From Sulfurospirillum cavolei (lineage in GTDB: Bacteria; Campylobacterota; Campylobacteria; Campylobacterales; Sulfurospirillaceae), in contig NZ_AP014724.1 of NCBI RefSeq assembly GCF_001548055.1, positions 2,604,001 to 2,668,000 on the forward strand: 64,000 bases of DNA, given 5' to 3'. The notes under the pieces are model-generated. The model ran no database searches. It was not told where the DNA came from and saw only the letters and a program-made list of their open reading frames with translations. Position numbers and translations under genes: made by a program. Below, one piece after another: positions 1 to 64,000 of the stretch (the stretch's first letter is position 1; each line of letters begins with the position of its first letter).

Positions 1-579
1 ATCGAAAAAATTCCGATGGCGGAACATCACCACGAAGACGAAGGCAAAGAACATAAAGGTCATGCGCATCACGACCATGATCACGAGCAGGGCGAACTCG
101 ATCCGCACGTTTGGCTTGATCCGATTTTGGTCAAAACCCAAGCACACACTATCTATGAAGCTTTGGTAACGCTTTATCCCGAACAAAAAGCACTCTTTGC
201 TCAAAACTATGAAGCCTTCATGACATCGCTCGATGCGTTAGACGTTTCCATTCAACAGACCCTTGCCGATGTTAAAAATCGCAAATTTATCGTTTTCCAT
301 CCTTCTTTCGGTTATTTTGCCAAACATTACGGCTTAGAGCAAATCCCCGTTGAAGTCAGCGGTAAAGAACCAAAACCGGCAGAACTTGCTAAAATTATCG
401 ACGAAGCAAAAGAAGAAGGTGCCAAAGTCGTTTTCGTCTCTCCTCAATTTTCTAAAAAAAGTGCCGAAACGATTGCGAAACAGATCAACGGAAAAACTTT
501 AACCATCGATCCTTTGGCGTACGAATGGAAAGAGAATATGCTCAGCGTTGCCAAAATCTTTCAATCAGAACTAAAATGA
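1..579 (+). CDS. znuA: Zinc ABC transporter substrate-binding protein ZnuA, C-terminal part (5' end outside window)
   Basis: The reading frame is open from base 1, so the gene starts upstream of the window and only about 190 C-terminal residues are visible. A histidine-rich loop (HHHEDEGKEHKGHAHHDHDH) is followed by LDPHVWLDP, the usual order in cluster A-I zinc-binding lipoproteins and periplasmic proteins; the loop is thought to gather Zn2+ and the next His is a metal ligand. Further on, FHPSFGYFAKHYGL carries another conserved His. The protein would deliver zinc in the periplasm to the ZnuBC permease encoded immediately downstream (11-base gap to znuC). Manganese or other metals cannot be excluded from sequence alone, but the His-rich loop favours zinc. 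Confidence 0.9.
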   Translation: MEKIPMAEHHHEDEGKEHKGHAHHDHDHEQGELDPHVWLDPILVKTQAHTIYEALVTLYPEQKALFAQNYEAFMTSLDALDVSIQQTLADVKNRKFIVFHPSFGYFAKHYGLEQIPVEVSGKEPKPAELAKIIDEAKEEGAKVVFVSPQFSKKSAETIAKQINGKTLTIDPLAYEWKENMLSVAKIFQSELK

Positions 580-590
580 TATAATGCTTT

Positions 591-1352
591 ATGCATTACG
601 ACATCGAAATCAACAATCTTAGCTTTAATTATGAGGGTACGGACGTATTGGAGGGAATCAACCTCCGATACGCCAAAGAAGAGTTCTTGGCAATCATCGG
701 TCCTAACGGCGGCGGAAAAAGCACGCTTTTAAAATTGATGATCGGCCTTTTAGAACCTTCGTGCGGCGAAGTGCTTCTCTTTGGACAAAAACCCTTACAT
801 GTAAGTTCTCAAATAGCCTATGTTCCGCAAGATACGATGGCAAACAAGGATTTCCCGATCAGCGTTTTAGACGTTGTTTTAATGGGCAGGCTCTCTCCTA
901 AGAGTACCGGAAGGTATTCTAAAGAAGACAAACAAATCGCACGAAGCATGTTGGCACATGTCGGTATGAGCGATTTTGAAACCCATAAAATCCATGCGCT
1001 TTCCGGAGGTCAACGCCAGCGTGTTTTTATTGCACGTGCCCTTGCATGCGAAGCCAAAATCATCTTTTTAGACGAACCGACGGCGAGCATCGATACGGCA
1101 GGGCAAATCGCCGTTTTTGAGCTGCTTAAAGAACTCAACCGCACCATCGGCATCGTCTTGATTAGCCATGACGTCAACGTCGCGTTAAATTATGCAACCA
1201 AAGTAGCACATGTCAACAAAACGCTCTACATGCACGACGTTCCCAGCGCACACGATTTTAAACTTTTCCAAAACCAAAAAGCCCACGTATGCGACATCGA
1301 ACTGATTAGCGCGACACGATGCAACCACCTTCATCCAAAGCAAAACCTATGA
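591..1352 (+). CDS. znuC: Zinc ABC transporter ATP-binding protein ZnuC
   Basis: Cytoplasmic ATPase of 253 residues that powers metal uptake with ZnuA and ZnuB. Walker A GPNGGGKS lies at residues 37-44, the ABC signature LSGGQ at 137-141, Walker B IIFLDEP at 157-163 and the switch His in VLISHD near 194. The gene starts 11 bases after znuA and its stop overlaps the ATG of znuB (ATGA at 1349-1352), so the three are one translationally coupled operon. The C-terminal 50 residues after the ABC core are less conserved and contain a Cys and several His. An exact TTACATGTAA palindrome lies inside the gene at 795-804, where it encodes Leu-His-Val. Confidence 0.93.
   Translation: MHYDIEINNLSFNYEGTDVLEGINLRYAKEEFLAIIGPNGGGKSTLLKLMIGLLEPSCGEVLLFGQKPLHVSSQIAYVPQDTMANKDFPISVLDVVLMGRLSPKSTGRYSKEDKQIARSMLAHVGMSDFETHKIHALSGGQRQRVFIARALACEAKIIFLDEPTASIDTAGQIAVFELLKELNRTIGIVLISHDVNVALNYATKVAHVNKTLYMHDVPSAHDFKLFQNQKAHVCDIELISATRCNHLHPKQNL
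795..804. repeat. TTACATGTAA palindrome copy (in znuC)
   Basis: Exact copy of the 10-base palindrome that recurs through the window. It lies in frame in znuC and is read Leu-His-Val. Confidence 0.85.
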
Positions 1353-2146
1353 GCGACATCCTTCACTTCGAATTTATGCAATACGCGCTTTACGCTTCAC
1401 TGATCGTAAGTTTTATCTGCGGCATTATCGGAACGTTGATCGTCATTAACCGTATGGTGTTTATTGCAGGAGGTATCGCGCACGGCTCTTACGGCGGAAT
1501 CGGATTGGCACTCTTTTTAGGCATATCGCCGCTTTTAGGCGCTTCGTTGTTTGCGCTGGGTTTAGGCGGCATTATGGCATACCTTACGCATCGAAACAAT
1601 ACGAGACTCGACTCTCTCATCGGCGTTTTATGGGCGTTCGGTATGGCATTCGGCATTATTATGACCGATTTGACGCCGGGGTACAACGTCGATTTAATGA
1701 GTTATCTTTTCGGGGCGATTTTATCGGTCTCTTTAGAAGATCTTTACGGTATGGGATCCATTCTAGCACTTGTTTTGGTGTTTGTTCTCGTTTTTTACCG
1801 CCAGTTGATCGCGATGAGTTTTGACGCCAAATTTGCAAAACTTCGCGGCGTCAATACCGAACTGCTTTATACTTTGCTGATCTTAATCGTCGCGCTTGGC
1901 GTCGTGATGAGTATTCGTGCGGTCGGACTGATCTTGGTCATTGCCCTCTTAACGATTCCGCCTTATATCGCCGAAAAATTTACCGCTTCGATTGCGGGGA
2001 TGATGACGCTTTCAAGTTTTTTGGCACTGGTATTTTGCGGTATAGGACTTTTGTTGTCGTATCATTTCAATCTAAGTGCCGGTGCTTCCATTATCCTTGT
2101 CGCGACAAGTGCTTTTTTACTTCAATTGCCTTTTAAAAAACGCTAG
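1349..2146 (+). CDS. znuB: Zinc ABC transporter permease ZnuB
   Basis: Integral inner-membrane permease of the ABC-3 family (about 265 residues, 7-8 hydrophobic segments) forming the channel for Zn2+ delivered by ZnuA. The conserved family stretch around VLWAFGMAFGIIMTDLTPGY and the later VVMSIRAVGLILVIALL segment are present. The frame is open further upstream (to 1319), but the ATG at 1349 forms a classic ATGA overlap with the znuC stop, so it is preferred. The last 14 bases overlap the 3' end of the convergent exporter gene. Zur-type regulation would be expected, but the operon start is outside the window. Confidence 0.92.
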   Translation: MSDILHFEFMQYALYASLIVSFICGIIGTLIVINRMVFIAGGIAHGSYGGIGLALFLGISPLLGASLFALGLGGIMAYLTHRNNTRLDSLIGVLWAFGMAFGIIMTDLTPGYNVDLMSYLFGAILSVSLEDLYGMGSILALVLVFVLVFYRQLIAMSFDAKFAKLRGVNTELLYTLLILIVALGVVMSIRAVGLILVIALLTIPPYIAEKFTASIAGMMTLSSFLALVFCGIGLLLSYHFNLSAGASIILVATSAFLLQLPFKKR

Positions 2147-3044
2147 GTTTACTCCGACGCGTTTGATACCATGCGAATGCATACGAACCGACCTCGGCAA
2201 TCAGCATTCCCGCAAGAATCAAACCCGCGCCGCATAGTTGAGAAAAGCTCAAAACTTCTGCGGCGAACCAATATCCGAATGCACCGGCACTCACGGGCTC
2301 CATCGTAAAAATAATGGCGGTTTTCGCCGCGGTCGTAAAACGTTGCATCGCCGTTTGAACCCAAAATGCAAAAATCGTGGCGAATAGCACCGTGATCATC
2401 ACCGCTTCAACGAACGTGTCGTTAACGTGCGGAGGCGTAATGCTTCCTTCTTTCCACAACCCCCCGATGAGAGAGCATACGGCAACGGTTAAAAACTGAA
2501 TGCTGACTAAAAGATAAACATTGTTTTTGCGTGAAAGATGCCCCGTACACACGATATGCAAAGCAAACATAATGGCACATACGAACGCATAAATTTCACC
2601 CCAAGAAAAGCCGATCTCGCTCTTAAGCGTCAAGAGGTAAAGCCCGATTGCGGCGATAACCGCACCGGCAAGCGAAAAAAACGATGCCTTGTGTTTAAAT
2701 AAAAGATACGATCCAAACGGAACGATAATCACGCTTAATCCCGTAATAAAACCGACCGTAGAAGAGTACGTATACGTTAACGCAAAAGTCTGAAACGCAT
2801 AGCCTAAAAACATAAAAAGTCCGAGCAGTACGCCGGCTTTGATAACTTCGTAATTCAGGTATTTCCATTGCTTATACGAAATCAATCCCATTAAAAGTGC
2901 CGCCGAAAAGAATCGCCAAAATAAAAATGTGTATACCGGCGTTTCGTCTACGGCCGTTTGGACGACGACAAAGGTACTCCCCCATGAAATGGCGACCAAC
3001 AGTAATAAAAAATCGGCTCCCGCTTCTTTCCATCGATAATGCAT
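2133..3044 (-). CDS. DMT-superfamily (EamA) transporter
   Basis: 303 residues with about ten hydrophobic helices arranged as two EamA repeats: N-terminal repeat starting with LLLLVAISWGSTFVVVQTAV (residues 15-34), second repeat beginning near WGEIYAFVCAIMFALHIVC. The second repeat contains the typical TAIIFTMEPVSAGAFGYW segment. Members export metabolites or amino acids from the cytoplasm; the substrate cannot be inferred here. The gene is convergent with znuB (14-base overlap) and looks monocistronic. An exact TTACATGTAA sits just upstream, at 3060-3069, in its presumed 5' leader. Confidence 0.85.
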   Translation of the reverse strand: MHYRWKEAGADFLLLLVAISWGSTFVVVQTAVDETPVYTFLFWRFFSAALLMGLISYKQWKYLNYEVIKAGVLLGLFMFLGYAFQTFALTYTYSSTVGFITGLSVIIVPFGSYLLFKHKASFFSLAGAVIAAIGLYLLTLKSEIGFSWGEIYAFVCAIMFALHIVCTGHLSRKNNVYLLVSIQFLTVAVCSLIGGLWKEGSITPPHVNDTFVEAVMITVLFATIFAFWVQTAMQRFTTAAKTAIIFTMEPVSAGAFGYWFAAEVLSFSQLCGAGLILAGMLIAEVGSYAFAWYQTRRSKPSVF

Positions 3045-3059
3045 TAGACTTTTCCTTAA

Positions 3060-3069
3060 TTACATGTAA
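3060..3069. repeat. TTACATGTAA palindrome copy (intergenic)
   Basis: Exact intergenic copy, 16 bases before the start codon of the EamA-family gene (minus strand). Here it could act as an operator or simply be one member of the dispersed set. Confidence 0.8.
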
Positions 3070-3168
3070 AGGCGTTATTGTAGCATAAGCGATAGGAAAA
3101 AATGTGCCAAAATCCCGTCAATACTTGCTAAAAGGAAATATTTATTTAAATCTCTCAGAATAACATGC

Positions 3169-3174
3169 TATAAT
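3169..3174 (+). promoter_or_regulatory. Candidate -10 element for the cytochrome c gene
   Basis: TATAAT preceded by TGC (extended -10-like context), about 53 bases before the ATG; no good -35 is visible, as is common in Campylobacterota. The leader then holds an inverted repeat AAAATATT / AATATTTT (3186-3193 and 3207-3214) ending directly at the GGAGG ribosome-binding site. Confidence 0.5.
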
Positions 3175-3226
3175 CCTAACTTAGTAAAATATTTTTATAC
3201 TCATTTAATATTTTGGAGGTTTTTCT

Positions 3227-3553
3227 ATGCTGCGTCTCCTAAGCTATTCATTCGGAACACTCCTTTTTCTCTCCTCAATCGCCTGTGCGCAAGAGCCCTC
3301 CGTCGAACACGGGGCACAACTTTTTAAACAATGCGCAGGATGCCACGGAGCCGACGGTCGCAACAAAGCTTTCGGTAAAAGCGGTATCATCGCGGGACAA
3401 AGTGCCGAAGATTTGATGGAAAGTATTAAATTTTACCGTGAAAGCGAATTCAAAGCACACGGTACGTCACTGGTAATGTCAAAACAAACCAAAAATATGA
3501 GTCCGCAAGATATTAACGACGTTGCGCATTATATTTCTAAACTACCGAAATAA
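3227..3553 (+). CDS. Periplasmic monohaem cytochrome c (class I, c553-like)
   Basis: 108 residues: signal peptide (cleavage probably after the CAQ near residue 22), haem-binding CAGCHG at residues 36-41, and a C-terminal MSKQTKNMSPQDINDVAHYI segment (from M84) that has the form of the c553 methionine-ligand and final-helix region. Strong ribosome-binding site GGAGGT before the ATG. Small soluble cytochromes of this kind carry electrons between the bc1 complex and oxidases or reductases in the periplasm. The following gene, 25 bases downstream, resembles a cytochrome that has lost haem binding. A second, shorter c553 is encoded at 30222. Confidence 0.9.
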   Translation: MLRLLSYSFGTLLFLSSIACAQEPSVEHGAQLFKQCAGCHGADGRNKAFGKSGIIAGQSAEDLMESIKFYRESEFKAHGTSLVMSKQTKNMSPQDINDVAHYISKLPK

Positions 3554-3578
3554 GACGTAAAGAGAGGCTTTGCTACCG

Positions 3579-3899
3579 ATGAAAAAAATGACTTATTTTT
3601 GCTTAGTGCTCGTATCTTTGTTTTTGATCCCTTCTTCTTTATCCGCAAGCACCGTAAAAGGTAAAATTTTTTATGCAAAAATCCTCAAACCCGTATGCGG
3701 TTTTAACGGCGACGTTATGGGTAAAAAACATACCGTCAGCGAATGGAAGCAATTCTACGAAAACAATCAACTTTCCCTTGCCATAAAAGTGCTTTGTCCA
3801 CAAGCTCCCGATATTACGGAACAAAACGATCTTTTAAACCTCTACCACTTCCTAAGCTCGTTTGCAAGCGATAGCGGTAACGTGCCTTCGTGCAATTAA
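3579..3899 (+). CDS. Small secreted protein, apparently a haem-less cytochrome c relative
   Basis: 106 residues with a signal peptide (MKKMTYFCLVLVSLFLIPSS then LSA). The mature part starts KGKIFYAKILKPVCGFNGD, which resembles the start of a cytochrome c fold (G-x-x-x-F/Y ... C-x-x-x-G) but the C-x-x-C-H motif is absent; three Cys remain (40, 73, 105). An upstream in-frame TTG at 3570 is possible, but the ATG at 3579 is better placed behind AGAGAGG. It follows the true cytochrome gene by 25 bases and is probably cotranscribed. Function not recognised; a redox partner or assembly role is only a guess. Confidence 0.7.
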   Translation: MKKMTYFCLVLVSLFLIPSSLSASTVKGKIFYAKILKPVCGFNGDVMGKKHTVSEWKQFYENNQLSLAIKVLCPQAPDITEQNDLLNLYHFLSSFASDSGNVPSCN

Positions 3900-3986
3900 A
3901 AATCTTGGCATAGGGGCTTTATCTTACTTTTATATTCTATTGATACAATTATGGTTTGTGCGAGATATACGTAAAGAAAGGTTTGA

Positions 3987-4727
3987 ATGAGCCAAGCAAT
4001 TGTGCGTATGGAAAACGTCGATAAATACTACGGCGATTTTCATGTCCTAAAAAATATTAATTTTTCCGTTACCGAAGGTGAAATCGTCGTTATATGCGGT
4101 CCAAGCGGTAGCGGTAAATCAACCCTAATTCGTTGCATCAATAAACTCGAAGAGATCGATAGCGGCGATATTTTTGTCGACGGATTTGATCTTTACGATA
4201 AAAAAGTAAACATTAACCAAGTACGTGCCGAAACCGGCATGGTTTTTCAGCACTTCAATCTTTTTCCCCACTTAACCATTTTAGACAACATCACGATTGC
4301 GCAACGTAAAGTGAAAGGTGCTTCAAAACACGAAGCCAATGAATTGTCCCTCAAATTATTGGAACGTGTCGGGCTGGTGCATAAAGCGCACGGGTATCCC
4401 AACGAACTGAGCGGCGGGCAAAAGCAAAGAGTTGCCATTGCAAGAACACTGGCTATGAAACCTAAAATCATTCTTTTCGACGAACCGACTTCCGCGCTTG
4501 ATCCGGAAATGATCGGAGGCGTCTTAGACGTTATGCGAGAATTAGCGCATGAAAATTATACGATTATTTGCGTAACCCACGAAATGGGTTTTGCCAAAGA
4601 AGTGAGCGATCGCGTGATTTTTATGGACGAAGGGGTGATTATCGAAGAAGCCAGCCCCGAAGCATTTTTTGCCAACCCGAAAACCGAACGTGCTCAAAAA
4701 TTTTTACAAGAAGTGCTTACCCATTAA
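3987..4727 (+). CDS. Polar amino acid ABC transporter, ATP-binding protein (PEB1C/GlnQ type)
   Basis: 246-residue ATPase with Walker A GPSGSGKS at 38-45, Q-loop in [13 protein letters not shown], signature LSGGQ at 141-145 and Walker B IILFDEP at 161-167, all in the wording typical of GlnQ/PEB1C. It energises uptake of a polar amino acid (glutamate, aspartate or glutamine are the usual substrates) with the binding protein and permease encoded next. The ribosome-binding site AAAGG precedes the ATG. First gene of a three-gene operon, 34 bases before the next start. Confidence 0.93.
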
Positions 4728-4761
4728 TCATTAAAAAATCTATTCTTTAAGGAGAGTGTCA

Positions 4762-5562
4762 ATGAAAAAAATTCTTGCCGCATTACTCGTAATGCTCGGA
4801 CTTAATGCCATGGCTGACGATATCAACCTTTGGCAAAAATCAACCCTCAACTCCATCTTGCAAAAAGGTGAATTAACCGTCGGATTAGAGCCCGGTTATA
4901 TGCCTTTCGAGATGAAAGATAAACAAGGCAATATTATCGGTTTTGACGTCGATTTGGCAAACGAAATGGCAAAAGCGATGGGTGTTAAACTCAAGCTGGT
5001 TCCAACAGCATGGGACGGTATTATTGCGGGATTGCTTACGGGTAAATACGACATTATTATGTCCGGTATGACGATTACGCAAGAGAGAAACCTCAAAATC
5101 AATTTTGCAAACCCTTATATTAGTGTCGGACAAACGCTTCTTGCTACCAAAAAGCATGCGGGCAAAAAATGGAGCGACTTGGATAAACCCGAATACACTA
5201 TCGTGACGAAAATCGGCGTAACCGGCGAAATCGCAACACGTAAAATGTTCAAAAAAGCCAAAATCAGAACGTTTGAAACCGAAGCGGATGCCGCACAAGA
5301 AGTTCTTAACGGCAATGCCGACGCTTTAGTATACGACAAGCCGTATAACGCTATCTTCTTTGCCGAAAAAGGTGCAGGCAAACTCGTGCATATGGATGAA
5401 GAACTCACGTACGAACCTCTTGGTTTTGCCATTCGCAAAGGTGATCCGGATTTCTTAAACTGGCTTAACAACTTCCTAAACCAAACACAACACGACGGTA
5501 CGTATCAAAAAATTTACGATCGTTGGTTTAACGACTCTTCATGGCAAAAAAAGGTAATGTAA
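4762..5562 (+). CDS. Polar amino acid ABC transporter, periplasmic substrate-binding protein (PEB1A/GlnH type)
   Basis: 266 residues with a signal peptide ending AMADD. The SBP_bac_3 fold is clear from GELTVGLEPGYMPFEMKD, IIGFDVDLANEMAKAMG and YDIIMSGMTITQERNLKI, the last containing the Arg that binds the ligand carboxylate. The ATG at 4762 is preferred over an in-frame GTG six bases upstream because GGAGA stands at the right distance. It would capture the amino acid in the periplasm for the neighbouring ABC complex. The ligand specificity is not readable with certainty. Confidence 0.92.
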   Translation: MKKILAALLVMLGLNAMADDINLWQKSTLNSILQKGELTVGLEPGYMPFEMKDKQGNIIGFDVDLANEMAKAMGVKLKLVPTAWDGIIAGLLTGKYDIIMSGMTITQERNLKINFANPYISVGQTLLATKKHAGKKWSDLDKPEYTIVTKIGVTGEIATRKMFKKAKIRTFETEADAAQEVLNGNADALVYDKPYNAIFFAEKGAGKLVHMDEELTYEPLGFAIRKGDPDFLNWLNNFLNQTQHDGTYQKIYDRWFNDSSWQKKVM

Positions 5563-5565
5563 CCA

Positions 5566-6531
5566 GTGGCAAAAGAGAAACAACCACTTTTACACAATAA
5601 AACATTCGGCCACGTCGTGGCCGTTATGTTTTACGTCACACTAGGCTATCTCCTTTTTACGGCTGCTTCCAATATGAACTATATTTGGAAATGGACCAGC
5701 GTTCCCAAATATTTTGCTTATGAACAAACCGATACGATTGCTTCACCGATAGACGGTACGGTACGCGTGAACAACAATACGATCATCGTTCAAGGTACGA
5801 GCGATAGTAAAGAAGTCATTATCGAACCAGGATTTTCGTCAAAAGTCCAAGAAGGCGATCATATCTACGAAAACGACGTTATTGCATCTAAAACCTACTT
5901 AAAAGCCGGACCGCTGATCGAAGGTTTGATCGTAACGTTGGAGGTTTCGGCATTAGCCGCAATCCTTGCATTTGCCATCGGTGCACTTTTAGCGTTTATG
6001 AGAATTTCCCATTTACAGTTTCTGAAAGATATCGCTACGGTTTACATCGCGATTATTCGCGGAACGCCTCTACTCGTACAAATTTTTATTTTTTATTTTA
6101 TTATTGCGACAATCTTTGAATTGGAACGCTTTTTAGCGGGAGCCGTTTCACTCGGTCTTTTCTTCGGCGCTTATATCGCAGAAGTATTGCGAGGAGCGAT
6201 TCAATCGATCGATAAAGGTCAATACGAAGCCGCTAAATCACTCGGTATGAACTACACGCAAACAATGATTTATATCATTATGCCCCAAGCATTGAAACGT
6301 GCTTTGCCTACGTTGGTAGGAGAGATGATAGCACTTGTCAAAGACTCTTCGTTGGTTTCGGTTATCTCCATTACCGATTTGACCAAAGTCGGACGCGAAA
6401 TCGTTGCCAATACTTTTTCGCCGTTTGAAACATGGCTAATCGTTGCGGCGGTTTATTTTACGATCACATTTACGTTAACGGCACTCGGACACAAAATCGA
6501 ATCTCGAATGAAAAAACAAGGCGGTATGTAA
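5566..6531 (+). CDS. Polar amino acid ABC transporter permease with an extra N-terminal helix and HlyD/lipoyl-like insert
   Basis: 321 residues, GTG start three bases after the binding-protein gene. The C-terminal 200 residues are an ordinary HisM-type permease: PLIEGLIVTLEVSALAAIL (116-134), the RGTPLLVQIFIFYF segment, and the EAAKSLGMNYTQTMIYIIMP EAA loop that contacts the ATPase. Ahead of it is an extra transmembrane helix (about 14-35) and about 75 residues that read ASPIDGTVRV ... VQEGDHIYENDVIASKTY, which resembles a biotinyl-lipoyl/HlyD-like hammerhead. Such a domain would sit in the periplasm. Its role, perhaps docking of the binding protein, is inference. Confidence 0.88.
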   Translation: MAKEKQPLLHNKTFGHVVAVMFYVTLGYLLFTAASNMNYIWKWTSVPKYFAYEQTDTIASPIDGTVRVNNNTIIVQGTSDSKEVIIEPGFSSKVQEGDHIYENDVIASKTYLKAGPLIEGLIVTLEVSALAAILAFAIGALLAFMRISHLQFLKDIATVYIAIIRGTPLLVQIFIFYFIIATIFELERFLAGAVSLGLFFGAYIAEVLRGAIQSIDKGQYEAAKSLGMNYTQTMIYIIMPQALKRALPTLVGEMIALVKDSSLVSVISITDLTKVGREIVANTFSPFETWLIVAAVYFTITFTLTALGHKIESRMKKQGGM

Positions 6532-6559
6532 GCTTTCCCGGCTTTCATACCCGTATTGT

Positions 6560-7708
6560 TTATACGCTATACGCCTCCAACTCTTGGTTTAAATCTTCCA
6601 AAATCTCTTTTTCTCGTTGGGAAATATAATTTAAAATCTTTTTGCTCATAATGCGATCGGGAAAAATTCGCATACAGTAACGAAACGAGCCTTGATAATC
6701 GATAATATTGACGATTTCACCTTGCAGTTCAATCGTTTTATCTCCGTCAATTGCGATTGTAGCACTGTTAAGCTCAAACGTTACGCTTACCTTTGCGCCG
6801 ACATAAATACCGTTATTTTCGTTGCTAACGACACCCAAACCGTTAATTGAAAGATCATATAGCCGTCCTGACGTTGGTAGGCTATGGGAAGGACGTAAAT
6901 AGACTTTCGCCAAAATATCGGGATGAACGCGCACAAATTCTCTTTGAATAGCCGGCATGTTTAAAAGGTAGGTAAAATTACTGAGCACAATCGTATTGGT
7001 TTGAAAATTACTCTCGATAATATCGGCTTTGAGGTGTTTACTCAACCACTCATTTTTGACGATAAACGCTTGCGCTTCAAGTTTCATCGCTATTTCTTGC
7101 AGTCGATCGATCTTAAATGTAACGTTTTCGTCTTCTATTTCTATAATTTCCGCTTCCGAGCTGATAGGCACGCCTTTATAGAGATTTAAAAACGTGATTT
7201 TTTGCTTTTCCCCTCGCATACGTTGAAACACGTCAATCAGAGTGTTACTCGGCGTGAATATACTCTCTTGACTAAAGCCCGTATCAAACGACGCGTCGCA
7301 GGGTTGACATGTCGTGCTCTCAAGAAGACCGCTTGGCAGGGCATCGACAAAACGGTTGACGTATCCGATCAAAATCCCAAGTTGCGGACACTTGACATGC
7401 CGCTCGCTTAATTCGCCGTATTTTTCAAGAAGAAACAAAAAACTCCTTGCAACGACATAATGCAATTCACGACTACCGCAACGTAAATGCTCCAAAAGTT
7501 CTTGCGGAACTTCGTTTTCGCATTGGAGCAAGCTTCGATACGTCGCCAAAGCAACCTTTTTTGCTTCGAGAGGTGAGACCTTTGTATCGCTATTAGTATA
7601 AAGACACGCGAAATAATCGCAAAAAACCGTTTCTAACTCCTGATCAAACGGAGCGAGGTTAATAAGAAAAAGTTCTTTTTCGTCTTGAGAAATACTCTTT
7701 TTTTCCAT
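6560..7708 (-). CDS. PilZ-domain protein, candidate cyclic-di-GMP receptor
   Basis: 382 residues. A C-terminal PilZ domain starts at REFVR (R256-R260, the RxxxR motif) and continues to DLSINGLG (285-292, the D/NxSxxG motif), the two pieces that hold c-di-GMP. Residues 170-250 look like the YcgR-type N-terminal barrel, and residues 1-165 are helical and not recognised. No signal peptide or membrane helix, so cytoplasmic. It lies 36 bases downstream of a histidine kinase gene on the same strand, the last of the run pyrC - regulator - kinase - PilZ. It may couple c-di-GMP to motility or attachment, but no target is visible. Confidence 0.85.
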   Translation of the reverse strand: MEKKSISQDEKELFLINLAPFDQELETVFCDYFACLYTNSDTKVSPLEAKKVALATYRSLLQCENEVPQELLEHLRCGSRELHYVVARSFLFLLEKYGELSERHVKCPQLGILIGYVNRFVDALPSGLLESTTCQPCDASFDTGFSQESIFTPSNTLIDVFQRMRGEKQKITFLNLYKGVPISSEAEIIEIEDENVTFKIDRLQEIAMKLEAQAFIVKNEWLSKHLKADIIESNFQTNTIVLSNFTYLLNMPAIQREFVRVHPDILAKVYLRPSHSLPTSGRLYDLSINGLGVVSNENNGIYVGAKVSVTFELNSATIAIDGDKTIELQGEIVNIIDYQGSFRYCMRIFPDRIMSKKILNYISQREKEILEDLNQELEAYSV

Positions 7709-7744
7709 GAAAATGTTCCTCTTACGGTAAATTTAGTGGAGCTA

Positions 7745-8590
7745 TCATTCGGTATCGACGAGACGTGAAATATCTAAAACAACGCTGGTTCCTTCCTCTT
7801 TTTTGGAAAAAATACGCAAAGGAATTTTACATTCATCGCAATATGCTTTGACAAGACTCAATCCTATGCCGTACCCTTCTTTGCTCGTATCGGCTTGGTA
7901 ATAGCGATCAAAAGCCAAGAAAAGTTCTGCTTCGCTCATCCCGATTCCCTGATCCCGAATCGTTAAGATTCCGGCATCAAATACGATAGAGATCGGACGA
8001 TTATTTCTGTTATATTTAACGGCATTATGCAATAGATTCGAAACGACTTTGCCTAATCCGTGTTTATCCGCATAAAGTTGTACATGTACGTTTTGCGTTT
8101 GAATAACAACGTCTTGCGCCATCTCTTTTTGCTTTTCAATAATGCGATTGAGCAAATCTTCCAAGATAAAATATTCTTTTACCACTTCTTGTATCTCTTT
8201 TTTGATGTAATAATCCACTTCTTTGTAAAGCGCATACAAATCATCGCTTGCCAATGCAATCCGCTCCAAACGCTTCTGCTTTTTCGGATCGTTTTCGTTG
8301 TCTCTAATCATTTGCAAATTTGCTTTAATCACCGAAAGAGGAATATTGAGCTCGTGTAACGTATCTTTGAGCAAAATATCCAAAAAATGGTTGGTTTTCA
8401 AAAATGCAGAGAGACAATACGTTACGGTTACATAGCCGACGATGCTTGCAAAGAGTAGACTAAGCACAAATATCCACATCCATGAATCGATCCACAAACA
8501 CAGGATAAAGGTAAAGCTCATCGAAATAAATAAGCTGATGCTCAAACTTATCGCCGTTTTGATGAGAAATTTTCGATCGTTACTTCTCAA
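7745..8590 (-). CDS. Sensor histidine kinase
   Basis: 281 residues: two membrane helices (about 12-34 and 38-60) with almost no periplasmic loop between them, then the H-box LKDTLHELNIPLSVI with the phospho-accepting His79, N-box in NLLHNAVKYN, G1 box DQGIGMS and a GIGLSLVKAY G2 box. With no extracytoplasmic domain, it likely senses a membrane or intracellular signal. It overlaps the upstream response regulator gene by 11 bases, so the two form a coupled pair. The pair resembles the regulator/kinase pair at 28002-29820, which looks paralogous. Confidence 0.92.
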   Translation of the reverse strand: MRSNDRKFLIKTAISLSISLFISMSFTFILCLWIDSWMWIFVLSLLFASIVGYVTVTYCLSAFLKTNHFLDILLKDTLHELNIPLSVIKANLQMIRDNENDPKKQKRLERIALASDDLYALYKEVDYYIKKEIQEVVKEYFILEDLLNRIIEKQKEMAQDVVIQTQNVHVQLYADKHGLGKVVSNLLHNAVKYNRNNRPISIVFDAGILTIRDQGIGMSEAELFLAFDRYYQADTSKEGYGIGLSLVKAYCDECKIPLRIFSKKEEGTSVVLDISRLVDTE

Positions 8591-9245
8591 AACGATACCC
8601 GATTCCTCTGATATTGGAAATGCTCTCTTTACCGAAGATTTTTTTGAGATTGTTGACGTAAACGCGAATCGACCCCTCGTTCATCTCTTCGCTACTGCTC
8701 CACAATCGCTCATGAATCATCTCTTTGGTGACTACGTAGCCTCTTTCTTTTACTAACAGATACAACAACTCAAAGTCTTTGAGATGCACATCCAACTCTT
8801 CGTCGTCGAAAAAAAGACGCTTACGCGCTAAATTGAGCTTATAGTGTTCATCGATAACGAGCCAATCGTCTACAATCCCTTTTGCACGTGTTAAGATGGC
8901 GCGAATGCGTAACAAAAGTTCACCCAAATCAAAAGGCTTTTTAATATAATCGTCGCCTCCCAAAGTAAACCCCTGCGTTAAGCTCTCTTGATCGTTTAAA
9001 GAAGTGACGAAAATCGCGGGCGTTCTGTCTCCCGAAGCTCTCAGCTCTCGTAAAAAATCAAATCCGTTCATTTCGGGAACCTTCACGTCCAAAAGATACA
9101 GATCAAACTTCTCTTCGTAACAACGTTTCAGAGCTTCTTTACCGTTTTGAACCAACACACAGGTGTAATCGTTTTCGCTCAAAAAATCTTCTAGCGTATT
9201 GAGCAAAAGCGCATTATCCTCTAAGATTAAAAGTTTATACGACAT
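8580..9245 (-). CDS. OmpR-family response regulator
   Basis: 221 residues: receiver domain (MSYKLLILEDNALLL, phospho-acceptor Asp53 in LLDVKVPEMNG, conserved Lys in YIKKPF) and a C-terminal winged helix (VTKEMIHERLW ... VYVNNLKKIFG). The frame is open 45 bases further upstream inside pyrC, but the Met at 9245 begins exactly at the receiver domain and is preferred. Its start overlaps the 3' end of pyrC by 11 bases and its end overlaps the kinase start by 11 bases. It is phosphorylated by that kinase, on the arrangement seen; target genes are unknown. Confidence 0.92.
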   Translation of the reverse strand: MSYKLLILEDNALLLNTLEDFLSENDYTCVLVQNGKEALKRCYEEKFDLYLLDVKVPEMNGFDFLRELRASGDRTPAIFVTSLNDQESLTQGFTLGGDDYIKKPFDLGELLLRIRAILTRAKGIVDDWLVIDEHYKLNLARKRLFFDDEELDVHLKDFELLYLLVKERGYVVTKEMIHERLWSSSEEMNEGSIRVYVNNLKKIFGKESISNIRGIGYRFEK

Positions 9246-10242
9246 GTTGAATACTCCATGCCAATGTTTCGTTTGCAAACATCGGAACAACGTTACTGTA
9301 ACCGTGTGTTACCTTCATAGGAGTTTTTTCTAAAACAACCTCTTTATGAAGGGCTTTATAGCCGTAAATGGTTTGTGCATTGTTACTTACAAACGCTTGT
9401 AACGAAGCTAATGCGTTATGTTTGTCAAAGAGTTCCGTGAGCACTTGCAAAGCGATGGGTGCGGTAAAAACACCTGCCGCACATCCGCAACACTCTTTCT
9501 TGTGAATCGGATGCGGTGCCGAATCGCTTCCGAACATCACTTTAGGATGCGCCGCGAGACTGACATGTAAAAGGGCTTCTCGATCTTCGTAACGTTTGGC
9601 GATCGGCTTGCAAAAAAGATGCGGTTGAAGCATTCCTCCGGCAACGTCGTCCAGCGTAATCAACAAATGATGCAACGTTACCGTGGCATACAAATTTTCA
9701 TAGCGATCAAGAAGGGCTACGCTCTCTTGGGTAGTGATATGTTCCATAACGATCTTGAGCTTTGGAAACGCTTCGGCAAGACTTTCGTAAATCGAAGCAA
9801 ACTCTTTTTCTCGATCCATCACAAAACCGTTCGTTTCTCCGTGAACGCATAAGACGAGTCCCAAGTCGCTCATTGCTTCTAAAACGGGACGCAGTAGCTC
9901 GATGTCCATACTCGCCACGCCGCCTTCGGAATTGGTCGTAATGCCGGATGGATAAAGTTTTAAAGCCTTCACATGTAAAGCGGCTTTTTCTAAAAACTCC
10001 CGCGTATAATCGCTACGAAAAAAAAGCGTCATTAAAGGCTCAAAATGATTTTGTCCGATTGCGCGTACGATACGTTCTTTGTAAGCAAGAACCGCTTCAA
10101 TCGTCGTAATTGGAGGAACAAGATTTGGCATGACGATTGCTCCGGCAAAACCGTAAGCACTTAAGGGTGCTACAAGATTAAGCATTTCTTCGTCGCGTAA
10201 ATGCAGATGCATATCCAAAGGAGAAATCAGCGTATGGGTCAT
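9235..10242 (-). CDS. pyrC: Dihydroorotase PyrC
   Basis: 335 residues, type II dihydroorotase, interconverting N-carbamoyl-aspartate and dihydroorotate in pyrimidine synthesis. Metal ligands are visible as HLHLR at 12-16, the carboxylated lysine K95 in ALKLYPSG, HGETN, the EHITT histidine and the SDSAPH aspartate. Cytoplasmic. It is the first gene of a four-gene run with a two-component pair and a PilZ protein, an odd company for a housekeeping enzyme. Two one-mismatch copies of the TTACATGTAA palindrome (9561, 9969) fall in the gene and both encode Leu-His-Val. Confidence 0.93.
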   Translation of the reverse strand: MTHTLISPLDMHLHLRDEEMLNLVAPLSAYGFAGAIVMPNLVPPITTIEAVLAYKERIVRAIGQNHFEPLMTLFFRSDYTREFLEKAALHVKALKLYPSGITTNSEGGVASMDIELLRPVLEAMSDLGLVLCVHGETNGFVMDREKEFASIYESLAEAFPKLKIVMEHITTQESVALLDRYENLYATVTLHHLLITLDDVAGGMLQPHLFCKPIAKRYEDREALLHVSLAAHPKVMFGSDSAPHPIHKKECCGCAAGVFTAPIALQVLTELFDKHNALASLQAFVSNNAQTIYGYKALHKEVVLEKTPMKVTHGYSNVVPMFANETLAWSIQHVV

Positions 10243-10323
10243 CGAAAAGTCCCTTTTTTGTTTTAATTATAGCAAAGCAAGCCCAAAATGTTATACTTTC
10301 AGCAAAAATGTTAAGGTATCGTC

Positions 10324-11343
10324 ATGGAATATCGCTACATCGGTAAGACAGGTTTACGAGTAACCCCTATTTGTATGGGAACGATGAGTTTTGGAAGTTG
10401 GAGTGACAAGGCAGAATCCTTTAAAATCCTCGATACTGCGTATGAGCGGGGTATCAACTTTTTTGATACCGCTGAACTCTACCCTGTACCTCCACGCAGT
10501 GATTACGCGGGCGAGACCGAGCGTATTATCTCCGAGTGGCTTGCTACCAAACCGCGTGAGAGCATCATCTTAGCGACGAAAATAGCGGGTGCGGCAAACG
10601 GTTGGTTTGTACCGCCCATTCGTCACGGCTACACGGCGATCGATCGCTTTCACATACAGAGAGCCGTTGAGGGAAGTTTGAAACGCCTTAAAACCGACTA
10701 CATCGACCTTTATCAAGTTCATTGGCCTGATGAAATCGTGCCCAAAGAAGAGTCGATGCGTGCACTAGATGAACTGGTCAAAAGTGGAAAAGTACGTTAC
10801 CTTGGAACATCCAATGATACGACGTATGGACTCACCAAATCCAACACCATCGCACAGTATGAAAAGCTTTCCCGTTTTGAGTCTATTCAAAACAATTTTT
10901 CACTGTTAAACCCTCGTTTTCTAGACGAACTTGCCAATGCGTGTCGTAAGGAGAAAATCTCTCTTTTACCCTATTCTCCCATCGGTGGCGGCGTTTTAAG
11001 CGGTAAATACAACCAAGCGTTTATCGACCCCAAAACACGTTTTGGTGAATACCTCAATGCAGGCGAAGCGCGACAAAGAGCGATGTATAGCCGATTTGTC
11101 AATGAAAAATCCCTCGCGGCGACGGCAAAATACATCGAAATCGCTCAAAAATACGGCATGAGCCCTGTAACACTTGCGGTTGCTTGGAGTATGCATTTTG
11201 ATTTTGTCGCGTCTACCATTATCGGCGCGCGTTATGCGAGTCAACTTGAAGAGAGTTTCAAAGCCTTTGATCTCAAACTCAGCCCTGAGATTTTAAAGGA
11301 ATGCGAGAAAGTTCAAAAAGAGATTTTATACCCTTTGGGGTAA
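10324..11343 (+). CDS. Aldo/keto reductase
   Basis: 339 residues with the AKR TIM-barrel signature: MEYRYIGKTGLRVTPICMGT, then FFDTAELY with the catalytic Asp and Tyr, the catalytic Lys in ILATKIAG, and IDLYQVHWPD with the catalytic His. NADPH-dependent reduction of a carbonyl in the cytoplasm is the family activity; the substrate is unknown. The gene is divergent from pyrC and appears monocistronic. Its 3' end is marked by two exact TTACATGTAA palindromes (11355, 11375). Its regular, GC-richer wording differs somewhat from its neighbours, and transfer is possible but not shown. Confidence 0.88.
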   Translation: MEYRYIGKTGLRVTPICMGTMSFGSWSDKAESFKILDTAYERGINFFDTAELYPVPPRSDYAGETERIISEWLATKPRESIILATKIAGAANGWFVPPIRHGYTAIDRFHIQRAVEGSLKRLKTDYIDLYQVHWPDEIVPKEESMRALDELVKSGKVRYLGTSNDTTYGLTKSNTIAQYEKLSRFESIQNNFSLLNPRFLDELANACRKEKISLLPYSPIGGGVLSGKYNQAFIDPKTRFGEYLNAGEARQRAMYSRFVNEKSLAATAKYIEIAQKYGMSPVTLAVAWSMHFDFVASTIIGARYASQLEESFKAFDLKLSPEILKECEKVQKEILYPLG

Positions 11344-11354
11344 GGAAAGGAGAC

Positions 11355-11384
11355 TTACATGTAAGAAAAAATCCTTACATGTAA
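11355..11384. repeat. Two tandem TTACATGTAA palindromes after the aldo/keto reductase gene
   Basis: Exact copies at 11355-11364 and 11375-11384, each extended to the 12-base palindrome CTTACATGTAAG and separated by eight bases. The unit lies between the aldo/keto reductase stop and the convergent amt stop. Either copy could pair with itself or with the other, so a bidirectional terminator or processing role is possible, although no U-tract is present. Confidence 0.8.
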
Positions 11385-11392
11385 GCGTGTGT

Positions 11393-12577
11393 TTAAGCTT
11401 TGGATTTTACAAATTCGGGATAGGCTTCTAAACCGCACTCTTCAACGTCGAGCCCGACGTATTCGTGTTCTTCGTCGCTTCGTAGTCCCACGACTTTTTG
11501 AATGCCTCTGAAAATAACGTAGGAGAGAGGGAAAACGAACACGCCCGTCAAAACGATGCCTTTCAGTTGCGTCGTCAATGAAAAATCGGCAAAAATCGCC
11601 ACGGCAATCGTACCCCAAATTCCGTTGACCAAATGTACCGACAACGCACCTACCGGATCGTCGATTTGAAGTTTATCGAAAAGCGGTACGGCAAACACGA
11701 CCAATGCTCCGCCGATAGCACCGATGAAGATCGGCTCCCAAAGACCTACGACGTCCGCTCCGGCGGTAATGGCAACCAAGCCGCCTAACGCGCCGTTTAA
11801 AATCATCGTAATATCCAGTTTTTTATATTGAATATAAACAATGCATGCCGCGACGATCGCTCCGGCAAGTCCTGCGGTATTGGTATTGACGATAATCAAT
11901 CCTACCAAATCGGCCGCTTCTTTATCGGTTGCGATATGAAACGCACTTCCGCCGTTAAAGCCGAACCATCCGATCCAAAGTAACATCGCACCGAGCGTCA
12001 CGAGTGGGATATTCGATGCCGGAATCGCACGAACTTGCCCTTCCTTGCCGTAACGACCTCTTCGTGCGCCCAAAACCAAAATACCCGCTAAAAGTGCCCA
12101 GCCGCCTACGGAATGGATGACCGTACAACCGGCAAGATCGTGAACGTCGCTTAAAAAGCCTCCACCCCAAATTGCACGCCCGACGACCGGATAGAGAAAT
12201 CCGCTCATACAGACCGCAAAAATCATAAACGGAATGATACGAATACGCTCGCTTACGCCGCCGCTCATAATTGAAACGCTCTTGCTCACAAATGCCATCT
12301 GAAAGAAAAAATAGGCATATGCACTATACCCCTGCGTCGAAACGCCCGAGAGGAAAAATCCGTCTCCGCCGAACATAACGTTGTAGCCCCATAGCAAAAA
12401 GACAAACGACGTAATGGCGTACAAAAGTACGTTTCCCGTCAAGACCGCCGAAACGTTTTTACCGCGAACAAGCCCCGCTTCCAGCATAGCAAATCCGGGA
12501 ACCATCAAAATAATTAAAACCGCCGTGAAAAGTAAAAAGAGAGTATCGATAATATACTGAAGATGCGAGAGTTCCAT
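11393..12577 (-). CDS. amtB: Ammonium transporter Amt
   Basis: 394 residues, about eleven membrane helices. The twin-histidine pore residues are in TVIHSVGGWALLAG and SVHLVNGIWGT, and the family motif MLWIGWFGFNGGSAF is intact. It conducts ammonium across the inner membrane. The PII gene glnK lies 90 bases upstream on the same strand, the standard glnK-amtB pair in which PII plugs the channel when nitrogen is plentiful. The C-terminal tail ends EEHEYVGLDVEECGLEAYPEF, which has the form of the cytoplasmic PII-contacting tail. A perfect hairpin (12633-12657) lies between the two genes. Confidence 0.95.
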   Translation of the reverse strand: MELSHLQYIIDTLFLLFTAVLIILMVPGFAMLEAGLVRGKNVSAVLTGNVLLYAITSFVFLLWGYNVMFGGDGFFLSGVSTQGYSAYAYFFFQMAFVSKSVSIMSGGVSERIRIIPFMIFAVCMSGFLYPVVGRAIWGGGFLSDVHDLAGCTVIHSVGGWALLAGILVLGARRGRYGKEGQVRAIPASNIPLVTLGAMLLWIGWFGFNGGSAFHIATDKEAADLVGLIIVNTNTAGLAGAIVAACIVYIQYKKLDITMILNGALGGLVAITAGADVVGLWEPIFIGAIGGALVVFAVPLFDKLQIDDPVGALSVHLVNGIWGTIAVAIFADFSLTTQLKGIVLTGVFVFPLSYVIFRGIQKVVGLRSDEEHEYVGLDVEECGLEAYPEFVKSKA

Positions 12578-12632
12578 TACACGTGCCCTTAAATAAAATG
12601 TAATGGAGGATTGTACAAAAATGCAGGAAGTT

Positions 12633-12657
12633 CGAGTGATTAAATTTTAATCACTCG
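12633..12657. promoter_or_regulatory. Perfect hairpin between glnK and amt
   Basis: CGAGTGATTAA pairs with TTAATCACTCG around a three-base loop, directly after the glnK stop and 55 bases before amt. On the minus strand no uninterrupted T-run follows at once, so it may be a partial terminator or an RNA-processing or stabilising stem that sets the glnK:amt ratio. This is inferred from position. Confidence 0.55.
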
Positions 12658-12667
12658 GTACTCGTTT

Positions 12668-13027
<360 letters not shown>

Positions 13028-13053
13028 TCAAAATTGAGCTATTGTATCTTAAA

Positions 13054-13581
13054 TTATTTTAAATACGCTTTGAGAATTTTTTGTGACTCAAGCGGTCTGT
13101 CTTGTCGATCCGTCGCAACGTTTTCCAGTTTTTTGAGTGTTTCTATTCCCTCGACGACCTCTCCAAAAATCGTATGCCTTCCGTTAAGGTGAGGCGTTGG
13201 TACGGTCGTAATGAAAAATTGACTTCCGTTCGTATTGCGTCCGGCGTTTGCCATCGCCAAAATACCTGCTTTGTCAAAAACAACGTTCGGTTTAAACTCA
13301 TCCTCAAACGCATGTCCGTAAATCGATTGACCGCCTCTGCCCGTTCCGGTCGGATCTCCACCTTGAACCATGAAATTTTTGATAATACGATGAAAGATGA
13401 TGCCGTCGTAGTAGCCTTTTTTGACCAAACCTTCGAAATTTTCACACGCTTTTGGCGCAATCTCGGGTTTTAACGCAAAAACGATTTTGCCTTGCGTCGT
13501 TTCAAAAACAACTTCATGCGCCGCCGATGCCAAAGTCAAAAAACCCAATAACGCCGAAATCACAAATGCTCTTACCATCAT
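13054..13581 (-). CDS. Periplasmic cyclophilin-type peptidyl-prolyl cis-trans isomerase
   Basis: 175 residues: signal peptide (MMVRAFVISALLGFLTLASA, cleavage near AAHE) and a complete cyclophilin domain with the catalytic Arg in FHRIIKNFMVQGGDP, GRGGQSIYG, FFITTVPTPHLNGRHTIFG. It speeds proline isomerisation during folding of exported proteins. Its ATG overlaps the stop of the upstream regulator gene (ATGA), so it is the last gene of the run binding protein - kinase - regulator - isomerase. Whether it serves the sensor system or simply shares its transcript cannot be told. Confidence 0.92.
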   Translation of the reverse strand: MMVRAFVISALLGFLTLASAAHEVVFETTQGKIVFALKPEIAPKACENFEGLVKKGYYDGIIFHRIIKNFMVQGGDPTGTGRGGQSIYGHAFEDEFKPNVVFDKAGILAMANAGRNTNGSQFFITTVPTPHLNGRHTIFGEVVEGIETLKKLENVATDRQDRPLESQKILKAYLK

Positions 13582-14240
13582 AAAGATTCTCCGATCAGTT
13601 TCGTATTGCGAAAACGATACATTTTATTTTTTACTTTTTCCAAAATACCGACTTTGATTAACTGTTGAAACATATGAACCACCGTCGGCTTACTCACACC
13701 GATATTATCGATAATGTCTTGATACGAACCGTTAAAAATCTTATTTTCGTCCAAATGGTTAATGATGTACCGTAAGATTTCAATTTTTTTACCTCCGATC
13801 AACGCCGCAAGCCCTTCAATAATAAACAAACATCCTTGCAGCTCTTTATTGTGAAGTTTCGGTAACATCGTGGTGTAAATATTGCTAATTAAATCTTTCA
13901 CGTTAATCGGCTTCATAATAAAGCCGTCTACTTTAAGCGCAATCGCTTCTATCAAATACTCCGTCTCCGTAAACGCCGTCGTGATAATCGCCGGAATCTC
14001 GCGTTGATGCTCGTTTTTGAGCTTTTTCAGCATCTCGATACCGTTCATCTCCGGCATTAAAATATCGGTCACGATAATGTCGATCTCTTTTTCAAGGGCA
14101 ATTTTTAACCCTTCCGCTCCGTTGTTTGCCAAATAGACTTCTTTGACGAAATCTTTTAAAATCATTTGCGTTTGCGTCTGTACCGATTTTTCGTCTTCGA
14201 CGTACAAAACAACGCAATCTTTTAACCCGTTAAAATCCAT
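13578..14240 (-). CDS. Response regulator with a RepL/winged-helix-like output domain
   Basis: 220 residues. Receiver domain with acidic pair in YVEDEK, phospho-acceptor Asp59 in IVTDILMPEMNG and Lys in FIMKPIN. The C-terminal part (about 140-205) reads GGKKIEILRYIINHLDENKI ... SYQDIIDNIGVSKPTVVHMF, a winged helix-turn-helix resembling plasmid RepL proteins rather than the OmpR, NarL or NtrC types. It directly follows the kinase gene (stop and start abut at 14240/14241). Presumably a DNA-binding regulator; the target is unknown. Confidence 0.85.
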   Translation of the reverse strand: MDFNGLKDCVVLYVEDEKSVQTQTQMILKDFVKEVYLANNGAEGLKIALEKEIDIIVTDILMPEMNGIEMLKKLKNEHQREIPAIITTAFTETEYLIEAIALKVDGFIMKPINVKDLISNIYTTMLPKLHNKELQGCLFIIEGLAALIGGKKIEILRYIINHLDENKIFNGSYQDIIDNIGVSKPTVVHMFQQLIKVGILEKVKNKMYRFRNTKLIGESL

Positions 14241-15863
14241 TTATGACTCCTCTTGTTTATCTAAAGGGATGACGATCGTAATCATCGCACACTGCTCGTA
14301 ATGTTGTGCATTTTGAAACGTATAAGCGATGTTCGCTCCGTTGATGGTCCCTTGCATCTGTTTTTCGATAATTTGTTTTGACATGTAAAGCCCGATTCCC
14401 GTTCCCGAAGATTTGTGCTTGGTCGTAAAATACGGTTCAAACATCCGGTCTAAAACCTCATCGCAAATGCCGCCGCCGTTGTCGATAACACCGATAAGCG
14501 CATTATCGCCCTCTTTCGTGATAGAAACTTCGATCAGTTTCGTAGCAATGCCTCGCTCTTCCAAGGCATCTTTGGCATTGGAGAGCAAATTCATCATGAC
14601 TTGCGAAAATTCATTAGGATAGCCCCTCACTTCAACACTTGCACTATCGTATAACAAAATTTCGATCCCCGCTTTTTCGTAATACTCTTTCACGAGATTG
14701 ATGCTGTATTGAACGATCGATTTGACGCTAAAACGCTCTTCACTGTGATTGGGCTTGAAAAAATTACGAAAATCGTCAATCGTGTGCGACATCAGCGAAG
14801 CCAATTCGATACCTTCTTTGACTTGTTTATCGATAAACGCGTCGCTTAGTTCCAATCCCGCCATTCGTTTCATCTGAAAACTCTGAACCACCAAAACGAT
14901 CGCGTTGAGAGGTTGCCGCCATTGATGGGCGATATTACCGATCATTTCACCCATAGAAGCCAGTCTTGATTGGCGAAACATGATTTGGTCTTTTTTACGA
15001 CTTTGTTCAACTTCGTACTGGACTTTGAGTTCCAAATCGCGGTTCAGTTGTTGCAGTTCTTGCGTCTTTTCGTCTACCATCTTGGCAAGTTTCGTATGCA
15101 ATAAACGAATATTTTGAAGCAACACGATGGCGAGCAAGGCGGCAAAAGCGATCGTACCGATCGTTGCAACCACGATCCATTCAAAAGTATTATCGTAGAC
15201 TTTTTCGGTTCGAGCGTAACCTTCTTTGGCATTATCAAGATTCATATTGATCAATCCCGTCAAGTCGATATTGATCGAATAGACGCTTGGATACAGTTCG
15301 TTTTGCAAGGTTTCAATCGCTTTAAACGTCTGCTTCGTCTCAAAATAACTGAACATTTTTAATAAAATACCGTCAATCGTGTGGATTTTTTGTTCGATTT
15401 TAGATGTGAGAACGTCGTCTTCTTTTGTCGGAAAATGGTTCGGATGGTTTTCTTTAAAAATGCCCCACGAACGCGCCAATTTAATCAACCAATCGCTCTC
15501 GTCGATACCCAAACTACTTTTATATTCTTGCAGTTCGATCTGAATCAACTCTTGCGCTAAAGCGATGACGACCTTTCCCTCATGTGCGGAAATATTGCCC
15601 TTTTCGATGTCGCGAATCGTATCTAAGATATTGACCGTGTAAATGTCTTTCAAGTTTTCCAATCGAATCGTCGGAAGCATTCGCTTCGTATACAAAATAT
15701 CGAAATTATTTTTAATACGGTTGATGCTCATATGAGCAAAACTCCCGATAAAAAACATCCCTACGACCATAATCAAAAAAAGAAGCGTTGTTTTTTTAGC
15801 AATCGTCATCTCGTCGATGCTACTCATAAAATCATGAAAAGGCGTGCGGGTATCGTTACTCAT
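14241..15863 (-). CDS. Sensor histidine kinase with large periplasmic domain
   Basis: 540 residues: membrane helices at about 22-46 and 228-250 flank a 180-residue, helix-rich periplasmic sensor (four-helix-bundle-like); a coiled coil follows (260-300), then the H-box IGNIAHQWRQPLNAI with His313, typical of Campylobacterota kinases, and the ATPase core with MMNLLSNAKDALEE and GTGIGLYMSKQIIE. It overlaps the upstream binding-protein gene by eight bases and abuts its regulator. The order suggests that the binding protein presents a ligand to this kinase in the periplasm. Confidence 0.92.
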   Translation of the reverse strand: MSNDTRTPFHDFMSSIDEMTIAKKTTLLFLIMVVGMFFIGSFAHMSINRIKNNFDILYTKRMLPTIRLENLKDIYTVNILDTIRDIEKGNISAHEGKVVIALAQELIQIELQEYKSSLGIDESDWLIKLARSWGIFKENHPNHFPTKEDDVLTSKIEQKIHTIDGILLKMFSYFETKQTFKAIETLQNELYPSVYSINIDLTGLINMNLDNAKEGYARTEKVYDNTFEWIVVATIGTIAFAALLAIVLLQNIRLLHTKLAKMVDEKTQELQQLNRDLELKVQYEVEQSRKKDQIMFRQSRLASMGEMIGNIAHQWRQPLNAIVLVVQSFQMKRMAGLELSDAFIDKQVKEGIELASLMSHTIDDFRNFFKPNHSEERFSVKSIVQYSINLVKEYYEKAGIEILLYDSASVEVRGYPNEFSQVMMNLLSNAKDALEERGIATKLIEVSITKEGDNALIGVIDNGGGICDEVLDRMFEPYFTTKHKSSGTGIGLYMSKQIIEKQMQGTINGANIAYTFQNAQHYEQCAMITIVIPLDKQEES

Positions 15864-17016
15864 CGTCTTTTCCTACCGAATAAAAATCATCGTCGACGTA
15901 TTCGCTCAAATGCACGCGATGCAAGCACTTACAACGTTCGTCCCTGTTTTTAGAGATGCCGTCTTCATCCAGAGTTTTGGAAAACTCCCCCAAGGCCTGA
16001 ATAAATTGGTCTTTCGTAAATTCCGGCCCTAAGGTTTTAAACACTTCGGCAATCATACGTGCCGCAAAATACCCCTCAAGCGAGACATGGCTTAAACGCT
16101 CTTTAGGATAATATTGGCGCATCAACGTACGATAATTTTCAACTTCGTCGACATCGGATGTCCAAGGCGAAGGAACGACTTGCGCGAAGACGATGCCCTC
16201 TCCGTTACCTTCCAAAAGATCAATGAGCGGTTTTGGCTCCATAAACGACGAGAGTCCAAAACGTACCTCTTTTCTGATTTTGTGACTTTTGCGCGCACGC
16301 TTGATAAACTCGGCGGCGGCATTGGTCGATCCGATCATTAAAATAACTTCCGGATTGCACTGTTCTATTTCATAAAGCGCATTGCCTACCGAAAGCGTGT
16401 TACGCTTATAGCTACCCTCTCCTACCAAGACAAGATTGCGCTTGGCAAGTGCGGTTTTAACGCCTTTAAGTCCGGCTCTCCCGTAACTGTCGTTTTGGTA
16501 AAAAAGCGCAAATCGCTTGTATTTTTGCTCTTCGGCATAATACTTAACCAAACGTTCAATCTCATCCAAATCGCCGGCACGTGCGTTTAAGACGATCGGA
16601 TTGGGAGGATTGCGTAAAAACTCGGCTCCAGAATAAGCACCCACAAACGGAATGCGTTTTTCCACGGCGATGGGAAAAATCGCTTCGGCAACGGGCGTAC
16701 CGATAATGCCGAAAAGTGCAAAAATTTTCTCTTTTTCAATCAACTCGTTCACGTTTTCCACGGCAATTTTCGGCTCATAACGATCGTCTTTAGCAATAAT
16801 CTCTATTTTGCGACCGTACACGCCGCCTTTATCGTTCAAATTTTTAAGATAAATTTCCGCGCCGAGGAGAAATTGGTTGCCTACGCTATTAAGTCCACCG
16901 CTAAAAGGACCGCTCATGCCTAAACGTATGACATTACCTTCAAACGTAACATGTGAAAGATAGTAAGGTATCAATAAAAAAGAAGCGACGAGAAGCGCTC
17001 CGATGAGTCTACGCAT
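15856..17016 (-). CDS. Branched-chain-amino-acid-type periplasmic binding protein, probable sensor subunit
   Basis: 386 residues. N-terminal signal or anchor helix (MRRLIGALLVASFLLIPYYL), then a type I periplasmic-binding fold: IRLGMSGPFSGGLNSVGNQF, GGVYGRKIEIIAKDD and FALFGIIGTPVAEAI are LivK/UrtA-like. No permease or ATPase genes accompany it; instead a kinase, a regulator and a cyclophilin follow without gaps. It therefore probably acts as the ligand-sensing part of a three-component system rather than in transport. The ligand may be an amino acid, amide or short-chain organic acid; this is not readable. Confidence 0.85.
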   Translation of the reverse strand: MRRLIGALLVASFLLIPYYLSHVTFEGNVIRLGMSGPFSGGLNSVGNQFLLGAEIYLKNLNDKGGVYGRKIEIIAKDDRYEPKIAVENVNELIEKEKIFALFGIIGTPVAEAIFPIAVEKRIPFVGAYSGAEFLRNPPNPIVLNARAGDLDEIERLVKYYAEEQKYKRFALFYQNDSYGRAGLKGVKTALAKRNLVLVGEGSYKRNTLSVGNALYEIEQCNPEVILMIGSTNAAAEFIKRARKSHKIRKEVRFGLSSFMEPKPLIDLLEGNGEGIVFAQVVPSPWTSDVDEVENYRTLMRQYYPKERLSHVSLEGYFAARMIAEVFKTLGPEFTKDQFIQALGEFSKTLDEDGISKNRDERCKCLHRVHLSEYVDDDFYSVGKDDE

Positions 17017-17144
17017 CTGGTTTGATGTCCGTAAAAAATATTTTAACGGCTATAATAGCAATTATTTTTTATAGAAGTGCTTAATTTAGTAAAAAAATAT
17101 TTACTTAAAGCGTTTTTTTGCAAAAAACCGTAAAGAGTTAAAAA

Positions 17145-17783
17145 ATGAGATGTAAAATTTGCAATTTTGAAACCGTATTATGGAAAGATCCGCGATACAA
17201 GCACGCCTATTATACCTGCCCGCATTGCGAAGGTGTTTTTCTTGATGCGCAGTTTTATCCTTCGTCAGAAACGGAACAAAACGTTTACGCGAACCATCAC
17301 AATTCATTGGAAAACGAAGGCTACGTGCGTATGCTCGAAAACTTTATCGATTTTTTTTGGGATACCTTACATGTCAAAGAGAGTTTGCTGGATTTCGGTT
17401 CCGGCCCGACTCCCGTTTTAAGCGAACTTTTGCACAGACGAAACGTCCGCGTCGATTGCTACGACAAATGGTATCAGCCGAAAAAAATCTATACCGATCG
17501 AATCTACGACGGCATTACTTCAACCGAAGTTTTCGAGCACCTCGACGATCCGATTGCGATTTTAAACGAATTGAATATCCATTTACATCAAGGCGGAATC
17601 GTTGCTTTGATGACGCTGTTTCATCCAAAAACGCAAGCGGATTTTTTTCAATGGTGGTATCGTCGCGATCCGACGCATATTACGTTTTATACTCCAAAAA
17701 CAATTGGAATAATGGCAGAACAGTGCGGTTTTGAAATGATTAAAGATGATGGAAGACGGATAGCGGTTTTAAGAAAAAGGTAG
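17145..17783 (+). CDS. Class I SAM-dependent methyltransferase with N-terminal zinc ribbon
   Basis: 212 residues. Two CxxC pairs (C3/C6 and C25/C28) form a probable zinc ribbon. The SAM-binding motif I is LLDFGSGPTP at 81-90; the later SEVFEHLDDPIAIL (written TEVFEHLDDP here) is the usual post-motif-II acid block of this family. Substrate unknown; similar proteins methylate small molecules or cell-surface sugars, and a protein target cannot be excluded. The gene is divergent from the sensor operon; a hairpin covers its stop codon. A near-palindrome copy at 17367 encodes Leu-His-Val. Confidence 0.8.
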   Translation: MRCKICNFETVLWKDPRYKHAYYTCPHCEGVFLDAQFYPSSETEQNVYANHHNSLENEGYVRMLENFIDFFWDTLHVKESLLDFGSGPTPVLSELLHRRNVRVDCYDKWYQPKKIYTDRIYDGITSTEVFEHLDDPIAILNELNIHLHQGGIVALMTLFHPKTQADFFQWWYRRDPTHITFYTPKTIGIMAEQCGFEMIKDDGRRIAVLRKR

Positions 17784-17802
17784 CTTGATGGGGCTACCTT
17801 TT
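17775..17802 (+). terminator. Hairpin terminator of the methyltransferase gene
   Basis: AAAAGGTAGC pairs with GCTACCTTTT around an eight-base loop; the stem overlaps the stop codon and ends in a T-run. The A-rich 5' arm could also make it serve the convergent gene at 17821. Confidence 0.75.
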
Positions 17803-17820
17803 GCGGTGAGCAATTTTGGA

Positions 17821-18141
17821 TTAACGATAATAAGGGCGATAGTATTCGTCATGATAACGATGAGACGGTCGATCGATCACAATAACTCTCTCTCTGACAT
17901 ACGGTTCTCGATACACGACAGTCGGTCTTGTCTCGTAATAAACGGGACGACTTTCAACGTAAACGGGGCGGTTTTCAACATAGCGAGGTTGTTGAGAGGC
18001 ATTATTAATCATGCTTCCCAATAAAATAGCGGCTCCCGCACCGATAAGTGCTCCTTGTTCTCTATCACCCCATGCATAAGAGCTTGTACTTGCACTGAGT
18101 ACCAAAAGGATTGAAACTAAACTCATTTTTACGATTTTCAT
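17821..18141 (-). CDS. Small periplasmic/outer-membrane glycine-zipper-like protein with RPVY repeats
   Basis: 106 residues: signal peptide ending SSYAWG, a short glycine-rich hydrophobic segment (GALIGAGAAILLGSMI) resembling a glycine zipper, then a Tyr/Arg/Pro-rich tail with repeats NRPVYVE, SRPVYYE and TRPTVVY followed by RE-rich sequence. The design resembles small outer-membrane or periplasmic proteins of unknown function. Ribosome-binding site AAGGAG precedes the ATG. Expressed alone, between a convergent methyltransferase and a downstream-facing MFS gene. No function is assigned. Confidence 0.75.
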   Translation of the reverse strand: MKIVKMSLVSILLVLSASTSSYAWGDREQGALIGAGAAILLGSMINNASQQPRYVENRPVYVESRPVYYETRPTVVYREPYVRERVIVIDRPSHRYHDEYYRPYYR

Positions 18142-18211
18142 TGGATACTCCTTTTTAATTTTTACAGTGAAATTCTAGCGTAAAATCGTGAACTATTCGT
18201 GAAATTTGAAA

Positions 18212-19396
18212 TTATAACCGTTGAATCCATCGCCAATAAAACCCAAACACAATGAATCCGACTCCCAAACAACATGTAATCATCCACAACGCCATTCCCC
18301 ACTCAAAAAGTGCTCCGATTGCAAATGAAACAAGCGTACTCATCCCCATAAAAACCATATCGTTATAGGCAACGACTCTACCGTAATACGCTTCGTGCGT
18401 CTCGTACTGTAAAAGCGTATAGGTATACGACCAAAGTGCCGTTGTAAAGAGTCCGCACAAGACGACGCCGAGGAAACTCCAATAAAAATCATGTTGCAAC
18501 AAACCCCACACGATAATACTGACACCTTGCAACACCAAAGCGTAAAAAAGCGTCTTTTGACTCATCCAGCGTCCCAAGATAAACTGACCCGCCACCAACG
18601 AAACGGCGCGAGACGCATTGATAAAACCCATCACGAGAGGAATCGACAAAAGATGTTTATATTCATAATCCGCCAATAAGGCAATCAGAGCATCGTAAGC
18701 ACTTAGCCCGACGCTGGCATGCAAGGCGATCAGGTGCATCAATTTCGGATGCGCTTTGAGATACAAAAATCCGCCGACGATCATCTCTTGAATAGAAAAG
18801 AGCGTGTGAACTTTAAGCGTAGGAAGTTTAAGCCCCATGAGCAAATAAAATCCGACGCAATACAAAAGCATATCGGCGACAAATGCGCTCGTCGTTCCAA
18901 AATAGTGAATATAAAATCCTGCAACGGCCATACCGAGCGCATATGAAATCGACCAAATGATAGAGTGAATCTCATTGGCGATTTTAAGATCGTCGTTTCC
19001 TAAGAGCTTTGGTAAAAGCGACATTTCCGTTTGAAAATAGATACTTCCTACACCCATACGGATAAAAATAAGAGCTAAAAGCCACCACAACATCTCTAAA
19101 GAGTCGATAAAAAGTAAGAAAAAAACCGTGACGATTTCAATGATCGTTAAACTTAACATCAATCGTTTCGTGTCGACTTTATCGATAATTGCTCCGCTAA
19201 AAGGAGCTAAAAGCATGGAAGGTAAAAACGTAAATGCTGCCGCCGCACTTAAAGCCCAAACCGGAGCATGCAGTTCGATGAGCAACGTGTAAATCGCCAT
19301 ATGACTAAACCATGCGCCGAAATAGCAAATCAGCTGAATTAAGCTTAATCGCCGTAATGCCGCATACGAATATAACACGTTAACGTACCGTTTCAT
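18212..19396 (-). CDS. Major facilitator superfamily transporter
   Basis: 394 residues with about twelve hydrophobic helices; [20 protein letters not shown] is the family loop 2-3 motif (G-x-x-x-D-x-x-x-x-K-R). The overall pattern matches the MFS_3/enterobactin-exporter-like group of small-molecule exporters. It is likely a proton-driven exporter in the inner membrane; the substrate is unknown. It stands alone, divergent from the chemoreceptor gene. Nothing in the neighbourhood indicates a substrate. Confidence 0.85.
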
Positions 19397-19504
19397 TTTT
19401 ACCTCTTTTTTTCAAAACGCTATTGTATCGCTTTTCGCGCACGAGGGCTATGCCGATTTTATGCTACAATGAAACGGCTAATACCCTCGAAAAAGGAATC
19501 GAAT

Positions 19505-21196
19505 ATGAAAATTTCAACGCGTATTTTAATCTCGCTGATTCTCTCGTTAAGCTTTCTCGGCGGTTCTATCATTGCTATGACTTACTTCGATACGCAAAAA
19601 AATGCTCGATTTTTTCTTGAACACTATCAAAAAAGTGCTTATGCGTTTCATGAAAACGAGCTCAAAACCATTATGGATTTAATGCGCCAAACGGCTATGT
19701 CTATCTATAATTCTCAAAAAGCTAAAGGCATTAGTGATGAAAAAATCAAAGAAGCTATTTTAGAAAAGCTGAACGATCCTCGCTTCTTTAACGATAAAAG
19801 CGGTTATTTTTTTGTCTATCAACAAGACGGTACGAACGTACTTTTGCCGACCAATAAAACCTTGGAAGGAAAAAACCTTATCGGATTGAAAGATTCCAAA
19901 GGTATTCCTTTTGTTCAAGAGCTTATTCATGCGGCGCAAAAAGGCGGAGGATTGGTCAAGTACGAATTCCCCAAAAGCAAAGACGGACAACCTCTTTTAA
20001 AATTTGCTTACGCTATGCCTTTTGAACCTTACAACTGGACAATGGGTACGGGTATCTATGTCGATAACGTGGAAAAGGAGATTGCTATTTTACAAAAAGA
20101 GATCGACGATACCCTCTCCTCACAAATCAAAACCTTCTTAGCGATTGCGACCGTCTTAGTGCTTGTAAGCGTTTTTTCAACCGTATTTATTATCAAAAAG
20201 ACGATTTCAAATCCATTGGTACGATTGATGCAACGAGCCGACAATCTTTCAAGCGGCGAGGGCGATTTGACGCGAAAACTAGACATTATCGGTAACGACG
20301 AAATTGCTCAAGCCAGCCGTAGTATTAATGCGTTTATCGAAAAAGTACGCCTACTGATCAGTGAAGCGAAAGGGCTTTCTAACGAGAACTCGTCCATTTC
20401 GCACGAACTCTCCTCTACTTCTTTACAAGTCGGACGAGCCATCGAGACGTCCATGCAAATCGTCGGCGACACCACAACCAAAGCACTCGGTCTTAAAAAT
20501 GAATTGAGTACGGGCATTCACGAAGCAACAGAGGGGAAAGAGGAGCTTACCAAAGCCAATGCCTTCTTAAAAGACGCAAACCAAGCGATTTTAACGCTCA
20601 CGCAAGAGATTCAAAACAGTGCCCAAACCGAAATCGAACTCGCACAAAAGATTCAACAACTCAGCCATGACGCCGAACAAGTGAAAGAGGTCTTGGTCGT
20701 TATCGGCGATATTGCCGATCAGACCAATTTACTTGCTCTCAATGCCGCCATCGAAGCGGCACGCGCGGGAGAACACGGACGAGGCTTTGCGGTTGTCGCC
20801 GATGAAGTGCGCAAGCTTGCCGAGCGTACGCAAAAGAGCCTTCAAGAAATTAATGCGACGATTAACGTTATCGTCCAATCCATCGTCGACAGTAGCGAAC
20901 GTATGACGAGCAACTCTCAAAAAGTAGAATCATTAGCGGAAGCCGCAAGCACGGTTGAGGTCAAAATTAACGGTATGTTCTCCGTGATGAACAACGCAAC
21001 GCTTGTCTCCGATAAAACAACTCAAAATTACCTTAAAACCGGTTCGGACATCGAAACCATGATCGCCAACGTCAATCAAATCAACGATATTTCAAGCCAA
21101 AATGCCAGAAGCGTCGAAGAAATTGCCGGCGCGGCAGAGCATCTCAGTCGCATGACCGAAACCTTAAATCTTAAACTCTCCGAGTTTCGAACGTAA
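19505..21196 (+). CDS. Methyl-accepting chemotaxis protein with single Cache domain
   Basis: 563 residues. Helix 1 (about 5-27) and helix 2 (about 210-230) bracket a periplasmic sCache_2-like sensor containing [20 protein letters not shown] and [20 protein letters not shown] region follows, then the cytoplasmic coiled coil with the conserved tip [20 protein letters not shown] and [18 protein letters not shown]. The ATG at 19505 behind AAAGGA is preferred to an upstream in-frame ATG. sCache_2 receptors commonly sense small carboxylates such as pyruvate or propionate; the ligand here is not known. A TACAAT -10 box lies at 19465-19470. Confidence 0.93.
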
Positions 21197-21207
21197 GGAC
21201 TTCCATC

Positions 21208-21816
21208 GTGCTGAGTGCTGAATTTTCAATTGTTTCGACGGCTATCGTCCTGATCTTCGTTATCGACCCTTTCGGTGCGGTTCCCGTCATTTTGTCCATT
21301 TTAAAAGACGTTCCTTTTGCAAGGCGTAAAGCCATCATTATGCGTGAGATGCTATTCGGTTTGGCAATTTTAACGCTCTTTTTATTTGCCGGCGAACTCT
21401 TTTTAAATATTTTCCACCTTGAAACCGAAGCGGTGCGCATCGCAGGTGCCATTATCTTTTTCGTCATCGGATTAAAGATGATCTTCCCGGGCGATGAGGG
21501 CAGTAGCGGGCTGTATGGCTCTTCCAAAGAGCCTTTTATGGTGCCCATCGCCATGCCGCTCATCGCAGGACCTTCCACGCTTGCCACACTTTTAGTGCTG
21601 GGTAAATCCCACACCAATGAGCTCGGAAGCGTCTTTGTCGCACTGGTTTTAGCATGGCTGATCTCCGCACTTATCATGTATCTCTCACCTTTACTCTACA
21701 AACTCCTAAGAGATAAAGGACTCTCAGCCCTTGAACGCTTGATGGGCATGCTCCTTTTGATGATGTCAGTACAGATGTTCATCGATGGTATAAGAGGCAT
21801 TATCCACACGTTTTAG
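21208..21816 (+). CDS. MarC-family integral membrane protein
   Basis: 202 residues, six hydrophobic segments, GTG start preceded by AAGGA, 11 bases after the chemoreceptor gene. The family features FVIDPFGAVPVILSI and FMVPIAMPLIAGPSTLATLL are intact. MarC/UPF0056 proteins are inner-membrane proteins of unsettled function; early links to multiple antibiotic resistance were not upheld, and some relatives are linked to amino acid export. A 14-base inverted repeat built from two TTACATGTAA palindromes begins at its stop codon. Confidence 0.88.
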   Translation: MLSAEFSIVSTAIVLIFVIDPFGAVPVILSILKDVPFARRKAIIMREMLFGLAILTLFLFAGELFLNIFHLETEAVRIAGAIIFFVIGLKMIFPGDEGSSGLYGSSKEPFMVPIAMPLIAGPSTLATLLVLGKSHTNELGSVFVALVLAWLISALIMYLSPLLYKLLRDKGLSALERLMGMLLLMMSVQMFIDGIRGIIHTF

Positions 21817-21857
21817 GTTTACATGTAACGTTATTTTGTGCGCTTACATGTAAACCT
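21815..21857. repeat. Inverted repeat made of two TTACATGTAA palindromes
   Basis: AGGTTTACATGTAA (21815-21828) and its exact reverse complement TTACATGTAAACCT (21844-21857) flank a 15-base spacer at the stop codon of marC. The exact 10-mers are 21819-21828 and 21844-21853. The RNA could form a 14-bp stem, so it may serve as a terminator; it also marks the left edge of the AT-rich accessory patch. Confidence 0.8.
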
Positions 21858-21887
21858 AACATATAGCTTTTATTGACTCGATTTTTT

Positions 21888-22700
21888 TTATTTTTTGATT
21901 GCCTCTTTAATGGCTTTTATCTTGTCTTGAATGATGGATTGCGCTTTATCAATATTTCGAAGATCAGAACAAGCTTCTATATAAAAATAATTTTCCCAAG
22001 GGTTAAAGTCATTTTCCTTGAGTGCTTCTTTTAATTCGTTTTCATTTTTCTCGTATACGTCTTTTGAAACAGCAATGATCAACGGTACATGGTGTTTATC
22101 CCAATACGCGTAATCCACGCCAAACCAAATATTTTCATCAATATCAAAGCCATAATACTTCTCTGTATCTTCTATTTTTGTATCAGGCGAATACTTATCT
22201 CTGATTTTTTTAACAAGTTCATAATTTGAATCTATATTATTCCACCATCGCATACTTGAGAGCTCGGGCAAAAGCGAGCGATAATTATTCAAATTATAAA
22301 CTGTAAATTTTTGCTTGCATAACTTTTCGCTGACACTATTGATATAAGAAGAATTGAGAGCGGGTGTCATAACATTGATAAGAAGGGCTTCGGCTTGTAC
22401 AATTTGTGCTTTTTGTTCATCTTCAGCTAGCGTTTTATTGTTAGAAAAAATCGTACCCAAATAGATATTGTTAATAACCCATCGATCTTTTAACCGATTT
22501 TGAAAGCCAGCGAGTGTCATCCCGATATACAATAAAACATCTTTCCCGTACACAATATGATTGCCATAGACTTGATATAAACCTATTTTTTGGACACTAT
22601 TATCTTGATTTGGGATATCTTTGGATTTCTCTTTTTGCATGATTTGATCGTATGTAAAAGGCCCTTCCCACCAAATTTGAATCGTTTCTGGATTTTCCAT
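21888..22700 (-). CDS. GIY-YIG-like domain protein (accessory)
   Basis: 270 residues, strongly charged and AT-rich. Residues 40-116 carry the GIY-YIG nuclease marks: GLY at 40-42 (for GIY), YIG at 58-60, an Arg at 69 (FQNRLKDRW), a Glu at 104 in the helix QAEALLINV (catalytic metal ligand), and Asn116 in PALN. The C-terminal 140 residues are not recognised. Stand-alone proteins of this fold include nucleases of restriction, mobile and repair systems, but some are inactive. It lies alone, divergent from the FtsZ-like small gene, in a patch that looks recently acquired. Nuclease activity is inference. Confidence 0.65.
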   Translation of the reverse strand: MENPETIQIWWEGPFTYDQIMQKEKSKDIPNQDNSVQKIGLYQVYGNHIVYGKDVLLYIGMTLAGFQNRLKDRWVINNIYLGTIFSNNKTLAEDEQKAQIVQAEALLINVMTPALNSSYINSVSEKLCKQKFTVYNLNNYRSLLPELSSMRWWNNIDSNYELVKKIRDKYSPDTKIEDTEKYYGFDIDENIWFGVDYAYWDKHHVPLIIAVSKDVYEKNENELKEALKENDFNPWENYFYIEACSDLRNIDKAQSIIQDKIKAIKEAIKK

Positions 22701-22845
22701 TGTTATTTCCTCCTGTTCTGTTAATGTTTAATCTCTGTGTTCCATCACATTCTATACAAATTAAAATTAAATAAGTTCATCCTAATGAACTTTTTGTGAG
22801 TATTTTTGTATTACCTTGAACTATTTACATATCTAAGGAAAAAAC

Positions 22846-23193
22846 ATGATCAATCGGCTTCAACATCTTTTAACCTCTTGCGAAATACAAGACTTTTTTT
22901 TGATGTTTTCACAACAAGGGAATATGATAGGAAAATGCGGTAGTTGCGCAGTGGAAGAACTACCTAACTATTTTTCTGACGCATTTAAGGCATCGCTCAA
23001 ACAAGCTAAAAGCGTGATGATCGCCGTGGGATATTCTCAAAAACTGTCTCACAATGTCTCTGATTTTTTAACGTTTTTAATGGATGAAATCAATGAAAAT
23101 GCAAATATCTTATGTATCACAACCGATAGTATTTCGCTTTACTCTGACGTCGTGGATTGTATCGTTTTCATGACAGGCATTAATGACGAATAA
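22846..23193 (+). CDS. Small protein resembling the C-terminal domain of FtsZ, without the GTPase domain
   Basis: 115 residues, cytoplasmic. Not an annotated family that I recognise outright, but aligned by eye with remembered FtsZ it matches from the T7 (synergy) loop to the end of the globular domain: SCEIQD (11-16) falls on FtsZ NVDFAD, QQGNMIGKCG on the MG-x-x-x-x-G-x-G helix end, AKSVMIAVGYSQKLSHN on ARGVLVNITAGFDLRLD, and it stops at FMTGI where FtsZ ends VATGI. The nucleotide-binding half is absent. It could bind and cap or stimulate FtsZ, but that is speculation. Neighbours are a GIY-YIG protein and a zinc-ribbon protein. Confidence 0.55.
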   Translation: MINRLQHLLTSCEIQDFFLMFSQQGNMIGKCGSCAVEELPNYFSDAFKASLKQAKSVMIAVGYSQKLSHNVSDFLTFLMDEINENANILCITTDSISLYSDVVDCIVFMTGINDE

Positions 23194-23230
23194 GCCAGGT
23201 CAGCCTGTATGAATATGGTCTTTTCAAACT

Positions 23231-23240
23231 TTACATGTAA
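23231..23240. repeat. TTACATGTAA palindrome copy (intergenic)
   Basis: Exact copy between the FtsZ-like gene and the zinc-ribbon gene. Confidence 0.8.
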
Positions 23241-23294
23241 CATCAATATGAACACTTAAAATTGAAATTATTTTGATATAAAAAAGGAGTTACT

Positions 23295-23600
23295 ATGGGA
23301 TATATTTGTCAATGTTGCGGGCACAAAAGTATGAGTGCAAGCAGTGGGAATTGCTCTTTCTCGCCAAGCCAAAGGCATATTTATATGAATGAAAATCCAA
23401 AGGGCTATCTATGCCAATATTGTGGACATTCCAGCTCTATTGCGAGTGCAGGAAGTTGCTCGCCGAGTCCTCATAAAAAACATCTGTATATTGGGAAACA
23501 TGGAGGAAATTATACATGTAAGTTTTGCGGGCATTCAAGTTCCGTTGCCAGTTCAGGGAGTTGTTCAAAAAGTCCCCACGGAAAACACGAATATATTTGA
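23295..23600 (+). CDS. Three-repeat zinc-ribbon small protein
   Basis: 101 residues built from three near-identical 35-residue units. Each unit has Y-x-C-x-x-C-G-H, then about nine Ser/Ala/Gly-rich residues, C-S-x-S-P-x-x-x-H-x-Y. Candidate zinc ligands are C5/C8/C20/H28, C40/C43/C55/H63 and C75/C78/C90/H98. No signal peptide. Small zinc-ribbon proteins with a similar C-x-x-C-G ... C-x-x-x-P ... H layout are scattered in bacteria, usually with one unit and no known function. Ribosome-binding site AAAGGAG. It may bind nucleic acid or protein; no function is assigned. Confidence 0.75.
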   Translation: MGYICQCCGHKSMSASSGNCSFSPSQRHIYMNENPKGYLCQYCGHSSSIASAGSCSPSPHKKHLYIGKHGGNYTCKFCGHSSSVASSGSCSKSPHGKHEYI

Positions 23601-23630
23601 CTATTTTTCATCGTAAAAGTTAAAACAACG

Positions 23631-23640
23631 TTACATGTAA
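23631..23640. repeat. TTACATGTAA palindrome copy (intergenic)
   Basis: Exact copy between the zinc-ribbon gene and the convergent msrA stop. It marks the right edge of the AT-rich accessory patch, as the pair at 21819/21844 marks the left edge. Confidence 0.8.
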
Positions 23641-23649
23641 AGGATTTGG

Positions 23650-24246
23650 CTACTTGACCAAATCCTTATATTCATATTTGAAATGCTCAACTTTTGGTGA
23701 GACAACAAACATGCAATAACCTTGATTGGGGTTGTTTTTAAAGTAATTTTGATGGTACGCTTCGGCTTTGTAGAATACCTCTAAGGGTTTAATCTCCGTT
23801 ACGATCGGCTTAGTAAATTTACCGGCAAACGCCTTCATAGACGCCTCGGCTTGCGCTTTTTGCGTTTCATTGTGGTAAAAAATGACCGAACGGTATTGGG
23901 TTCCCACATCGTTGCCTTGACGATTCAATGTGGTGGGATCGTGAATCAACCAAAAGATTTTCAAAAGTGCTTCATACGAAATGAGCTTAGGATCAAACGT
24001 GATTTGCACCACCTCGGCATGTCCGGTATTGCCGCTACACACCTGTTCGTACGTTGGACTTGGCGTTTGCCCTCCTGCATACCCACTGATGACATCAACC
24101 ACGCCCCTTGTCTCTTCAAACACCGCTTCCAAGCACCAAAAACAGCCGCCGCCGAATGTCGCTTTTTCATAAACCACGCTATTCTCCTGTGCATAAAGTA
24201 TGTGACACATGCCTAAAACAAAGGCTACGACTCGGAACCATTTCAT
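23650..24246 (-). CDS. msrA: Peptide-methionine (S)-S-oxide reductase MsrA, exported
   Basis: 198 residues. Signal peptide (MKWFRVVAFVLGMCHILYAQ), catalytic GCFWCLE with Cys35, and the family stretches VISGYAGG, TGHAEVVQITFDP and HDPTTLNRQGNDVGTQYRS. Reduces methionine sulfoxide in oxidised proteins; the signal peptide places this copy in the periplasm. No fused MsrB domain. The electron donor partner is not visible in the window. Monocistronic, divergent from the Mla operon. Confidence 0.93.
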   Translation of the reverse strand: MKWFRVVAFVLGMCHILYAQENSVVYEKATFGGGCFWCLEAVFEETRGVVDVISGYAGGQTPSPTYEQVCSGNTGHAEVVQITFDPKLISYEALLKIFWLIHDPTTLNRQGNDVGTQYRSVIFYHNETQKAQAEASMKAFAGKFTKPIVTEIKPLEVFYKAEAYHQNYFKNNPNQGYCMFVVSPKVEHFKYEYKDLVK

Positions 24247-24324
24247 AATGCGCCCCTTTTTGGTACGATTATAACACGGTGCGCTGAAAACTTTCCTCTT
24301 ACGACCGACATAATCGATTTATGT

Positions 24325-24330
24325 TATAAT
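24325..24330 (+). promoter_or_regulatory. -10 element of the mla operon
   Basis: TATAAT 21 bases before the ATG of mlaE, giving a transcript start about 14 bases before the start codon. No convincing -35 is visible. Confidence 0.5.
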
Positions 24331-24350
24331 ACTTCAAAAAAAGAGGTCGT

Positions 24351-25484
24351 ATGAAACAAAAACCCTCTTTGCGCCTTGATATCCAAGAACAAACTGCTCT
24401 TGTGCTCTTACAAGGCTCTTGGGTTAAAGAGCGTATAGCCGCTTTATGCAAAACCGACATACCGATCACACCGTCCCAAACAACGCATTCGTACACGTTT
24501 GACTTTTCTGCCGTTACCGATTTTGATACGCACGGTATTATGCTGATTTTGCACTTCGCTAAAACATTGGAGAAGCAGGGTCAAAGCGTCGTTTTTCAAG
24601 GCGAAAGCCCTTCCATGCAACAACTTCTACACATTTGCGACACCCACTATCCCCTCGAAGACATTGAAGAAAAAAAAGGCATTTTTATCCTCGATTCTCT
24701 TGAAAACGTAGGACGACAGAGCGTCGAAGGATACCGCACGCTCGCCTCGTTTTTCTCATTTACGGGAGAGCTTACGCATGCATGCATCGCCGCCGTTCTC
24801 AAACCACTTTCCATTCGATGGAAAGCCACGCTCTATCACATCGAACAAAGCGGAGCCGGAGCGATACCGATCATTTTACTCACCTCGTTTCTGATCGGTA
24901 TCGTCATCGCCTACCAAGGAGCGACGCAACTTGAAAAATTCGGAGCCAATATTTTTATCGTCGAGATGGTAACGATCTCTTCCGTGCGCGAATTAGCCCC
25001 CTTACTTACCGCCATCGTCGTAGCGGGGCGAAGCGCATCATCTTACAGCGCGCAAATCGGCGTTATGAAAATTACCGATGAAGTCGATGCCATGCGTTCA
25101 ATGGGTTTTTCGCCGTGGGATTTTTTGGTATTGCCCCGATTGTTCGCTCTCGTGGTTTCGCTTCCCCTACTTGTTTTTTTTGCCGACATCGTTTCGGTTT
25201 TCGGCGGTATGGTCATCGCTTCCACTAAGCTTGACGTTAGTTTTGTCGAATTTATCGATCGTATCAAACAAACCGTCGCTCTCAAACACCTCGTGATCGG
25301 CTTCATCAAAGCACCTATTTTTGGAGCGATAATCGCTACGATCGGATGCTTTCGCGGGTTTCAAATCGATAGTAGCACCGAAAGCGTCGGCAAATACACA
25401 ACGATTAGCGTCGTTAACGCTATTTTTTGGGTTATCGCCGTCGATGCGTTAATTTCGGTTTTACTGACGGAGATGGGATTGTGA
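24351..25484 (+). CDS. mlaE: MlaE-family phospholipid ABC transporter permease with N-terminal STAS domain
   Basis: 377 residues. Residues 1-110 form a STAS-like domain (YTFDFSAVTDFDTHGIMLIL), normally a separate protein MlaB in E. coli. Residues 130-377 are the MlaE permease: FLIGIVIAYQGATQLEKFG, VRELAPLLTAIVVAGRSASS, ISVVNAIFWVIAVDALISVL. With MlaF and MlaD it moves phospholipids between inner and outer membranes to keep outer-membrane asymmetry. The fusion is the form common in Campylobacterota. The stop overlaps the GTG of mlaF. Confidence 0.93.
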   Translation: MKQKPSLRLDIQEQTALVLLQGSWVKERIAALCKTDIPITPSQTTHSYTFDFSAVTDFDTHGIMLILHFAKTLEKQGQSVVFQGESPSMQQLLHICDTHYPLEDIEEKKGIFILDSLENVGRQSVEGYRTLASFFSFTGELTHACIAAVLKPLSIRWKATLYHIEQSGAGAIPIILLTSFLIGIVIAYQGATQLEKFGANIFIVEMVTISSVRELAPLLTAIVVAGRSASSYSAQIGVMKITDEVDAMRSMGFSPWDFLVLPRLFALVVSLPLLVFFADIVSVFGGMVIASTKLDVSFVEFIDRIKQTVALKHLVIGFIKAPIFGAIIATIGCFRGFQIDSSTESVGKYTTISVVNAIFWVIAVDALISVLLTEMGL

Positions 25485-26215
25485 AAGAGCGCATCGTCGT
25501 CGAAGCTAAAGATATTATTACCCGTTTTGGGGAACATACGATCCATAACGGCGTGAGTTTTAAAATCCAACAAGGCGAAATTTTCGGACTTTTAGGCGGT
25601 AGCGGTAGCGGAAAAACGACATTGCTTCGAGAGATGATTATGCTTCAAAAGATCCAAGGCGGGCAGATGAAAGTGCTAGGCGTCGACGTCTCCAAAGCCT
25701 CACATGTACAAGCACAAAAGCTCATGCGTCAATGGGGCATTTTGTTTCAATTCGGCGCACTCTTTACGTCACTAACCGTGTTAGAAAATGTTATGATAGC
25801 GATGCGCGAATATACAAACCTTCCGGATTGGATTATTCAAGAGTCTGCGCGCATGAAACTTTCCATGGTGGGGCTTCCGACAAAGGTCGCTACGATGTTT
25901 CCCTCCGAACTGAGCGGAGGTATGAAAAAAAGAGCGGGGTTGGCGCGGGCGTTAGCCTTAGATCCTAAACTTCTTTTTTTGGACGAGCCGACGTCGGGGC
26001 TAGACCCTAAAAGCGCACGTGCGTTTGACGAACTCATCGCAACCTTGCGAAAAACACTCGGTATCAGCGTCGTCATGGTCACGCACGATAAAGATACGAT
26101 TGAAAACGTATTGGATCGTTTTATTATTTTGGGCAATCAAAAAGTACGGTTCGAGGGGTCAATGGAAACATTGCGTCAAACGACCGACGAAGAGCTCAAA
26201 AATTTTTTAAATTGA
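25481..26215 (+). CDS. mlaF: MlaF-family ABC transporter ATP-binding protein
   Basis: 244 residues from a GTG that overlaps the mlaE stop (GTGA). Walker A GGSGSGKTT at 39-47, signature LSGGM (Gln replaced by Met, normal for MlaF), Walker B LLFLDEP, and the MVTHD switch. Cytoplasmic ATPase driving phospholipid transfer with MlaE and MlaD. An in-frame ATG 54 bases upstream lies inside mlaE and would add a basic tail with no family counterpart, so it is not used. Confidence 0.93.
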   Translation: MKERIVVEAKDIITRFGEHTIHNGVSFKIQQGEIFGLLGGSGSGKTTLLREMIMLQKIQGGQMKVLGVDVSKASHVQAQKLMRQWGILFQFGALFTSLTVLENVMIAMREYTNLPDWIIQESARMKLSMVGLPTKVATMFPSELSGGMKKRAGLARALALDPKLLFLDEPTSGLDPKSARAFDELIATLRKTLGISVVMVTHDKDTIENVLDRFIILGNQKVRFEGSMETLRQTTDEELKNFLN

Positions 26216-26222
26216 GGGAAAG

Positions 26223-27164
26223 ATGGAAAATCGCTTAAGTTATATCTTGGTAGGTCTCTTTCTGTTTGTCTTGCTGATCGGCGGCGTCGTTTCTATTTTG
26301 TGGCTGGGAAACTATTCGGAAAAGGGAAACTTTAAATTTTACAAGATTGCAACGAAAGAATCGGTATCGGGACTCAACGACAAAGCACCCGTCAAATTTA
26401 AAGGCGTTCAAGTCGGAGAGGTCCGCGGCATCGCCATTAACCATAAAAATGCCGAAGAAGTCTTAGTTACGATTCGCATCCAAGAAGACGTTCCCGTCAA
26501 AGAAAACACCTACGCATTGATCGAAGCGCAAGGCATTACGGGCTTAAGTTACATTCAACTCCAAGGCGGTACGAACGACGCTAAAGAGCTTAAAACAAAC
26601 TCCAATCCGGAAGAGTACGCGCTCATTCCGTCGTATCCTTCCACTTTTTCAAGGCTCGATAAAACCGTGACGTCTTTGAGTGAAAAAGCAGAGGTTATTT
26701 TTAGCCGCATCGAACAGGTTATGAGCGATAAAAATATTAAAAATATTGAAGCCATTATCGAAAACAGTGCTAAAATTACCGAATCTACCAGTAAAACGTT
26801 GGCCAATCTCGAAGCGCATAACAAAGAGATCGATCGTCTTTTAGCAGAATCCGTCGCGGCGGTTCAGGGGATTAAAGAGATGTCCTATTCGTTAACCCGC
26901 GCGGTCGATACGACGGGTATAGAAACGATGAAAGGCATTAAAGACGCCTCTATAAGCGTCAAAAACGTGATGGGCGGATTGCATCAAAAAATCGATTCGG
27001 GAGCATTTGACGTTAAAGAGACGCTCATGCCTTTGCAAAGTACGTTATACGATTTAGAAGTCGTACTTGCCGAAACAAAAGAGCTGATCGCAAACTTGAA
27101 AGACAGTCCGAGCGATCTTTTATTTAAAGCCGAGACCGTTGCTCCGGCACCTCACGAACGCTAA
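26223..27164 (+). CDS. mlaD: MlaD-family MCE-domain protein
   Basis: 313 residues: one N-terminal membrane helix (about 7-29), the MCE domain (SVSGLNDKAPVKFKGVQVGE ... ALIEAQGITGLSYIQLQGG, about 40-115), then about 190 residues of predicted coiled coil. MlaD rings thread lipids across the periplasm; here the long C-terminal helices could extend the channel. It is eight bases after mlaF and 15 before the lipoprotein gene, so all four are cotranscribed. Confidence 0.92.
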   Translation: MENRLSYILVGLFLFVLLIGGVVSILWLGNYSEKGNFKFYKIATKESVSGLNDKAPVKFKGVQVGEVRGIAINHKNAEEVLVTIRIQEDVPVKENTYALIEAQGITGLSYIQLQGGTNDAKELKTNSNPEEYALIPSYPSTFSRLDKTVTSLSEKAEVIFSRIEQVMSDKNIKNIEAIIENSAKITESTSKTLANLEAHNKEIDRLLAESVAAVQGIKEMSYSLTRAVDTTGIETMKGIKDASISVKNVMGGLHQKIDSGAFDVKETLMPLQSTLYDLEVVLAETKELIANLKDSPSDLLFKAETVAPAPHER

Positions 27165-27179
27165 ACCAAAGGAGTTAAT

Positions 27180-27779
27180 ATGAAAATAGTCGGATTTTTG
27201 AGCTTAGTCTTCATGCTCTTAGGCCTCAGCGGTTGTAGCCTCAAAGAGACGAATCTAAAGCCTTACACCTATTCTTTAGAACCTATGCTCAATCTTACGC
27301 GCGCCAGTACCCCTACGCACGACGTTTTAAAGATCGCGCGCATCGATGCTCCAAGCGGACTGAACAGCCGTGCGATTCTTTACAAACAAGAAGGGGCGAT
27401 GCTCCCCTATAAATACGGTACGTGGAGCGAAACGCCTCCGCTCAAACTCCAATACCTCATCGCCGAAGCCCTTCAAGATCAAAACCATTTTGAATCGGTT
27501 ATCTCCGGTACCTCAATGGCATCGAATAACTTGGTACTTGAATCCGTTTTACAAAATTTCGAAGAGGTTTTCGATGCTAACGATAATTCTTATGTTTACG
27601 TCAATATCCGCTTTCGCTTAATCGATATTAAAAGCGGTAACGTACTCGGTACGACACGTATCGCTTCGAAAAAAACCGTGACGAAACAAAACGGAGCCGA
27701 AGGTACGGTCGAAGCCTTTAATCTTGCTACCAAAGAGCTTATCGAGCACCTCGCCGCATGGATCAATACGGTACGGTAA
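27180..27779 (+). CDS. ABC-type transport auxiliary lipoprotein (PqiC-like), Mla partner
   Basis: 199 residues with a lipoprotein signal ending LGLSGCS (lipidated Cys19). The domain from YTYSLEP to the C-terminus matches the ABC-type transport auxiliary lipoprotein family (PF03886 type; TWSETPPLKLQYLIAEALQD here reads GTWSETPPLKLQ), which partners MCE systems at the outer membrane. It would complete the lipid path of MlaE/F/D in place of the soluble MlaC of E. coli. Ribosome-binding site AAAGGAG. Confidence 0.88.
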   Translation: MKIVGFLSLVFMLLGLSGCSLKETNLKPYTYSLEPMLNLTRASTPTHDVLKIARIDAPSGLNSRAILYKQEGAMLPYKYGTWSETPPLKLQYLIAEALQDQNHFESVISGTSMASNNLVLESVLQNFEEVFDANDNSYVYVNIRFRLIDIKSGNVLGTTRIASKKTVTKQNGAEGTVEAFNLATKELIEHLAAWINTVR

Positions 27780-27784
27780 ACACG

Positions 27785-28030
27785 ATGAAACGATTTTTCT
27801 CTCTTCTCGCGTTGAGCGTGTCTTTACTCATCGCAAAAGCCGATTTTAGCGAGATGAGCACCGAAGAGCTCATTGCGCTGATCGGTTACGTCGATGCGGA
27901 AAAAGAAGAACCTTTCTACCGTGAACTTGAAAAACGCGTTTCGCAAATGGACGAAGCGCAAAAAACACTTTATGAAAACGACCAATCCCAAAGGCGCAAA
28001 GATGCCCAAAGCCAAACTCCTACTCCTTGA
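27785..28030 (+). CDS. Small secreted DUF1104-family protein
   Basis: 81 residues: signal peptide (MKRFFSLLALSVSLLIAKA), then DFSEMSTEELIALIGYVDAEKEE and an acidic, helical remainder, the layout of DUF1104 proteins found in Campylobacterota. Function unknown. The ATG at 27785 is five bases after the lipoprotein stop; its end overlaps the next regulator gene by 29 bases, so it links the Mla operon to the two-component pair downstream. Confidence 0.75.
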   Translation: MKRFFSLLALSVSLLIAKADFSEMSTEELIALIGYVDAEKEEPFYRELEKRVSQMDEAQKTLYENDQSQRRKDAQSQTPTP

Positions 28031-28676
28031 AGACGATACCAGTCTTAGCGAGACCGTATGCGAATTTTTAGTCTCAAAAGACTACGACGTCATACCGGTT
28101 TACGACGGCAAAGAGGCGGAAGTTGCAATTTACGAAACGCGTTTCGATCTTTTATTGCTCGACGTGAACGTTCCTTTGCTAAACGGTTTTCAGCTCCTCT
28201 CCCAACTTCGCTTGGAAGGTAAAACGACACCGGCTATTTTTCTCACCTCGTTAAATGCGATCGAAGACGTCGAAGAGGGTTATGAAAGCGGTTGCGACGA
28301 TTATCTGCGCAAACCTTTTGCGCTTAAAGAACTCTTGTTTCGCATCGAAACCTTGTTAAAACGTGAATTTTTTCATACGCCTCAAGCACGCTTACGCATC
28401 GATGAACATGTCGAGTACGATACCGCGACGCATCAGCTTTATATCGATCAAAAAATCGTACAGTTGCAAAACAAAGAAGCCAAACTTCTAAAGCTTTTTT
28501 TGCAAAAAAAGAACGAAATTATCAGCCATGAAACATTGATGGAACATTTATGGGATTTTGAGGAAACCGGCAGTGACGAAACCCTTCGTACCTACATTAA
28601 AAACTTACGCAAAATCATAGGGAAAGAGCGCATTGTTAGTCTTAAAAAACTGGGATACAAATTTACGCTCGCGTGA
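28002..28676 (+). CDS. OmpR-family response regulator
   Basis: 224 residues from MPKAKLLLLEDD. Receiver with phospho-acceptor Asp54 (LLLLDVNVPLLNG), Lys in YLRKPF, and a winged helix (HETLMEHLWDFEE ... TYIKNLRKIIG). Earlier in-frame Met codons exist inside the DUF1104 gene but give a tail foreign to the family. It resembles the regulator at 8580-9245 closely enough to look paralogous. The kinase gene begins 44 bases inside its 3' end. Confidence 0.9.
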   Translation: MPKAKLLLLEDDTSLSETVCEFLVSKDYDVIPVYDGKEAEVAIYETRFDLLLLDVNVPLLNGFQLLSQLRLEGKTTPAIFLTSLNAIEDVEEGYESGCDDYLRKPFALKELLFRIETLLKREFFHTPQARLRIDEHVEYDTATHQLYIDQKIVQLQNKEAKLLKLFLQKKNEIISHETLMEHLWDFEETGSDETLRTYIKNLRKIIGKERIVSLKKLGYKFTLA

Positions 28677-29820
28677 GAAAAAGACGCTTTGGTCGTTTCT
28701 TTTTCTCTATGCTTTTTTGGTGCTTATTAGCCTTTTTTTTGTTGCGTTTTTATACTACGACCTCCAACGGGAGCTCTTTTTACAACACCAAAAAGAAGCC
28801 CTTTCCAATCTGACCAACGAACAGATTAACCGTTTAAGAACCTTACATGTTAACTTTGACAAAGAGCGTCTTTATCCACGCGACGAACGGTTTAACTCAG
28901 CCATCTACGACAGCGGTTTGCATGAAATCTTTTCGACTTTACGTTCGCAAAACGTCAATCTTTACGACGATATTTATATCAAAGAGCATAAAATCTACTT
29001 TATCAAAGAGCTAGAGTCTTACTACCTCGGCGCACGTTACATCGCACTGGAAGTACCCGAGCCTGCACATTGGGATAAGAAGATTTACCGCACGCTTTTT
29101 CTCTACGGCGGTATTATTTTTGCCCTTACGGTATTGATCGGTTATTTTTTATTGAAACTCTTATTACGCCCAATGCGAGATGCTATCTCGTTACTGGATC
29201 GTTTCATCAAAGATACGACGCACGAACTCAACACGCCGGTCAATACGATTCTCTCGAATATCGAGATGATCGATCCGAAACAACTCGATCCGTCACTTCT
29301 GAAAAAAATTAACCGTATTACGATCGCATCCAAAACCATTTCAAATTTATACGACGATTTAACCTACTTAATCCTTTCGCACCGTTTATCGTCTCATGAT
29401 GAAACCGTTGATCTTAAACTATTGCTTGAAGAACGACTGGAATACTTCTCTTTGCTCTGCGAATCAAAAAAAATCCGTGTCGGCGCGTGCCTAGAAGCAA
29501 ACGTCGTTATGTCGATCGATCGTAAAAAAATCACGAAATTGCTCGACAATATTCTCTCCAATGCCGTTAAATACAATAACATCGGCGGAACGATTGACGT
29601 CGAGCTCCACGATAAACTGATCCGAATTAGCGATAGCGGACGCGGTATGGACGCATCAAAAACTAAACATGCGTTTGAACGTTACGTTCGATTCGATCGA
29701 AGCGTGGGCGGATTTGGCATCGGACTGAGCATCGTAGCCGCGATCGCTAAGGAGTACGGACTCAGCGTCGATATCGAATCCAAACGCGACGAAGGTACGA
29801 AAGTGAGTATTTCATGGTAA
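28633..29820 (+). CDS. Sensor histidine kinase (TTG start)
   Basis: About 395 residues. Helices at about 19-42 and 157-177 enclose a 115-residue periplasmic sensor; H-box IKDTTHELNTPVNTI with His197, N-box DNILSNAVKYNN and G2 box GFGIGLSIVAAI. No ATG or GTG precedes the first helix in frame; the TTG at 28633 stands five bases behind GGAAAGAG and is the best start. The C-terminus overlaps the start of a small c-type cytochrome gene, suggesting a redox-linked signal, which is inference. Confidence 0.9.
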   Translation: MLVLKNWDTNLRSREKKTLWSFLFLYAFLVLISLFFVAFLYYDLQRELFLQHQKEALSNLTNEQINRLRTLHVNFDKERLYPRDERFNSAIYDSGLHEIFSTLRSQNVNLYDDIYIKEHKIYFIKELESYYLGARYIALEVPEPAHWDKKIYRTLFLYGGIIFALTVLIGYFLLKLLLRPMRDAISLLDRFIKDTTHELNTPVNTILSNIEMIDPKQLDPSLLKKINRITIASKTISNLYDDLTYLILSHRLSSHDETVDLKLLLEERLEYFSLLCESKKIRVGACLEANVVMSIDRKKITKLLDNILSNAVKYNNIGGTIDVELHDKLIRISDSGRGMDASKTKHAFERYVRFDRSVGGFGIGLSIVAAIAKEYGLSVDIESKRDEGTKVSISW

Positions 29821-30149
29821 AAGCAGTCGGTCTCTTTTTCATCTGCGTTGCATGGGCTTTTGGTAGCGAAAGCGTTTATGAGCGTCATTGCGTGCCTTGT
29901 CATAAAGATATGCCGGTCAAAATCGACAAATTTTTTTACCGCTATTTATTAAAATACAGCAGTGAAACCGAAGTCAAACGCGCTATGACGCACTATCTCA
30001 AAAATCCCACCAAAGAGACTTCGATCCTCACCGACGGATTGATTAACCGTTTCGGCGTTAAGAAAAAAACGATGCTCAGCGATGTAGCTTTAAGTGAAGC
30101 TTTAGATACCTATTGGGAAACGTATAAAGTTTTCAATAAATTGAAATAG
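29814..30149 (+). CDS. Small secreted protein with one haem c motif
   Basis: 111 residues: signal peptide (MVKAVGLFFICVAWAFG), CVPCH at 26-30 for covalent haem, then a basic, helical C-terminal part unlike the c553 fold (no clear Met ligand loop). It overlaps the kinase gene by seven bases and so belongs to the same transcript. It could be an electron carrier or a haem-based signal input to that kinase; both are inference. Confidence 0.8.
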   Translation: MVKAVGLFFICVAWAFGSESVYERHCVPCHKDMPVKIDKFFYRYLLKYSSETEVKRAMTHYLKNPTKETSILTDGLINRFGVKKKTMLSDVALSEALDTYWETYKVFNKLK

Positions 30150-30187
30150 TAACACTTTTGTTTCACTATAAATTCACTTTTTTTGTA

Positions 30188-30193
30188 TATAAT
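30188..30193 (+). promoter_or_regulatory. -10 element for the cytochrome c553 gene
   Basis: TATAAT 28 bases before the ATG, preceded by a T-rich stretch, as in Campylobacterota sigma-70 promoters. It implies c553 can be transcribed apart from the kinase operon. Confidence 0.5.
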
Positions 30194-30221
30194 AACGTTA
30201 ATTATTTAATAAGGAGTCACT

Positions 30222-30518
30222 ATGAAAAAGGTCTTAGTCTTAGCTAGCATTCTATGCGCTACCTCAATTTTTGCCGCTGATGGGGCAACACTTTATAAAA
30301 CCTGTGCTACATGTCACGGTGCAAAAGCGGAGAAAGCCGCTTTGAATAAATCTCAGATTATTGCCGGATGGAGTGCCGATAAAATTACTGCTGCGCTCAA
30401 CGGTTATAAAGCAGGTACTTACGGCGGTCCTTTGAAAGCAACGATGGTAGGACAAGTTAAAAATCTTGACGCCGACGCAATCGCTGCACTATCCAAATAC
30501 ATCGAAGGTCTTAAATAA
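30222..30518 (+). CDS. Periplasmic cytochrome c553
   Basis: 98 residues: signal peptide (ends IFAADG), haem motif CATCHG at 28-33, likely axial Met75 in KATMVGQVKNL and a final helix AIAALSKYIEGL. Strong ribosome-binding site AAGGAG. A typical Campylobacterota c553, a soluble carrier between the bc1 complex and terminal reductases. It is convergent with the CydA-like operon, whose first subunit carries its own haem c, so an electron-transfer partnership is plausible. Confidence 0.92.
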   Translation: MKKVLVLASILCATSIFAADGATLYKTCATCHGAKAEKAALNKSQIIAGWSADKITAALNGYKAGTYGGPLKATMVGQVKNLDADAIAALSKYIEGLK

Positions 30519-30528
30519 TACAGTACAT

Positions 30529-30556
30529 GTGCCTCTATTGAAGACAACAGAGGCAC
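30529..30556 (+). terminator. Hairpin after cytochrome c553
   Basis: GTGCCTCT pairs with AGAGGCAC around a 12-base loop just after the stop codon. It is followed by GATCTTTCGATC, which is itself a small inverted repeat rather than a clean T-run. Confidence 0.55.
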
Positions 30557-30563
30557 GATCTTT

Positions 30564-30598
30564 CGATCAAAAAGCGCCGATTTGCAATAAATCGGCGC
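30564..30598 (-). terminator. Rho-independent terminator of the CydA-like operon
   Basis: On the minus strand GCGCCGATT pairs with AATCGGCGC around a seven-base loop and is followed by TTTTTGATC, ten bases after the subunit II stop codon. Confidence 0.85.
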
Positions 30599-30608
30599 AT
30601 CACGCGTT

Positions 30609-31802
30609 TTAGAGAATATTTTTAAACAAAGTTGTAATTCCCCAAGCAAAATAGATAGCCATCCACGCAATCATAATATAAAGCGTTGCTTGACCCAATT
30701 TCGTGACCACGACATCTTTAGAGCCGTCAAAAACGCCTTCGCGTTTACCGACTTTCCATGCCATCGTTAAAAGATACGCCACGCCGACAAATCCCATAAT
30801 CAAGAATGTCGATAAGAACATAACGATAGAAGGAATTTCCAAATTCATCGGATAGTCGTAAATGCTGTATCCTAAAGCCGACATAATGTCAAAACGAATC
30901 AATTCTCTCATGGTGGAGATCAACAGTGCTACGACGACTAAAACCAAGGTCGTATAGTAGCTATTGCGATTCGTTTTTGCCATAGCAAGCAAAACCAATA
31001 CGCCGATAATCGTCGCGATCGATACGGGATGAAAAAGGTATTTGATTTGCAACATCCACAAAACGAACAAGACCGCACTGATCAAAAGCCCTACAACCGC
31101 AAAATTGGTTCCTAGTTTTGCGCTGTAGCTGATAAACGAAGCGTCAAAATCTTTTCGTGTCGACAAAAAGCGGCTGTAGTTTTGCAAGAAAATACCTACG
31201 ACGGGAATAGCTAAGCTTACCATAAACGCCAATCGGATAATGTCCATATTAAACGTCCATCCGCTCGTATTGACGATACCGTTAGGTGCGTACATGTTCA
31301 TCCAATCGTGCGGCATAATCGACGTAACCGCAAAACTGTGCATCAAAATTCCGGCAAATACCAAGATACCGAACGATACGAAACCGATCAACGAATGTCC
31401 CGTTCGTTGCGCTTTGTGCGCATAATAGTACCAATAGTACATACAATAACCGACGATCATCGTATACACGAAGATAAAAATCCACATACCCGATAACGTA
31501 TTGGTGACATACCAGTTCGGATCATAGATAACTTGCGTAAAAAGAAGCGGTGCTACACCTAAAACGATCAAGATAGAGACACTGATCTTACCCGTTTGAA
31601 TCAAATGCGGCGTAAGGATACTCCAATGTTTGTCCTGATTTCCTTTTGCCGAACCGTAAAGCGACAGACCCATAGCACCCAATGAAAGCAGTACGAATGC
31701 CGCATGCAACGCCCACGTTAAAATATAAAGTATTTGAAAAACTATGGGATAAAATGGAACTCCCGCGGGATCCCTAAGCGCTAATAATACTGATGCGTCC
31801 AT
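30609..31802 (-). CDS. Cytochrome bd-superfamily-like membrane subunit II (CydA-like rather than CydB-like)
   Basis: 397 residues, about nine membrane helices. It follows the subunit I gene by nine bases. It is not a normal CydB by eye; segment by segment it parallels subunit I (ILTWALHAAFVLLSLGAMGL with GITGTIHILFSHTSVGAAML; SVSILIVLGVAPLLFTQVIY with LLIFSYVLGSITGPGIWNT; IIRLAFMVSLAIPVVGIFL with MFLRIGFMIMMSGVIGLVI). It may thus be a second CydA-family subunit. An inner-membrane redox role is inferred from its partner. Nitrogen-oxide, oxygen or quinone chemistry cannot be decided. Confidence 0.7.
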   Translation of the reverse strand: MDASVLLALRDPAGVPFYPIVFQILYILTWALHAAFVLLSLGAMGLSLYGSAKGNQDKHWSILTPHLIQTGKISVSILIVLGVAPLLFTQVIYDPNWYVTNTLSGMWIFIFVYTMIVGYCMYYWYYYAHKAQRTGHSLIGFVSFGILVFAGILMHSFAVTSIMPHDWMNMYAPNGIVNTSGWTFNMDIIRLAFMVSLAIPVVGIFLQNYSRFLSTRKDFDASFISYSAKLGTNFAVVGLLISAVLFVLWMLQIKYLFHPVSIATIIGVLVLLAMAKTNRNSYYTTLVLVVVALLISTMRELIRFDIMSALGYSIYDYPMNLEIPSIVMFLSTFLIMGFVGVAYLLTMAWKVGKREGVFDGSKDVVVTKLGQATLYIMIAWMAIYFAWGITTLFKNIL

Positions 31803-31811
31803 TATTTCTCC

Positions 31812-33149
31812 TTAGTAGTGTAACGATGCAAAATATTCCGCGATCGCATCGTATTCTGTTTCTGGTAATTTAAGTGTCGGCATATAGCTCATACCACCTT
31901 CTCCGATGACATATAGAATGGATTTAATTCCCTCTTTGTCCATACCGGTCAATCGATCTTTCAATGGTCTAAATACGCCTGTTTTTTCCAAAGAGTGGCA
32001 ATTAGAACATGCCATTTTGGCTAAAAGTTCACCGGCTTCTCGCTTGTTTTCATCGGTAATCGTTTTAAGACGAGCAGGGACGAAAGGATTGAGATGTAAA
32101 AGTCCTTTCTCGGCAATAATCGGAAGCTCGCTTTTGATGTTTTTACCGGGAACGTCTCGGCTGATAATTTGATTGGAATAGATGTATTGTCCAGCAACGT
32201 AAGGCTTACGCATGGACTCTCTTAGCTTCTCTCCAGACCATAAACCGGAAATCAAAATAACACCGATCATCACGCTTGCAATAACGGGATTGATCAATTT
32301 TGGCTTAATAATCGCAATGGCAAAGTAAGCGATAAATACCATCGTCAAGATAATTCTATTTTGAATAATGGCGTCTTTTGAGAAAGCAAAAACCGCATGA
32401 GCGTTTTCGGGAAGCGTACCCATATACCAAACAAAGAAAAACATGGTTATGAAGCCGCCGATAATGCTGATATAACCCATCTTTCGGCTGAGCTCGTTGG
32501 AGAGTTCTTCATTTTCTTTGCGCATCGAACTGGAAATAACCAAACCGATAACGCCCGACATCATAATCATGAAGCCTATACGTAAGAACATATGCGGGAA
32601 CGTATTGATACCGAAGAATGCATCGCTTGCGCTTCCCGTTGCATAGAAGGCTTGCGTTCCGGGCCACATCATAAAACTGATAATACCGATGATAAGCGCC
32701 AAAGTTCCGACCGAAGCTAGCGCAAACGTATAGGTAAGTTTGAGGTGTGTTTTTCGATCTATTCTATCGATAAAGTAGACCAGCACGAAAACACCGATGA
32801 CTTCATAGATAAAAAAGACCCATTCCGTTGCCCATACCCATACGAAGTTATGAATAAGCGCACTAATACCTCTCGGGCTTGCCGCCGTTGCGGTATTCCA
32901 AATACCAGGTCCCGTGATGGAACCTAAAACATACGAGAAAATCAGCAAAAACATACCGTATTTTTTCATATACGGATAATAATCGCTTCGATTCTCTTTG
33001 TACGCTTTGTGCGCTAAAAAGGCAAAAAGCATCGCCGCACCGACCGACGTATGCGAGAATAAGATGTGTATCGTACCCGTTATACCCATCATCCAAGCAC
33101 TTCCATATTCAGGAAAATAAAACAACGGGAATTGCCCTATTATATCCAT
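31812..33149 (-). CDS. Cytochrome bd-superfamily subunit I (CydA-like) with fused C-terminal cytochrome c domain
   Basis: About 445 residues. N-terminal membrane part of 8-9 helices with CydA-like GTIHILFSHTSVGAAMLFAF (candidate haem His) and WATEWVFFIYEVIGVFVLVY. After the last helix, about 120 periplasmic residues end in a cytochrome c fold: CSNCH at 381-385 and candidate Met ligand in GGMSYMPTLK. Cytochrome bd-superfamily subunits with a haem c tail are known, but quinol-oxidising loop features are not evident here. The Met at 33149 behind AAGGAG is preferred to an upstream in-frame Met. First gene of a two-gene operon. Confidence 0.75.
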   Translation of the reverse strand: MDIIGQFPLFYFPEYGSAWMMGITGTIHILFSHTSVGAAMLFAFLAHKAYKENRSDYYPYMKKYGMFLLIFSYVLGSITGPGIWNTATAASPRGISALIHNFVWVWATEWVFFIYEVIGVFVLVYFIDRIDRKTHLKLTYTFALASVGTLALIIGIISFMMWPGTQAFYATGSASDAFFGINTFPHMFLRIGFMIMMSGVIGLVISSSMRKENEELSNELSRKMGYISIIGGFITMFFFVWYMGTLPENAHAVFAFSKDAIIQNRIILTMVFIAYFAIAIIKPKLINPVIASVMIGVILISGLWSGEKLRESMRKPYVAGQYIYSNQIISRDVPGKNIKSELPIIAEKGLLHLNPFVPARLKTITDENKREAGELLAKMACSNCHSLEKTGVFRPLKDRLTGMDKEGIKSILYVIGEGGMSYMPTLKLPETEYDAIAEYFASLHY

Positions 33150-33319
33150 GAAGTCTCCTTTGTGTAAAATTTTTAACAACTAGGATTATAGAAGCACCGT
33201 GTTAAATAAGTGTTAATTTTAATTTTTTTTAATTTTTTATATCAATAATGAAACAGAATATTTTCTTAAAGAATCATTTTTGGAAGCTTACATGTGAAGA
33301 ACTCTCGAGAAAGAAGAAG

Positions 33320-33361
33320 GAAAAAAGAAAAACATTTGCGCCAAAGTGCGACCTTGGCGCA
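33320..33361 (-). terminator. Rho-independent terminator of glcB
   Basis: On the minus strand TGCGCCAA and TTGGCGCA form an 8-bp stem (33337-33361) with a nine-base loop, followed by ATGTTTTTCTTTTTT. It lies 19 bases after the malate synthase stop. Confidence 0.85.
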
Positions 33362-33379
33362 TTGCGAAGAAAGAACGTT

Positions 33380-35551
33380 TTACGGATATTCGGGCAACGC
33401 TTGTTTGACCTCTTTGCGCTTCACATGTAAGATAAATTCCGTATAGCCGTTCGGCTGGCATCGACCTTTAAAAATAAGTTCGCATGCGGCTTGAAAGGCG
33501 ATGCTCTTGCTAAAATGCGGTGCCATCGGGCGGTATTTTGGATCATACGCATTTTGGGTATCGACGACGCGTGCCATTTTTTCCAAGATTTCTTTGAGCT
33601 CTTTCTCGTCGATGATACCGTGGTGTAACCAATTGGCAAGATGTTGGCTCGAAATACGAAGCGTCGCTCGATCTTCCATCAACTCGATATTATGAATATC
33701 GGGAACTTTGGAACAACCGATACCTTGCTCGACCCAACGCACAACGTAGCCTAAAATACTTTGGACGTTATTTTCGACCTCTTGCGTCACCTCTTCGCGT
33801 GAAAGCGTACGATCTAACAACGGCGGCGTTAAAATGTCTTCGACGCATGCAATTTTGCGCGTTCTAATTTCTTCAAGCTTTTTAAAAACATTCACGTCGT
33901 GATAATGCAATGCGTGTAATGTCGCTGCCGTCGGGGAAGGAACCCACGCCGTCGTAGCACCTGAGCGCAGATGAGCGATTTTTTGCGTTAGCATTTTTTG
34001 CATCGCGTCGGGCATCGTCCACATGCCTTTGCCGATTTGCGCATGCAAAGCAAATCCGGATTCAAGTGCGATATCGACGTTACGGTTTTCATACGCTTTG
34101 AGCCAAATGCTTTGTTTCATCTCCTCTTTGGGTAAAACCGGGCCGTACTCCATACAACTGTGGATTTCATCGCCCGTTCGATCTAAAAAGCCCGTATTGA
34201 CAAAAAAGACACGCTCTTTCGCTCGCCTGATACATTCTAAAAGATTGATGCTCGTGCGTCTTTCTTCGTCCATAATGCCCATCTTAATCGTATACGCAGG
34301 TAGTCCTAATACCTCTTCGACGCGTGCGAAAACTTCATTGACGTAGGAAATTTCTTCAGGTCCGTGACATTTGGGTTTGACGATATAGATATTAGCGGCA
34401 ACGCTATTACGCAATCCGCTCTCTTTTTTAAGGTCGTGAAGCGCGCACAATGCCGTTACAAATGCATCTAATAATCCTTCGGCGATCGGTTTTTCGTTAC
34501 ATGTAACGCAAGAACTCATCATATGAAGCCCGACGTTTCGAATCAATAAAAGAGCGCGTCCTTTGAGAACAAACGGCGTACCGTCTTTGGAAAGAAACGT
34601 TTTGTCGGGGTTGAGTGCACGTACGATCGTTTGAGCTTTATGTTCAAAGCTGACGCTTAAATCACCTTTCATCATTCCGAGCCAATGACGGTAAATGCGA
34701 ATTTTATCTTCCGTATCGACCGCGGCAACGGAATCCTCGCAATCTTGAATTACGCTCAGCGCCGATTCGAGTATTATATCTTGAATACCCGCAAGATTTG
34801 CCTGGCCTATCGTGCCGTTACGATCTAAACGAATTTCGACATGTAAGCCGTTATTTTGCAATAAAAGACTGCTTGGATCACAACGTTCTCCCGTATATCC
34901 AACCCATTGTTCAGGTTCGCGAAGCAAAACGTCGTTTCCGCTTAAACATTGTGCCGTTAGTACATTTCCTTCCAAACGAAAGGCTTCAACGTCGGCATAG
35001 CTACCTGAGCTTAAAGGAAAAGTGCGATCTAAAAAAGCATAAACGAATTCAAAAACTTTTTCGCCGCGCTTGGGATTATAAGAGGATCGTTTTTCGTACG
35101 GTTCGGCATCTTCAATGACATCCGTGCCGTACAGTGCATCGAGCAAACTTCCCCATCGCGCGTTAGCGGCATTGAGCGCATAACGCGCATTGTCTGCCGG
35201 GACGACTAACTGCGGTGCGGCAATCTCGGAAATTTCCGGATCCATCATGCCGACGGTAATTTCAAACGGCTCTTTTTCATCTAAGTAATAGCCGATCTCT
35301 TTTAAAAAAGCGATATGTTCTTCTTGATTGAACGTTTTTTGATGGTTCTTATACCACATGTCAAGTTGGGACTGAAATACGTCTCGTTTTCGTAGTAGTT
35401 GGATATTACGAGGTCCAAAATCCAACACCGCCGTTTCAAAACCGTTCCAAAAAGCTTCAACGCTTATGCCGGTGTCGGGTAAAACTTCATTACCGATAAA
35501 ATCGTACAATGCCGTATCAATCTGCAATGTTCCGTACGCGATGCTTTTCAT
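33380..35551 (-). CDS. glcB: Malate synthase G
   Basis: 723 residues, the full length of malate synthase G, which condenses glyoxylate and acetyl-CoA to malate. Family sequences are clear: GRALLLIRNVGLHMM, FINTGFLDRTGDE (FVNTGFLDRTGDE here), GKGMWTMPDAM and WVPSPTAATLHALHYH. Cytoplasmic. The gene is alone, with its own terminator; no isocitrate lyase or glycolate oxidase gene is in the window, so the source of glyoxylate is not shown. Contains an exact TTACATGTAA (34497) and near copies encoding Leu-His-Val. Confidence 0.95.
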   Translation of the reverse strand: MKSIAYGTLQIDTALYDFIGNEVLPDTGISVEAFWNGFETAVLDFGPRNIQLLRKRDVFQSQLDMWYKNHQKTFNQEEHIAFLKEIGYYLDEKEPFEITVGMMDPEISEIAAPQLVVPADNARYALNAANARWGSLLDALYGTDVIEDAEPYEKRSSYNPKRGEKVFEFVYAFLDRTFPLSSGSYADVEAFRLEGNVLTAQCLSGNDVLLREPEQWVGYTGERCDPSSLLLQNNGLHVEIRLDRNGTIGQANLAGIQDIILESALSVIQDCEDSVAAVDTEDKIRIYRHWLGMMKGDLSVSFEHKAQTIVRALNPDKTFLSKDGTPFVLKGRALLLIRNVGLHMMSSCVTCNEKPIAEGLLDAFVTALCALHDLKKESGLRNSVAANIYIVKPKCHGPEEISYVNEVFARVEEVLGLPAYTIKMGIMDEERRTSINLLECIRRAKERVFFVNTGFLDRTGDEIHSCMEYGPVLPKEEMKQSIWLKAYENRNVDIALESGFALHAQIGKGMWTMPDAMQKMLTQKIAHLRSGATTAWVPSPTAATLHALHYHDVNVFKKLEEIRTRKIACVEDILTPPLLDRTLSREEVTQEVENNVQSILGYVVRWVEQGIGCSKVPDIHNIELMEDRATLRISSQHLANWLHHGIIDEKELKEILEKMARVVDTQNAYDPKYRPMAPHFSKSIAFQAACELIFKGRCQPNGYTEFILHVKRKEVKQALPEYP
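34497..34506. repeat. TTACATGTAA palindrome copy (in glcB)
   Basis: Exact copy, extended to the 14-base palindrome CGTTACATGTAACG. In this frame it encodes Val-Thr-Cys-Asn, so the DNA word is kept although the peptide differs from the usual Leu-His-Val. Confidence 0.85.
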
Positions 35552-35615
35552 TTTTCTTCCTTTTAATCCGTTAAGATTACCACAGCCTTATGATATTAAT
35601 CTGTCAATCCATTGC

Positions 35616-35981
35616 TCAGTGCTGTGCCCATTGCCATAAGCCGAAGCACCAAATCACTAGGCATACGCCGATGCTCAAAAAAACGACGGTACTGCCCATA
35701 TCTTTAGCGCGTCCGGCCATTTCATGATGCTCGAGCGTCACCAGATCGGTTACGCGTTCGATCGCACTGTTAATCGCTTCGGCAATCAATATGCCCGTCA
35801 GTGAAGAAAACATGAGAAGTTTATACCACAACTCTAACGAGAAGAACCATAAAAGAGGAAGCAATACGCACACGGCAACCAATTCGATTCGAAACGAAGT
35901 TTCCGTTAACAAAAGATCTTTAAGCCCTTTAAGCGCATACGAGGTATTTTTAATAAAGTGGTATTTGGGTTGATTTCTCAC
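35616..35981 (-). CDS. dgkA: Diacylglycerol kinase DgkA
   Basis: About 121 residues with three membrane helices. The DgkA signature is present: catalytic ETSFRIEL with the Glu/Arg pair and EAINSAIERVTDLVTLEHHE, the active-site helix. It phosphorylates diacylglycerol released by periplasmic glucan or lipid A modification, recycling it to phosphatidate. GTG at 35981 has a good AAGGAT ribosome-binding site, so it is preferred; two upstream in-frame Met codons give a longer form. The gene is divergent from a DsrE-like gene. Confidence 0.9.
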   Translation of the reverse strand: MRNQPKYHFIKNTSYALKGLKDLLLTETSFRIELVAVCVLLPLLWFFSLELWYKLLMFSSLTGILIAEAINSAIERVTDLVTLEHHEMAGRAKDMGSTVVFLSIGVCLVIWCFGLWQWAQH

Positions 35982-36042
35982 GTGTATCCTTTGCATCGAT
36001 ATCCAAAATAAAAGCAATCATTTCAATTATTTTTTTTAATAT

Positions 36043-36068
36043 TACGGTACGAAAACGTATCGTATAAT
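36043..36068 (+). promoter_or_regulatory. Candidate promoter/operator of the DsrE-like gene
   Basis: TACGGTACG and CGTATCGTA (8 of 9 positions complementary, four-base spacer) form an inverted repeat whose right arm runs into the -10 box TATAAT (36063-36068). A dimeric repressor bound here would block the promoter. The ATG is 31 bases downstream behind AAAGGAG. Confidence 0.45.
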
Positions 36069-36099
36069 AACGCCATCTTCAACCATAAAGGAGCCTTCA

Positions 36100-36537
36100 A
36101 TGAAAGCATCTCGTTTATTTTTAGCCGCGCTGGTCGCCGCGATTCCTTCGTATCTTTTATCCTCGGAGATCAAAGGCTTAAACGTTTTAATGACCTCTGC
36201 CGATGCCCAAACCCAAATGATGGGAATGGTGCTTTCCAACAGCGTCCTTAACGACCAGAAAAAAGCGGTTACGATCACGCTTTGCGGACCTGCCGCCAAC
36301 TTGGCTCTTAAAGAGTTTACCTCGCCGAATGTTAAAAAACCCGACGGAAGCGAAGCCAATCCGAAAACTGCGCTTCAAGGCTTGATGAAAGCCGGTGCTA
36401 GCGTTTCCGTTTGCCCTCTTTTCTTACCGAATGCCGGTAAAGAGGCTTCATCTCTCATCGAAGGCATCAGCGTCGCGAAACCGCCGATGGTAGCGGCCGG
36501 TTTGACAAATCCGGAGTTTCATACCGCCAGTTTCTAA
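36100..36537 (+). CDS. Periplasmic DsrE/YchN-fold protein
   Basis: 145 residues: signal peptide ending LLSSEIKG, then a DsrE-like fold with VLMTSADAQTQMMGMVLSNS, KAVTITLCGPAANLAL (a Cys in the usual place), and MKAGASVSVCPLFLPN with a second Cys. DsrE-family proteins handle persulfide sulfur or act as small-molecule chaperones; secreted versions are common in Campylobacterota and of unknown role. Alone, with its own promoter and a convergent hairpin. Confidence 0.75.
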   Translation: MKASRLFLAALVAAIPSYLLSSEIKGLNVLMTSADAQTQMMGMVLSNSVLNDQKKAVTITLCGPAANLALKEFTSPNVKKPDGSEANPKTALQGLMKAGASVSVCPLFLPNAGKEASSLIEGISVAKPPMVAAGLTNPEFHTASF

Positions 36538-36547
36538 CATCCTACTT

Positions 36548-36577
36548 GGTCGTAACCGCATCAATGCGTTTACGACC
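36548..36577. terminator. Bidirectional hairpin between convergent genes
   Basis: GGTCGTAA, then CGCAT, loop CA, ATGCG, then TTACGACC: a 13-bp stem with one mismatch, between the DsrE-like stop and the convergent membrane-protein stop. No T-run on either side, so termination efficiency is uncertain. Confidence 0.6.
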
Positions 36578-36884
36578 GTTCCTCAAAACAGATATTTTTT
36601 GCCACATACCATTTGACGATAGCCAAAGTCGAATAATTCATCTCCCGCTGCACCAGAGGAATGGAAGCTATACGCATCTTAGAACTCACGATGCCGCTAA
36701 CCAGTGTTAAAAATAGAAAAAAAGCAATGCCGATCCATACGTTGTACGTATATCCCAGCCAACTGCCTAAAAGAAGCGGCGTAAAACTGATTGCCGTATA
36801 CACTACAATCATAATCAAACGACACTTAAAACCTCGAACACGAGGAACCAACTCGATGAGAGGCGGTAAAGAATCGTCGCTCAT
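36570..36884 (-). CDS. Small membrane protein of unknown function
   Basis: 104 residues with two adjacent hydrophobic helices (about 24-44 and 48-68), basic flanks and a C-terminal soluble tail. Its ATG directly follows the yajQ stop, so it is translated from the same transcript. I do not recognise a family. The helical-hairpin layout is common in small inner-membrane proteins. Confidence 0.7.
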   Translation of the reverse strand: MSDDSLPPLIELVPRVRGFKCRLIMIVVYTAISFTPLLLGSWLGYTYNVWIGIAFFLFLTLVSGIVSSKMRIASIPLVQREMNYSTLAIVKWYVAKNICFEERS

Positions 36885-37382
36885 CTATTTTAAATTGGTA
36901 AAATTAACCGGAAAATCAAAATCGCACGCACGAATCGCCTTAATCGCTTCTTGCAAATCATCGATCGATTTACCTTCGACCCTTACGACGTCGCCGCGAA
37001 TCGAAGCTTGAACTTTGACTTTAAGCTCTTTGATCTCTTTAACGATTTTTTTGGCATCGTCGCTTGAAATCGCATCGACAATCGCAACCGTTACTTTCGT
37101 ATTGCCGCCGCTTGAAGGTTCGCGTTTACTCTCTTTTAACGCTTTAGCGGAAATATCGCGTTTGATCGCTTCAGAAATCAAGGCATCGACCATCGCGTCG
37201 GCTTTGTTATCGCTGGTCGTAATCAGCGTAAACGCTTTGTTCTTTTCGTTATAATCAAACTCACATGTAATCCCTTTAAAGTCCCAACGGTTGGTGATCA
37301 CTTTTTTTGCTTGTTCGTAAGCGTCTTTGAGTTTTTGTTTATCGATCTCGGCCGTAATATCAAAACTGTGTTCTTTCGCCAT
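36885..37382 (-). CDS. yajQ: YajQ-family nucleotide-binding protein
   Basis: 165 residues, complete YajQ/DUF520 fold: HSFDITAEIDKQKLKDAYEQ at the N-terminus, WDFKGI, and IKAIRACDFDFPVNFTN at the end. Members bind cyclic di-GMP or other nucleotides and RNA; in some bacteria YajQ is a c-di-GMP effector. Cytoplasmic. In C. jejuni its homologue (Cj0374) lies in the same order with the three genes upstream, so the neighbourhood is conserved. Confidence 0.92.
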   Translation of the reverse strand: MAKEHSFDITAEIDKQKLKDAYEQAKKVITNRWDFKGITCEFDYNEKNKAFTLITTSDNKADAMVDALISEAIKRDISAKALKESKREPSSGGNTKVTVAIVDAISSDDAKKIVKEIKELKVKVQASIRGDVVRVEGKSIDDLQEAIKAIRACDFDFPVNFTNLK

Positions 37383-37391
37383 ACGTTCTCC

Positions 37392-38324
37392 TTATCGGTT
37401 TAAAAATGTTTGAATGTTTTGAACAACCAAGTCCATAAGCTTTTTGCGTGCTTCCATGCTTGCCCACGCAATATGCGGCGTGATGATGAGGCGTTCTTGA
37501 TGTTTAACATGTAAGAGTGGATGATGCGCTTTCATCGGTTCGATTTCTAAGACGTCAAGCCCGACGTACAGCTCTTTTTCATCGATAATTTTTGCTAACG
37601 CCGCTTCATCGACGATACCGCCGCGACCGACGTTCACAAGTACGCTACCCTCTTTGAGTATCGCTAACGCGTGTGCATCGATTATGTTTTTCGTTTGAGG
37701 ATTCAAGGGTGCGTGAATCGTGATAATATCGCACGTTTTAAGCATTGTTTCCAGCGGCAAACGCTCGTACGCGGCATCGTTGTTGGCACCGCTTGTCGAA
37801 TAATACGCCACTTCCGCACCAAACGCCGTCGCAATTTTGGCAACCTCTTTGCCGATAGTTCCAAGACCGATAATGCCCCAACGTTTTCCCTTGATTTCCC
37901 AAAACGGTTTTTCGATATGCGTAAAACTTGCGGCTTTCACCCAACCGCCTTTTTTGACGAAATCGTTATAATATGCACTTTTACCGATGAGATCCAACAC
38001 TAACATAACGGTCGTTTGTGCAACCGAAGCGGTCGAATATCCTGCTACGTTTTTGACCTCAATGCCTTTGACCTTAGCATATTCCAAATCCACGTTGTTC
38101 GTTCCCGTTGCGGTCACGCAAATCAGTTTAATATTGGGACATGCATCCATCACTTCTTGATCAATCACGACTTTATTGCTCAAAACGATCTGCGCATCCG
38201 CAATATGGGCTATTCGCTCGTCCGTACGCGTCGTATCAAATGTTTTGAACTCGCCCAATGCATGAAATGCACTTAAATCGATATCGTTTCCCAATGTTCC
38301 GGCATCTAAAAAAACTATTGTCAT
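37392..38324 (-). CDS. D-2-hydroxyacid dehydrogenase
   Basis: 310 residues, formate/glycerate dehydrogenase family. NAD-binding motif GLGTIGKEVAKIA, catalytic Arg in VNVGRGGIVDE, Glu in LDVLEIEP and His in TPHIAWAS. Reduces or oxidises a 2-hydroxyacid such as hydroxypyruvate/glycerate; the true substrate is not readable. Three bases separate it from the upstream glutathionylspermidine-synthase-like gene and nine from yajQ downstream. A near copy of the palindrome at 37505 encodes Leu-His-Val. Confidence 0.9.
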   Translation of the reverse strand: MTIVFLDAGTLGNDIDLSAFHALGEFKTFDTTRTDERIAHIADAQIVLSNKVVIDQEVMDACPNIKLICVTATGTNNVDLEYAKVKGIEVKNVAGYSTASVAQTTVMLVLDLIGKSAYYNDFVKKGGWVKAASFTHIEKPFWEIKGKRWGIIGLGTIGKEVAKIATAFGAEVAYYSTSGANNDAAYERLPLETMLKTCDIITIHAPLNPQTKNIIDAHALAILKEGSVLVNVGRGGIVDEAALAKIIDEKELYVGLDVLEIEPMKAHHPLLHVKHQERLIITPHIAWASMEARKKLMDLVVQNIQTFLNR

Positions 38325-38327
38325 ACC

Positions 38328-39509
38328 CTAATCCTTAATACGATGTCCTACGAATTTCGAGAAGTTTTCCATAATGAGTCCACCGCGTCTAAAACCAAGA
38401 CCGCATCCCTCATATGCAAAGAAAACACCCGCTTGGTAAGAACGGTTTTCATTGTCTTTGGGGAGTTCAACGTATTCTTGATAAATCGGTTTAAACCCTT
38501 TATAGTCGCCTTCCGTTTTTTCGATGACGTTCATCGCTTCGTCAAAAATAACGGTGTTAGCACCCTCACGTCCGAAAGCACGTTTTTCAACCTGTTTTTT
38601 ACCCTTAAGCGGCTCGAACGACGTTTCTAACAATAAAGGATGGTTCGGGAAAAGATCCCAAAGAATTTTCATAAACGCCTTACTTTGAAACAGAAGGGTA
38701 TAGGCAGGATTGAGAATAATCGCTTGTTGTTCGCGGACGATCTCGTCTAACAACAACGCCAAGTCGCCCTCTTCGATCGCAATATTTTCCCACGGAACGA
38801 GTTTAAACCAATACTCGAAATTTTCGTCGCCTTTAAAAATACCTTCTTTGCCGTTGAAGCCGACCTCATCGACATACGCAAAGTCGGTATGAAATCCTGC
38901 TTCGTTGGCGGCGATTTGTAAAAAACGAACCGTATTTTCATCTTCAATACTTCCGCGAATCGATGAAAAAAGAATTTTCCACCCTTCATAATACTGCGCA
39001 AAATCTTCCGTGTCGCCGCCTAAAACGACCAAGCGTTTAAAATTTTCTTTAAGTGCTTCAAATACGGTGTTGAACTGCTGGGCTTCGTCCATTCCGTTTG
39101 CTTTGAGCATCGCCCACTGAATAATCGCCGTTTCATACAACGAAGTCGGCGTATCGGCGTTAAATTCAAGCAACTTAATCGGTTTCCCGTCCACGCCTCC
39201 TGCGAAATCGAAACGCCCGTAAAGATGCCAATGCACGTCGTTTTCCCACGAATTTTTGATCAGTTCCACCAAATTAAAAGGGATATTGAGTTCATGAAAA
39301 AGATTGTTATCGATAACGTACTGCCCTGCTTCCGCGTACATGTCGTACAATTCGTTCGCTGCTTCGTAGTACGCTTCCGCCTCTTGCGGCGTAATCATGA
39401 CCAACTCGTCCGCAACATACGACGTTTTGTCTTGATCCGTGTGCCAATAAAAACCGATGGATTCTAAAAATTCTTTGCTTAAAGGTTTAATTTTTTCTAC
39501 ATGTAACAT
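38328..39509 (-). CDS. Glutathionylspermidine-synthase-like ATP-grasp protein
   Basis: 393 residues matching the GSP_synth/YgiC-YjfC family: FDFAGGVDGKPIKLLEFNADTPTSL with the grasp-type acidic site, SIRGSIEDENTVRFLQ, and FFAYEGCGLGFRRGG at the end. Family members ligate amines to carboxylates with ATP; the true substrate of the small proteins is not known. The start MLHVEKIKPL itself contains a near copy of TTACATGTAA. It follows the UPF0323 lipoprotein gene by two bases, as in C. jejuni Cj0371-Cj0372. Confidence 0.88.
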   Translation of the reverse strand: MLHVEKIKPLSKEFLESIGFYWHTDQDKTSYVADELVMITPQEAEAYYEAANELYDMYAEAGQYVIDNNLFHELNIPFNLVELIKNSWENDVHWHLYGRFDFAGGVDGKPIKLLEFNADTPTSLYETAIIQWAMLKANGMDEAQQFNTVFEALKENFKRLVVLGGDTEDFAQYYEGWKILFSSIRGSIEDENTVRFLQIAANEAGFHTDFAYVDEVGFNGKEGIFKGDENFEYWFKLVPWENIAIEEGDLALLLDEIVREQQAIILNPAYTLLFQSKAFMKILWDLFPNHPLLLETSFEPLKGKKQVEKRAFGREGANTVIFDEAMNVIEKTEGDYKGFKPIYQEYVELPKDNENRSYQAGVFFAYEGCGLGFRRGGLIMENFSKFVGHRIKD

Positions 39510-39511
39510 GA

Positions 39512-40150
39512 TTAACTTCCATAACTGCTAGGGGTACTTGAACTTGACGATCCGCTAGACGATGAGCCTGACGTTCCGGAGCTTCCGCCGAAAAATCCGC
39601 TGCTTTTCGTCGCACTGCTGCTCGGAGTCGTCGTAGCGGCAGGCTTGTTAAAACTGGTACTGCTTCGCGTATACGCTTGGGGTGTTTTATACGTCGTGGC
39701 ACGCTGGTTTTGATAATTGGCATTACCGAAAAGTTTGTTACCGATCCAACTGCCGATCATCGCTCCGGCGATACTGGAGAGCAATACACCGCCAAGTCCC
39801 ATACCGCCGGAACTCATTTGAGGATTGGTCAATGCCGAAGTGTTGTTGTCGATTTTTTTGGCTTCATCTTGAACTAACGCGTCAATTTCCGATTGAGATA
39901 ACAAACGCTCGGTTCCGTCTAAGCCTCGAACAACGACTCGCGTACCGCCGGAACTCGGGTACTCTTCGGCAATTTTATACACGCCCGGAGCCGTTTCGTC
40001 GACGATCACGGTTGCACCCTGCGTTTTCGCCGCTTCGGCTAACGCGTTTTTATTTTCGTCTTTGCTATCACATCCTTGTAATCCTGCGATAACAAGGACA
40101 CCGAGCCCTCCCGCGATCATATAATCAGATATTTTTCGTACATATTTCAT
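39512..40150 (-). CDS. UPF0323-family lipoprotein
   Basis: 212 residues: lipoprotein signal with IAGLQGCDSK, a small domain (VDETAPGVYKIAEEYPSSG, VVVRGLDGTERLLSQSEID), a glycine-zipper-like segment (GLGGVLLSSIAGAMIGSWIG) and a C-terminal 60-residue low-complexity tail of Ser/Thr/Gly. It matches the UPF0323 family known from Campylobacter (Cj0371). Function unsettled. Outer-membrane or periplasmic lipoprotein. First gene of the conserved four- to five-gene run down to yajQ. Confidence 0.88.
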   Translation of the reverse strand: MKYVRKISDYMIAGGLGVLVIAGLQGCDSKDENKNALAEAAKTQGATVIVDETAPGVYKIAEEYPSSGGTRVVVRGLDGTERLLSQSEIDALVQDEAKKIDNNTSALTNPQMSSGGMGLGGVLLSSIAGAMIGSWIGNKLFGNANYQNQRATTYKTPQAYTRSSTSFNKPAATTTPSSSATKSSGFFGGSSGTSGSSSSGSSSSSTPSSYGS

Positions 40151-40157
40151 TCGCGTT

Positions 40158-40865
40158 TTATTCTCCTAAAATTTCTTTGAGTTTCTTACCTTTTTTAATA
40201 AAGATTTTTCCGTTTTTGTCTAAAACGTCATTGAGCTGACTCGCTTTTTTCGTTAATACGTCGTTGATTTGCTGTTTTTCTTTCTTCGAAAACCCTTTTT
40301 CCTTTAAATAACTTCTCAAATCGCGCCAATCGCTGTACGATTCTAAAAGTTCTTCTTCCTCTTGAACGCTCTCATCCTCTTCTTCGTCCGTTATATCGAC
40401 TTCTTCTACGTATCCGTGTTCCGCCGCTGTGCGTTGAAACGTATTTGACGGGGGAGAAGTCACTTCTGAAGCAACACCGATTTGCCGATTGGCGAGTGCT
40501 AAAATTGCTTTGAGCTGCTCGTCTCTTTCTTTATAAATCATCTCGATTTTTTCTTTCGACTCGATCAACAAACGTTCTTTGTCGGCGACCAAACGCTCTT
40601 TATCGCTTTCTAACTTCTCGTTTTTTTGTTTGAGTTCTTCGACTTGATTTTTGAGCAGTTCAATATAAGCACTCTCCGCCGTATTATTGTCCGTCGCTTT
40701 ACGAGAAGAAAGGCTCTCTTTTGAAGACGTTTTCGTTAGTAAAATATATTTCACACCTTCTTCGACGACACTTTGTAAAGAGCCTCGTCGCAATCGGTTG
40801 TATATCGCCTCTTTACTCACGCCTAAAAGTTTCGCCGCTTCGGTAACGGTTAGTTTTTTTTCCAT
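40158..40865 (-). CDS. HTH and coiled-coil protein
   Basis: 235 residues. An excisionase-like/MerR-like helix-turn-helix (KLTVTEAAKLLGVSKEAIYN, residues 4-23, then RLRRGSLQSVVEEGVKYILL) is followed by a linker, a long coiled coil (about 65-125, Glu/Lys-rich) and an acidic region. It is probably a DNA-binding regulator or chromosome-structure protein that oligomerises through the coiled coil. It lies seven bases before the UPF0323 gene and 134 bases from rpsU, on the same strand. Not matched to a named protein. Confidence 0.72.
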   Translation of the reverse strand: MEKKLTVTEAAKLLGVSKEAIYNRLRRGSLQSVVEEGVKYILLTKTSSKESLSSRKATDNNTAESAYIELLKNQVEELKQKNEKLESDKERLVADKERLLIESKEKIEMIYKERDEQLKAILALANRQIGVASEVTSPPSNTFQRTAAEHGYVEEVDITDEEEDESVQEEEELLESYSDWRDLRSYLKEKGFSKKEKQQINDVLTKKASQLNDVLDKNGKIFIKKGKKLKEILGE

Positions 40866-40950
40866 AAATTACGACCTTTACTAACGAAAAGAAGTTGATT
40901 GGTGCTGTATGGTATCATAGCTTTAATTAGTTTTATTTTAGACAGAAGAT

Positions 40951-40991
40951 TTGAAGCGATAAAGAAGAAGCCAAGAAGCTAACTTCTTGGC
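40951..40991 (-). terminator. Rho-independent terminator of rpsU
   Basis: On the minus strand GCCAAGAAG pairs with CTTCTTGGC around a four-base loop, followed by TTCTTCTTTATC, nine bases after the rpsU stop. Confidence 0.75.
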
Positions 40992-40999
40992 CGTGTGTG

Positions 41000-41212
41000 T
41001 TAGAGTCTTGACTCGTAACGGCGAAGCATATAAAGTCGTTTAAGTTGTTTTTTACGAGCACTGATTTTATCTTTTTTGCGTTTTTCAGTCGCAGTTTCAT
41101 AAAAGCGTCTTGCACGTACTTCCGTAACAACTAAGTTACGATCAACTTGTTTTTTAAACTTACGATACGCCTCGTCAAACGATTCATTAGGATGTACTTT
41201 AATTCCCGGCAT
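41000..41212 (-). CDS. rpsU: 30S ribosomal protein S21
   Basis: 70 residues, the usual S21 length, starting [20 protein letters not shown] and ending in a lysine/arginine-rich helix ([18 protein letters not shown]). A small-subunit protein acting at the mRNA-binding platform during initiation. Strong ribosome-binding site AAAGGTGG. Divergent from the recombinase-like gene, with ccoG beyond, as in the Campylobacter order ccoG-rpsU. Confidence 0.96.
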
Positions 41213-41354
41213 ACTCTATCCACCACCTTTCTGATGAATTTGAGAAGGCATTCTATCTAAATTTATGTACATTTAAGCTTAAAACATCGTGTTACGATTA
41301 ATTGATTTAAAAAAGTAATTTTTTAGAAATTTGACGATAAAAATCGAAAAAGGC

Positions 41355-41384
41355 TTGACTTTCTACGTCAACATTGAGTATACT
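41355..41384 (+). promoter_or_regulatory. Sigma-70-type promoter of the recombinase-like/ccoG operon
   Basis: TTGACT (41355-41360), 18-base spacer, TATACT (41379-41384), followed by an ATG at 41421 with an AAAAGG ribosome-binding site. One of few promoters in the window with a clear -35 element. Confidence 0.7.
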
Positions 41385-41420
41385 GTTGCTATTTTAAAAT
41401 GATAAAAAGGTGACAATTTT

Positions 41421-42089
41421 ATGATTATCGCGCTTTTAAAAAACAAAAATGACAATTCGCATATTACGATTCAGCAAAAGCAAATCTTAAAATATGCCCA
41501 TCACAACGATCTCAAAATCGATACGACCGAGATTGAAAATTCGAATCCGAATTTGGATTTGGAGGAACGCAAAGAGTTTAAGGGCTTTTTACGCTCTTTA
41601 TCCCCCAATGATCATTTGATTATCTTTGACCTTTCAACGTTTTCGAGCAACGTCGAAGAACTCGTCAAAGTGTTAGAATGCCTTCTTACGCGCTCTATTT
41701 CGGTTCATATCGCCGATGAAAGTATGCGTATCGACCTCCAATCCAGTCCTTTAGCCTTATTACAGCTTTTGGTCAAACAACGAGAGCTCAACAAAAAGCT
41801 TGAAAAAGAAAAAATGCAAGGTCGCCCTAAAGGCAGGATGTCCAAATCCAAGTTCGATATGCATCGCCCGTATATTATCGAACTTTTAGAACAAAAAACC
41901 TCTATTAGCGAAATCTCAAAAATCTTACATGTAAGCCGTACCTCTTTAAAAGACTATGTCAATTCCAGAGGACTGAAAGATCTTGTAAAAGCTAAAATTT
42001 CATTGCTTAAAACACCCAAAAAGGAGACTCCGCCTTTAAAAAACACGCCGCTTAAAGAGTGTTCTTTGATTCAACAATCTGAATCTTAA
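41421..42089 (+). CDS. Degenerate serine-recombinase-like DNA-binding protein
   Basis: 222 residues. The layout is that of a resolvase/invertase: an N-terminal Rossmann-like domain (IALLKNKNDN ... QQKQILKYAHHNDL, DHLIIFDLSTFSSNVEELVK, TRSISVHIADESMRIDLQSS), GRPKGRMSKSK linker, and a C-terminal helix-turn-helix (TSISEISKILHVSRTSLKDY). The usual Y-x-R-V-S with the catalytic Ser reads L-L-K-N-K here, so catalysis is probably lost. Likely a regulator in place; ccoG follows 25 bases later. An exact TTACATGTAA (41925) encodes the Leu-His-Val of the HTH. Confidence 0.7.
   Translation: MIIALLKNKNDNSHITIQQKQILKYAHHNDLKIDTTEIENSNPNLDLEERKEFKGFLRSLSPNDHLIIFDLSTFSSNVEELVKVLECLLTRSISVHIADESMRIDLQSSPLALLQLLVKQRELNKKLEKEKMQGRPKGRMSKSKFDMHRPYIIELLEQKTSISEISKILHVSRTSLKDYVNSRGLKDLVKAKISLLKTPKKETPPLKNTPLKECSLIQQSES
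41925..41934. repeat. TTACATGTAA palindrome copy (in recombinase-like gene)
   Basis: Exact copy, read Leu-His-Val within the helix-turn-helix. Confidence 0.85.
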
Positions 42090-42114
42090 AATATTTACTA
42101 TAAGGAATTACATA

Positions 42115-43482
42115 ATGAATTGCGATACGAATTCTTCCGTACAACCTGTTTATTACAGGTATAAACGCTATGTTGTTTTTGCCGTTATTACGCTGGTAGC
42201 GTTATCGTTACCGTTTATTCGCATTGACGGCAATCACTTTTTTCTACTCAGCTTTGATAAAAAGCAATTGCATCTCTTTTTTACGACGTTTGACATGCAA
42301 GAGCTTTATTTGATGCCTTTCGTCTTAATGCTCTTTTTCTTGAGTATTTTCTTTATTACGACGCTCGGAGGCCGTGTTTGGTGCGGTTGGTCCTGTCCGC
42401 AAACGATTTTTAGAATTATCTTTCGCGACTTTATCCAAACCAAACTACTCGGTATTCGTAAAAGTATCTCCAATAAACAAAAAGCACCTGAGGGCGATTT
42501 CTTCAAACGTTTTATCGCTGTTTTGATTTGGGCGTGTTTAGCACTTTTAGCCGCATCGAATTTTATGTGGTATTTCATTCCTCCGGAAGATTTTTTCGTC
42601 TACATACAAAATCCTGCGGAACATACCGTATTGTACGGTTTTCTTATTTGTGTTACGGCGTTTCTCGTTTACGACATCACTTCCTTAAAAGAGAACTTTT
42701 GTGTTTACATTTGTCCGTACTCTCGTATTCAATCCGCACTTTTTGACGAAAATACGATTCAAACCATTTACGATGAAAAACGCGGCGGTCAAATTTACGA
42801 TAAAAAAGGCACTAAACTCGGAAGTAAACCGCCTTTGGCAACCGACGATTGTACCGGATGCGAAGCATGTGTTCGCGTCTGTCCGACACATATCGATATT
42901 CGTAAAGGTATGCAATTAGAGTGTATTAACTGTTTGGAATGTGCCGATGCTTGTACGCCGATTATGGCAAAACTCGGAAAACCTTCTCTGATTACGTGGA
43001 CCAGTGCCAATGCAGTGGAAAAAGGCGATAGAACGCATTATTTCCGCTTTCGAACGATTGCCTATATGGTTGCATTGACGATCGTCTTAATCGGATTGTT
43101 TGTCATGGGCAGTAAAAAAGAGTATATGCTCTTAAACATTAACCGAACAAGCCAACTCTATAAGATGGCCGACGACGGTAAAACGGTTGAAAACGTTTAT
43201 ACGTTTCTTTTCCAAAACACCGATACCAAAGACCATGAATATTATTTCGATATTTCCAATAAAGAGATCAAAATCGATCAACCGAGCGAACCTTTTATGC
43301 TCAAAGCCGGTGCAAAGCTGAAAAAAGTCGTTATTCTTTCGTCTGCTCCGAAAGAACTCAAAGTGGAAGGAGAAGATTTACCGATTACGGTTAAAGCATA
43401 CGCACTTGACGAAAAGAACAGAATCGTCGTTGATCGCAAAACTATCTTTATCTATCCTAAAAAAGGCGATATTCAGCCTTAA
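42115..43482 (+). CDS. ccoG: Cytochrome c oxidase accessory protein CcoG
   Basis: 455 residues. Five to six membrane helices; Cys motifs CGWSCPQTIF, CVYICPYSRIQ, then the bis-4Fe-4S ferredoxin CTGCEACVRVCP and CINCLECADAC; a C-terminal Ig-like periplasmic domain (about 340-455). CcoG reduces copper for insertion into the CuB site of cbb3 oxidase. No ccoNOPQ genes are in the window, so the oxidase it serves lies elsewhere. Start ATG behind AAGGA. It follows the recombinase-like gene within one transcript; a hairpin terminator follows. Confidence 0.95.
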   Translation: MNCDTNSSVQPVYYRYKRYVVFAVITLVALSLPFIRIDGNHFFLLSFDKKQLHLFFTTFDMQELYLMPFVLMLFFLSIFFITTLGGRVWCGWSCPQTIFRIIFRDFIQTKLLGIRKSISNKQKAPEGDFFKRFIAVLIWACLALLAASNFMWYFIPPEDFFVYIQNPAEHTVLYGFLICVTAFLVYDITSLKENFCVYICPYSRIQSALFDENTIQTIYDEKRGGQIYDKKGTKLGSKPPLATDDCTGCEACVRVCPTHIDIRKGMQLECINCLECADACTPIMAKLGKPSLITWTSANAVEKGDRTHYFRFRTIAYMVALTIVLIGLFVMGSKKEYMLLNINRTSQLYKMADDGKTVENVYTFLFQNTDTKDHEYYFDISNKEIKIDQPSEPFMLKAGAKLKKVVILSSAPKELKVEGEDLPITVKAYALDEKNRIVVDRKTIFIYPKKGDIQP

Positions 43483-43504
43483 TCTATCACCGTTATTCTC
43501 GGGT

Positions 43505-43541
43505 GCTACGCAACTTTTTTTGGTTGCGTAGCCTCTTTCTT
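43505..43541 (+). terminator. Rho-independent terminator of ccoG
   Basis: GCTACGCAAC pairs with GTTGCGTAGC around an eight-base loop, followed by CTCTTTCTT. The next gene starts 15 bases later. Confidence 0.75.
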
Positions 43542-43555
43542 AAGGAGCTTCACCG

Positions 43556-44509
43556 ATGATTTTATCGGATCGTATCAAAAATTTTCCTATTATGATGTTT
43601 GCAATCGTGATGGGACTTTCGGGTTTGACTATCGTCTACCAAAAAGCCGCTTTATGGCTAGGATTTCCAGCATCGATCGCTACGTTATCGGTTGTAATCG
43701 TTACGGCTGTTTTTGCCGTTATCGTTACGCTGTACGGCCTTAAATGCCTCTTCTTTTTCGAAGAAGTCAAACACGAGTTTGCACATCCTATTCGAATTAA
43801 TTTCTTTGCCGCTTTTTCGATCTCTTTATTGCTTCTTTCCATTGTGTATCACGATATACAGATCGAAGTAGCCCAAGACTTATGGTATGCGGGTGCGCTG
43901 ATTCAAACGTTTCTGACATTTTATACGATTAGTTTTTGGATCACGAAAAATATGGAGATTACCCATTCCAATCCGGCATGGTTTATTCCTATCGTCGGTA
44001 ATGTTATCGTTCCTATCGGAGGATTTGGATTTGTCGATTTGCATATCTTGATTTATTTCTTTTCGGTGGGAATTTTCTTTTGGATCATTTTACTACCGAT
44101 TATCGTCAATCGTATTATTTTCCACCATCAATTGGCACAAAAGTTTCTACCGACGCTGTTTATTTTGATCGCGCCTCCCGCCGTCGGCGTTATTTCGTAT
44201 CTCAAAATTACCGAGACATTTGATCTTTTCGCAAGTTTTCTTTACAGTATTGCCCTCTTTTTTTCATTTTTACTGCTTTTTATGATCAAAAATTTTCTCA
44301 AATTGCAATTTTTTATATCATGGTGGGCTTTTACTTTTCCGCTAGCCGCTATGACCATCGCTTCTTTGGCAGTTTTTCATACGACGCACATACCGTTCTA
44401 CGGTATCATTGCTTCGTTTTTACTGATCGCTACGACGTTGGTTATTGCTTTTGTCGGCTACAAAACGCTCTATTATGTTTCCAAAAAAGAGATCTGTATT
44501 GCAGAATAA
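43556..44509 (+). CDS. TDT/SLAC1-family transporter (TehA-like)
   Basis: 317 residues, ten hydrophobic helices. The start LSDRIKNFPIMMFAIVMGLS and the later NPAWFIPIVGNVIVPIGGFG and SWWAFTFPLAAMTIASL segments match the tellurite-resistance/dicarboxylate transporter family, including the conserved pore Phe region. Members conduct anions or export C4-dicarboxylates or sulfite; the substrate here is not known. Ribosome-binding site AAGGAG. A lipoprotein gene overlaps its end. Confidence 0.88.
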   Translation: MILSDRIKNFPIMMFAIVMGLSGLTIVYQKAALWLGFPASIATLSVVIVTAVFAVIVTLYGLKCLFFFEEVKHEFAHPIRINFFAAFSISLLLLSIVYHDIQIEVAQDLWYAGALIQTFLTFYTISFWITKNMEITHSNPAWFIPIVGNVIVPIGGFGFVDLHILIYFFSVGIFFWIILLPIIVNRIIFHHQLAQKFLPTLFILIAPPAVGVISYLKITETFDLFASFLYSIALFFSFLLLFMIKNFLKLQFFISWWAFTFPLAAMTIASLAVFHTTHIPFYGIIASFLLIATTLVIAFVGYKTLYYVSKKEICIAE

Positions 44510-44927
44510 TTTTCTGCAATACGTTTCGCTTGTGTTGATCTTTTCTTTCCTTATTGCTTGCGACGGTTCGCAACACTCTTTTTCCCGTAAAAACGATCCT
44601 GATTTCTACATGTCGCTCCATACGCCTTTGGCATTACAAAATCATACCGTCTTTTGCAAAACGATCGACGTTCAAAGGCTTTTCGAACAAGCAGGATTTA
44701 TCCTAGACGCTTCTAAAAGAACCGGCATCATGCTTGAAAGCAATTTAGATGCAAATCTTACATGTACGCTCTCAAACATGCCGAAAGAATCTTATATTCG
44801 CCTCACGCTATATCAAGACCGACAAGAATTCTATAAACTTCAACTTAACAAAACCGGAACGATGAACTGCGAGGATATAGAAACATTAATTGCAAAATTG
44901 AAAAAGGAAGTATTTCAAAAAAAGTAG
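44475..44927 (+). CDS. Lipoprotein of unknown function
   Basis: 150 residues from the Met at 44475; hydrophobic signal (about 14-28) ends FLIACDG, so Cys29 is the likely lipidation site. The remainder is a small mixed fold with two more Cys pairs (FCKTID and LTCTLS, then MNCEDI), possibly disulfide-linked. It overlaps the upstream transporter gene by 35 bases and is translationally coupled to it. Not recognised. Confidence 0.7.
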   Translation: MFPKKRSVLQNNFLQYVSLVLIFSFLIACDGSQHSFSRKNDPDFYMSLHTPLALQNHTVFCKTIDVQRLFEQAGFILDASKRTGIMLESNLDANLTCTLSNMPKESYIRLTLYQDRQEFYKLQLNKTGTMNCEDIETLIAKLKKEVFQKK

Positions 44928-44930
44928 TGG

Positions 44931-44963
44931 CATTAAGACGGTTGTTTTTTAACCGTCTTAATG
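44931..44963. terminator. Strong bidirectional terminator between the lipoprotein gene and rplT
   Basis: A perfect 13-bp stem (CATTAAGACGGTT with AACCGTCTTAATG) around a seven-base T-rich loop, between two convergent stops. T-runs follow at short distance in both directions (AAAAAA upstream on the plus strand; TTAAAAAAG downstream). Confidence 0.75.
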
Positions 44964-44976
44964 TTAAAAAAGTCTA

Positions 44977-45330
44977 TTAAAGAGCTGCTTTTGCTTGTTT
45001 TACGACAACGGCAAACGCTTCAGGGTCATTCATAGCCATGTCGGCAAGAATTTTACGATCTAACTCGATATTGGCTTTATTAAGTGCATTGATAAAACGA
45101 GAATAACTAATATCGTTTAAGCGGCATGCCGCATTAATTCTAGTAATCCAAAGTCTTCTAAAATCTCTTTTTTTCTGTTTTCTATCGCGAAACGCGTATA
45201 CGAGACTTCTTTCTAATTGCTCTTTCGCTTTTCTAAAGTGTTTTCTTCTTGCACTGTAGAAACCTCTCGCCATTTTTAAAATTTTCTTATGACGTCTTCT
45301 TCGGACAATACCTGTTTTTACTCTTGCCAT
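44977..45330 (-). CDS. rplT: 50S ribosomal protein L20
   Basis: 117 residues, full L20: [20 protein letters not shown] at the start, [20 protein letters not shown] and [20 protein letters not shown]. Binds 23S rRNA early in assembly and, in many bacteria, represses its own operon by binding the leader. Last gene of thrS-infC-rpmI-rplT; 123 bases follow rpmI before its start, including a small inverted repeat CTTGTA/TACAAG at 45365-45380. Confidence 0.96.
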
Positions 45331-45453
45331 TGTGTCTCCTTGACCAATATATTAATGTCGGTGTCTTGTATCAATACAAGAACTTGCCCTTGTTAGAGGG
45401 GTACGCTGCATATAAACGATGAATGACTTTTTGTCAAAAACTTTAGCTGTAAA

Positions 45454-45648
45454 TTATGCTTGGCAAAGCATTAATTTAACGGATTTTTCGTCGCGAGCAT
45501 CTACGGTTTTAGCCACTTTCAACCCACGCATTCTTTTGGTAGGTTTTTTCGTAAGAATATGACTTCTAAAAGCTGCGCCTCTTTTAATCTTATTTTTACT
45601 TGCTCTAAAACGTTTTGCGGCACCGCGTACCGTTTTCATTTTCGGCAT
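45454..45648 (-). CDS. rpmI: 50S ribosomal protein L35
   Basis: 64 residues, full L35: [20 protein letters not shown] at the start and the very basic body typical of the family. Part of the infC-rpmI-rplT cluster, with a 110-base gap behind infC that contains a possible leader stem. The gap before rplT is unusually long for this cluster. Confidence 0.95.
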
Positions 45649-45685
45649 GCTATCTCCTTAATATTGACTCTAAAAACGAGGAAAA

Positions 45686-45737
45686 CCCCTCTATTTTCTA
45701 GAAACCGGCTATTTTAGCAAAAAATTTCTTAGAGGGG
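45686..45737 (-). promoter_or_regulatory. Long-range stem in the infC-rpmI gap, possible leader or attenuator
   Basis: On the minus strand CCCCTCTA (45737-45730) can pair with TAGAGGGG (45693-45686) across 36 bases, followed at once by TTTTCCTC. Between the arms lies a possible -10 (GCTAAAATAG). It may be an L20-responsive leader, an attenuator, or an internal promoter for rpmI-rplT. Confidence 0.45.
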
Positions 45738-45758
45738 ATTAAAATGGAAGAGAAAACG

Positions 45759-46283
45759 CTATTTCTTAGGAGCTTTCGGTGTTACCAACATATTAATATA
45801 TCGACCTTCAAGCTTCGGTGTTTTTTCACGCTCGGCAATATCTTCAAGCAACGGCCAAAGGGTTTCTAAAACGTGCTCGCCGATTTCTGGATTGGACATT
45901 TCACGACCTTTAAGAAAAACTCTAAAACGTACGTGTTTACCTTCTTCAAGAAACTCCCTTGCATGTTTCACTTTATAGCTAATATCATTAGGAGCAATCT
46001 TGACCGAAAGCTTAATCTCTTTGATCTCAATGATCTTTTGATTCTTACGTGCTTCTTTAAGTTTTTTCTCTTGCTGGTATTTGAACTTACCGTAATTCAT
46101 AATCTTGCAGACCGGCGGTTTCGCATCCGGTGCAATCAGAACCAGATCGAGTCCCAGTTCATCGGCTTTTGCAAGAGCCTCTTTACGAGAGATGATACCG
46201 TATTGCATACCATCGTCTCCAATACATCTAACCTCTGCTGCTCTTATCTCCTCGTTTAGTATAACCTCTTTGTCTTTACTCAA
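45759..46283 (-). CDS. infC: Translation initiation factor IF-3 (TTG start)
   Basis: 174 residues, full IF-3: [20 protein letters not shown], linker helix [20 protein letters not shown] and C-terminal domain [20 protein letters not shown]-like ([15 protein letters not shown]). The start codon is TTG with GAGGT upstream, overlapping the thrS stop by four bases. IF-3 rejects non-AUG starts, and infC in many bacteria uses a rare start for self-control, so the TTG fits autoregulation. Confidence 0.95.
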
Positions 46284-48097
46284 AAGTGTACCTCACTCAG
46301 TTTCTCCTTTAGGGTTTTAATCAATTCAACTTTGCTCATATTATACTGTGTTCTTTCTCTTCTGTCACGTACGGCTACACTTTGCGCTTCTACCTCCGCA
46401 TCTCCGAGAACTAGAATCATCGGAACGCGCATTGTTTCCGCATTGCGAATACGTTTATTAAGGCTTTCGTTTTTTGATGAAATTTCCACATCGATTCCTT
46501 CATCGATCAACTCATTTGCCAAAGCTTTTGCGTAAGCGACATGTTGATCGGAAATCGGTACGATTACCACTTGTGTCGGTGCAACAAAAAACGGTAATTC
46601 ACCGGACGTATGCTCAATTAAAATACCGATAAAGCGTTCAAACGAACCTAAAATCGCTCGGTGTAACATCACGGGGCGTGCATGCTCGTTGTTTGCATCG
46701 ACATACGAAATATCAAAGCGCTCCGGCAAGTTAAAGTCAACTTGAATCGTTCCGCACTGCCATTTACGCTTTAGGGCATCGGTGATTTTAATATCGATTT
46801 TAGGGCCGTAGAATGCTCCGCCGCCTTCATCAATACCGTATTTGATACCGTTTTCATCCAATGCATTTTTTAAACCTTGCGTTGCCGCTTCCCAATATCG
46901 CTCATCGCCGATTGATTTTTCGGGACGTGTCGAAATTTCCATTTCGTAATGAAACCCAAACGTTTTCATAATAGAATCGACAAAACTCAAAATTTCTAAA
47001 ACGTTTTCTTTAATTTGATCCGGTGTACAGAAAATATGCGCATCATCTTGCGTAAATTCACGCACGCGAAATAGTCCGTGTAATACACCGCTTTTTTCAT
47101 GGCGGTGCACGACGCCGTATTCAAAAAATTTCAGCGGTAAGTCACGATAACTTCGAACTTCACTTTGAAAAACTTTAATATGGCCTAAACAGTTCATCGG
47201 CTTAATGCCGTATTCTGCTTCGTCAATCACGGTAAAATACATATTTTCGCCGTAATTTTGATAGTGACCGCTTATTTTCCATGCATCCGATTTCAAAATT
47301 TCAGGACCGCGTACGGGCTGATAACCGCGTTTTCGATGTGCCGTAAACAACAATTTCTCGAGTTTTGAACGAAGTCGTCCGCCGTTTGGCAACCAAATCG
47401 GAAGTCCTGCACCAACCTCATCATCAAAGGTAAAAAGTTTAAGTTCGTTACCGATTTTTCGATGATCCCGCTTCTTTGCCTCTTCGATCATGGTGACATA
47501 ATCTTTAAGACTCTCTTTATCTGCAAACGCTATTCCGTAGATACGCGTTAACATTTCGCGTTTCTCATCACCGCCTAAATAGGCACCCGCTACTTTGATT
47601 AATTTGAAAAAACGTAAATATTTAGTATTGGGAACGTGAGGTCCGCGACAAAGGTCTTCAAAATCCCCTTGTTTATAGATGGAAACTTCACCCTCAGGGA
47701 TACGAAGCAAGACTTCTTGCTTTAAGTCGTCATGGCTAAAATGCTTGAGTGCTTCCGTTTTGGTCGTATAAATCTTCTCTATCGGAAGTTTAGCATTGGC
47801 AAGTTCTGCCATTTTTTTCTCGATCTCTTTTAAATCGGCATCGCCGATCTTTTCATTGACGCGAAAATCGTAATAAAAGCCGTCTTCAATCACAGGTCCG
47901 ACAAAAAATTGGGCATCTTTATAGAGTGCTTTAATCGCTTGTGCCATTAAATGCGCACAAGAGTGACGAATCACTTCGATTGCCTCTTTAGAGTTGTCAA
48001 ATACGATTTTGTTTTCGTAGATTTTAGAAGAATTAGCAGCGGTTTGCGTGTCGATGATGAGAGCACCTTCTTTGTAGGCTATAACATCATTCATCAT
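46280..48097 (-). CDS. thrS: Threonyl-tRNA synthetase lacking the N-terminal TGS domain
   Basis: 605 residues from ATG 48097, behind AAAGGAT. It begins almost directly with the second additional (editing) domain: [15 protein letters not shown] with the zinc-like HxxxH, so the ubiquitin-like TGS domain found in E. coli ThrRS is absent, as in Campylobacter. Class II catalytic motifs and zinc ligands follow ([33 protein letters not shown]) and a C-terminal anticodon-binding domain. It charges tRNA-Thr. The gene follows tRNA-Val on the same strand. Confidence 0.96.
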
Positions 48098-48148
48098 AGT
48101 AGATCCTTTACTTGTATGAACTCCCAAACCAACGGGAGAACAAAAAAA

Positions 48149-48224
48149 TGGTGGCCACGAAAGGATTCGAACCTTCGACCACTACCATGTCAAGGTAGTG
48201 CTCTACCAACTGAGCTACGCGACC
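48149..48224 (-). tRNA. tRNA-Val (anticodon GAC)
   Basis: 76 bases with encoded CCA. Minus strand begins GGTCGCGTAGCTCAGTTGG; anticodon stem-loop CTACC-TTGACAT-GGTAG gives anticodon GAC (valine); T-arm GGTTCGAATCC is intact; acceptor GGTCGCG pairs (with wobble) to CGTGGCC before ACCA. It lies 51 bases upstream of thrS and is probably cotranscribed with it. Confidence 0.93.
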
Positions 48225-48243
48225 GACTCATTTAAGAGCTGAG

Positions 48244-48271
48244 ATTATACCAAAAAAAATTAAAAATGCAA
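48244..48271 (-). promoter_or_regulatory. Promoter of tRNA-Val and probably the thrS operon
   Basis: On the minus strand TTGCAT, 16-base spacer, TATAAT, about 20 bases upstream of the tRNA 5' end. No other clear promoter is seen between the tRNA and thrS. Confidence 0.65.
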
Positions 48272-48302
48272 CTCTTTTTTGAAAAAATCTTTTGAAACCT
48301 TA

Positions 48303-48752
48303 TTATTTCGTAGAATTAGGGTGTTTCCACGTACGATACAAAATGCAAAGTACGCCCACGTCTATCATCACGTCGGCAAAATTAAAAACGGCAAAATTAA
48401 ATCCGTAGTGCCAAAAAAAATAATCCACGACACCGCCGTGAATAAAACGATCGTAAATATTACTCAACGCCGCACCCGCGATCATACCGATCGCCGACGC
48501 ATGCCCAAGGAGAACGTCACGGTGCATGGACAGATAGATTCCCAATACCGCGATTAATACGATTTGAAGGTATTTTAAATACTCCTCTAAAAAAGCAAAC
48601 ATCGAAAAAGCAACTCCCTTGTTAAACGTTAAGATGAGTGAAAAAAAATTGCCTTCCCAGCGAAAACCCTCCAAAAAAAGAAGCTTAATTGCCTGATCAA
48701 CTCCAAAAACAAGGAGTCCCGCAGCACATAAAAAAATCCACGCTTTATTCAT
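48303..48752 (-). CDS. lspA: Lipoprotein signal peptidase LspA
   Basis: 149 residues, four membrane helices. Catalytic aspartates are in [18 protein letters not shown] and [11 protein letters not shown], the standard LspA pair. It cleaves the signal peptide of prolipoproteins after lipidation in the inner membrane. It overlaps glmM by eight bases and follows it in one transcript, as in Campylobacter. Confidence 0.94.
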
Positions 48753-50085
48753 TTAATGCACTTTTGAAAAAGGCAACGGCTTTTTCCATGGATGCTTCCA
48801 AGACCTGTTCGTCTTTGCCTTCCAAAAGAATGCGCAAAAGATTTTCCGTTCCGGAATAACGAATCAATACCCGAAGTTGCTTACTTTGGAATTCTCGAAT
48901 CAATGCATCATAGCCTTGGAGTTCTAAAAGCGGTATTTTGTTGTCGACTTTAAGATTGTGTTGTAACTGAGGATAGAGAATAAAAGGGTTGAAAAGTCGG
49001 CTGACTTTTTGTTTTTCCGTTAAAACACAGTGCATCACGGCAAGCGATGCGACGAGTGCATCGCCCGTTTTTGCAAAATCGGAAACGATAATATGCCCGC
49101 TTTGTTCACCGCCGAAGTTAATGTTTTGTCGATACAGACACTCTAAAACGTTTTTATCTCCCACATCGCAGCGATACGTTTTGATGTTCGATTTAGCCAA
49201 ATAATCTTCTAACGCCTGATTACTCATAACGGTAACGCAAACACCGTGATTCGTCAACCTGTTTTGGCTTTGTAAAAATGTTGCCAGTTTGCCGAGTAGC
49301 ATATCGCCGTGGATCGGATTGCCGTTTTCGTCTACGACGACCAAACGATCTGCATCGCCGTCAAACGCAAACCCGATGTCGGCACGAAGTCTACGTACTT
49401 CCTCGCCGAGTTCTTCAGGATGCAACGCACCGCAATTGAGATTGATATTGCTCCCGTTGGGGTCGTCGTTAATCATAATAACATCAGCCCCAAGCTCGCT
49501 AAAAACGGTCGGAGCGACTTTGTAAGCGGCTCCGTTGGCAGGATCTAGGACGATACGAAATCCTTTGAGCGTCAAGTGTTTTGGAAAAGAGTTTTTGATT
49601 TGAACGATGTAGCGTCCGATCACGTCATCGATCCGTTTGGATCTACCAATTTCAAATTCCGTTTTTTGGTTCTTTTCAATCAATTCGTCGTCAAAATAGA
49701 TTTTTTCGATTTCTGCTTCTTCCGCCTCACCGAGTTTATTGCCGAGACTATCGAAAAATTTAATTCCGTTATCGGAAAACGGATTATGCGACGCACTAAT
49801 CATGATACCCGCGTCACACCGCATATCTTCCGTTAAAAACGCGATCGCGGGCGTTGGCATCGGCCCGATTTGTCTTACGTCGTATCCCACTGCGGTCAGT
49901 CCGGACACAATCGCATTTTCGATCATATATCCACTACGTCTGGTATCTTTACCGACTAGGATTTTATTGGTAATCGAATTTTTACGAAAATAGATACCCG
50001 CCGCCATCGCTAAACGCATTGCTAAAAAAGCACTCAGTTTTTTTCCCGCTTTTCCCCGAACGCCGTCGGTTCCGAATAATTTCAT
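48745..50085 (-). CDS. glmM: Phosphoglucosamine mutase GlmM
   Basis: 446 residues: start [14 protein letters not shown], phospho-serine loop [19 protein letters not shown], metal loop DGDADR and sugar-binding [10 protein letters not shown]. It converts glucosamine-6-phosphate to glucosamine-1-phosphate for peptidoglycan and lipopolysaccharide. Cytoplasmic. First gene of glmM-lspA. Confidence 0.96.
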
Positions 50086-50158
50086 AATGGATTCACCTTA
50101 TACGATAAACTCTTAGGCGAATTGTAACAAAACTTTTTTAATCTTGACATGTAAACGG

Positions 50159-50164
50159 TATAAT
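50159..50164 (+). promoter_or_regulatory. -10 element of the membrane-protein/K+ channel genes
   Basis: TATAAT 33 bases before the ATG at 50197. An adjacent TTGACA nine bases upstream is too close to be its -35 and belongs to a near copy of the palindrome. Confidence 0.5.
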
Positions 50165-50196
50165 AACCCTATTACATTGGGAGAATAGGACACCAC

Positions 50197-50574
50197 ATGA
50201 ACTTGGACAAAGTAATTTCCGGATTTTTTTTCATTCTGGCGATGACGCTCAATTTCGGATTTTTCTACGGCGATTTGTCGGATTTAGAACTGCATAGCAA
50301 ATACGAACTCTTTGCGGCATTGGTCGTGAACATCATTGCGACAACGCTCAAAATCGGTGATAAAACGCAATTGGGTTCGGTAATGCTCGCTACGAGTCTG
50401 GTCGCGGATATTCAGCTGATTGCCTCGGCAACCGTTTGGACCATCGCGGTGTATGCGTATACGATCGATCGAGAAATCACTTCGATTATCGTCAGCTTAA
50501 GCGGCGGAGCTTTACTGGCCAACATAACCAGTGTTTTACTCTATATCGGCGATACGCTTAAATCCAAACGTTAA
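50197..50574 (+). CDS. Small membrane protein next to the K+ channel
   Basis: 125 residues, three to four hydrophobic helices (about 4-24, 38-55, 60-90, 93-116). Ends KSKR. The channel gene begins ten bases after its stop, so they are likely cotranscribed. I do not recognise it as a named family with a known function; the constant pairing suggests an accessory to the channel, which is inference. Confidence 0.75.
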   Translation: MNLDKVISGFFFILAMTLNFGFFYGDLSDLELHSKYELFAALVVNIIATTLKIGDKTQLGSVMLATSLVADIQLIASATVWTIAVYAYTIDREITSIIVSLSGGALLANITSVLLYIGDTLKSKR

Positions 50575-50584
50575 AGGGCTCTTT

Positions 50585-52267
50585 TTGAGAACCAGCTCCT
50601 TATGGCTTATTTTACAGCGTATGCGTACCCCTTTCCTCATTATTATTTTAACGTATACGATTTCTATTATCGGATTACTACTGATTGAGGGCGTCGACGC
50701 AGAGGGAAGAGCTTATCGGCTCTCTATTTTTGACGCATTTTATTTTATTAGCTATACCGCAACAACAATTGGGTTTGGCGAAACACCTTTCACGTTTACC
50801 TACCCTCAACGCATCTGGGTCTCAATGTCTATTTTTTTTACCGTCACGGGTTGGTTCTACAGTCTTGGATCCTTAGTCGCCCTCCTTCAAGACAAACTCT
50901 TTTTGGAAGAATTTGCGCGCGCAAAATTTAGGCGTAACATTGCTTATTTAAAAGAAAAATATATCATTATTCTCGGCTACAACTCCATTACCAGCGAAAT
51001 TATTAAAAAAGCCAACGAATACGGATTGCGCTCCGTAGTGATCGAAAAAGACGAAAGTAAACGCAACCATCTTTTGTTGGAAAACTTCACGCCGCCCGTT
51101 TATTGTCTTAATGCGGACGTTCATAATCCCGAGGCACTGGAAACGGCAGGAATTAAATCCATTTATTGTCGTGCTATCGTGAGCCTCTTTGAAAACGACG
51201 CACTCAATCTTCGCATCGCGTTAACGTCTAAAATTCTCAATTCCAATATTACGATGGCGATTAAAGCGACGACGAAAAACCAAGCCGAAAATCTCCAAGA
51301 TTTAGGCGTTCAAATTATTGAAAATCCGTTTGAAATTATCGCAACGCATATTCATTTAGCGATTAATGCCCCGCACTCTTTACGTCTGATTCGATGGCTA
51401 TACGGTCTAGGGCATTTGCACGATCCTCTTCTACGCTTGCCGCGCGGGAAATACCTTGTATGCGGATACGGTCGTATGGGAAAAAGTATTTACGAAGTGC
51501 TTAAAGAGAACCATTTCGAAACCGTTTTTGCCGAAATCGATTCGCAGAAAAAAGAAGCGACGCCAAGCGAAGCACATCCAAAAATCGTTATCGGCGACGG
51601 CGATGATAAAGAGATGTTAAAAGCATTGGGTATCCAAGAGTGTGCCGCAATTATCGCCGGAACCAACGACGATACGACCAACCTTTCCATTTTGGCGACG
51701 GCCAAAAAACTAAACCCATCGATTATTACCATTGCGCGTGAAAATGAACTGGAAGATTTTTCGATTTTTCAAAACTCTAGCATCGATTCGGTTTTTATAC
51801 CCGCAAAAATTTTAATCAACAAAACGGTACATGCCATCCTCAATCCGGCACTCGATCAGTTTATCAAACACATTTATGCATTAGACGAGACAGACATCAT
51901 CGCTTTAACCAAAACGCTCTTAAACATCTCGATGCATCCGTCGATTTTTGCACTGAAAATCGACGCAACGCAAGCTCCGATGCTTTTCAAGCATACAAAC
52001 AATACGCTTCCGCTCTCTTTGCTCAAAACGTCTCTTAAAAATAGACGCATCGATAACAATCTGATCGTGCTCATGCGTATACGGAACAAAGAAGTATCGC
52101 TTTTCCCTTCTTGGGACGAAACAATCGGCATCAATGATCTTTTTTTATTTGCAGGTGACGACAATGCTCAAGATCATCTCGAGTCGATTGCACAAAATTA
52201 TTATGAGTTTTATTATGCTCTTGAGGGTAAAGAAAAAAGTATTTTCGGCAGATTACGCACGCCTTAG
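50585..52267 (+). CDS. Potassium channel with RCK (TrkA-N) domains
   Basis: About 560 residues from a TTG at 50585 behind AAAGGG; no earlier start fits the spacing. Two membrane helices (about 11-35 and 77-100) flank a pore loop with filter TTIGFGE. Two RCK-like NAD-binding folds follow: IIILGYNSITSEIIKKANEY, and a second starting near residue 285 with YLVCGYGRMGKSIYEVLKEN, so it resembles MthK with an extra domain. It would gate K+ flow across the inner membrane by ligand or NAD(H) binding. Filter is GFG rather than the common GYG. Confidence 0.85.
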   Translation: MRTSSLWLILQRMRTPFLIIILTYTISIIGLLLIEGVDAEGRAYRLSIFDAFYFISYTATTIGFGETPFTFTYPQRIWVSMSIFFTVTGWFYSLGSLVALLQDKLFLEEFARAKFRRNIAYLKEKYIIILGYNSITSEIIKKANEYGLRSVVIEKDESKRNHLLLENFTPPVYCLNADVHNPEALETAGIKSIYCRAIVSLFENDALNLRIALTSKILNSNITMAIKATTKNQAENLQDLGVQIIENPFEIIATHIHLAINAPHSLRLIRWLYGLGHLHDPLLRLPRGKYLVCGYGRMGKSIYEVLKENHFETVFAEIDSQKKEATPSEAHPKIVIGDGDDKEMLKALGIQECAAIIAGTNDDTTNLSILATAKKLNPSIITIARENELEDFSIFQNSSIDSVFIPAKILINKTVHAILNPALDQFIKHIYALDETDIIALTKTLLNISMHPSIFALKIDATQAPMLFKHTNNTLPLSLLKTSLKNRRIDNNLIVLMRIRNKEVSLFPSWDETIGINDLFLFAGDDNAQDHLESIAQNYYEFYYALEGKEKSIFGRLRTP

Positions 52268-52287
52268 CCTTCAAAGCTCTTTGAAGG
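52268..52287 (+). terminator. Terminator-like hairpin after the K+ channel gene
   Basis: CCTTCAAAG and CTTTGAAGG, a 9-bp stem with a very short loop, beginning right at the stop codon, then GATGATTTTAG. The T-run is weak. Confidence 0.55.
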
Positions 52288-52331
52288 GATGATTTTAGAA
52301 CAAATTTATTTTAAAATGCCCTTAAAATAAG

Positions 52332-52359
52332 TTGCGTTTAATATTAGTTTTTATATAAT
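52332..52359 (+). promoter_or_regulatory. Promoter of rpsT
   Basis: TTGCGT (52332-52337), 16-base spacer, TATAAT (52354-52359), 33 bases before the rpsT ATG. Confidence 0.6.
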
Positions 52360-52391
52360 CTACGCCTAAATTTAAAACGAAAGGCTTATCT

Positions 52392-52667
52392 ATGGCAAAT
52401 CACAAGTCAGCAGAAAAGCGTATTAGACAAACCAAAAAACGCACCGAAAGAAATAGATTTTATAAAACTAGAATCAAAAATCTAACACGTGCCGTAAAAG
52501 AAGCTGTTGAGGCGGGTGATCAAGCAGCTGCCGCCGTTGCGTTGAAAAATGTAAACAAAAGCTTTCACTCTTATGCCGGCAAAGGTATTTTGACGAAAAA
52601 TACGGCTGCTCGTCGCGTAAGCCGTCTTGCTCAACTTGTTAATACGCTAGGTAGTGTTGCTGCATAA
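52392..52667 (+). CDS. rpsT: 30S ribosomal protein S20
   Basis: 91 residues, full S20: [20 protein letters not shown] at the start, [20 protein letters not shown] later. Binds 16S rRNA early in assembly. A promoter with -35 and -10 stands upstream. prfA begins 38 bases downstream on the same strand. Confidence 0.96.
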
Positions 52668-52704
52668 CCTGCGGCAACTCCCTCTTTATTTTTAGTTTCC
52701 CTTC

Positions 52705-53772
52705 ATGTTAAACGAAAAACTTGTCCCCTTCGTCGAGCGCTATAATGAGCTTTCCGCTCTTCTTAGCGATCCTAATATCGCTAACGATATTAAAAAAATG
52801 ACGGCTCTTTCCAAAGAGCAATCTTCTCTTGAAGAGATTAAAGACAAGTCGCTTGCCTATCTTACGACTTTAAACCAAATCGAAGAGAATAAACTCCTTT
52901 TAGACGACGAAGAACTCGGAGAGTTGGCAAAAGAAGAACTTAAAAGTTTAGAACTTCTTAAAGAGACGCTGGAAGAGGAAATTAAACTTCTTTTACTTCC
53001 CAAAGACCCTAACGACGAACGTAATATTTTCCTTGAAATTCGTGCAGGAACCGGCGGAGACGAAGCTGCCATTTTTTCGGCGGATTTATTTAAAGCTTAT
53101 TTGCGTTATGCCGAAAACCGCGGGTGGAAAGTTGAAATCGTCTCGTTAAGCGAAGGGGTTTTAAACGGTTATAAAGAAGTCATCGCGTTGATTAAAGGGC
53201 AGGGTGCTTTTTCACGACTTAAATACGAAGGCGGCGTTCATCGTGTTCAACGTGTACCTTTAACCGAATCGCAAGGGAGAGTTCATACGTCTGCCGTGAC
53301 GGTGGCCGTGATGCCCGAAGTCGATGACGTCGAAATCGATATTCAAGAAAAAGACCTTAAAATCGATGTCATGCGTTCTTCCGGAAACGGCGGACAATCG
53401 GTCAACACGACCGACAGTGCCGTACGCATTACGCACTTACCGACCGGGATAGTCGTCGTGAATCAAGACGGTAAATCTCAGCATAAGAACAAAGACGCCG
53501 CTATGAAAATCTTAAAAGCAAAGCTTTACGATATGGAGATGCAAGAGCGCAACGCCAAAGAGAGTGAAGCACGCAAACAACAAGTAGGCTCCGGTGACAG
53601 AAGCGCAAGAATTCGCACGTACAATTATCCTCAAAACCGCATTACCGATCACAGAGTAGGGCTCACGCTTTACCGTTTAGATGCCGTGATGGAAGGCGGA
53701 CTTTTTGATGAGATTATCGAGCCTATTATCGCGAATTACCAAGCCGAGCTGATGAAAGAAGCTAACTTTTAA
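52705..53772 (+). CDS. prfA: Peptide chain release factor 1
   Basis: 355 residues. GGQ motif in [17 protein letters not shown], which triggers hydrolysis, and the RF1-type P-x-T stop-codon recognition tripeptide as PLT in VPLTESQGR (Leu in the variable position). Recognises UAA and UAG. Follows rpsT closely, as in Campylobacter. Confidence 0.96.
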
Positions 53773-53778
53773 TACCGC

Positions 53779-54525
53779 TTATTGATCGTAAATACTTAAA
53801 TTGTTTTGCTCGATCATCTCTCGAATCATTTTAATGTACTCCTCTTTCAGTTCGGAATAATTAACCATCGTTTTTGCCGATTCCATACCGTTGAACGTTC
53901 GGCCTTCAAGAAAAGCTTGATAACGCCTTTCGCGAAATAGCGAATAGGCATCGTTGGTATTGAGGTTGAGCATATACGAAGTAACCGATTTTTGTAAAGA
54001 GCTAAAAACGCGAATCATATGTGTTTTGCCCGGTAATCGGTTCTGAGGCATTAAACCGATGCCAGAATACGTCCAGTGACCAAAAAGGTTATTGGCTTCC
54101 CGCGCGAACCGACTCTTTCCCCAACCGCTCTCCAATGCTGCTTGTGCAAGTGCCATCGAAACGGGAACCGTATTGATTCGTTTGTAATATTCGTCGCGAT
54201 CGAAGAGGTTTTCGATCCCGTATTTATTGCGTAATGCGATCAGGTAACCGACATTTTTCTGATTTAGCCCCCGAAAAGCTCCCGGCATTGCCTTCGCAAA
54301 AAAGTCGGTAATAAACTCACGGTCTTTTTTAATTTCATCGTTACTTTTATCGACTAACGCTTTCATATGAAGAAAAAAAGCCTCTTTTTGTTTGGTATTG
54401 TCGTCAATTTGATAGTAGTCGTTCGGAAGTCCTCCGGCATAAAGCGGACCGGAGATACTTAAGAAAAAAGCGATAAAAGAGAAGAAAAAAATCTTCACGA
54501 ATTTAGAGATCCAGCGTCGTTTCAA
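53779..54525 (-). CDS. Bax-like glucosaminidase-domain protein
   Basis: 248 residues with an N-terminal signal or anchor (about 10-30). The domain has SMALAQAALESGWGKSRFAR and NNLFGHWTY, with the catalytic Glu in ESGWG, as in Bax/FlgJ-type N-acetylglucosaminidases. Acts on peptidoglycan in the periplasm. Its start overlaps the end of dapF by 23 bases, so it is cotranscribed with coaE-dapF, a coupling of cell-wall precursor synthesis and wall cleavage. Physiological role unknown. Confidence 0.85.
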   Translation of the reverse strand: MKRRWISKFVKIFFFSFIAFFLSISGPLYAGGLPNDYYQIDDNTKQKEAFFLHMKALVDKSNDEIKKDREFITDFFAKAMPGAFRGLNQKNVGYLIALRNKYGIENLFDRDEYYKRINTVPVSMALAQAALESGWGKSRFAREANNLFGHWTYSGIGLMPQNRLPGKTHMIRVFSSLQKSVTSYMLNLNTNDAYSLFRERRYQAFLEGRTFNGMESAKTMVNYSELKEEYIKMIREMIEQNNLSIYDQ

Positions 54526-55246
54526 AGACCTTTTGTACGAGACCTTTGAAAAAAAGTTTGTTGCCTTCGATGCGCAATTGCAACTCCTCTTGACTCGTCG
54601 GATAGACTTTGGCGCAATCCTCTAGAAACTTTTCGCGATACGCACTGTAAAAACACGCCGCCATACCCGTTCCACACGCCAAGGTTTCATCCTCGACACC
54701 GCGCTCGTACGTTCTTACATGTAAGGCTTTTTCACGAATCATGGCGTAATTGACGTTGGCGTTGTATTTAAATCTCATTTGGCGTGCAATCGTTTTGTCA
54801 AAACAACCGATATCCTCCACAAACGTTACCAAATGCGGTACGCCCGTATCGCAAAAATACCATACCAAACCGTTTTCTTCAAACGAATCTCTCAATTTTT
54901 TCGGTTCGGTTAATTCCGTCTCTACGACGTCGCCCTCCACACAAGAATGAATCACGCCGGCACCTGTCATAAAACGCATTTGTGCGTCGCAGAGCCCGTT
55001 GGTATAAGCATAATGCGCGCATGCACGCGTTCCGTTGCCGCACATAGACGCAGCCGAGCCGTCGTTGTTGTAAAATTGCCATTTAAAGTCATGTTCGTTA
55101 TCGGGCAACAAGACGATCAATCCGTCTGCACCGATTCCGCTTTGTCGATTGCATACTTTTTTGGCAAAATCGCTTCGATCTTTTTCGATAAACGTATGTA
55201 AAATAACAAAATCGTTTCCGCTAGCGTTATATTTTGCAATCTGCAT
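54503..55246 (-). CDS. dapF: Diaminopimelate epimerase DapF
   Basis: 247 residues, with the two catalytic cysteines in MCGNGTRACAHYA and ETLACGTGMAACF. Interconverts LL- and meso-diaminopimelate for lysine and peptidoglycan. It overlaps coaE by 20 bases upstream and the Bax-like gene downstream. An exact TTACATGTAA at 54715 encodes Leu-His-Val (KALHVRTYE). Confidence 0.95.
   Translation of the reverse strand: MQIAKYNASGNDFVILHTFIEKDRSDFAKKVCNRQSGIGADGLIVLLPDNEHDFKWQFYNNDGSAASMCGNGTRACAHYAYTNGLCDAQMRFMTGAGVIHSCVEGDVVETELTEPKKLRDSFEENGLVWYFCDTGVPHLVTFVEDIGCFDKTIARQMRFKYNANVNYAMIREKALHVRTYERGVEDETLACGTGMAACFYSAYREKFLEDCAKVYPTSQEELQLRIEGNKLFFKGLVQKVFETTLDL
54715..54724. repeat. TTACATGTAA palindrome copy (in dapF)
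   Basis: Exact copy, extended to CTTACATGTAAG; read Leu-His-Val on the coding strand. Confidence 0.85.
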
Positions 55247-55832
55247 ATTTTCCTCTTACAAATTTGATAAATTTTTCAATTTCGCTCTCTAAAAATTTCA
55301 TATCGAACGAGTTATTAATCAGAAAATCGGCCATCACCCTTTTTTCTTCAATGCTAATTTGCGCATCGATACGTTTTTGAGCCTCTTCTTTCGTAAAATC
55401 TTCACGTATCATAAGCCGTTTTCGCTGAACTTCAACCGGAGCATAAACAACGACGACGACCTTACACTGATACCCTTCGCTTTCAAAATAGAGCGGAATA
55501 TCGATAATATAAGGTCTTTTTCGCTCCTCGAGTGCTTCGCTACGTTTGAAGATTTCGGCTCGAATCAACGGATGCAAAAAGGCATTCAGTTTTTCACGTT
55601 CCGCTTTATCGTTAAAAATCAGAGCACCCAACGCTTTACGGTCGATCGCACCCTCTTTGATCACGCGATCGCCGAAAATCGCTTCCACTTCTTTGACATG
55701 TAGAGGCAAAATTTCTTTGGCGATTTTATCGGCGTCAATGATCTCAAACCCTTGTGCGTGAAGCAAAGAAGAAACCGTACTTTTACCCGTTGCAATGCCG
55801 CCGGTTAGGACGATCGCGTGTTCGTATGCCAT
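55227..55832 (-). CDS. coaE: Dephospho-CoA kinase CoaE
   Basis: 201 residues. Walker A TGGIATGKST at 11-20, DADKIAKEI and RPYIIDIPLYFE; phosphorylates the ribose 3'-hydroxyl of dephospho-CoA, the last CoA step. Overlaps dapF by 20 bases. Divergent from purM; a near copy of the palindrome at 55694 encodes Leu-His-Val. Confidence 0.95.
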   Translation of the reverse strand: MAYEHAIVLTGGIATGKSTVSSLLHAQGFEIIDADKIAKEILPLHVKEVEAIFGDRVIKEGAIDRKALGALIFNDKAEREKLNAFLHPLIRAEIFKRSEALEERKRPYIIDIPLYFESEGYQCKVVVVVYAPVEVQRKRLMIREDFTKEEAQKRIDAQISIEEKRVMADFLINNSFDMKFLESEIEKFIKFVRGKYADCKI

Positions 55833-55920
55833 GAATTCTTTCAGACCTTCAGTTAGATTTTATAACGATTTTAACATACTTTTGTTAAAATCTTTTAAAC
55901 AACCTCCTAAAGGCTTATTC

Positions 55921-56919
55921 ATGAGTACAGTCAGCTACAAAGACGCCGGTGTCGACATCGATGCGGGAAACCAGTTTGTAGAAAATATCAAACCCATCGT
56001 AAAATCAACGTTTGACCGCAACGTGATCGGCGGAATCGGCTCTTTTGCCGGCGCGTACGAACTTCCTTCAGGCTATCGACAACCCGTCATTCTAGGTGCA
56101 ACCGACGGTGTGGGTACTAAGCTTAAATTGGCTATCGATTCGGGTATTTACGATACGGTCGGTATCGATCTCGTCGCGATGTGTGCCAACGACCTTATTT
56201 GCAACTTCGGAACACCGCTTTTCTTTTTGGATTATTACGCGATGAGTAAACTCGAGATCGACGCATCGGTCAGCATCGTTAAAGGTATCGCCGAAGGTTG
56301 TCTCCAAGCCGAATGCTCTCTCATCGGCGGTGAAACGGCGGAAATGCCCGGAATGTACCACGGTAAAGATTTTGATCTTGCCGGATTTGCGGTCGGAATT
56401 GCCGAAAAAGACGAGATGAATCGTTTGCCGCATGTGAAAGCGGGCGATATTTTAATTGCACTTCCCAGCTCGGGTGTGCATTCCAACGGTTTTTCCTTGG
56501 TAAGAAAGCTCTTTTTTGATAAACTCGGTTATACGTTCGAAACGGAATTTAACGGTAAAGCGTTGATTGAAACGCTTTTAACGCCGACACGCCTCTACGT
56601 CAAACTTTTTAAAGCACTCAAATCGCACATTAACGCTTTGGCGCATATTACCGGCGGCGGTATCGTCGAAAACCTTCCGCGCGTTCTTCCCGAAGGCTTG
56701 CAAGCACATGTCTACATGTCAAAAATCAAAACATTGCCGATTTTTGATTTTATGAGCCGATACGTCGACGAAAGCGAAATGCACCGAACGTTCAATATGG
56801 GTGTAGGTATGATCTTGGTCGTGAGCCCCGAAAACGTCGATACGGTCTTAAACAACAGCGACGGCTATGTGATCGGCGAACTTAAAACCGGCACGCGATG
56901 TGCACTTATGCTTCCATGA
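55921..56919 (+). CDS. purM: Phosphoribosylformylglycinamidine cyclo-ligase PurM
   Basis: 332 residues from ATG 55921. DAGVDIDAGNQFVENIKPIV, GATDGVGTKLKLAIDSG, CSLIGGETAEMPGMYHG and ITGGGIVENLPRVLPEG are family signatures. It forms aminoimidazole ribotide from FGAM in purine synthesis. The open frame continues upstream through the coaE divergent region, but the methionine at 55921 matches the family start. The stop overlaps the next start (ATGA). Confidence 0.95.
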   Translation: MSTVSYKDAGVDIDAGNQFVENIKPIVKSTFDRNVIGGIGSFAGAYELPSGYRQPVILGATDGVGTKLKLAIDSGIYDTVGIDLVAMCANDLICNFGTPLFFLDYYAMSKLEIDASVSIVKGIAEGCLQAECSLIGGETAEMPGMYHGKDFDLAGFAVGIAEKDEMNRLPHVKAGDILIALPSSGVHSNGFSLVRKLFFDKLGYTFETEFNGKALIETLLTPTRLYVKLFKALKSHINALAHITGGGIVENLPRVLPEGLQAHVYMSKIKTLPIFDFMSRYVDESEMHRTFNMGVGMILVVSPENVDTVLNNSDGYVIGELKTGTRCALMLP

Positions 56920-57701
56920 GCAGCGTTTATATCGTTTCTAAACTCTTTACGTACCTGTTTTTGCCGCCGGGTATTTTTGCTCTCCTTTTTGTCGGCGTAG
57001 CGTTTTTCGTCAAACGCTTTCGCCTTTTTTTCTTTGCCAACGGTATTATTCTATATTTTTTAAGCACGCCTTACGTTGCCGATTGGCTTTTAACGCCTTT
57101 GGAAGCACCTTACAATACCTCCGTCGAAAAAAGAGCCGTAGATGCGGTTATCGTACTGGGAGGAGGGCATACGCAAGGCGTTGCCAACCTACCGCTTAGC
57201 AGCGACGCTTATAAACGTATGATGTGGGGGCTTATGGTTGCCAAATCCAACAACCTTCCGCTCCTATTTAGCGGCGGCGGCAATCAAAAAGAGTATCTGG
57301 AAAGCGATGCTTTTTTGGATAGCCTTAAAGAGATCAAATCGTATCTCGACATCCAACCGCCAAGTTCCAAAAGCCTTGCTAGCAAAGAATTTTCTTTACA
57401 TGTAGAAGATAAAAGCATCGATACCTACCAAAATGCGCTCTTTAGCAAACAGGCTTTTCAAGCGGTAGGTATCTCTGAGCCGACCGTTTATCTGGTAACT
57501 TCGGCGTATCATATGAGGCGTGCCGTGATGCTTTACGAGCATTTCGGTTTCCACGTGATTCCTGCGGCAACCAATTTTAAAATTAACCATCGAGCCCGAG
57601 ATATGTGGGATTATTTTCCCAATGCGCATGCTTTTTATAAAAGCTTCATTGCACTCCATGAATATGCCGGATTGCTCAGCTTGAAAATCAGAGGCATTTA
57701 A
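56916..57701 (+). CDS. ElyC/YdcF-type DUF218 membrane protein
   Basis: 261 residues: two N-terminal membrane helices (about 8-28 and 33-53), then the DUF218 domain with DAVIVLGGGHTQG, LPLLFSGGGNQ, EDKSIDTYQNALFSKQAF and YLVTSAYHMRRAVMLYEHFG. E. coli ElyC is linked to peptidoglycan and undecaprenyl-carrier metabolism; the reaction is unsettled. ATGA overlap with purM. Confidence 0.85.
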   Translation: MSSVYIVSKLFTYLFLPPGIFALLFVGVAFFVKRFRLFFFANGIILYFLSTPYVADWLLTPLEAPYNTSVEKRAVDAVIVLGGGHTQGVANLPLSSDAYKRMMWGLMVAKSNNLPLLFSGGGNQKEYLESDAFLDSLKEIKSYLDIQPPSSKSLASKEFSLHVEDKSIDTYQNALFSKQAFQAVGISEPTVYLVTSAYHMRRAVMLYEHFGFHVIPAATNFKINHRARDMWDYFPNAHAFYKSFIALHEYAGLLSLKIRGI

Positions 57702-57704
57702 GCG

Positions 57705-57983
57705 TTATTTACGTTTATCGTTCGTAATTTTATAAATAAAACTAAAGACTTCCGCCACGGCTTTATAGAGCATCGGCGGAATCTCTTTATTGATTTCTAT
57801 CTTCGAGAGCAACTCGACCAAATCAGCGTCTTTTTTAATAAGAATATCGTGTTCTTTTGCAAGTTTGATAATATGCTCTGCAACATTTCCTTTACCGGAA
57901 GCGACGACTTTAGGAGCGTTATGCTTTTCGCGTTCGTACTTGAGTGCGACGGCTTTTTGAATTTTCGGCTTTGGATCGTTCAT
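57705..57983 (-). CDS. FlhB C-terminal-domain homologue (FlhB-like small protein)
   Basis: 92 residues resembling the cytoplasmic C-terminal domain of FlhB: KAVALKYEREKHNAPKVVASGKGNVAEHIIKLAKEHDI and the ending EVFSFIYKITN. The autocleavage NPTH motif and membrane part are absent. Such stand-alone FlhB-C proteins accompany fliK in Campylobacterota and may help control export-substrate switching. Its ATG overlaps the fliK stop by four bases. Confidence 0.85.
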   Translation of the reverse strand: MNDPKPKIQKAVALKYEREKHNAPKVVASGKGNVAEHIIKLAKEHDILIKKDADLVELLSKIEINKEIPPMLYKAVAEVFSFIYKITNDKRK

Positions 57984-59812
57984 ATTTTTAGGTTAATCCC
58001 GAATTCAATTTGCTCACCGCTAAAATAATCGTTTTTAACGGCTGAAACATCTTTGTATTCCAACATTTTTATCATACCCGTTATCAACCCGACTTCATTC
58101 AAAGCTCGTTTGAGTTTTGGAAGTTGATCGCCGATTTTCTTTTTGAGCTCGCTTTTTTGTACGGCAACGTTCATATCTACGTATTTATCGTTCGATAGAA
58201 CCAACATCATATTGATTTTACCGTAATATTCCAAATCCAGATCGATTTGGCAATGAAAGCTCTCTTGCGTACTTTGTTTCATCATCATAGAGCCGTTTTT
58301 CATCCCTTCCCAACTAAAAGGAATATACACGTGCGTCGAACTGCTTACGTAAGAAAAGAGCTGATGGTATTCGATTTGCGTTAACAGGCGATTTGTAATT
58401 TCATATGCTTCTTTATTCTGAGGCGACGTCGCAAACGCTTCGTTGAGCTTCGTTAAGACCCCTTTTATATCACTCAAGAGTTCTACGTCGCTTGGATCGA
58501 GTTGGAGTTTTTGCGCCAATGTTTTACCGACGAAGAGTTCCGGCTTAATCAACGCGTGAATCGTCTGATCCAACGTACTGCTTTTGGCGTTAAACTCGGC
58601 TTGACGTACGGTCTGAGGATCGATCACTTCGATTTGCTGTTTAATACGATTGGCAAGCATTTTTAAAGCTTCTTCAACGCTTTGAGGCATTGCGGAAGAG
58701 GAGGGCAGAGGCATCGCCGTAACCGAGGAATTTTGTACCGAAGAAGCTATGACCTCTTGATCGCTCATCGGCTCCTCTACCGTATGCTTTTGAAGTAATG
58801 CACCTTCTTGCATTGCCGATACGGGAGTTTTCGGCATAGACATCGTATTTGCGGCATCCAGGAGTGAAGATTTGGGCGACTTGACGATTTCTTGGAGAAA
58901 GTTTCCTTTCAGAAGTAATTCATCGATCTGAGGCTCAAGATCGTTTAAACCGAGCACGCTTAAATTTTCTTTGAGCTGTTCTACTAAAACTTGGACTTGC
59001 GTATTAAAATGTTCCTCGACTTTCATCGATGCGGGATAATTTTCGACTTTAGACGCAATTAAATCGGTTTGTTTGATTGCATATTCAAGCTTTTGCACCG
59101 TTTGATACGCTTCTTTAAACATAGAAGGCTCTGCTAAGACTTGCTTAACGCCTTGCCGAAAAAGATCGAGTAGGGTTTTTAGGTTACCTTGCGCCTCTTT
59201 AGATGAGAGATCCTGTGACGTCGCCAATAAATCCAAAACGGCAGAGATCTCTTTGGTAATCGGCGACGATTGAAGCAACGGCGTGTCTAAATGCGTTTGA
59301 ATATGCGTACGAAGTGCCTCCAACGTATCCGATGCGCCTTGTATCTTAAGCGTGTTTGCCAATTTCGATTCAAAGAAAATACCGGAATTTTGTATTTGCG
59401 TTTGGAGCATCTTCGTATCGATTTGATCGATATTTTTTGTAAACAATTGCAATAAAGCCATCGGTTGAGCTATCGTAGAATCGAGCTTAACCGTTGTCGT
59501 TAAGGTTTTAATATCATCGGCAAAATTACCCATATTTTTAAAAAGTTGGCTCTTTTGTAAAACCTCATAAATTGCACTTTTCGATTTTGCCTCGCTGATC
59601 GCACTTCCTAGAAGTTGTGCTACAACCTCTTTTGCATCACTCGGCGTTTTCGCATACGCTGTTTTTTCGCTACTTAGTTCTAACGGTAATTGCGCACTTT
59701 TTTGTATAAGCGCATCGGCTTGCCGTGTGAGTGTCTCTTTAGTCTCAAGCGACGTTTTCGTATCGAGCGTTTGCAGTTGATTGGCAAGAAGCGAAGCCGT
59801 ATTGACGTCCAT
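57980..59812 (-). CDS. fliK: Flagellar hook-length control protein FliK
   Basis: 610 residues. A long, low-complexity, helix-rich N-terminal part (glutamine, leucine and lysine rich) and a C-terminal domain (about 470-590) with IDLDLEYYGKINMMLVLSND, which has the form of the Flg_hook FliK domain that signals FlhB to stop hook export. It is placed between rarA and the FlhB-like gene. Sequence outside the C-domain is not conserved, so the call rests on that domain and position. Confidence 0.85.
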   Translation of the reverse strand: MDVNTASLLANQLQTLDTKTSLETKETLTRQADALIQKSAQLPLELSSEKTAYAKTPSDAKEVVAQLLGSAISEAKSKSAIYEVLQKSQLFKNMGNFADDIKTLTTTVKLDSTIAQPMALLQLFTKNIDQIDTKMLQTQIQNSGIFFESKLANTLKIQGASDTLEALRTHIQTHLDTPLLQSSPITKEISAVLDLLATSQDLSSKEAQGNLKTLLDLFRQGVKQVLAEPSMFKEAYQTVQKLEYAIKQTDLIASKVENYPASMKVEEHFNTQVQVLVEQLKENLSVLGLNDLEPQIDELLLKGNFLQEIVKSPKSSLLDAANTMSMPKTPVSAMQEGALLQKHTVEEPMSDQEVIASSVQNSSVTAMPLPSSSAMPQSVEEALKMLANRIKQQIEVIDPQTVRQAEFNAKSSTLDQTIHALIKPELFVGKTLAQKLQLDPSDVELLSDIKGVLTKLNEAFATSPQNKEAYEITNRLLTQIEYHQLFSYVSSSTHVYIPFSWEGMKNGSMMMKQSTQESFHCQIDLDLEYYGKINMMLVLSNDKYVDMNVAVQKSELKKKIGDQLPKLKRALNEVGLITGMIKMLEYKDVSAVKNDYFSGEQIEFGINLKI

Positions 59813-59846
59813 AATGCATCACCTTATAGGGTAAATAATTCGTATG

Positions 59847-61040
59847 TTAACGGTGAACCGATTTGATTTTTTCCAACCACTCGTTTAAAGTCTTTTCAAA
59901 CCCTATCGGCAAATTTCGATAAAAATGAAGCGGTTTTTCACTGTAGCTTTGCTCGACCCAACCGCCGAAATCGTGCGGATACAAATACCCTTTAGGTGAA
60001 GGACTTTTAAGATGTTCCGGAACCGTTAACGCCTTTTCGTTTTTGACATACGATAACGCATCGTTAATCGCCTGATAGGCACTGTTCGATTTAGGACTAC
60101 ATGCAAGGTAGATCAAGCATTGCGATAAAATAATACGCGCCTCGGGATAACCGATCTTACTCACGGCCGTTAGCGTACTGGCAGCGAGATTTAAAGCGTT
60201 AGGATTAGCGTTACCAATATCTTCGCTTGCAAGAATGATCAATCTCCGCGCAATAAAGTCGGGACTTTCCCCGCCGTCTATTAAACGTGCTAGATAATAA
60301 AGTGCCGCATCGACGTCTGAACCTCTCACGCTTTTAATCATAGCACTAATGAGATTATAATGTGTGTTATCTGAGCTCACGCCGTCTTTGAGCGCACTCG
60401 GTCGCAACGATTTTAGCGTTTCAAGGCTGACATGTAAATCGACTTTCAGTGCAAATTCCAAAAGGTTTAAAAGCGATCTGCTATCGCCGGCACTGGAACT
60501 TACGAGGTAATTCAACGCATCTTCGTCAATCGTACATGTCACGACATTTCGTACGCGCTCGACGATAGCACACAAATCCGATTCTTCTAACGGATAAAAC
60601 TCAAATAACATCATCCGTGAGCGAATACCCGAGCTTAGGACGAAGTATGGATTTTCGGTTGATGCTCCGATAAGAATCATCTCGTGATTCTCCATCGGCA
60701 ATAACAAAACCTCTTGCTGTGTTTTAGAAAGACGATGAATTTCATCGATAAAAATTAACGGTTTTTGCAAAGCGTTTTTATACTGTGAAAGAATTTTACG
60801 AATCTCTTCGACTTTAATACTGGTGGCGTCGAGCTCAAAAAAAGGCAAATCCAACTCATTCGCGACGATACGCGCTAAGGTCGTTTTCCCTACTCCTGCC
60901 GGACCGAAGAAGAGAGCATGGCTCATCGATCCTGCTTTTAACAGTTTGAAAAAAGGGCTGTTTTTTGCACTTAAGTGTTTTTGTCCGGCTAACTCTTCAA
61001 TGCGTTTCGGGCGAAAGAAGAGGGCAAAGTTATTGATCAT
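59847..61040 (-). CDS. rarA: Replication-associated recombination protein RarA (MgsA)
   Basis: 397 residues, AAA+ ATPase: FRPKRIEELAGQKHL, Walker A GPAGVGKTT at 46-54, Walker B FIDEIHRLSK, sensor GASTENPYFVL, and a C-terminal tetramerisation part (GSDVDAALYYLARLIDGGE). Acts at stalled replication forks. Overlaps the pseudouridine synthase gene by 11 bases. A near copy of the palindrome at 60428 encodes Leu-His-Val. Confidence 0.93.
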   Translation of the reverse strand: MINNFALFFRPKRIEELAGQKHLSAKNSPFFKLLKAGSMSHALFFGPAGVGKTTLARIVANELDLPFFELDATSIKVEEIRKILSQYKNALQKPLIFIDEIHRLSKTQQEVLLLPMENHEMILIGASTENPYFVLSSGIRSRMMLFEFYPLEESDLCAIVERVRNVVTCTIDEDALNYLVSSSAGDSRSLLNLLEFALKVDLHVSLETLKSLRPSALKDGVSSDNTHYNLISAMIKSVRGSDVDAALYYLARLIDGGESPDFIARRLIILASEDIGNANPNALNLAASTLTAVSKIGYPEARIILSQCLIYLACSPKSNSAYQAINDALSYVKNEKALTVPEHLKSPSPKGYLYPHDFGGWVEQSYSEKPLHFYRNLPIGFEKTLNEWLEKIKSVHR

Positions 61041-61821
61041 CGCCCTTGGTATCCTGTTTCACGTATTCAAGATAATCGCGTAAAGCATTATACTCGCTTG
61101 CATTAAAAAAACGATGTTTTCCCGGCTTCAACGTTCCTAAGTCGACTTTGCCGTAACTCACGCGTTTGAGATCTACGACATCCACGTCGAAATATCCGAA
61201 AAAGCGTCTCAGTTCTCTGTTTTTTCCTTCGTTAATCGTCACTTTAAGCGTCGAAAACGTCGGCGAATTTTTAATAATACGATACGCTAAAAACGGCGCA
61301 AACTCCATGGAATGAATCTCACTCTTGGCATGCCCGCCTTTTCGAGCATCGTCCAATTTCAATCCCTCTTGCATCGCTTTTTCCATCGCTAACGTAATCG
61401 CTCCGTTGATTTTAACGTAATAAACCCGCTCCAAATCGCCGTGCATTAACGCCGAAACCACGGTAGGAGAATCACACAGAAGCAAAAGTCCTTCACTGGC
61501 AAAATCAAGTCTTCCGACGCTTAAATAATGCCCGAATTTCGACGGAAGCGAATCATAAACCGTCTTGCGTCCGCGATCGTCTTTTTTACTTACCAATTCA
61601 CCTTTGGGTTTATGGTATACGATAACCGAATAGCCGTGCTTTTCAAAAAGCGCATTACCTTTAATTTCAATCTTGTTTTTAAAGCTCACTTGCATCGAAA
61701 GATCGTCTACGACTTTACCGTCAACTTTTACTAAGCCGTCTTTGATCAATTGATCTGCTTCGCGTCGCGAGTAGTGCGTGTTGTGGGAAATCATCTTATT
61801 GAGTCGCATTAATTCTATCAT
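61030..61821 (-). CDS. Pseudouridine synthase, RsuA/RluB family
   Basis: 263 residues: S4 RNA-binding domain (MRLNKMISHNTHYSRREADQLIKDG, residues 5-55) and a catalytic domain with GRLDFASEGLLLLCD, whose Asp is the catalytic residue. Isomerises uridine in rRNA. Which site (RsuA, RluB or RluE type) is not decided. Overlaps kdsD by four bases and rarA by 11. Confidence 0.92.
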   Translation of the reverse strand: MIELMRLNKMISHNTHYSRREADQLIKDGLVKVDGKVVDDLSMQVSFKNKIEIKGNALFEKHGYSVIVYHKPKGELVSKKDDRGRKTVYDSLPSKFGHYLSVGRLDFASEGLLLLCDSPTVVSALMHGDLERVYYVKINGAITLAMEKAMQEGLKLDDARKGGHAKSEIHSMEFAPFLAYRIIKNSPTFSTLKVTINEGKNRELRRFFGYFDVDVVDLKRVSYGKVDLGTLKPGKHRFFNASEYNALRDYLEYVKQDTKGDDQ

Positions 61822-62783
61822 TTTATCCCCGCTTCTACCAATTGGTGAATGTGCAATACGCCCTCTAGCTTACCTTGTTTATCGGTAATCGCAAGCAATT
61901 GTATTTTGTATTTTTCGATCAATGCCAACGCATCGCTTGCAAGGATCGCCGCATCGTCGATCGTTTTAGGCTGCTTCGTTGCATATTCGTACGCATACGC
62001 ATCCATACGGAAATCGTCTCGCATTAAAGCACGTCGTAAATCACCGTCGCTTAAAACGGCTAACAACGTATGGTCGCAATCCGTAATCAGTACATTGCCT
62101 AGACGTCCTTCGCTCATAGCAATAATCGCCTCTTTCAATTTTGTTTTTTCAGAAATAACGGGTAACTCACTCGTGAGCATCAAATCTTTCACTTTGACAA
62201 ACAAACGTTTGCCGAGACTTCCGCCCGGATGAAACGACGCAAAATCCTCTTTTTTAAAATTTTTCTGTTTCATAAGGCAAACGGCTAACGCATCTCCTAG
62301 CGCTAACGTCAGCGTTGTCGAACATGTAGGAGCGGCATCGAGAGGACATGCTTCTTTTTCGATGTGTAATGGGATAAAAATATCGCTGTAACGTCCCAAT
62401 GACGACTCTTTTGAGCGCGCCATACCGATCAGGGGAATTTCGAAACGTTTGATATGCGGCAAAATTTTAATCAATTCTTCACTCTCACCGCTATAACTGA
62501 TGGCTAACACGGCATCTTCTTTACCGATCATACCCAAATCTCCATGCATGGCTTCGGTCGGATGTAAAAAGAAACTGCTCGTTCCCGTACTCGCAAGTGT
62601 TGCGGCAATTTTTGCACCGATCAATCCACTTTTTCCAACCCCCGTTACGATCAGCTTTCCTTTAATCTTCGCTATCGCAGACGTTGCTTCATTGATCTCT
62701 GTCCCGATATGCGCGGCCGTGTTTAAAAGCTCTTTGGCTTCCAATTCTAATACTTCTTTGGCTATCGCTTGAAAATCTTGCAT
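61818..62783 (-). CDS. kdsD: Arabinose-5-phosphate isomerase KdsD (KpsF/GutQ family)
   Basis: 321 residues: SIS domain (VTGVGKSGLIGAKIAATLAS, HGDLGMIGKEDAVLAISYSG, about 40-170) and two CBS domains (about 205-315). Converts ribulose-5-phosphate to arabinose-5-phosphate, first step of Kdo synthesis for lipopolysaccharide. Eight bases after rnj, in the same run. Confidence 0.92.
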   Translation of the reverse strand: MQDFQAIAKEVLELEAKELLNTAAHIGTEINEATSAIAKIKGKLIVTGVGKSGLIGAKIAATLASTGTSSFFLHPTEAMHGDLGMIGKEDAVLAISYSGESEELIKILPHIKRFEIPLIGMARSKESSLGRYSDIFIPLHIEKEACPLDAAPTCSTTLTLALGDALAVCLMKQKNFKKEDFASFHPGGSLGKRLFVKVKDLMLTSELPVISEKTKLKEAIIAMSEGRLGNVLITDCDHTLLAVLSDGDLRRALMRDDFRMDAYAYEYATKQPKTIDDAAILASDALALIEKYKIQLLAITDKQGKLEGVLHIHQLVEAGIK

Positions 62784-62791
62784 CGGCGATC

Positions 62792-64000
62792 CTACATCAT
62801 GAAAATCGTCGGAACGATTGTCGGGTATTTTTTCATCTGGCGATAGATATGTTTGCGAACGACTTGTCGTACTTCGTTTTCAAGGGCGCGCGCATTTTCC
62901 AGTAGCTCTTTTTTGGCATTGGCAATAAATTGATCGATCACACCTTCCATCTCTATCGAGAAAGCTTTATCGTCTTTATCCGGCACAAGTCCGTAACTGA
63001 TAATTTTCGGCTTTGCAATCAGTTTGTGCTCGCTTTTATCGATTTGAATGACGAGCATCACGAGTCCGGCTTCCGCTAACTTTTGTCGATCGATAACGAC
63101 ATCATCGGCAATTTGCTCATTGACTTGGTTATCGATAAAGACCTTACCCGTTTTAATCGTTTTGATTTTTTTCATATATTTGCCGCACAATTCCACTTGA
63201 TCGCCGTCACTCATCAAATAGATATTACGCTCCGGAATACCGCATTGCATTGCCGTTTCTTTGTGTTTGGTAATATGATTGTATTCGCCGTGAACCGGAA
63301 GGAAAAACTTCGGTTTGACCAAGCGGAGAATCAATTTTTGCTCTTCTTGCGCAGCATGTCCGCTCACGTGAATTTCGCTAAAATCTTGGTATGCTACGTT
63401 TGCACCGCTTTTTAATAAAAAGTTTAACACCTTAGAGACGCTGCCTTCGTTACCGGGAATCGCTTTAGCGGAGATAATAATTTGATCGGTCGGTTTAATC
63501 TTTACATGTCGATGTTCATCCGTCGCCATACGATACAAGGCACTCATCGTCTCGCCTTGGCTTCCCGTCGTAACGATTAAAACGTCTTTATCGTTATGCT
63601 TATTCACTTCATGCGGATCGATAAAAATACTTTTATCCAACTGAATATACCCTAAATCAATCGCGGTAAAGAGGTTTCGTTCCATCGATCTTCCGATCAC
63701 GCAGACTTTACGTCCGTATTTTAAACCGTAATCAATTGCTTGATAAACCCTATGGATATTCGATGAGAAGGTAGACATAATCACCCGTCCCTTGGACTTT
63801 GCAAAGATAGAATCAAATGTTTTCCCGACCGTACTCTCGCTACGCGTAATACCTTCTTTATAAGAGTTGGTACTATCGCTCATTAAGCACAATACGCCTT
63901 TTTCGCCGTATGCCGCAAAACGGTTCAAATCGGTTACATACCCGTCAATCGGAGTATGATCGATTTTAAAGTCTCCCGTATGAATAATCGTTCCGGCTTC
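62792..64000 (-). CDS. rnj: Ribonuclease J, C-terminal part (5' end outside window)
   Basis: The frame remains open to base 64000, so only about 400 C-terminal residues are seen. HTGDFKIDHTPIDGY, STFSSNIHRVYQAIDYG, TGSQGETMSALYRMATDEH, FLPVHGEYNHITKHKETAM match the metallo-beta-lactamase/beta-CASP core, and the C-terminal domain follows. It degrades and processes RNA. First visible gene of the rnj-kdsD-rluB-like-rarA-fliK run. A near copy of TTACATGTAA is at 63502. Confidence 0.92.
   Translation of the reverse strand, partial: EAGTIIHTGDFKIDHTPIDGYVTDLNRFAAYGEKGVLCLMSDSTNSYKEGITRSESTVGKTFDSIFAKSKGRVIMSTFSSNIHRVYQAIDYGLKYGRKVCVIGRSMERNLFTAIDLGYIQLDKSIFIDPHEVNKHNDKDVLIVTTGSQGETMSALYRMATDEHRHVKIKPTDQIIISAKAIPGNEGSVSKVLNFLLKSGANVAYQDFSEIHVSGHAAQEEQKLILRLVKPKFFLPVHGEYNHITKHKETAMQCGIPERNIYLMSDGDQVELCGKYMKKIKTIKTGKVFIDNQVNEQIADDVVIDRQKLAEAGLVMLVIQIDKSEHKLIAKPKIISYGLVPDKDDKAFSIEMEGVIDQFIANAKKELLENARALENEVRQVVRKHIYRQMKKYPTIVPTIFMM

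Follow-up and report, generated by a model that had tools for sequence, protein, structure and literature searches.

A bd-superfamily subunit pair with a fused haem c in Sulfurospirillum cavolei and its possible place in the response to copper limitation

The genome of Sulfurospirillum cavolei (2.70 Mb, one contig) contains two adjacent genes that raise the question of what a membrane complex made of two CydA-type subunits, one of them carrying a cytochrome c domain, would do in a bacterium equipped with other terminal oxidases. The genes lie in a window of 64,000 nucleotides (positions 2,604,001 to 2,668,000 of contig NZ_AP014724.1), in which all positions given below without a contig or locus label are counted. 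Subunit I (S1; 31812-33149, minus strand) has 445 amino acids and eight transmembrane (TM) helices, with a CydA-type membrane domain followed by a C-terminal haem c domain; its reading frame begins with ATG, preceded by AAGGAG. Subunit II (S2; 30609-31802, minus strand) follows after 9 bases and is a CydA-type membrane subunit of 397 amino acids, lacking haem c and the glutamates of TM3. Each gene is single-copy in the whole genome, and the S1 of Sulfurospirillum sp. UBA4058 (a MAG label) is 98% identical to that of S. cavolei. Canonical cydAB is also encoded by the S. cavolei genome (C1:661092-663670), as is an oxidase subunit at C1:452215 that we take, from what is known of Campylobacterota, to be of the copper-dependent cbb3 type, the enzyme for which S1-S2 could substitute. 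A second weak PF01654 match in the genome (C1:75279) turned out to be a transporter-like protein.

The two subunits

A preliminary description of the locus read subunit I as CydA-like helices with a C-terminal CSNCH haem c domain, and this is borne out by Pfam: residues 19-238 match Cyt_bd_oxida_I with an E value of 9.8e-6, slightly below the curated cut-off, and residues 371-439 match Cytochrome_CBB3. The haem c domain extends over about residues 366-445 (31815-32054, minus strand), with CSNCH at residues 381-385 (31995-32009). All 36 members of a diverse S1 alignment match Cyt_bd_oxida_I (PF01654), the best at 5.9e-11. The fold of S1 resembles that of CydA (Z 20-23), and since the structural model is poor (pLDDT 60) the assignment of ligands in S1 rests on sequence motifs.

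Subunit II had been described as a second CydA-like copy in the place of CydB, a reading that has held up. Searches of Pfam, NCBIfam and PDB yielded no convincing hit, either with the S2 sequence or with a profile of 36 members, and no match to PF02322 (CydB) was found in S2; among sequence comparisons it was matched by the S1 profile only (profile against profile, E 1.3e-5, probability 81%). The AlphaFold model of S2 (pLDDT 77) has CydA chains as its best structural matches (Z 23-26, about 330 residues aligned at 3.8-4.3 A), compared with Z 20.8 for the sole CydB chain listed and Z 15-17.5 for the NrfD-like subunits of alternative complex III and polysulfide reductase. The list holds one chain per entry, so that CydB appears in it only once, and the lead of CydA over CydB is for that reason modest. 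The fold match and the profile match together identify S2 as a CydA-type paralogue standing where CydB would be. A better match of S2 to CydB and a loss of haem ligands from both subunits were looked for, and neither was found, so that a bd-superfamily heterodimer of one haem c-fused and one CydA-like subunit is supported as a prediction from sequence and models.

Residue conservation was assessed in 54 sequences of each subunit. In S1 H28, E109, E116, E311 and R314 are invariant (54/54), as are C381, C384 and H385 of the haem c motif, and M423, the probable sixth ligand of haem c, is kept in 49 of the 54. H28 and E311-x-x-R314-K-P would correspond to His19 and E445-x-x-R448-Q-P of E. coli CydA and the TM3 glutamates E109 and E116 to E. 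coli E99 and E107, equivalences that we presume from motif alignment and general knowledge of the family rather than from an S1 structure. The TM8 motif E-x-x-R-[KQ]-P-[WYF] is present in nearly all S1 and in 18/18 CydA of the class, with a chance occurrence of 0.0003 per shuffled sequence. H100, which is extra relative to canonical CydA, is invariant in the 54 sequences, and H186, at the position of the b558 ligand histidine, is not conserved outside Campylobacterota. Conserved in S2 are H33 (TM1), K72, H155 (TM4), R190 and R299-E300-x-x-R303. A TM1 histidine and a TM8 Glu-x-x-Arg are kept in both subunits; the TM3 glutamates of the O2 site are confined to S1, and S2 probably has no second O2 site because it lacks them. 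TM6 and TM7 are separated by about 20 residues in S1 and by about 3 in S2, compared with about 140 in the genome's own CydA, the quinol Q-loop being missing from both. Quinol, originally named beside cytochrome c as a potential substrate, is therefore unlikely to be one, and a cytochrome c becomes the likely donor, given the missing Q-loop and the periplasmic haem c.

A number of bd-superfamily systems resemble the pair in part. Canonical CydAB (qOR) shares with S1 the CydA fold and residues of the H19/E99/E107/E445 type, and reduces O2 without copper, as is proposed for S1-S2, but S1 differs from canonical CydA in the absence of the Q-loop and of a conserved H186 and in the added haem c, and in S1-S2 a CydA paralogue stands in for CydB. 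The archaeal CydAA' of Caldivirga is likewise an enzyme of two CydA paralogues, without the haem c of S1, and was reportedly found by Murali in 2021 to be active with quinol. In the OR-C family, as it is said to have been described by Murali, Gennis and Hemp in 2021, CydA carries a haem c domain and paired paralogues are included. OR-C is a non-quinol family, S1 similarly has no quinol site and has a C-terminal haem c, and by these two features S1-S2 fits OR-C. The family names qOR, OR-C and OR-N are given in PMC13189123, OR-C also in PMC10839748 and PMC11707229, the last of which used HMM profiles for these families. In the literature searched we found no experimentally characterised member of OR-C or enzyme of the S1-S2 type, and for OR-C no copper link such as that seen here for S1-S2. 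The uncharacterised OR-N CydAA' of Nitrospinota and Nitrospirales, for which cytochrome c is the proposed donor (PMC10839748, PMC12342949), also has two CydA-type subunits and no quinol site, but its hosts and neighbours differ from those of S1-S2 and no fused haem c is mentioned for it; the example from Nitrospina has 14 TM helices (PMC3578206). NrfD-like subunits have a helix arrangement distantly similar to both S1 and S2 (Z 12-17.5 overall), lack haem ligands and match less well than CydA.

Distribution and genomic surroundings

Within the class the pair is found in 21 of 249 genomes and 13 of 56 genera, always adjacent, and 20 S1 homologues show 63-92% identity. A scan of species genomes gave S1 identities of 63-98% in Campylobacterota, 46-52% in Alpha-, Beta- and Gammaproteobacteria, 51% in Methylacidiphilaceae and 44% in Thermocrinis, and with the same pair present in several other phyla the novelty of the arrangement can no longer be tied to Campylobacterota, as the preliminary description had it. 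Wherever the sequence was long enough to tell, in 80 loci of Campylobacterota, Pseudomonadota, Methylacidiphilaceae and Thermocrinis, S2 comes directly after S1. Plasmid-borne copies occur in Thermus, Methylosinus and Agrobacterium, where they are annotated as 'cytochrome c' and 'hypothetical protein' or, in Agrobacterium, as 'c-type cytochrome' and 'cytochrome C'. The distribution is patchy, since only 7 of 300 Burkholderiales genomes carry the pair, and many of its hosts are sulfur oxidisers or come from sulfidic places. It is from the constant adjacency of the two CydA-type paralogues that a complex is predicted; the distance matrices of S1 and S2 correlate at 0.92-0.97 within clades (0/2000 permutations as good), which simply agrees with a complex, because linked genes share a history.

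Convergent with S2 lies a gene for a c553-like class I cytochrome c (30222-30518, plus strand; Cytochrom_C E 3e-9), next to genes for an OmpR-type response regulator, a histidine kinase and a 111-aa haem c protein (27894-30149, plus strand), whose link to the complex is one of position. The preliminary description listed the c553, haem c and kinase genes correctly, but the implied partnership did not survive comparison with relatives: the whole block occupies the same place, between an mla-type operon and a malate-synthase-like gene, in two Sulfurospirillum genomes without S1-S2, and in three genomes that have S1-S2 elsewhere the kinase block stands without the pair beside it. The block was accordingly rejected as part of the S1-S2 system and the c553 is no dedicated partner, although it may donate electrons to the pair. 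S1-S2 adjoins the block in both orientations, and its location may be just a favoured insertion site. In Sulfurospirillum diekertiae an S1-S2 pair (65% identical) adjoins the same c553 gene in the opposite orientation, an arrangement that would fit either inversion or replacement at such a site. The 111-aa protein (CVPCH; 29814-30149), which has no Pfam family and whose start overlaps the end of the kinase gene, is conserved together with the kinase in Sulfurospirillum and in some further Campylobacterota, including genomes that lack S1-S2, and might serve the kinase as a haem c accessory sensor. Apart from scattered response regulators no conserved neighbour gene was found in the Campylobacterota loci, where the pair usually stands alone.

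Around 31 loci outside Campylobacterota the commonest neighbour families are c-type cytochromes, with the copper chaperone PCuAC in second place. About 25 Pseudomonadota loci have a gene for a c-type cytochrome within about 200 bases after S2 on the same strand. The 27 genomes searched for PCuAC contain 34 such genes in 113 Mb, and in 4 of the 27 one lies within about 4 kb of S1-S2 where 0.10 would be expected (P 4e-6). On two Bordetella MAG contigs S1 is immediately preceded by a PCuAC-type gene of the same strand, and in Achromobacter the order TonB receptor-PCuAC-S1-S2-cytochrome c runs along one strand; PCuAC beside the Thiomicrorhabdus pair was suspected and not confirmed on search. Methanobactin is a copper chelator, and in Methylosinus sp. 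C49 the methanobactin gene mbnF lies a few genes from the pair, in the order feoB ... S1-S2-cytochrome c-kinase-response regulator ... mbnF. The neighbours in Thiomicrorhabdus and Thermus (COG0523-type GTPases, a metal ABC binding protein and a Fur-like protein) look as if they point to zinc or to metals generally, not to copper. Genes for MarR/GbsR-type regulators, a type that controls the canonical cytochrome bd of Alishewanella, occur near S1 in three betaproteobacterial loci.

A promoter repeat shared with probable copper uptake genes

Upstream of S1 the -35 region contains TTAACACTTATTTAACA (33200-33216, minus strand), an 11-bp phased direct repeat, followed by TATAAT (33185-33190, minus strand), the probable -10 of the S1-S2 promoter. 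Both elements are conserved ahead of S1 in relatives, and the upstream alignment of close relatives has a conserved TTAACAC-TTAT-TTAACAC with TATAAT nine bases on. With one mismatch allowed, the repeat TTAACA-N5-TTAACA has a single match in the window against 0.06 expected. TTAAC half-sites 11 bp apart are typical of OmpR/PhoB-type regulators, and TTAACACTTATTTAACA is, by its sequence, the probable operator of an OmpR-type response regulator.

Two perfect sites exist in the whole genome, one before S1 and one 44 bases before a gene for a TonB-dependent receptor. The receptor operon (C1:2452588-2458100; L181:5089-10561) encodes the TonB receptor, a polyferredoxin-NosL fusion, ExbB, ExbD and TonB, the NosL domain of the fusion being recognised at E 4e-18. 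NosL takes part as a copper protein in the assembly of N2O reductase, and the operon is likely to be a copper uptake system of Campylobacterota; the receptor of the S. cavolei genome itself gave no match to the copper-receptor model, and its copper role is read from the adjoining NosL domain. In 12 genomes the motif has 17 sites, compared with 0 for a reversed control, of which 7 lie before S1, 6 before TonB-receptor, NosL or ExbB genes and 4 have no copper gene downstream. The group of six comprises TonB receptors in S. cavolei and in genomes G203, G134 and G139, an ExbB-ExbD-TonB set in G122 and a NosL protein in G239. For the receptors of G203 and G134, which are partial sequences, the best-scoring model is that of the TonB-dependent copper receptor, at 131 and 130 bits, short of its full-length cut-off. 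TonB receptors make up about 0.3% of genes (85 in the 12 genomes), so that finding them at 4 of the 10 sites that do not precede S1 greatly exceeds chance (0.03 expected, P about 2e-8, for related genomes in which the sites are not independent). The operator precedes S1 in only about half of the Campylobacterota loci.

Sites of the same kind were also seen elsewhere. In two genera the operator, with a -10-like element, is directed at the 3' end of the gene for the response regulator beside S2 (L185, G122 C1:488577; L198, G203 C17:140137); no ORF lies behind it, and it may belong to a small RNA or an antisense transcript. In G122 a response regulator, a kinase, the operator and ExbB-ExbD-TonB follow in sequence (L218:4947-7969), which makes this response regulator a candidate to act on the operator. 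In G239 (L047:8722-10587) a TonB-dependent receptor gene begins about 180 bases after S2 on the same strand, followed by genes for YfiR-like and GGDEF proteins.

Proposed function and its alternatives

The reading that we favour, by a modest degree of belief, is that S1-S2 is a haem-only cytochrome c:O2 oxidoreductase of the bd superfamily that is used under copper limitation. A soluble class I cytochrome c would pass electrons in the periplasm to the haem c domain of S1 and from there to two active-site haems, of presumed identity, in the TM bundle of S1 (ligands H28 and E311), where O2 would be reduced to water, with E109 and E116 as the glutamates of the proton path. S2 would replace CydB in a heterodimer with S1 and might itself bind one or two haems (H33, H155, E300), either structural or relaying electrons. 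The pair would be made when copper is too scarce for assembly of the cbb3 oxidase, since S1-S2 itself needs no copper, and a single response-regulator-type operator would serve both S1-S2 and the copper uptake genes (TonB receptor, NosL, ExbBD-TonB). There is a parallel in Bordetella pertussis, where canonical CydAB is essential under copper limitation (PMC12914433). Because canonical cydAB, also copper-free, is already present in the S. cavolei genome, a second backup oxidase needs a reason, which is perhaps its coupling to the cytochrome c pool and the bc complex; it would differ from canonical CydAB in its donor, cytochrome c keeping the bc complex in the chain.

The same cytochrome c-fed oxidase might instead protect respiration against sulfide, NO or cyanide, which we hold to be unlikely. 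Heme-copper oxidases, as the common target of such agents, would then account for the nearby copper genes, the hosts are often sulfur oxidisers or from sulfidic places, and some Pseudomonadota loci have MarR/GbsR-type regulators adjoining S1, a type which, according to PMC6096048 and PMC11837568, controls canonical cytochrome bd in resistance to sulfide, metals, NO and cyanide; the shared operator, however, marks metal uptake genes and not stress genes, and methanobactin and PCuAC genes are among the neighbours. It is also conceivable, at a small probability, that the operator senses copper excess or another envelope signal and that the oxidase guards respiration during copper or metal stress. 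Response regulators adjoin the pair in many loci and OmpR-type regulators often sense metal excess, but the genes sharing the operator (TonB receptor, ExbBD, TonB, NosL) are uptake genes, for which reason lack rather than excess is the expected signal.

Two further alternatives would change the reaction itself. That S1-S2 reduces NO, or a nitrogen or sulfur oxide, with cytochrome c electrons is quite improbable: a connection with nitrite oxidation has been drawn for bd-like proteins of unknown function in Nitrospina and Nitrospira (PMC3578206), and the ligand set departs from that of canonical CydA in the unconserved H186 and the extra invariant H100, but S1 keeps all of the O2-site ligands and proton-path glutamates (the H19, E99, E107 and E445 equivalents), and genes of nitrogen or sulfur reduction are not enriched among its neighbours. 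Least probable of all is a quinol-cytochrome c reductase in the manner of alternative complex III, in which electrons would move between quinone and the membrane pair and between the haem c and soluble cytochrome c. A similar role has been proposed for the Nitrospina bd-like proteins (PMC3578206), and both folds do recall the quinone-binding NrfD/ActC-type subunits (Z 12-17.5); against this, the match to the CydA fold is clearly better, the O2-site residues are conserved, the Q-loop is absent and the operon contains no iron-sulfur partner subunit.

The pair itself fits the uncharacterised OR-C family, and what is new in this analysis is the promoter repeat and the link with copper; this link with a copper regulon did not appear in the literature searched. 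The broader proposition, that S1-S2 is a widespread, dedicated copper-sparing replacement for cbb3 or aa3 oxidases at the level of cytochrome c, and that in Campylobacterota it forms part of a copper-limitation regulon marked by TTAACA-N5-TTAACA and shared with TonB-NosL uptake, stands in our judgement at an even balance. To our knowledge, all cytochrome c oxidases of demonstrated activity are copper enzymes. Were the proposition true, the energy-conserving step at the bc complex, which is bypassed by the quinol-oxidising CydAB, would be retained without copper, a family labelled 'cytochrome c' and 'hypothetical protein' in databases would acquire a function together with a regulator-type site and an inducing condition that can be tested, and copper limitation would suggest itself as a force behind the patchy spread of S1-S2.
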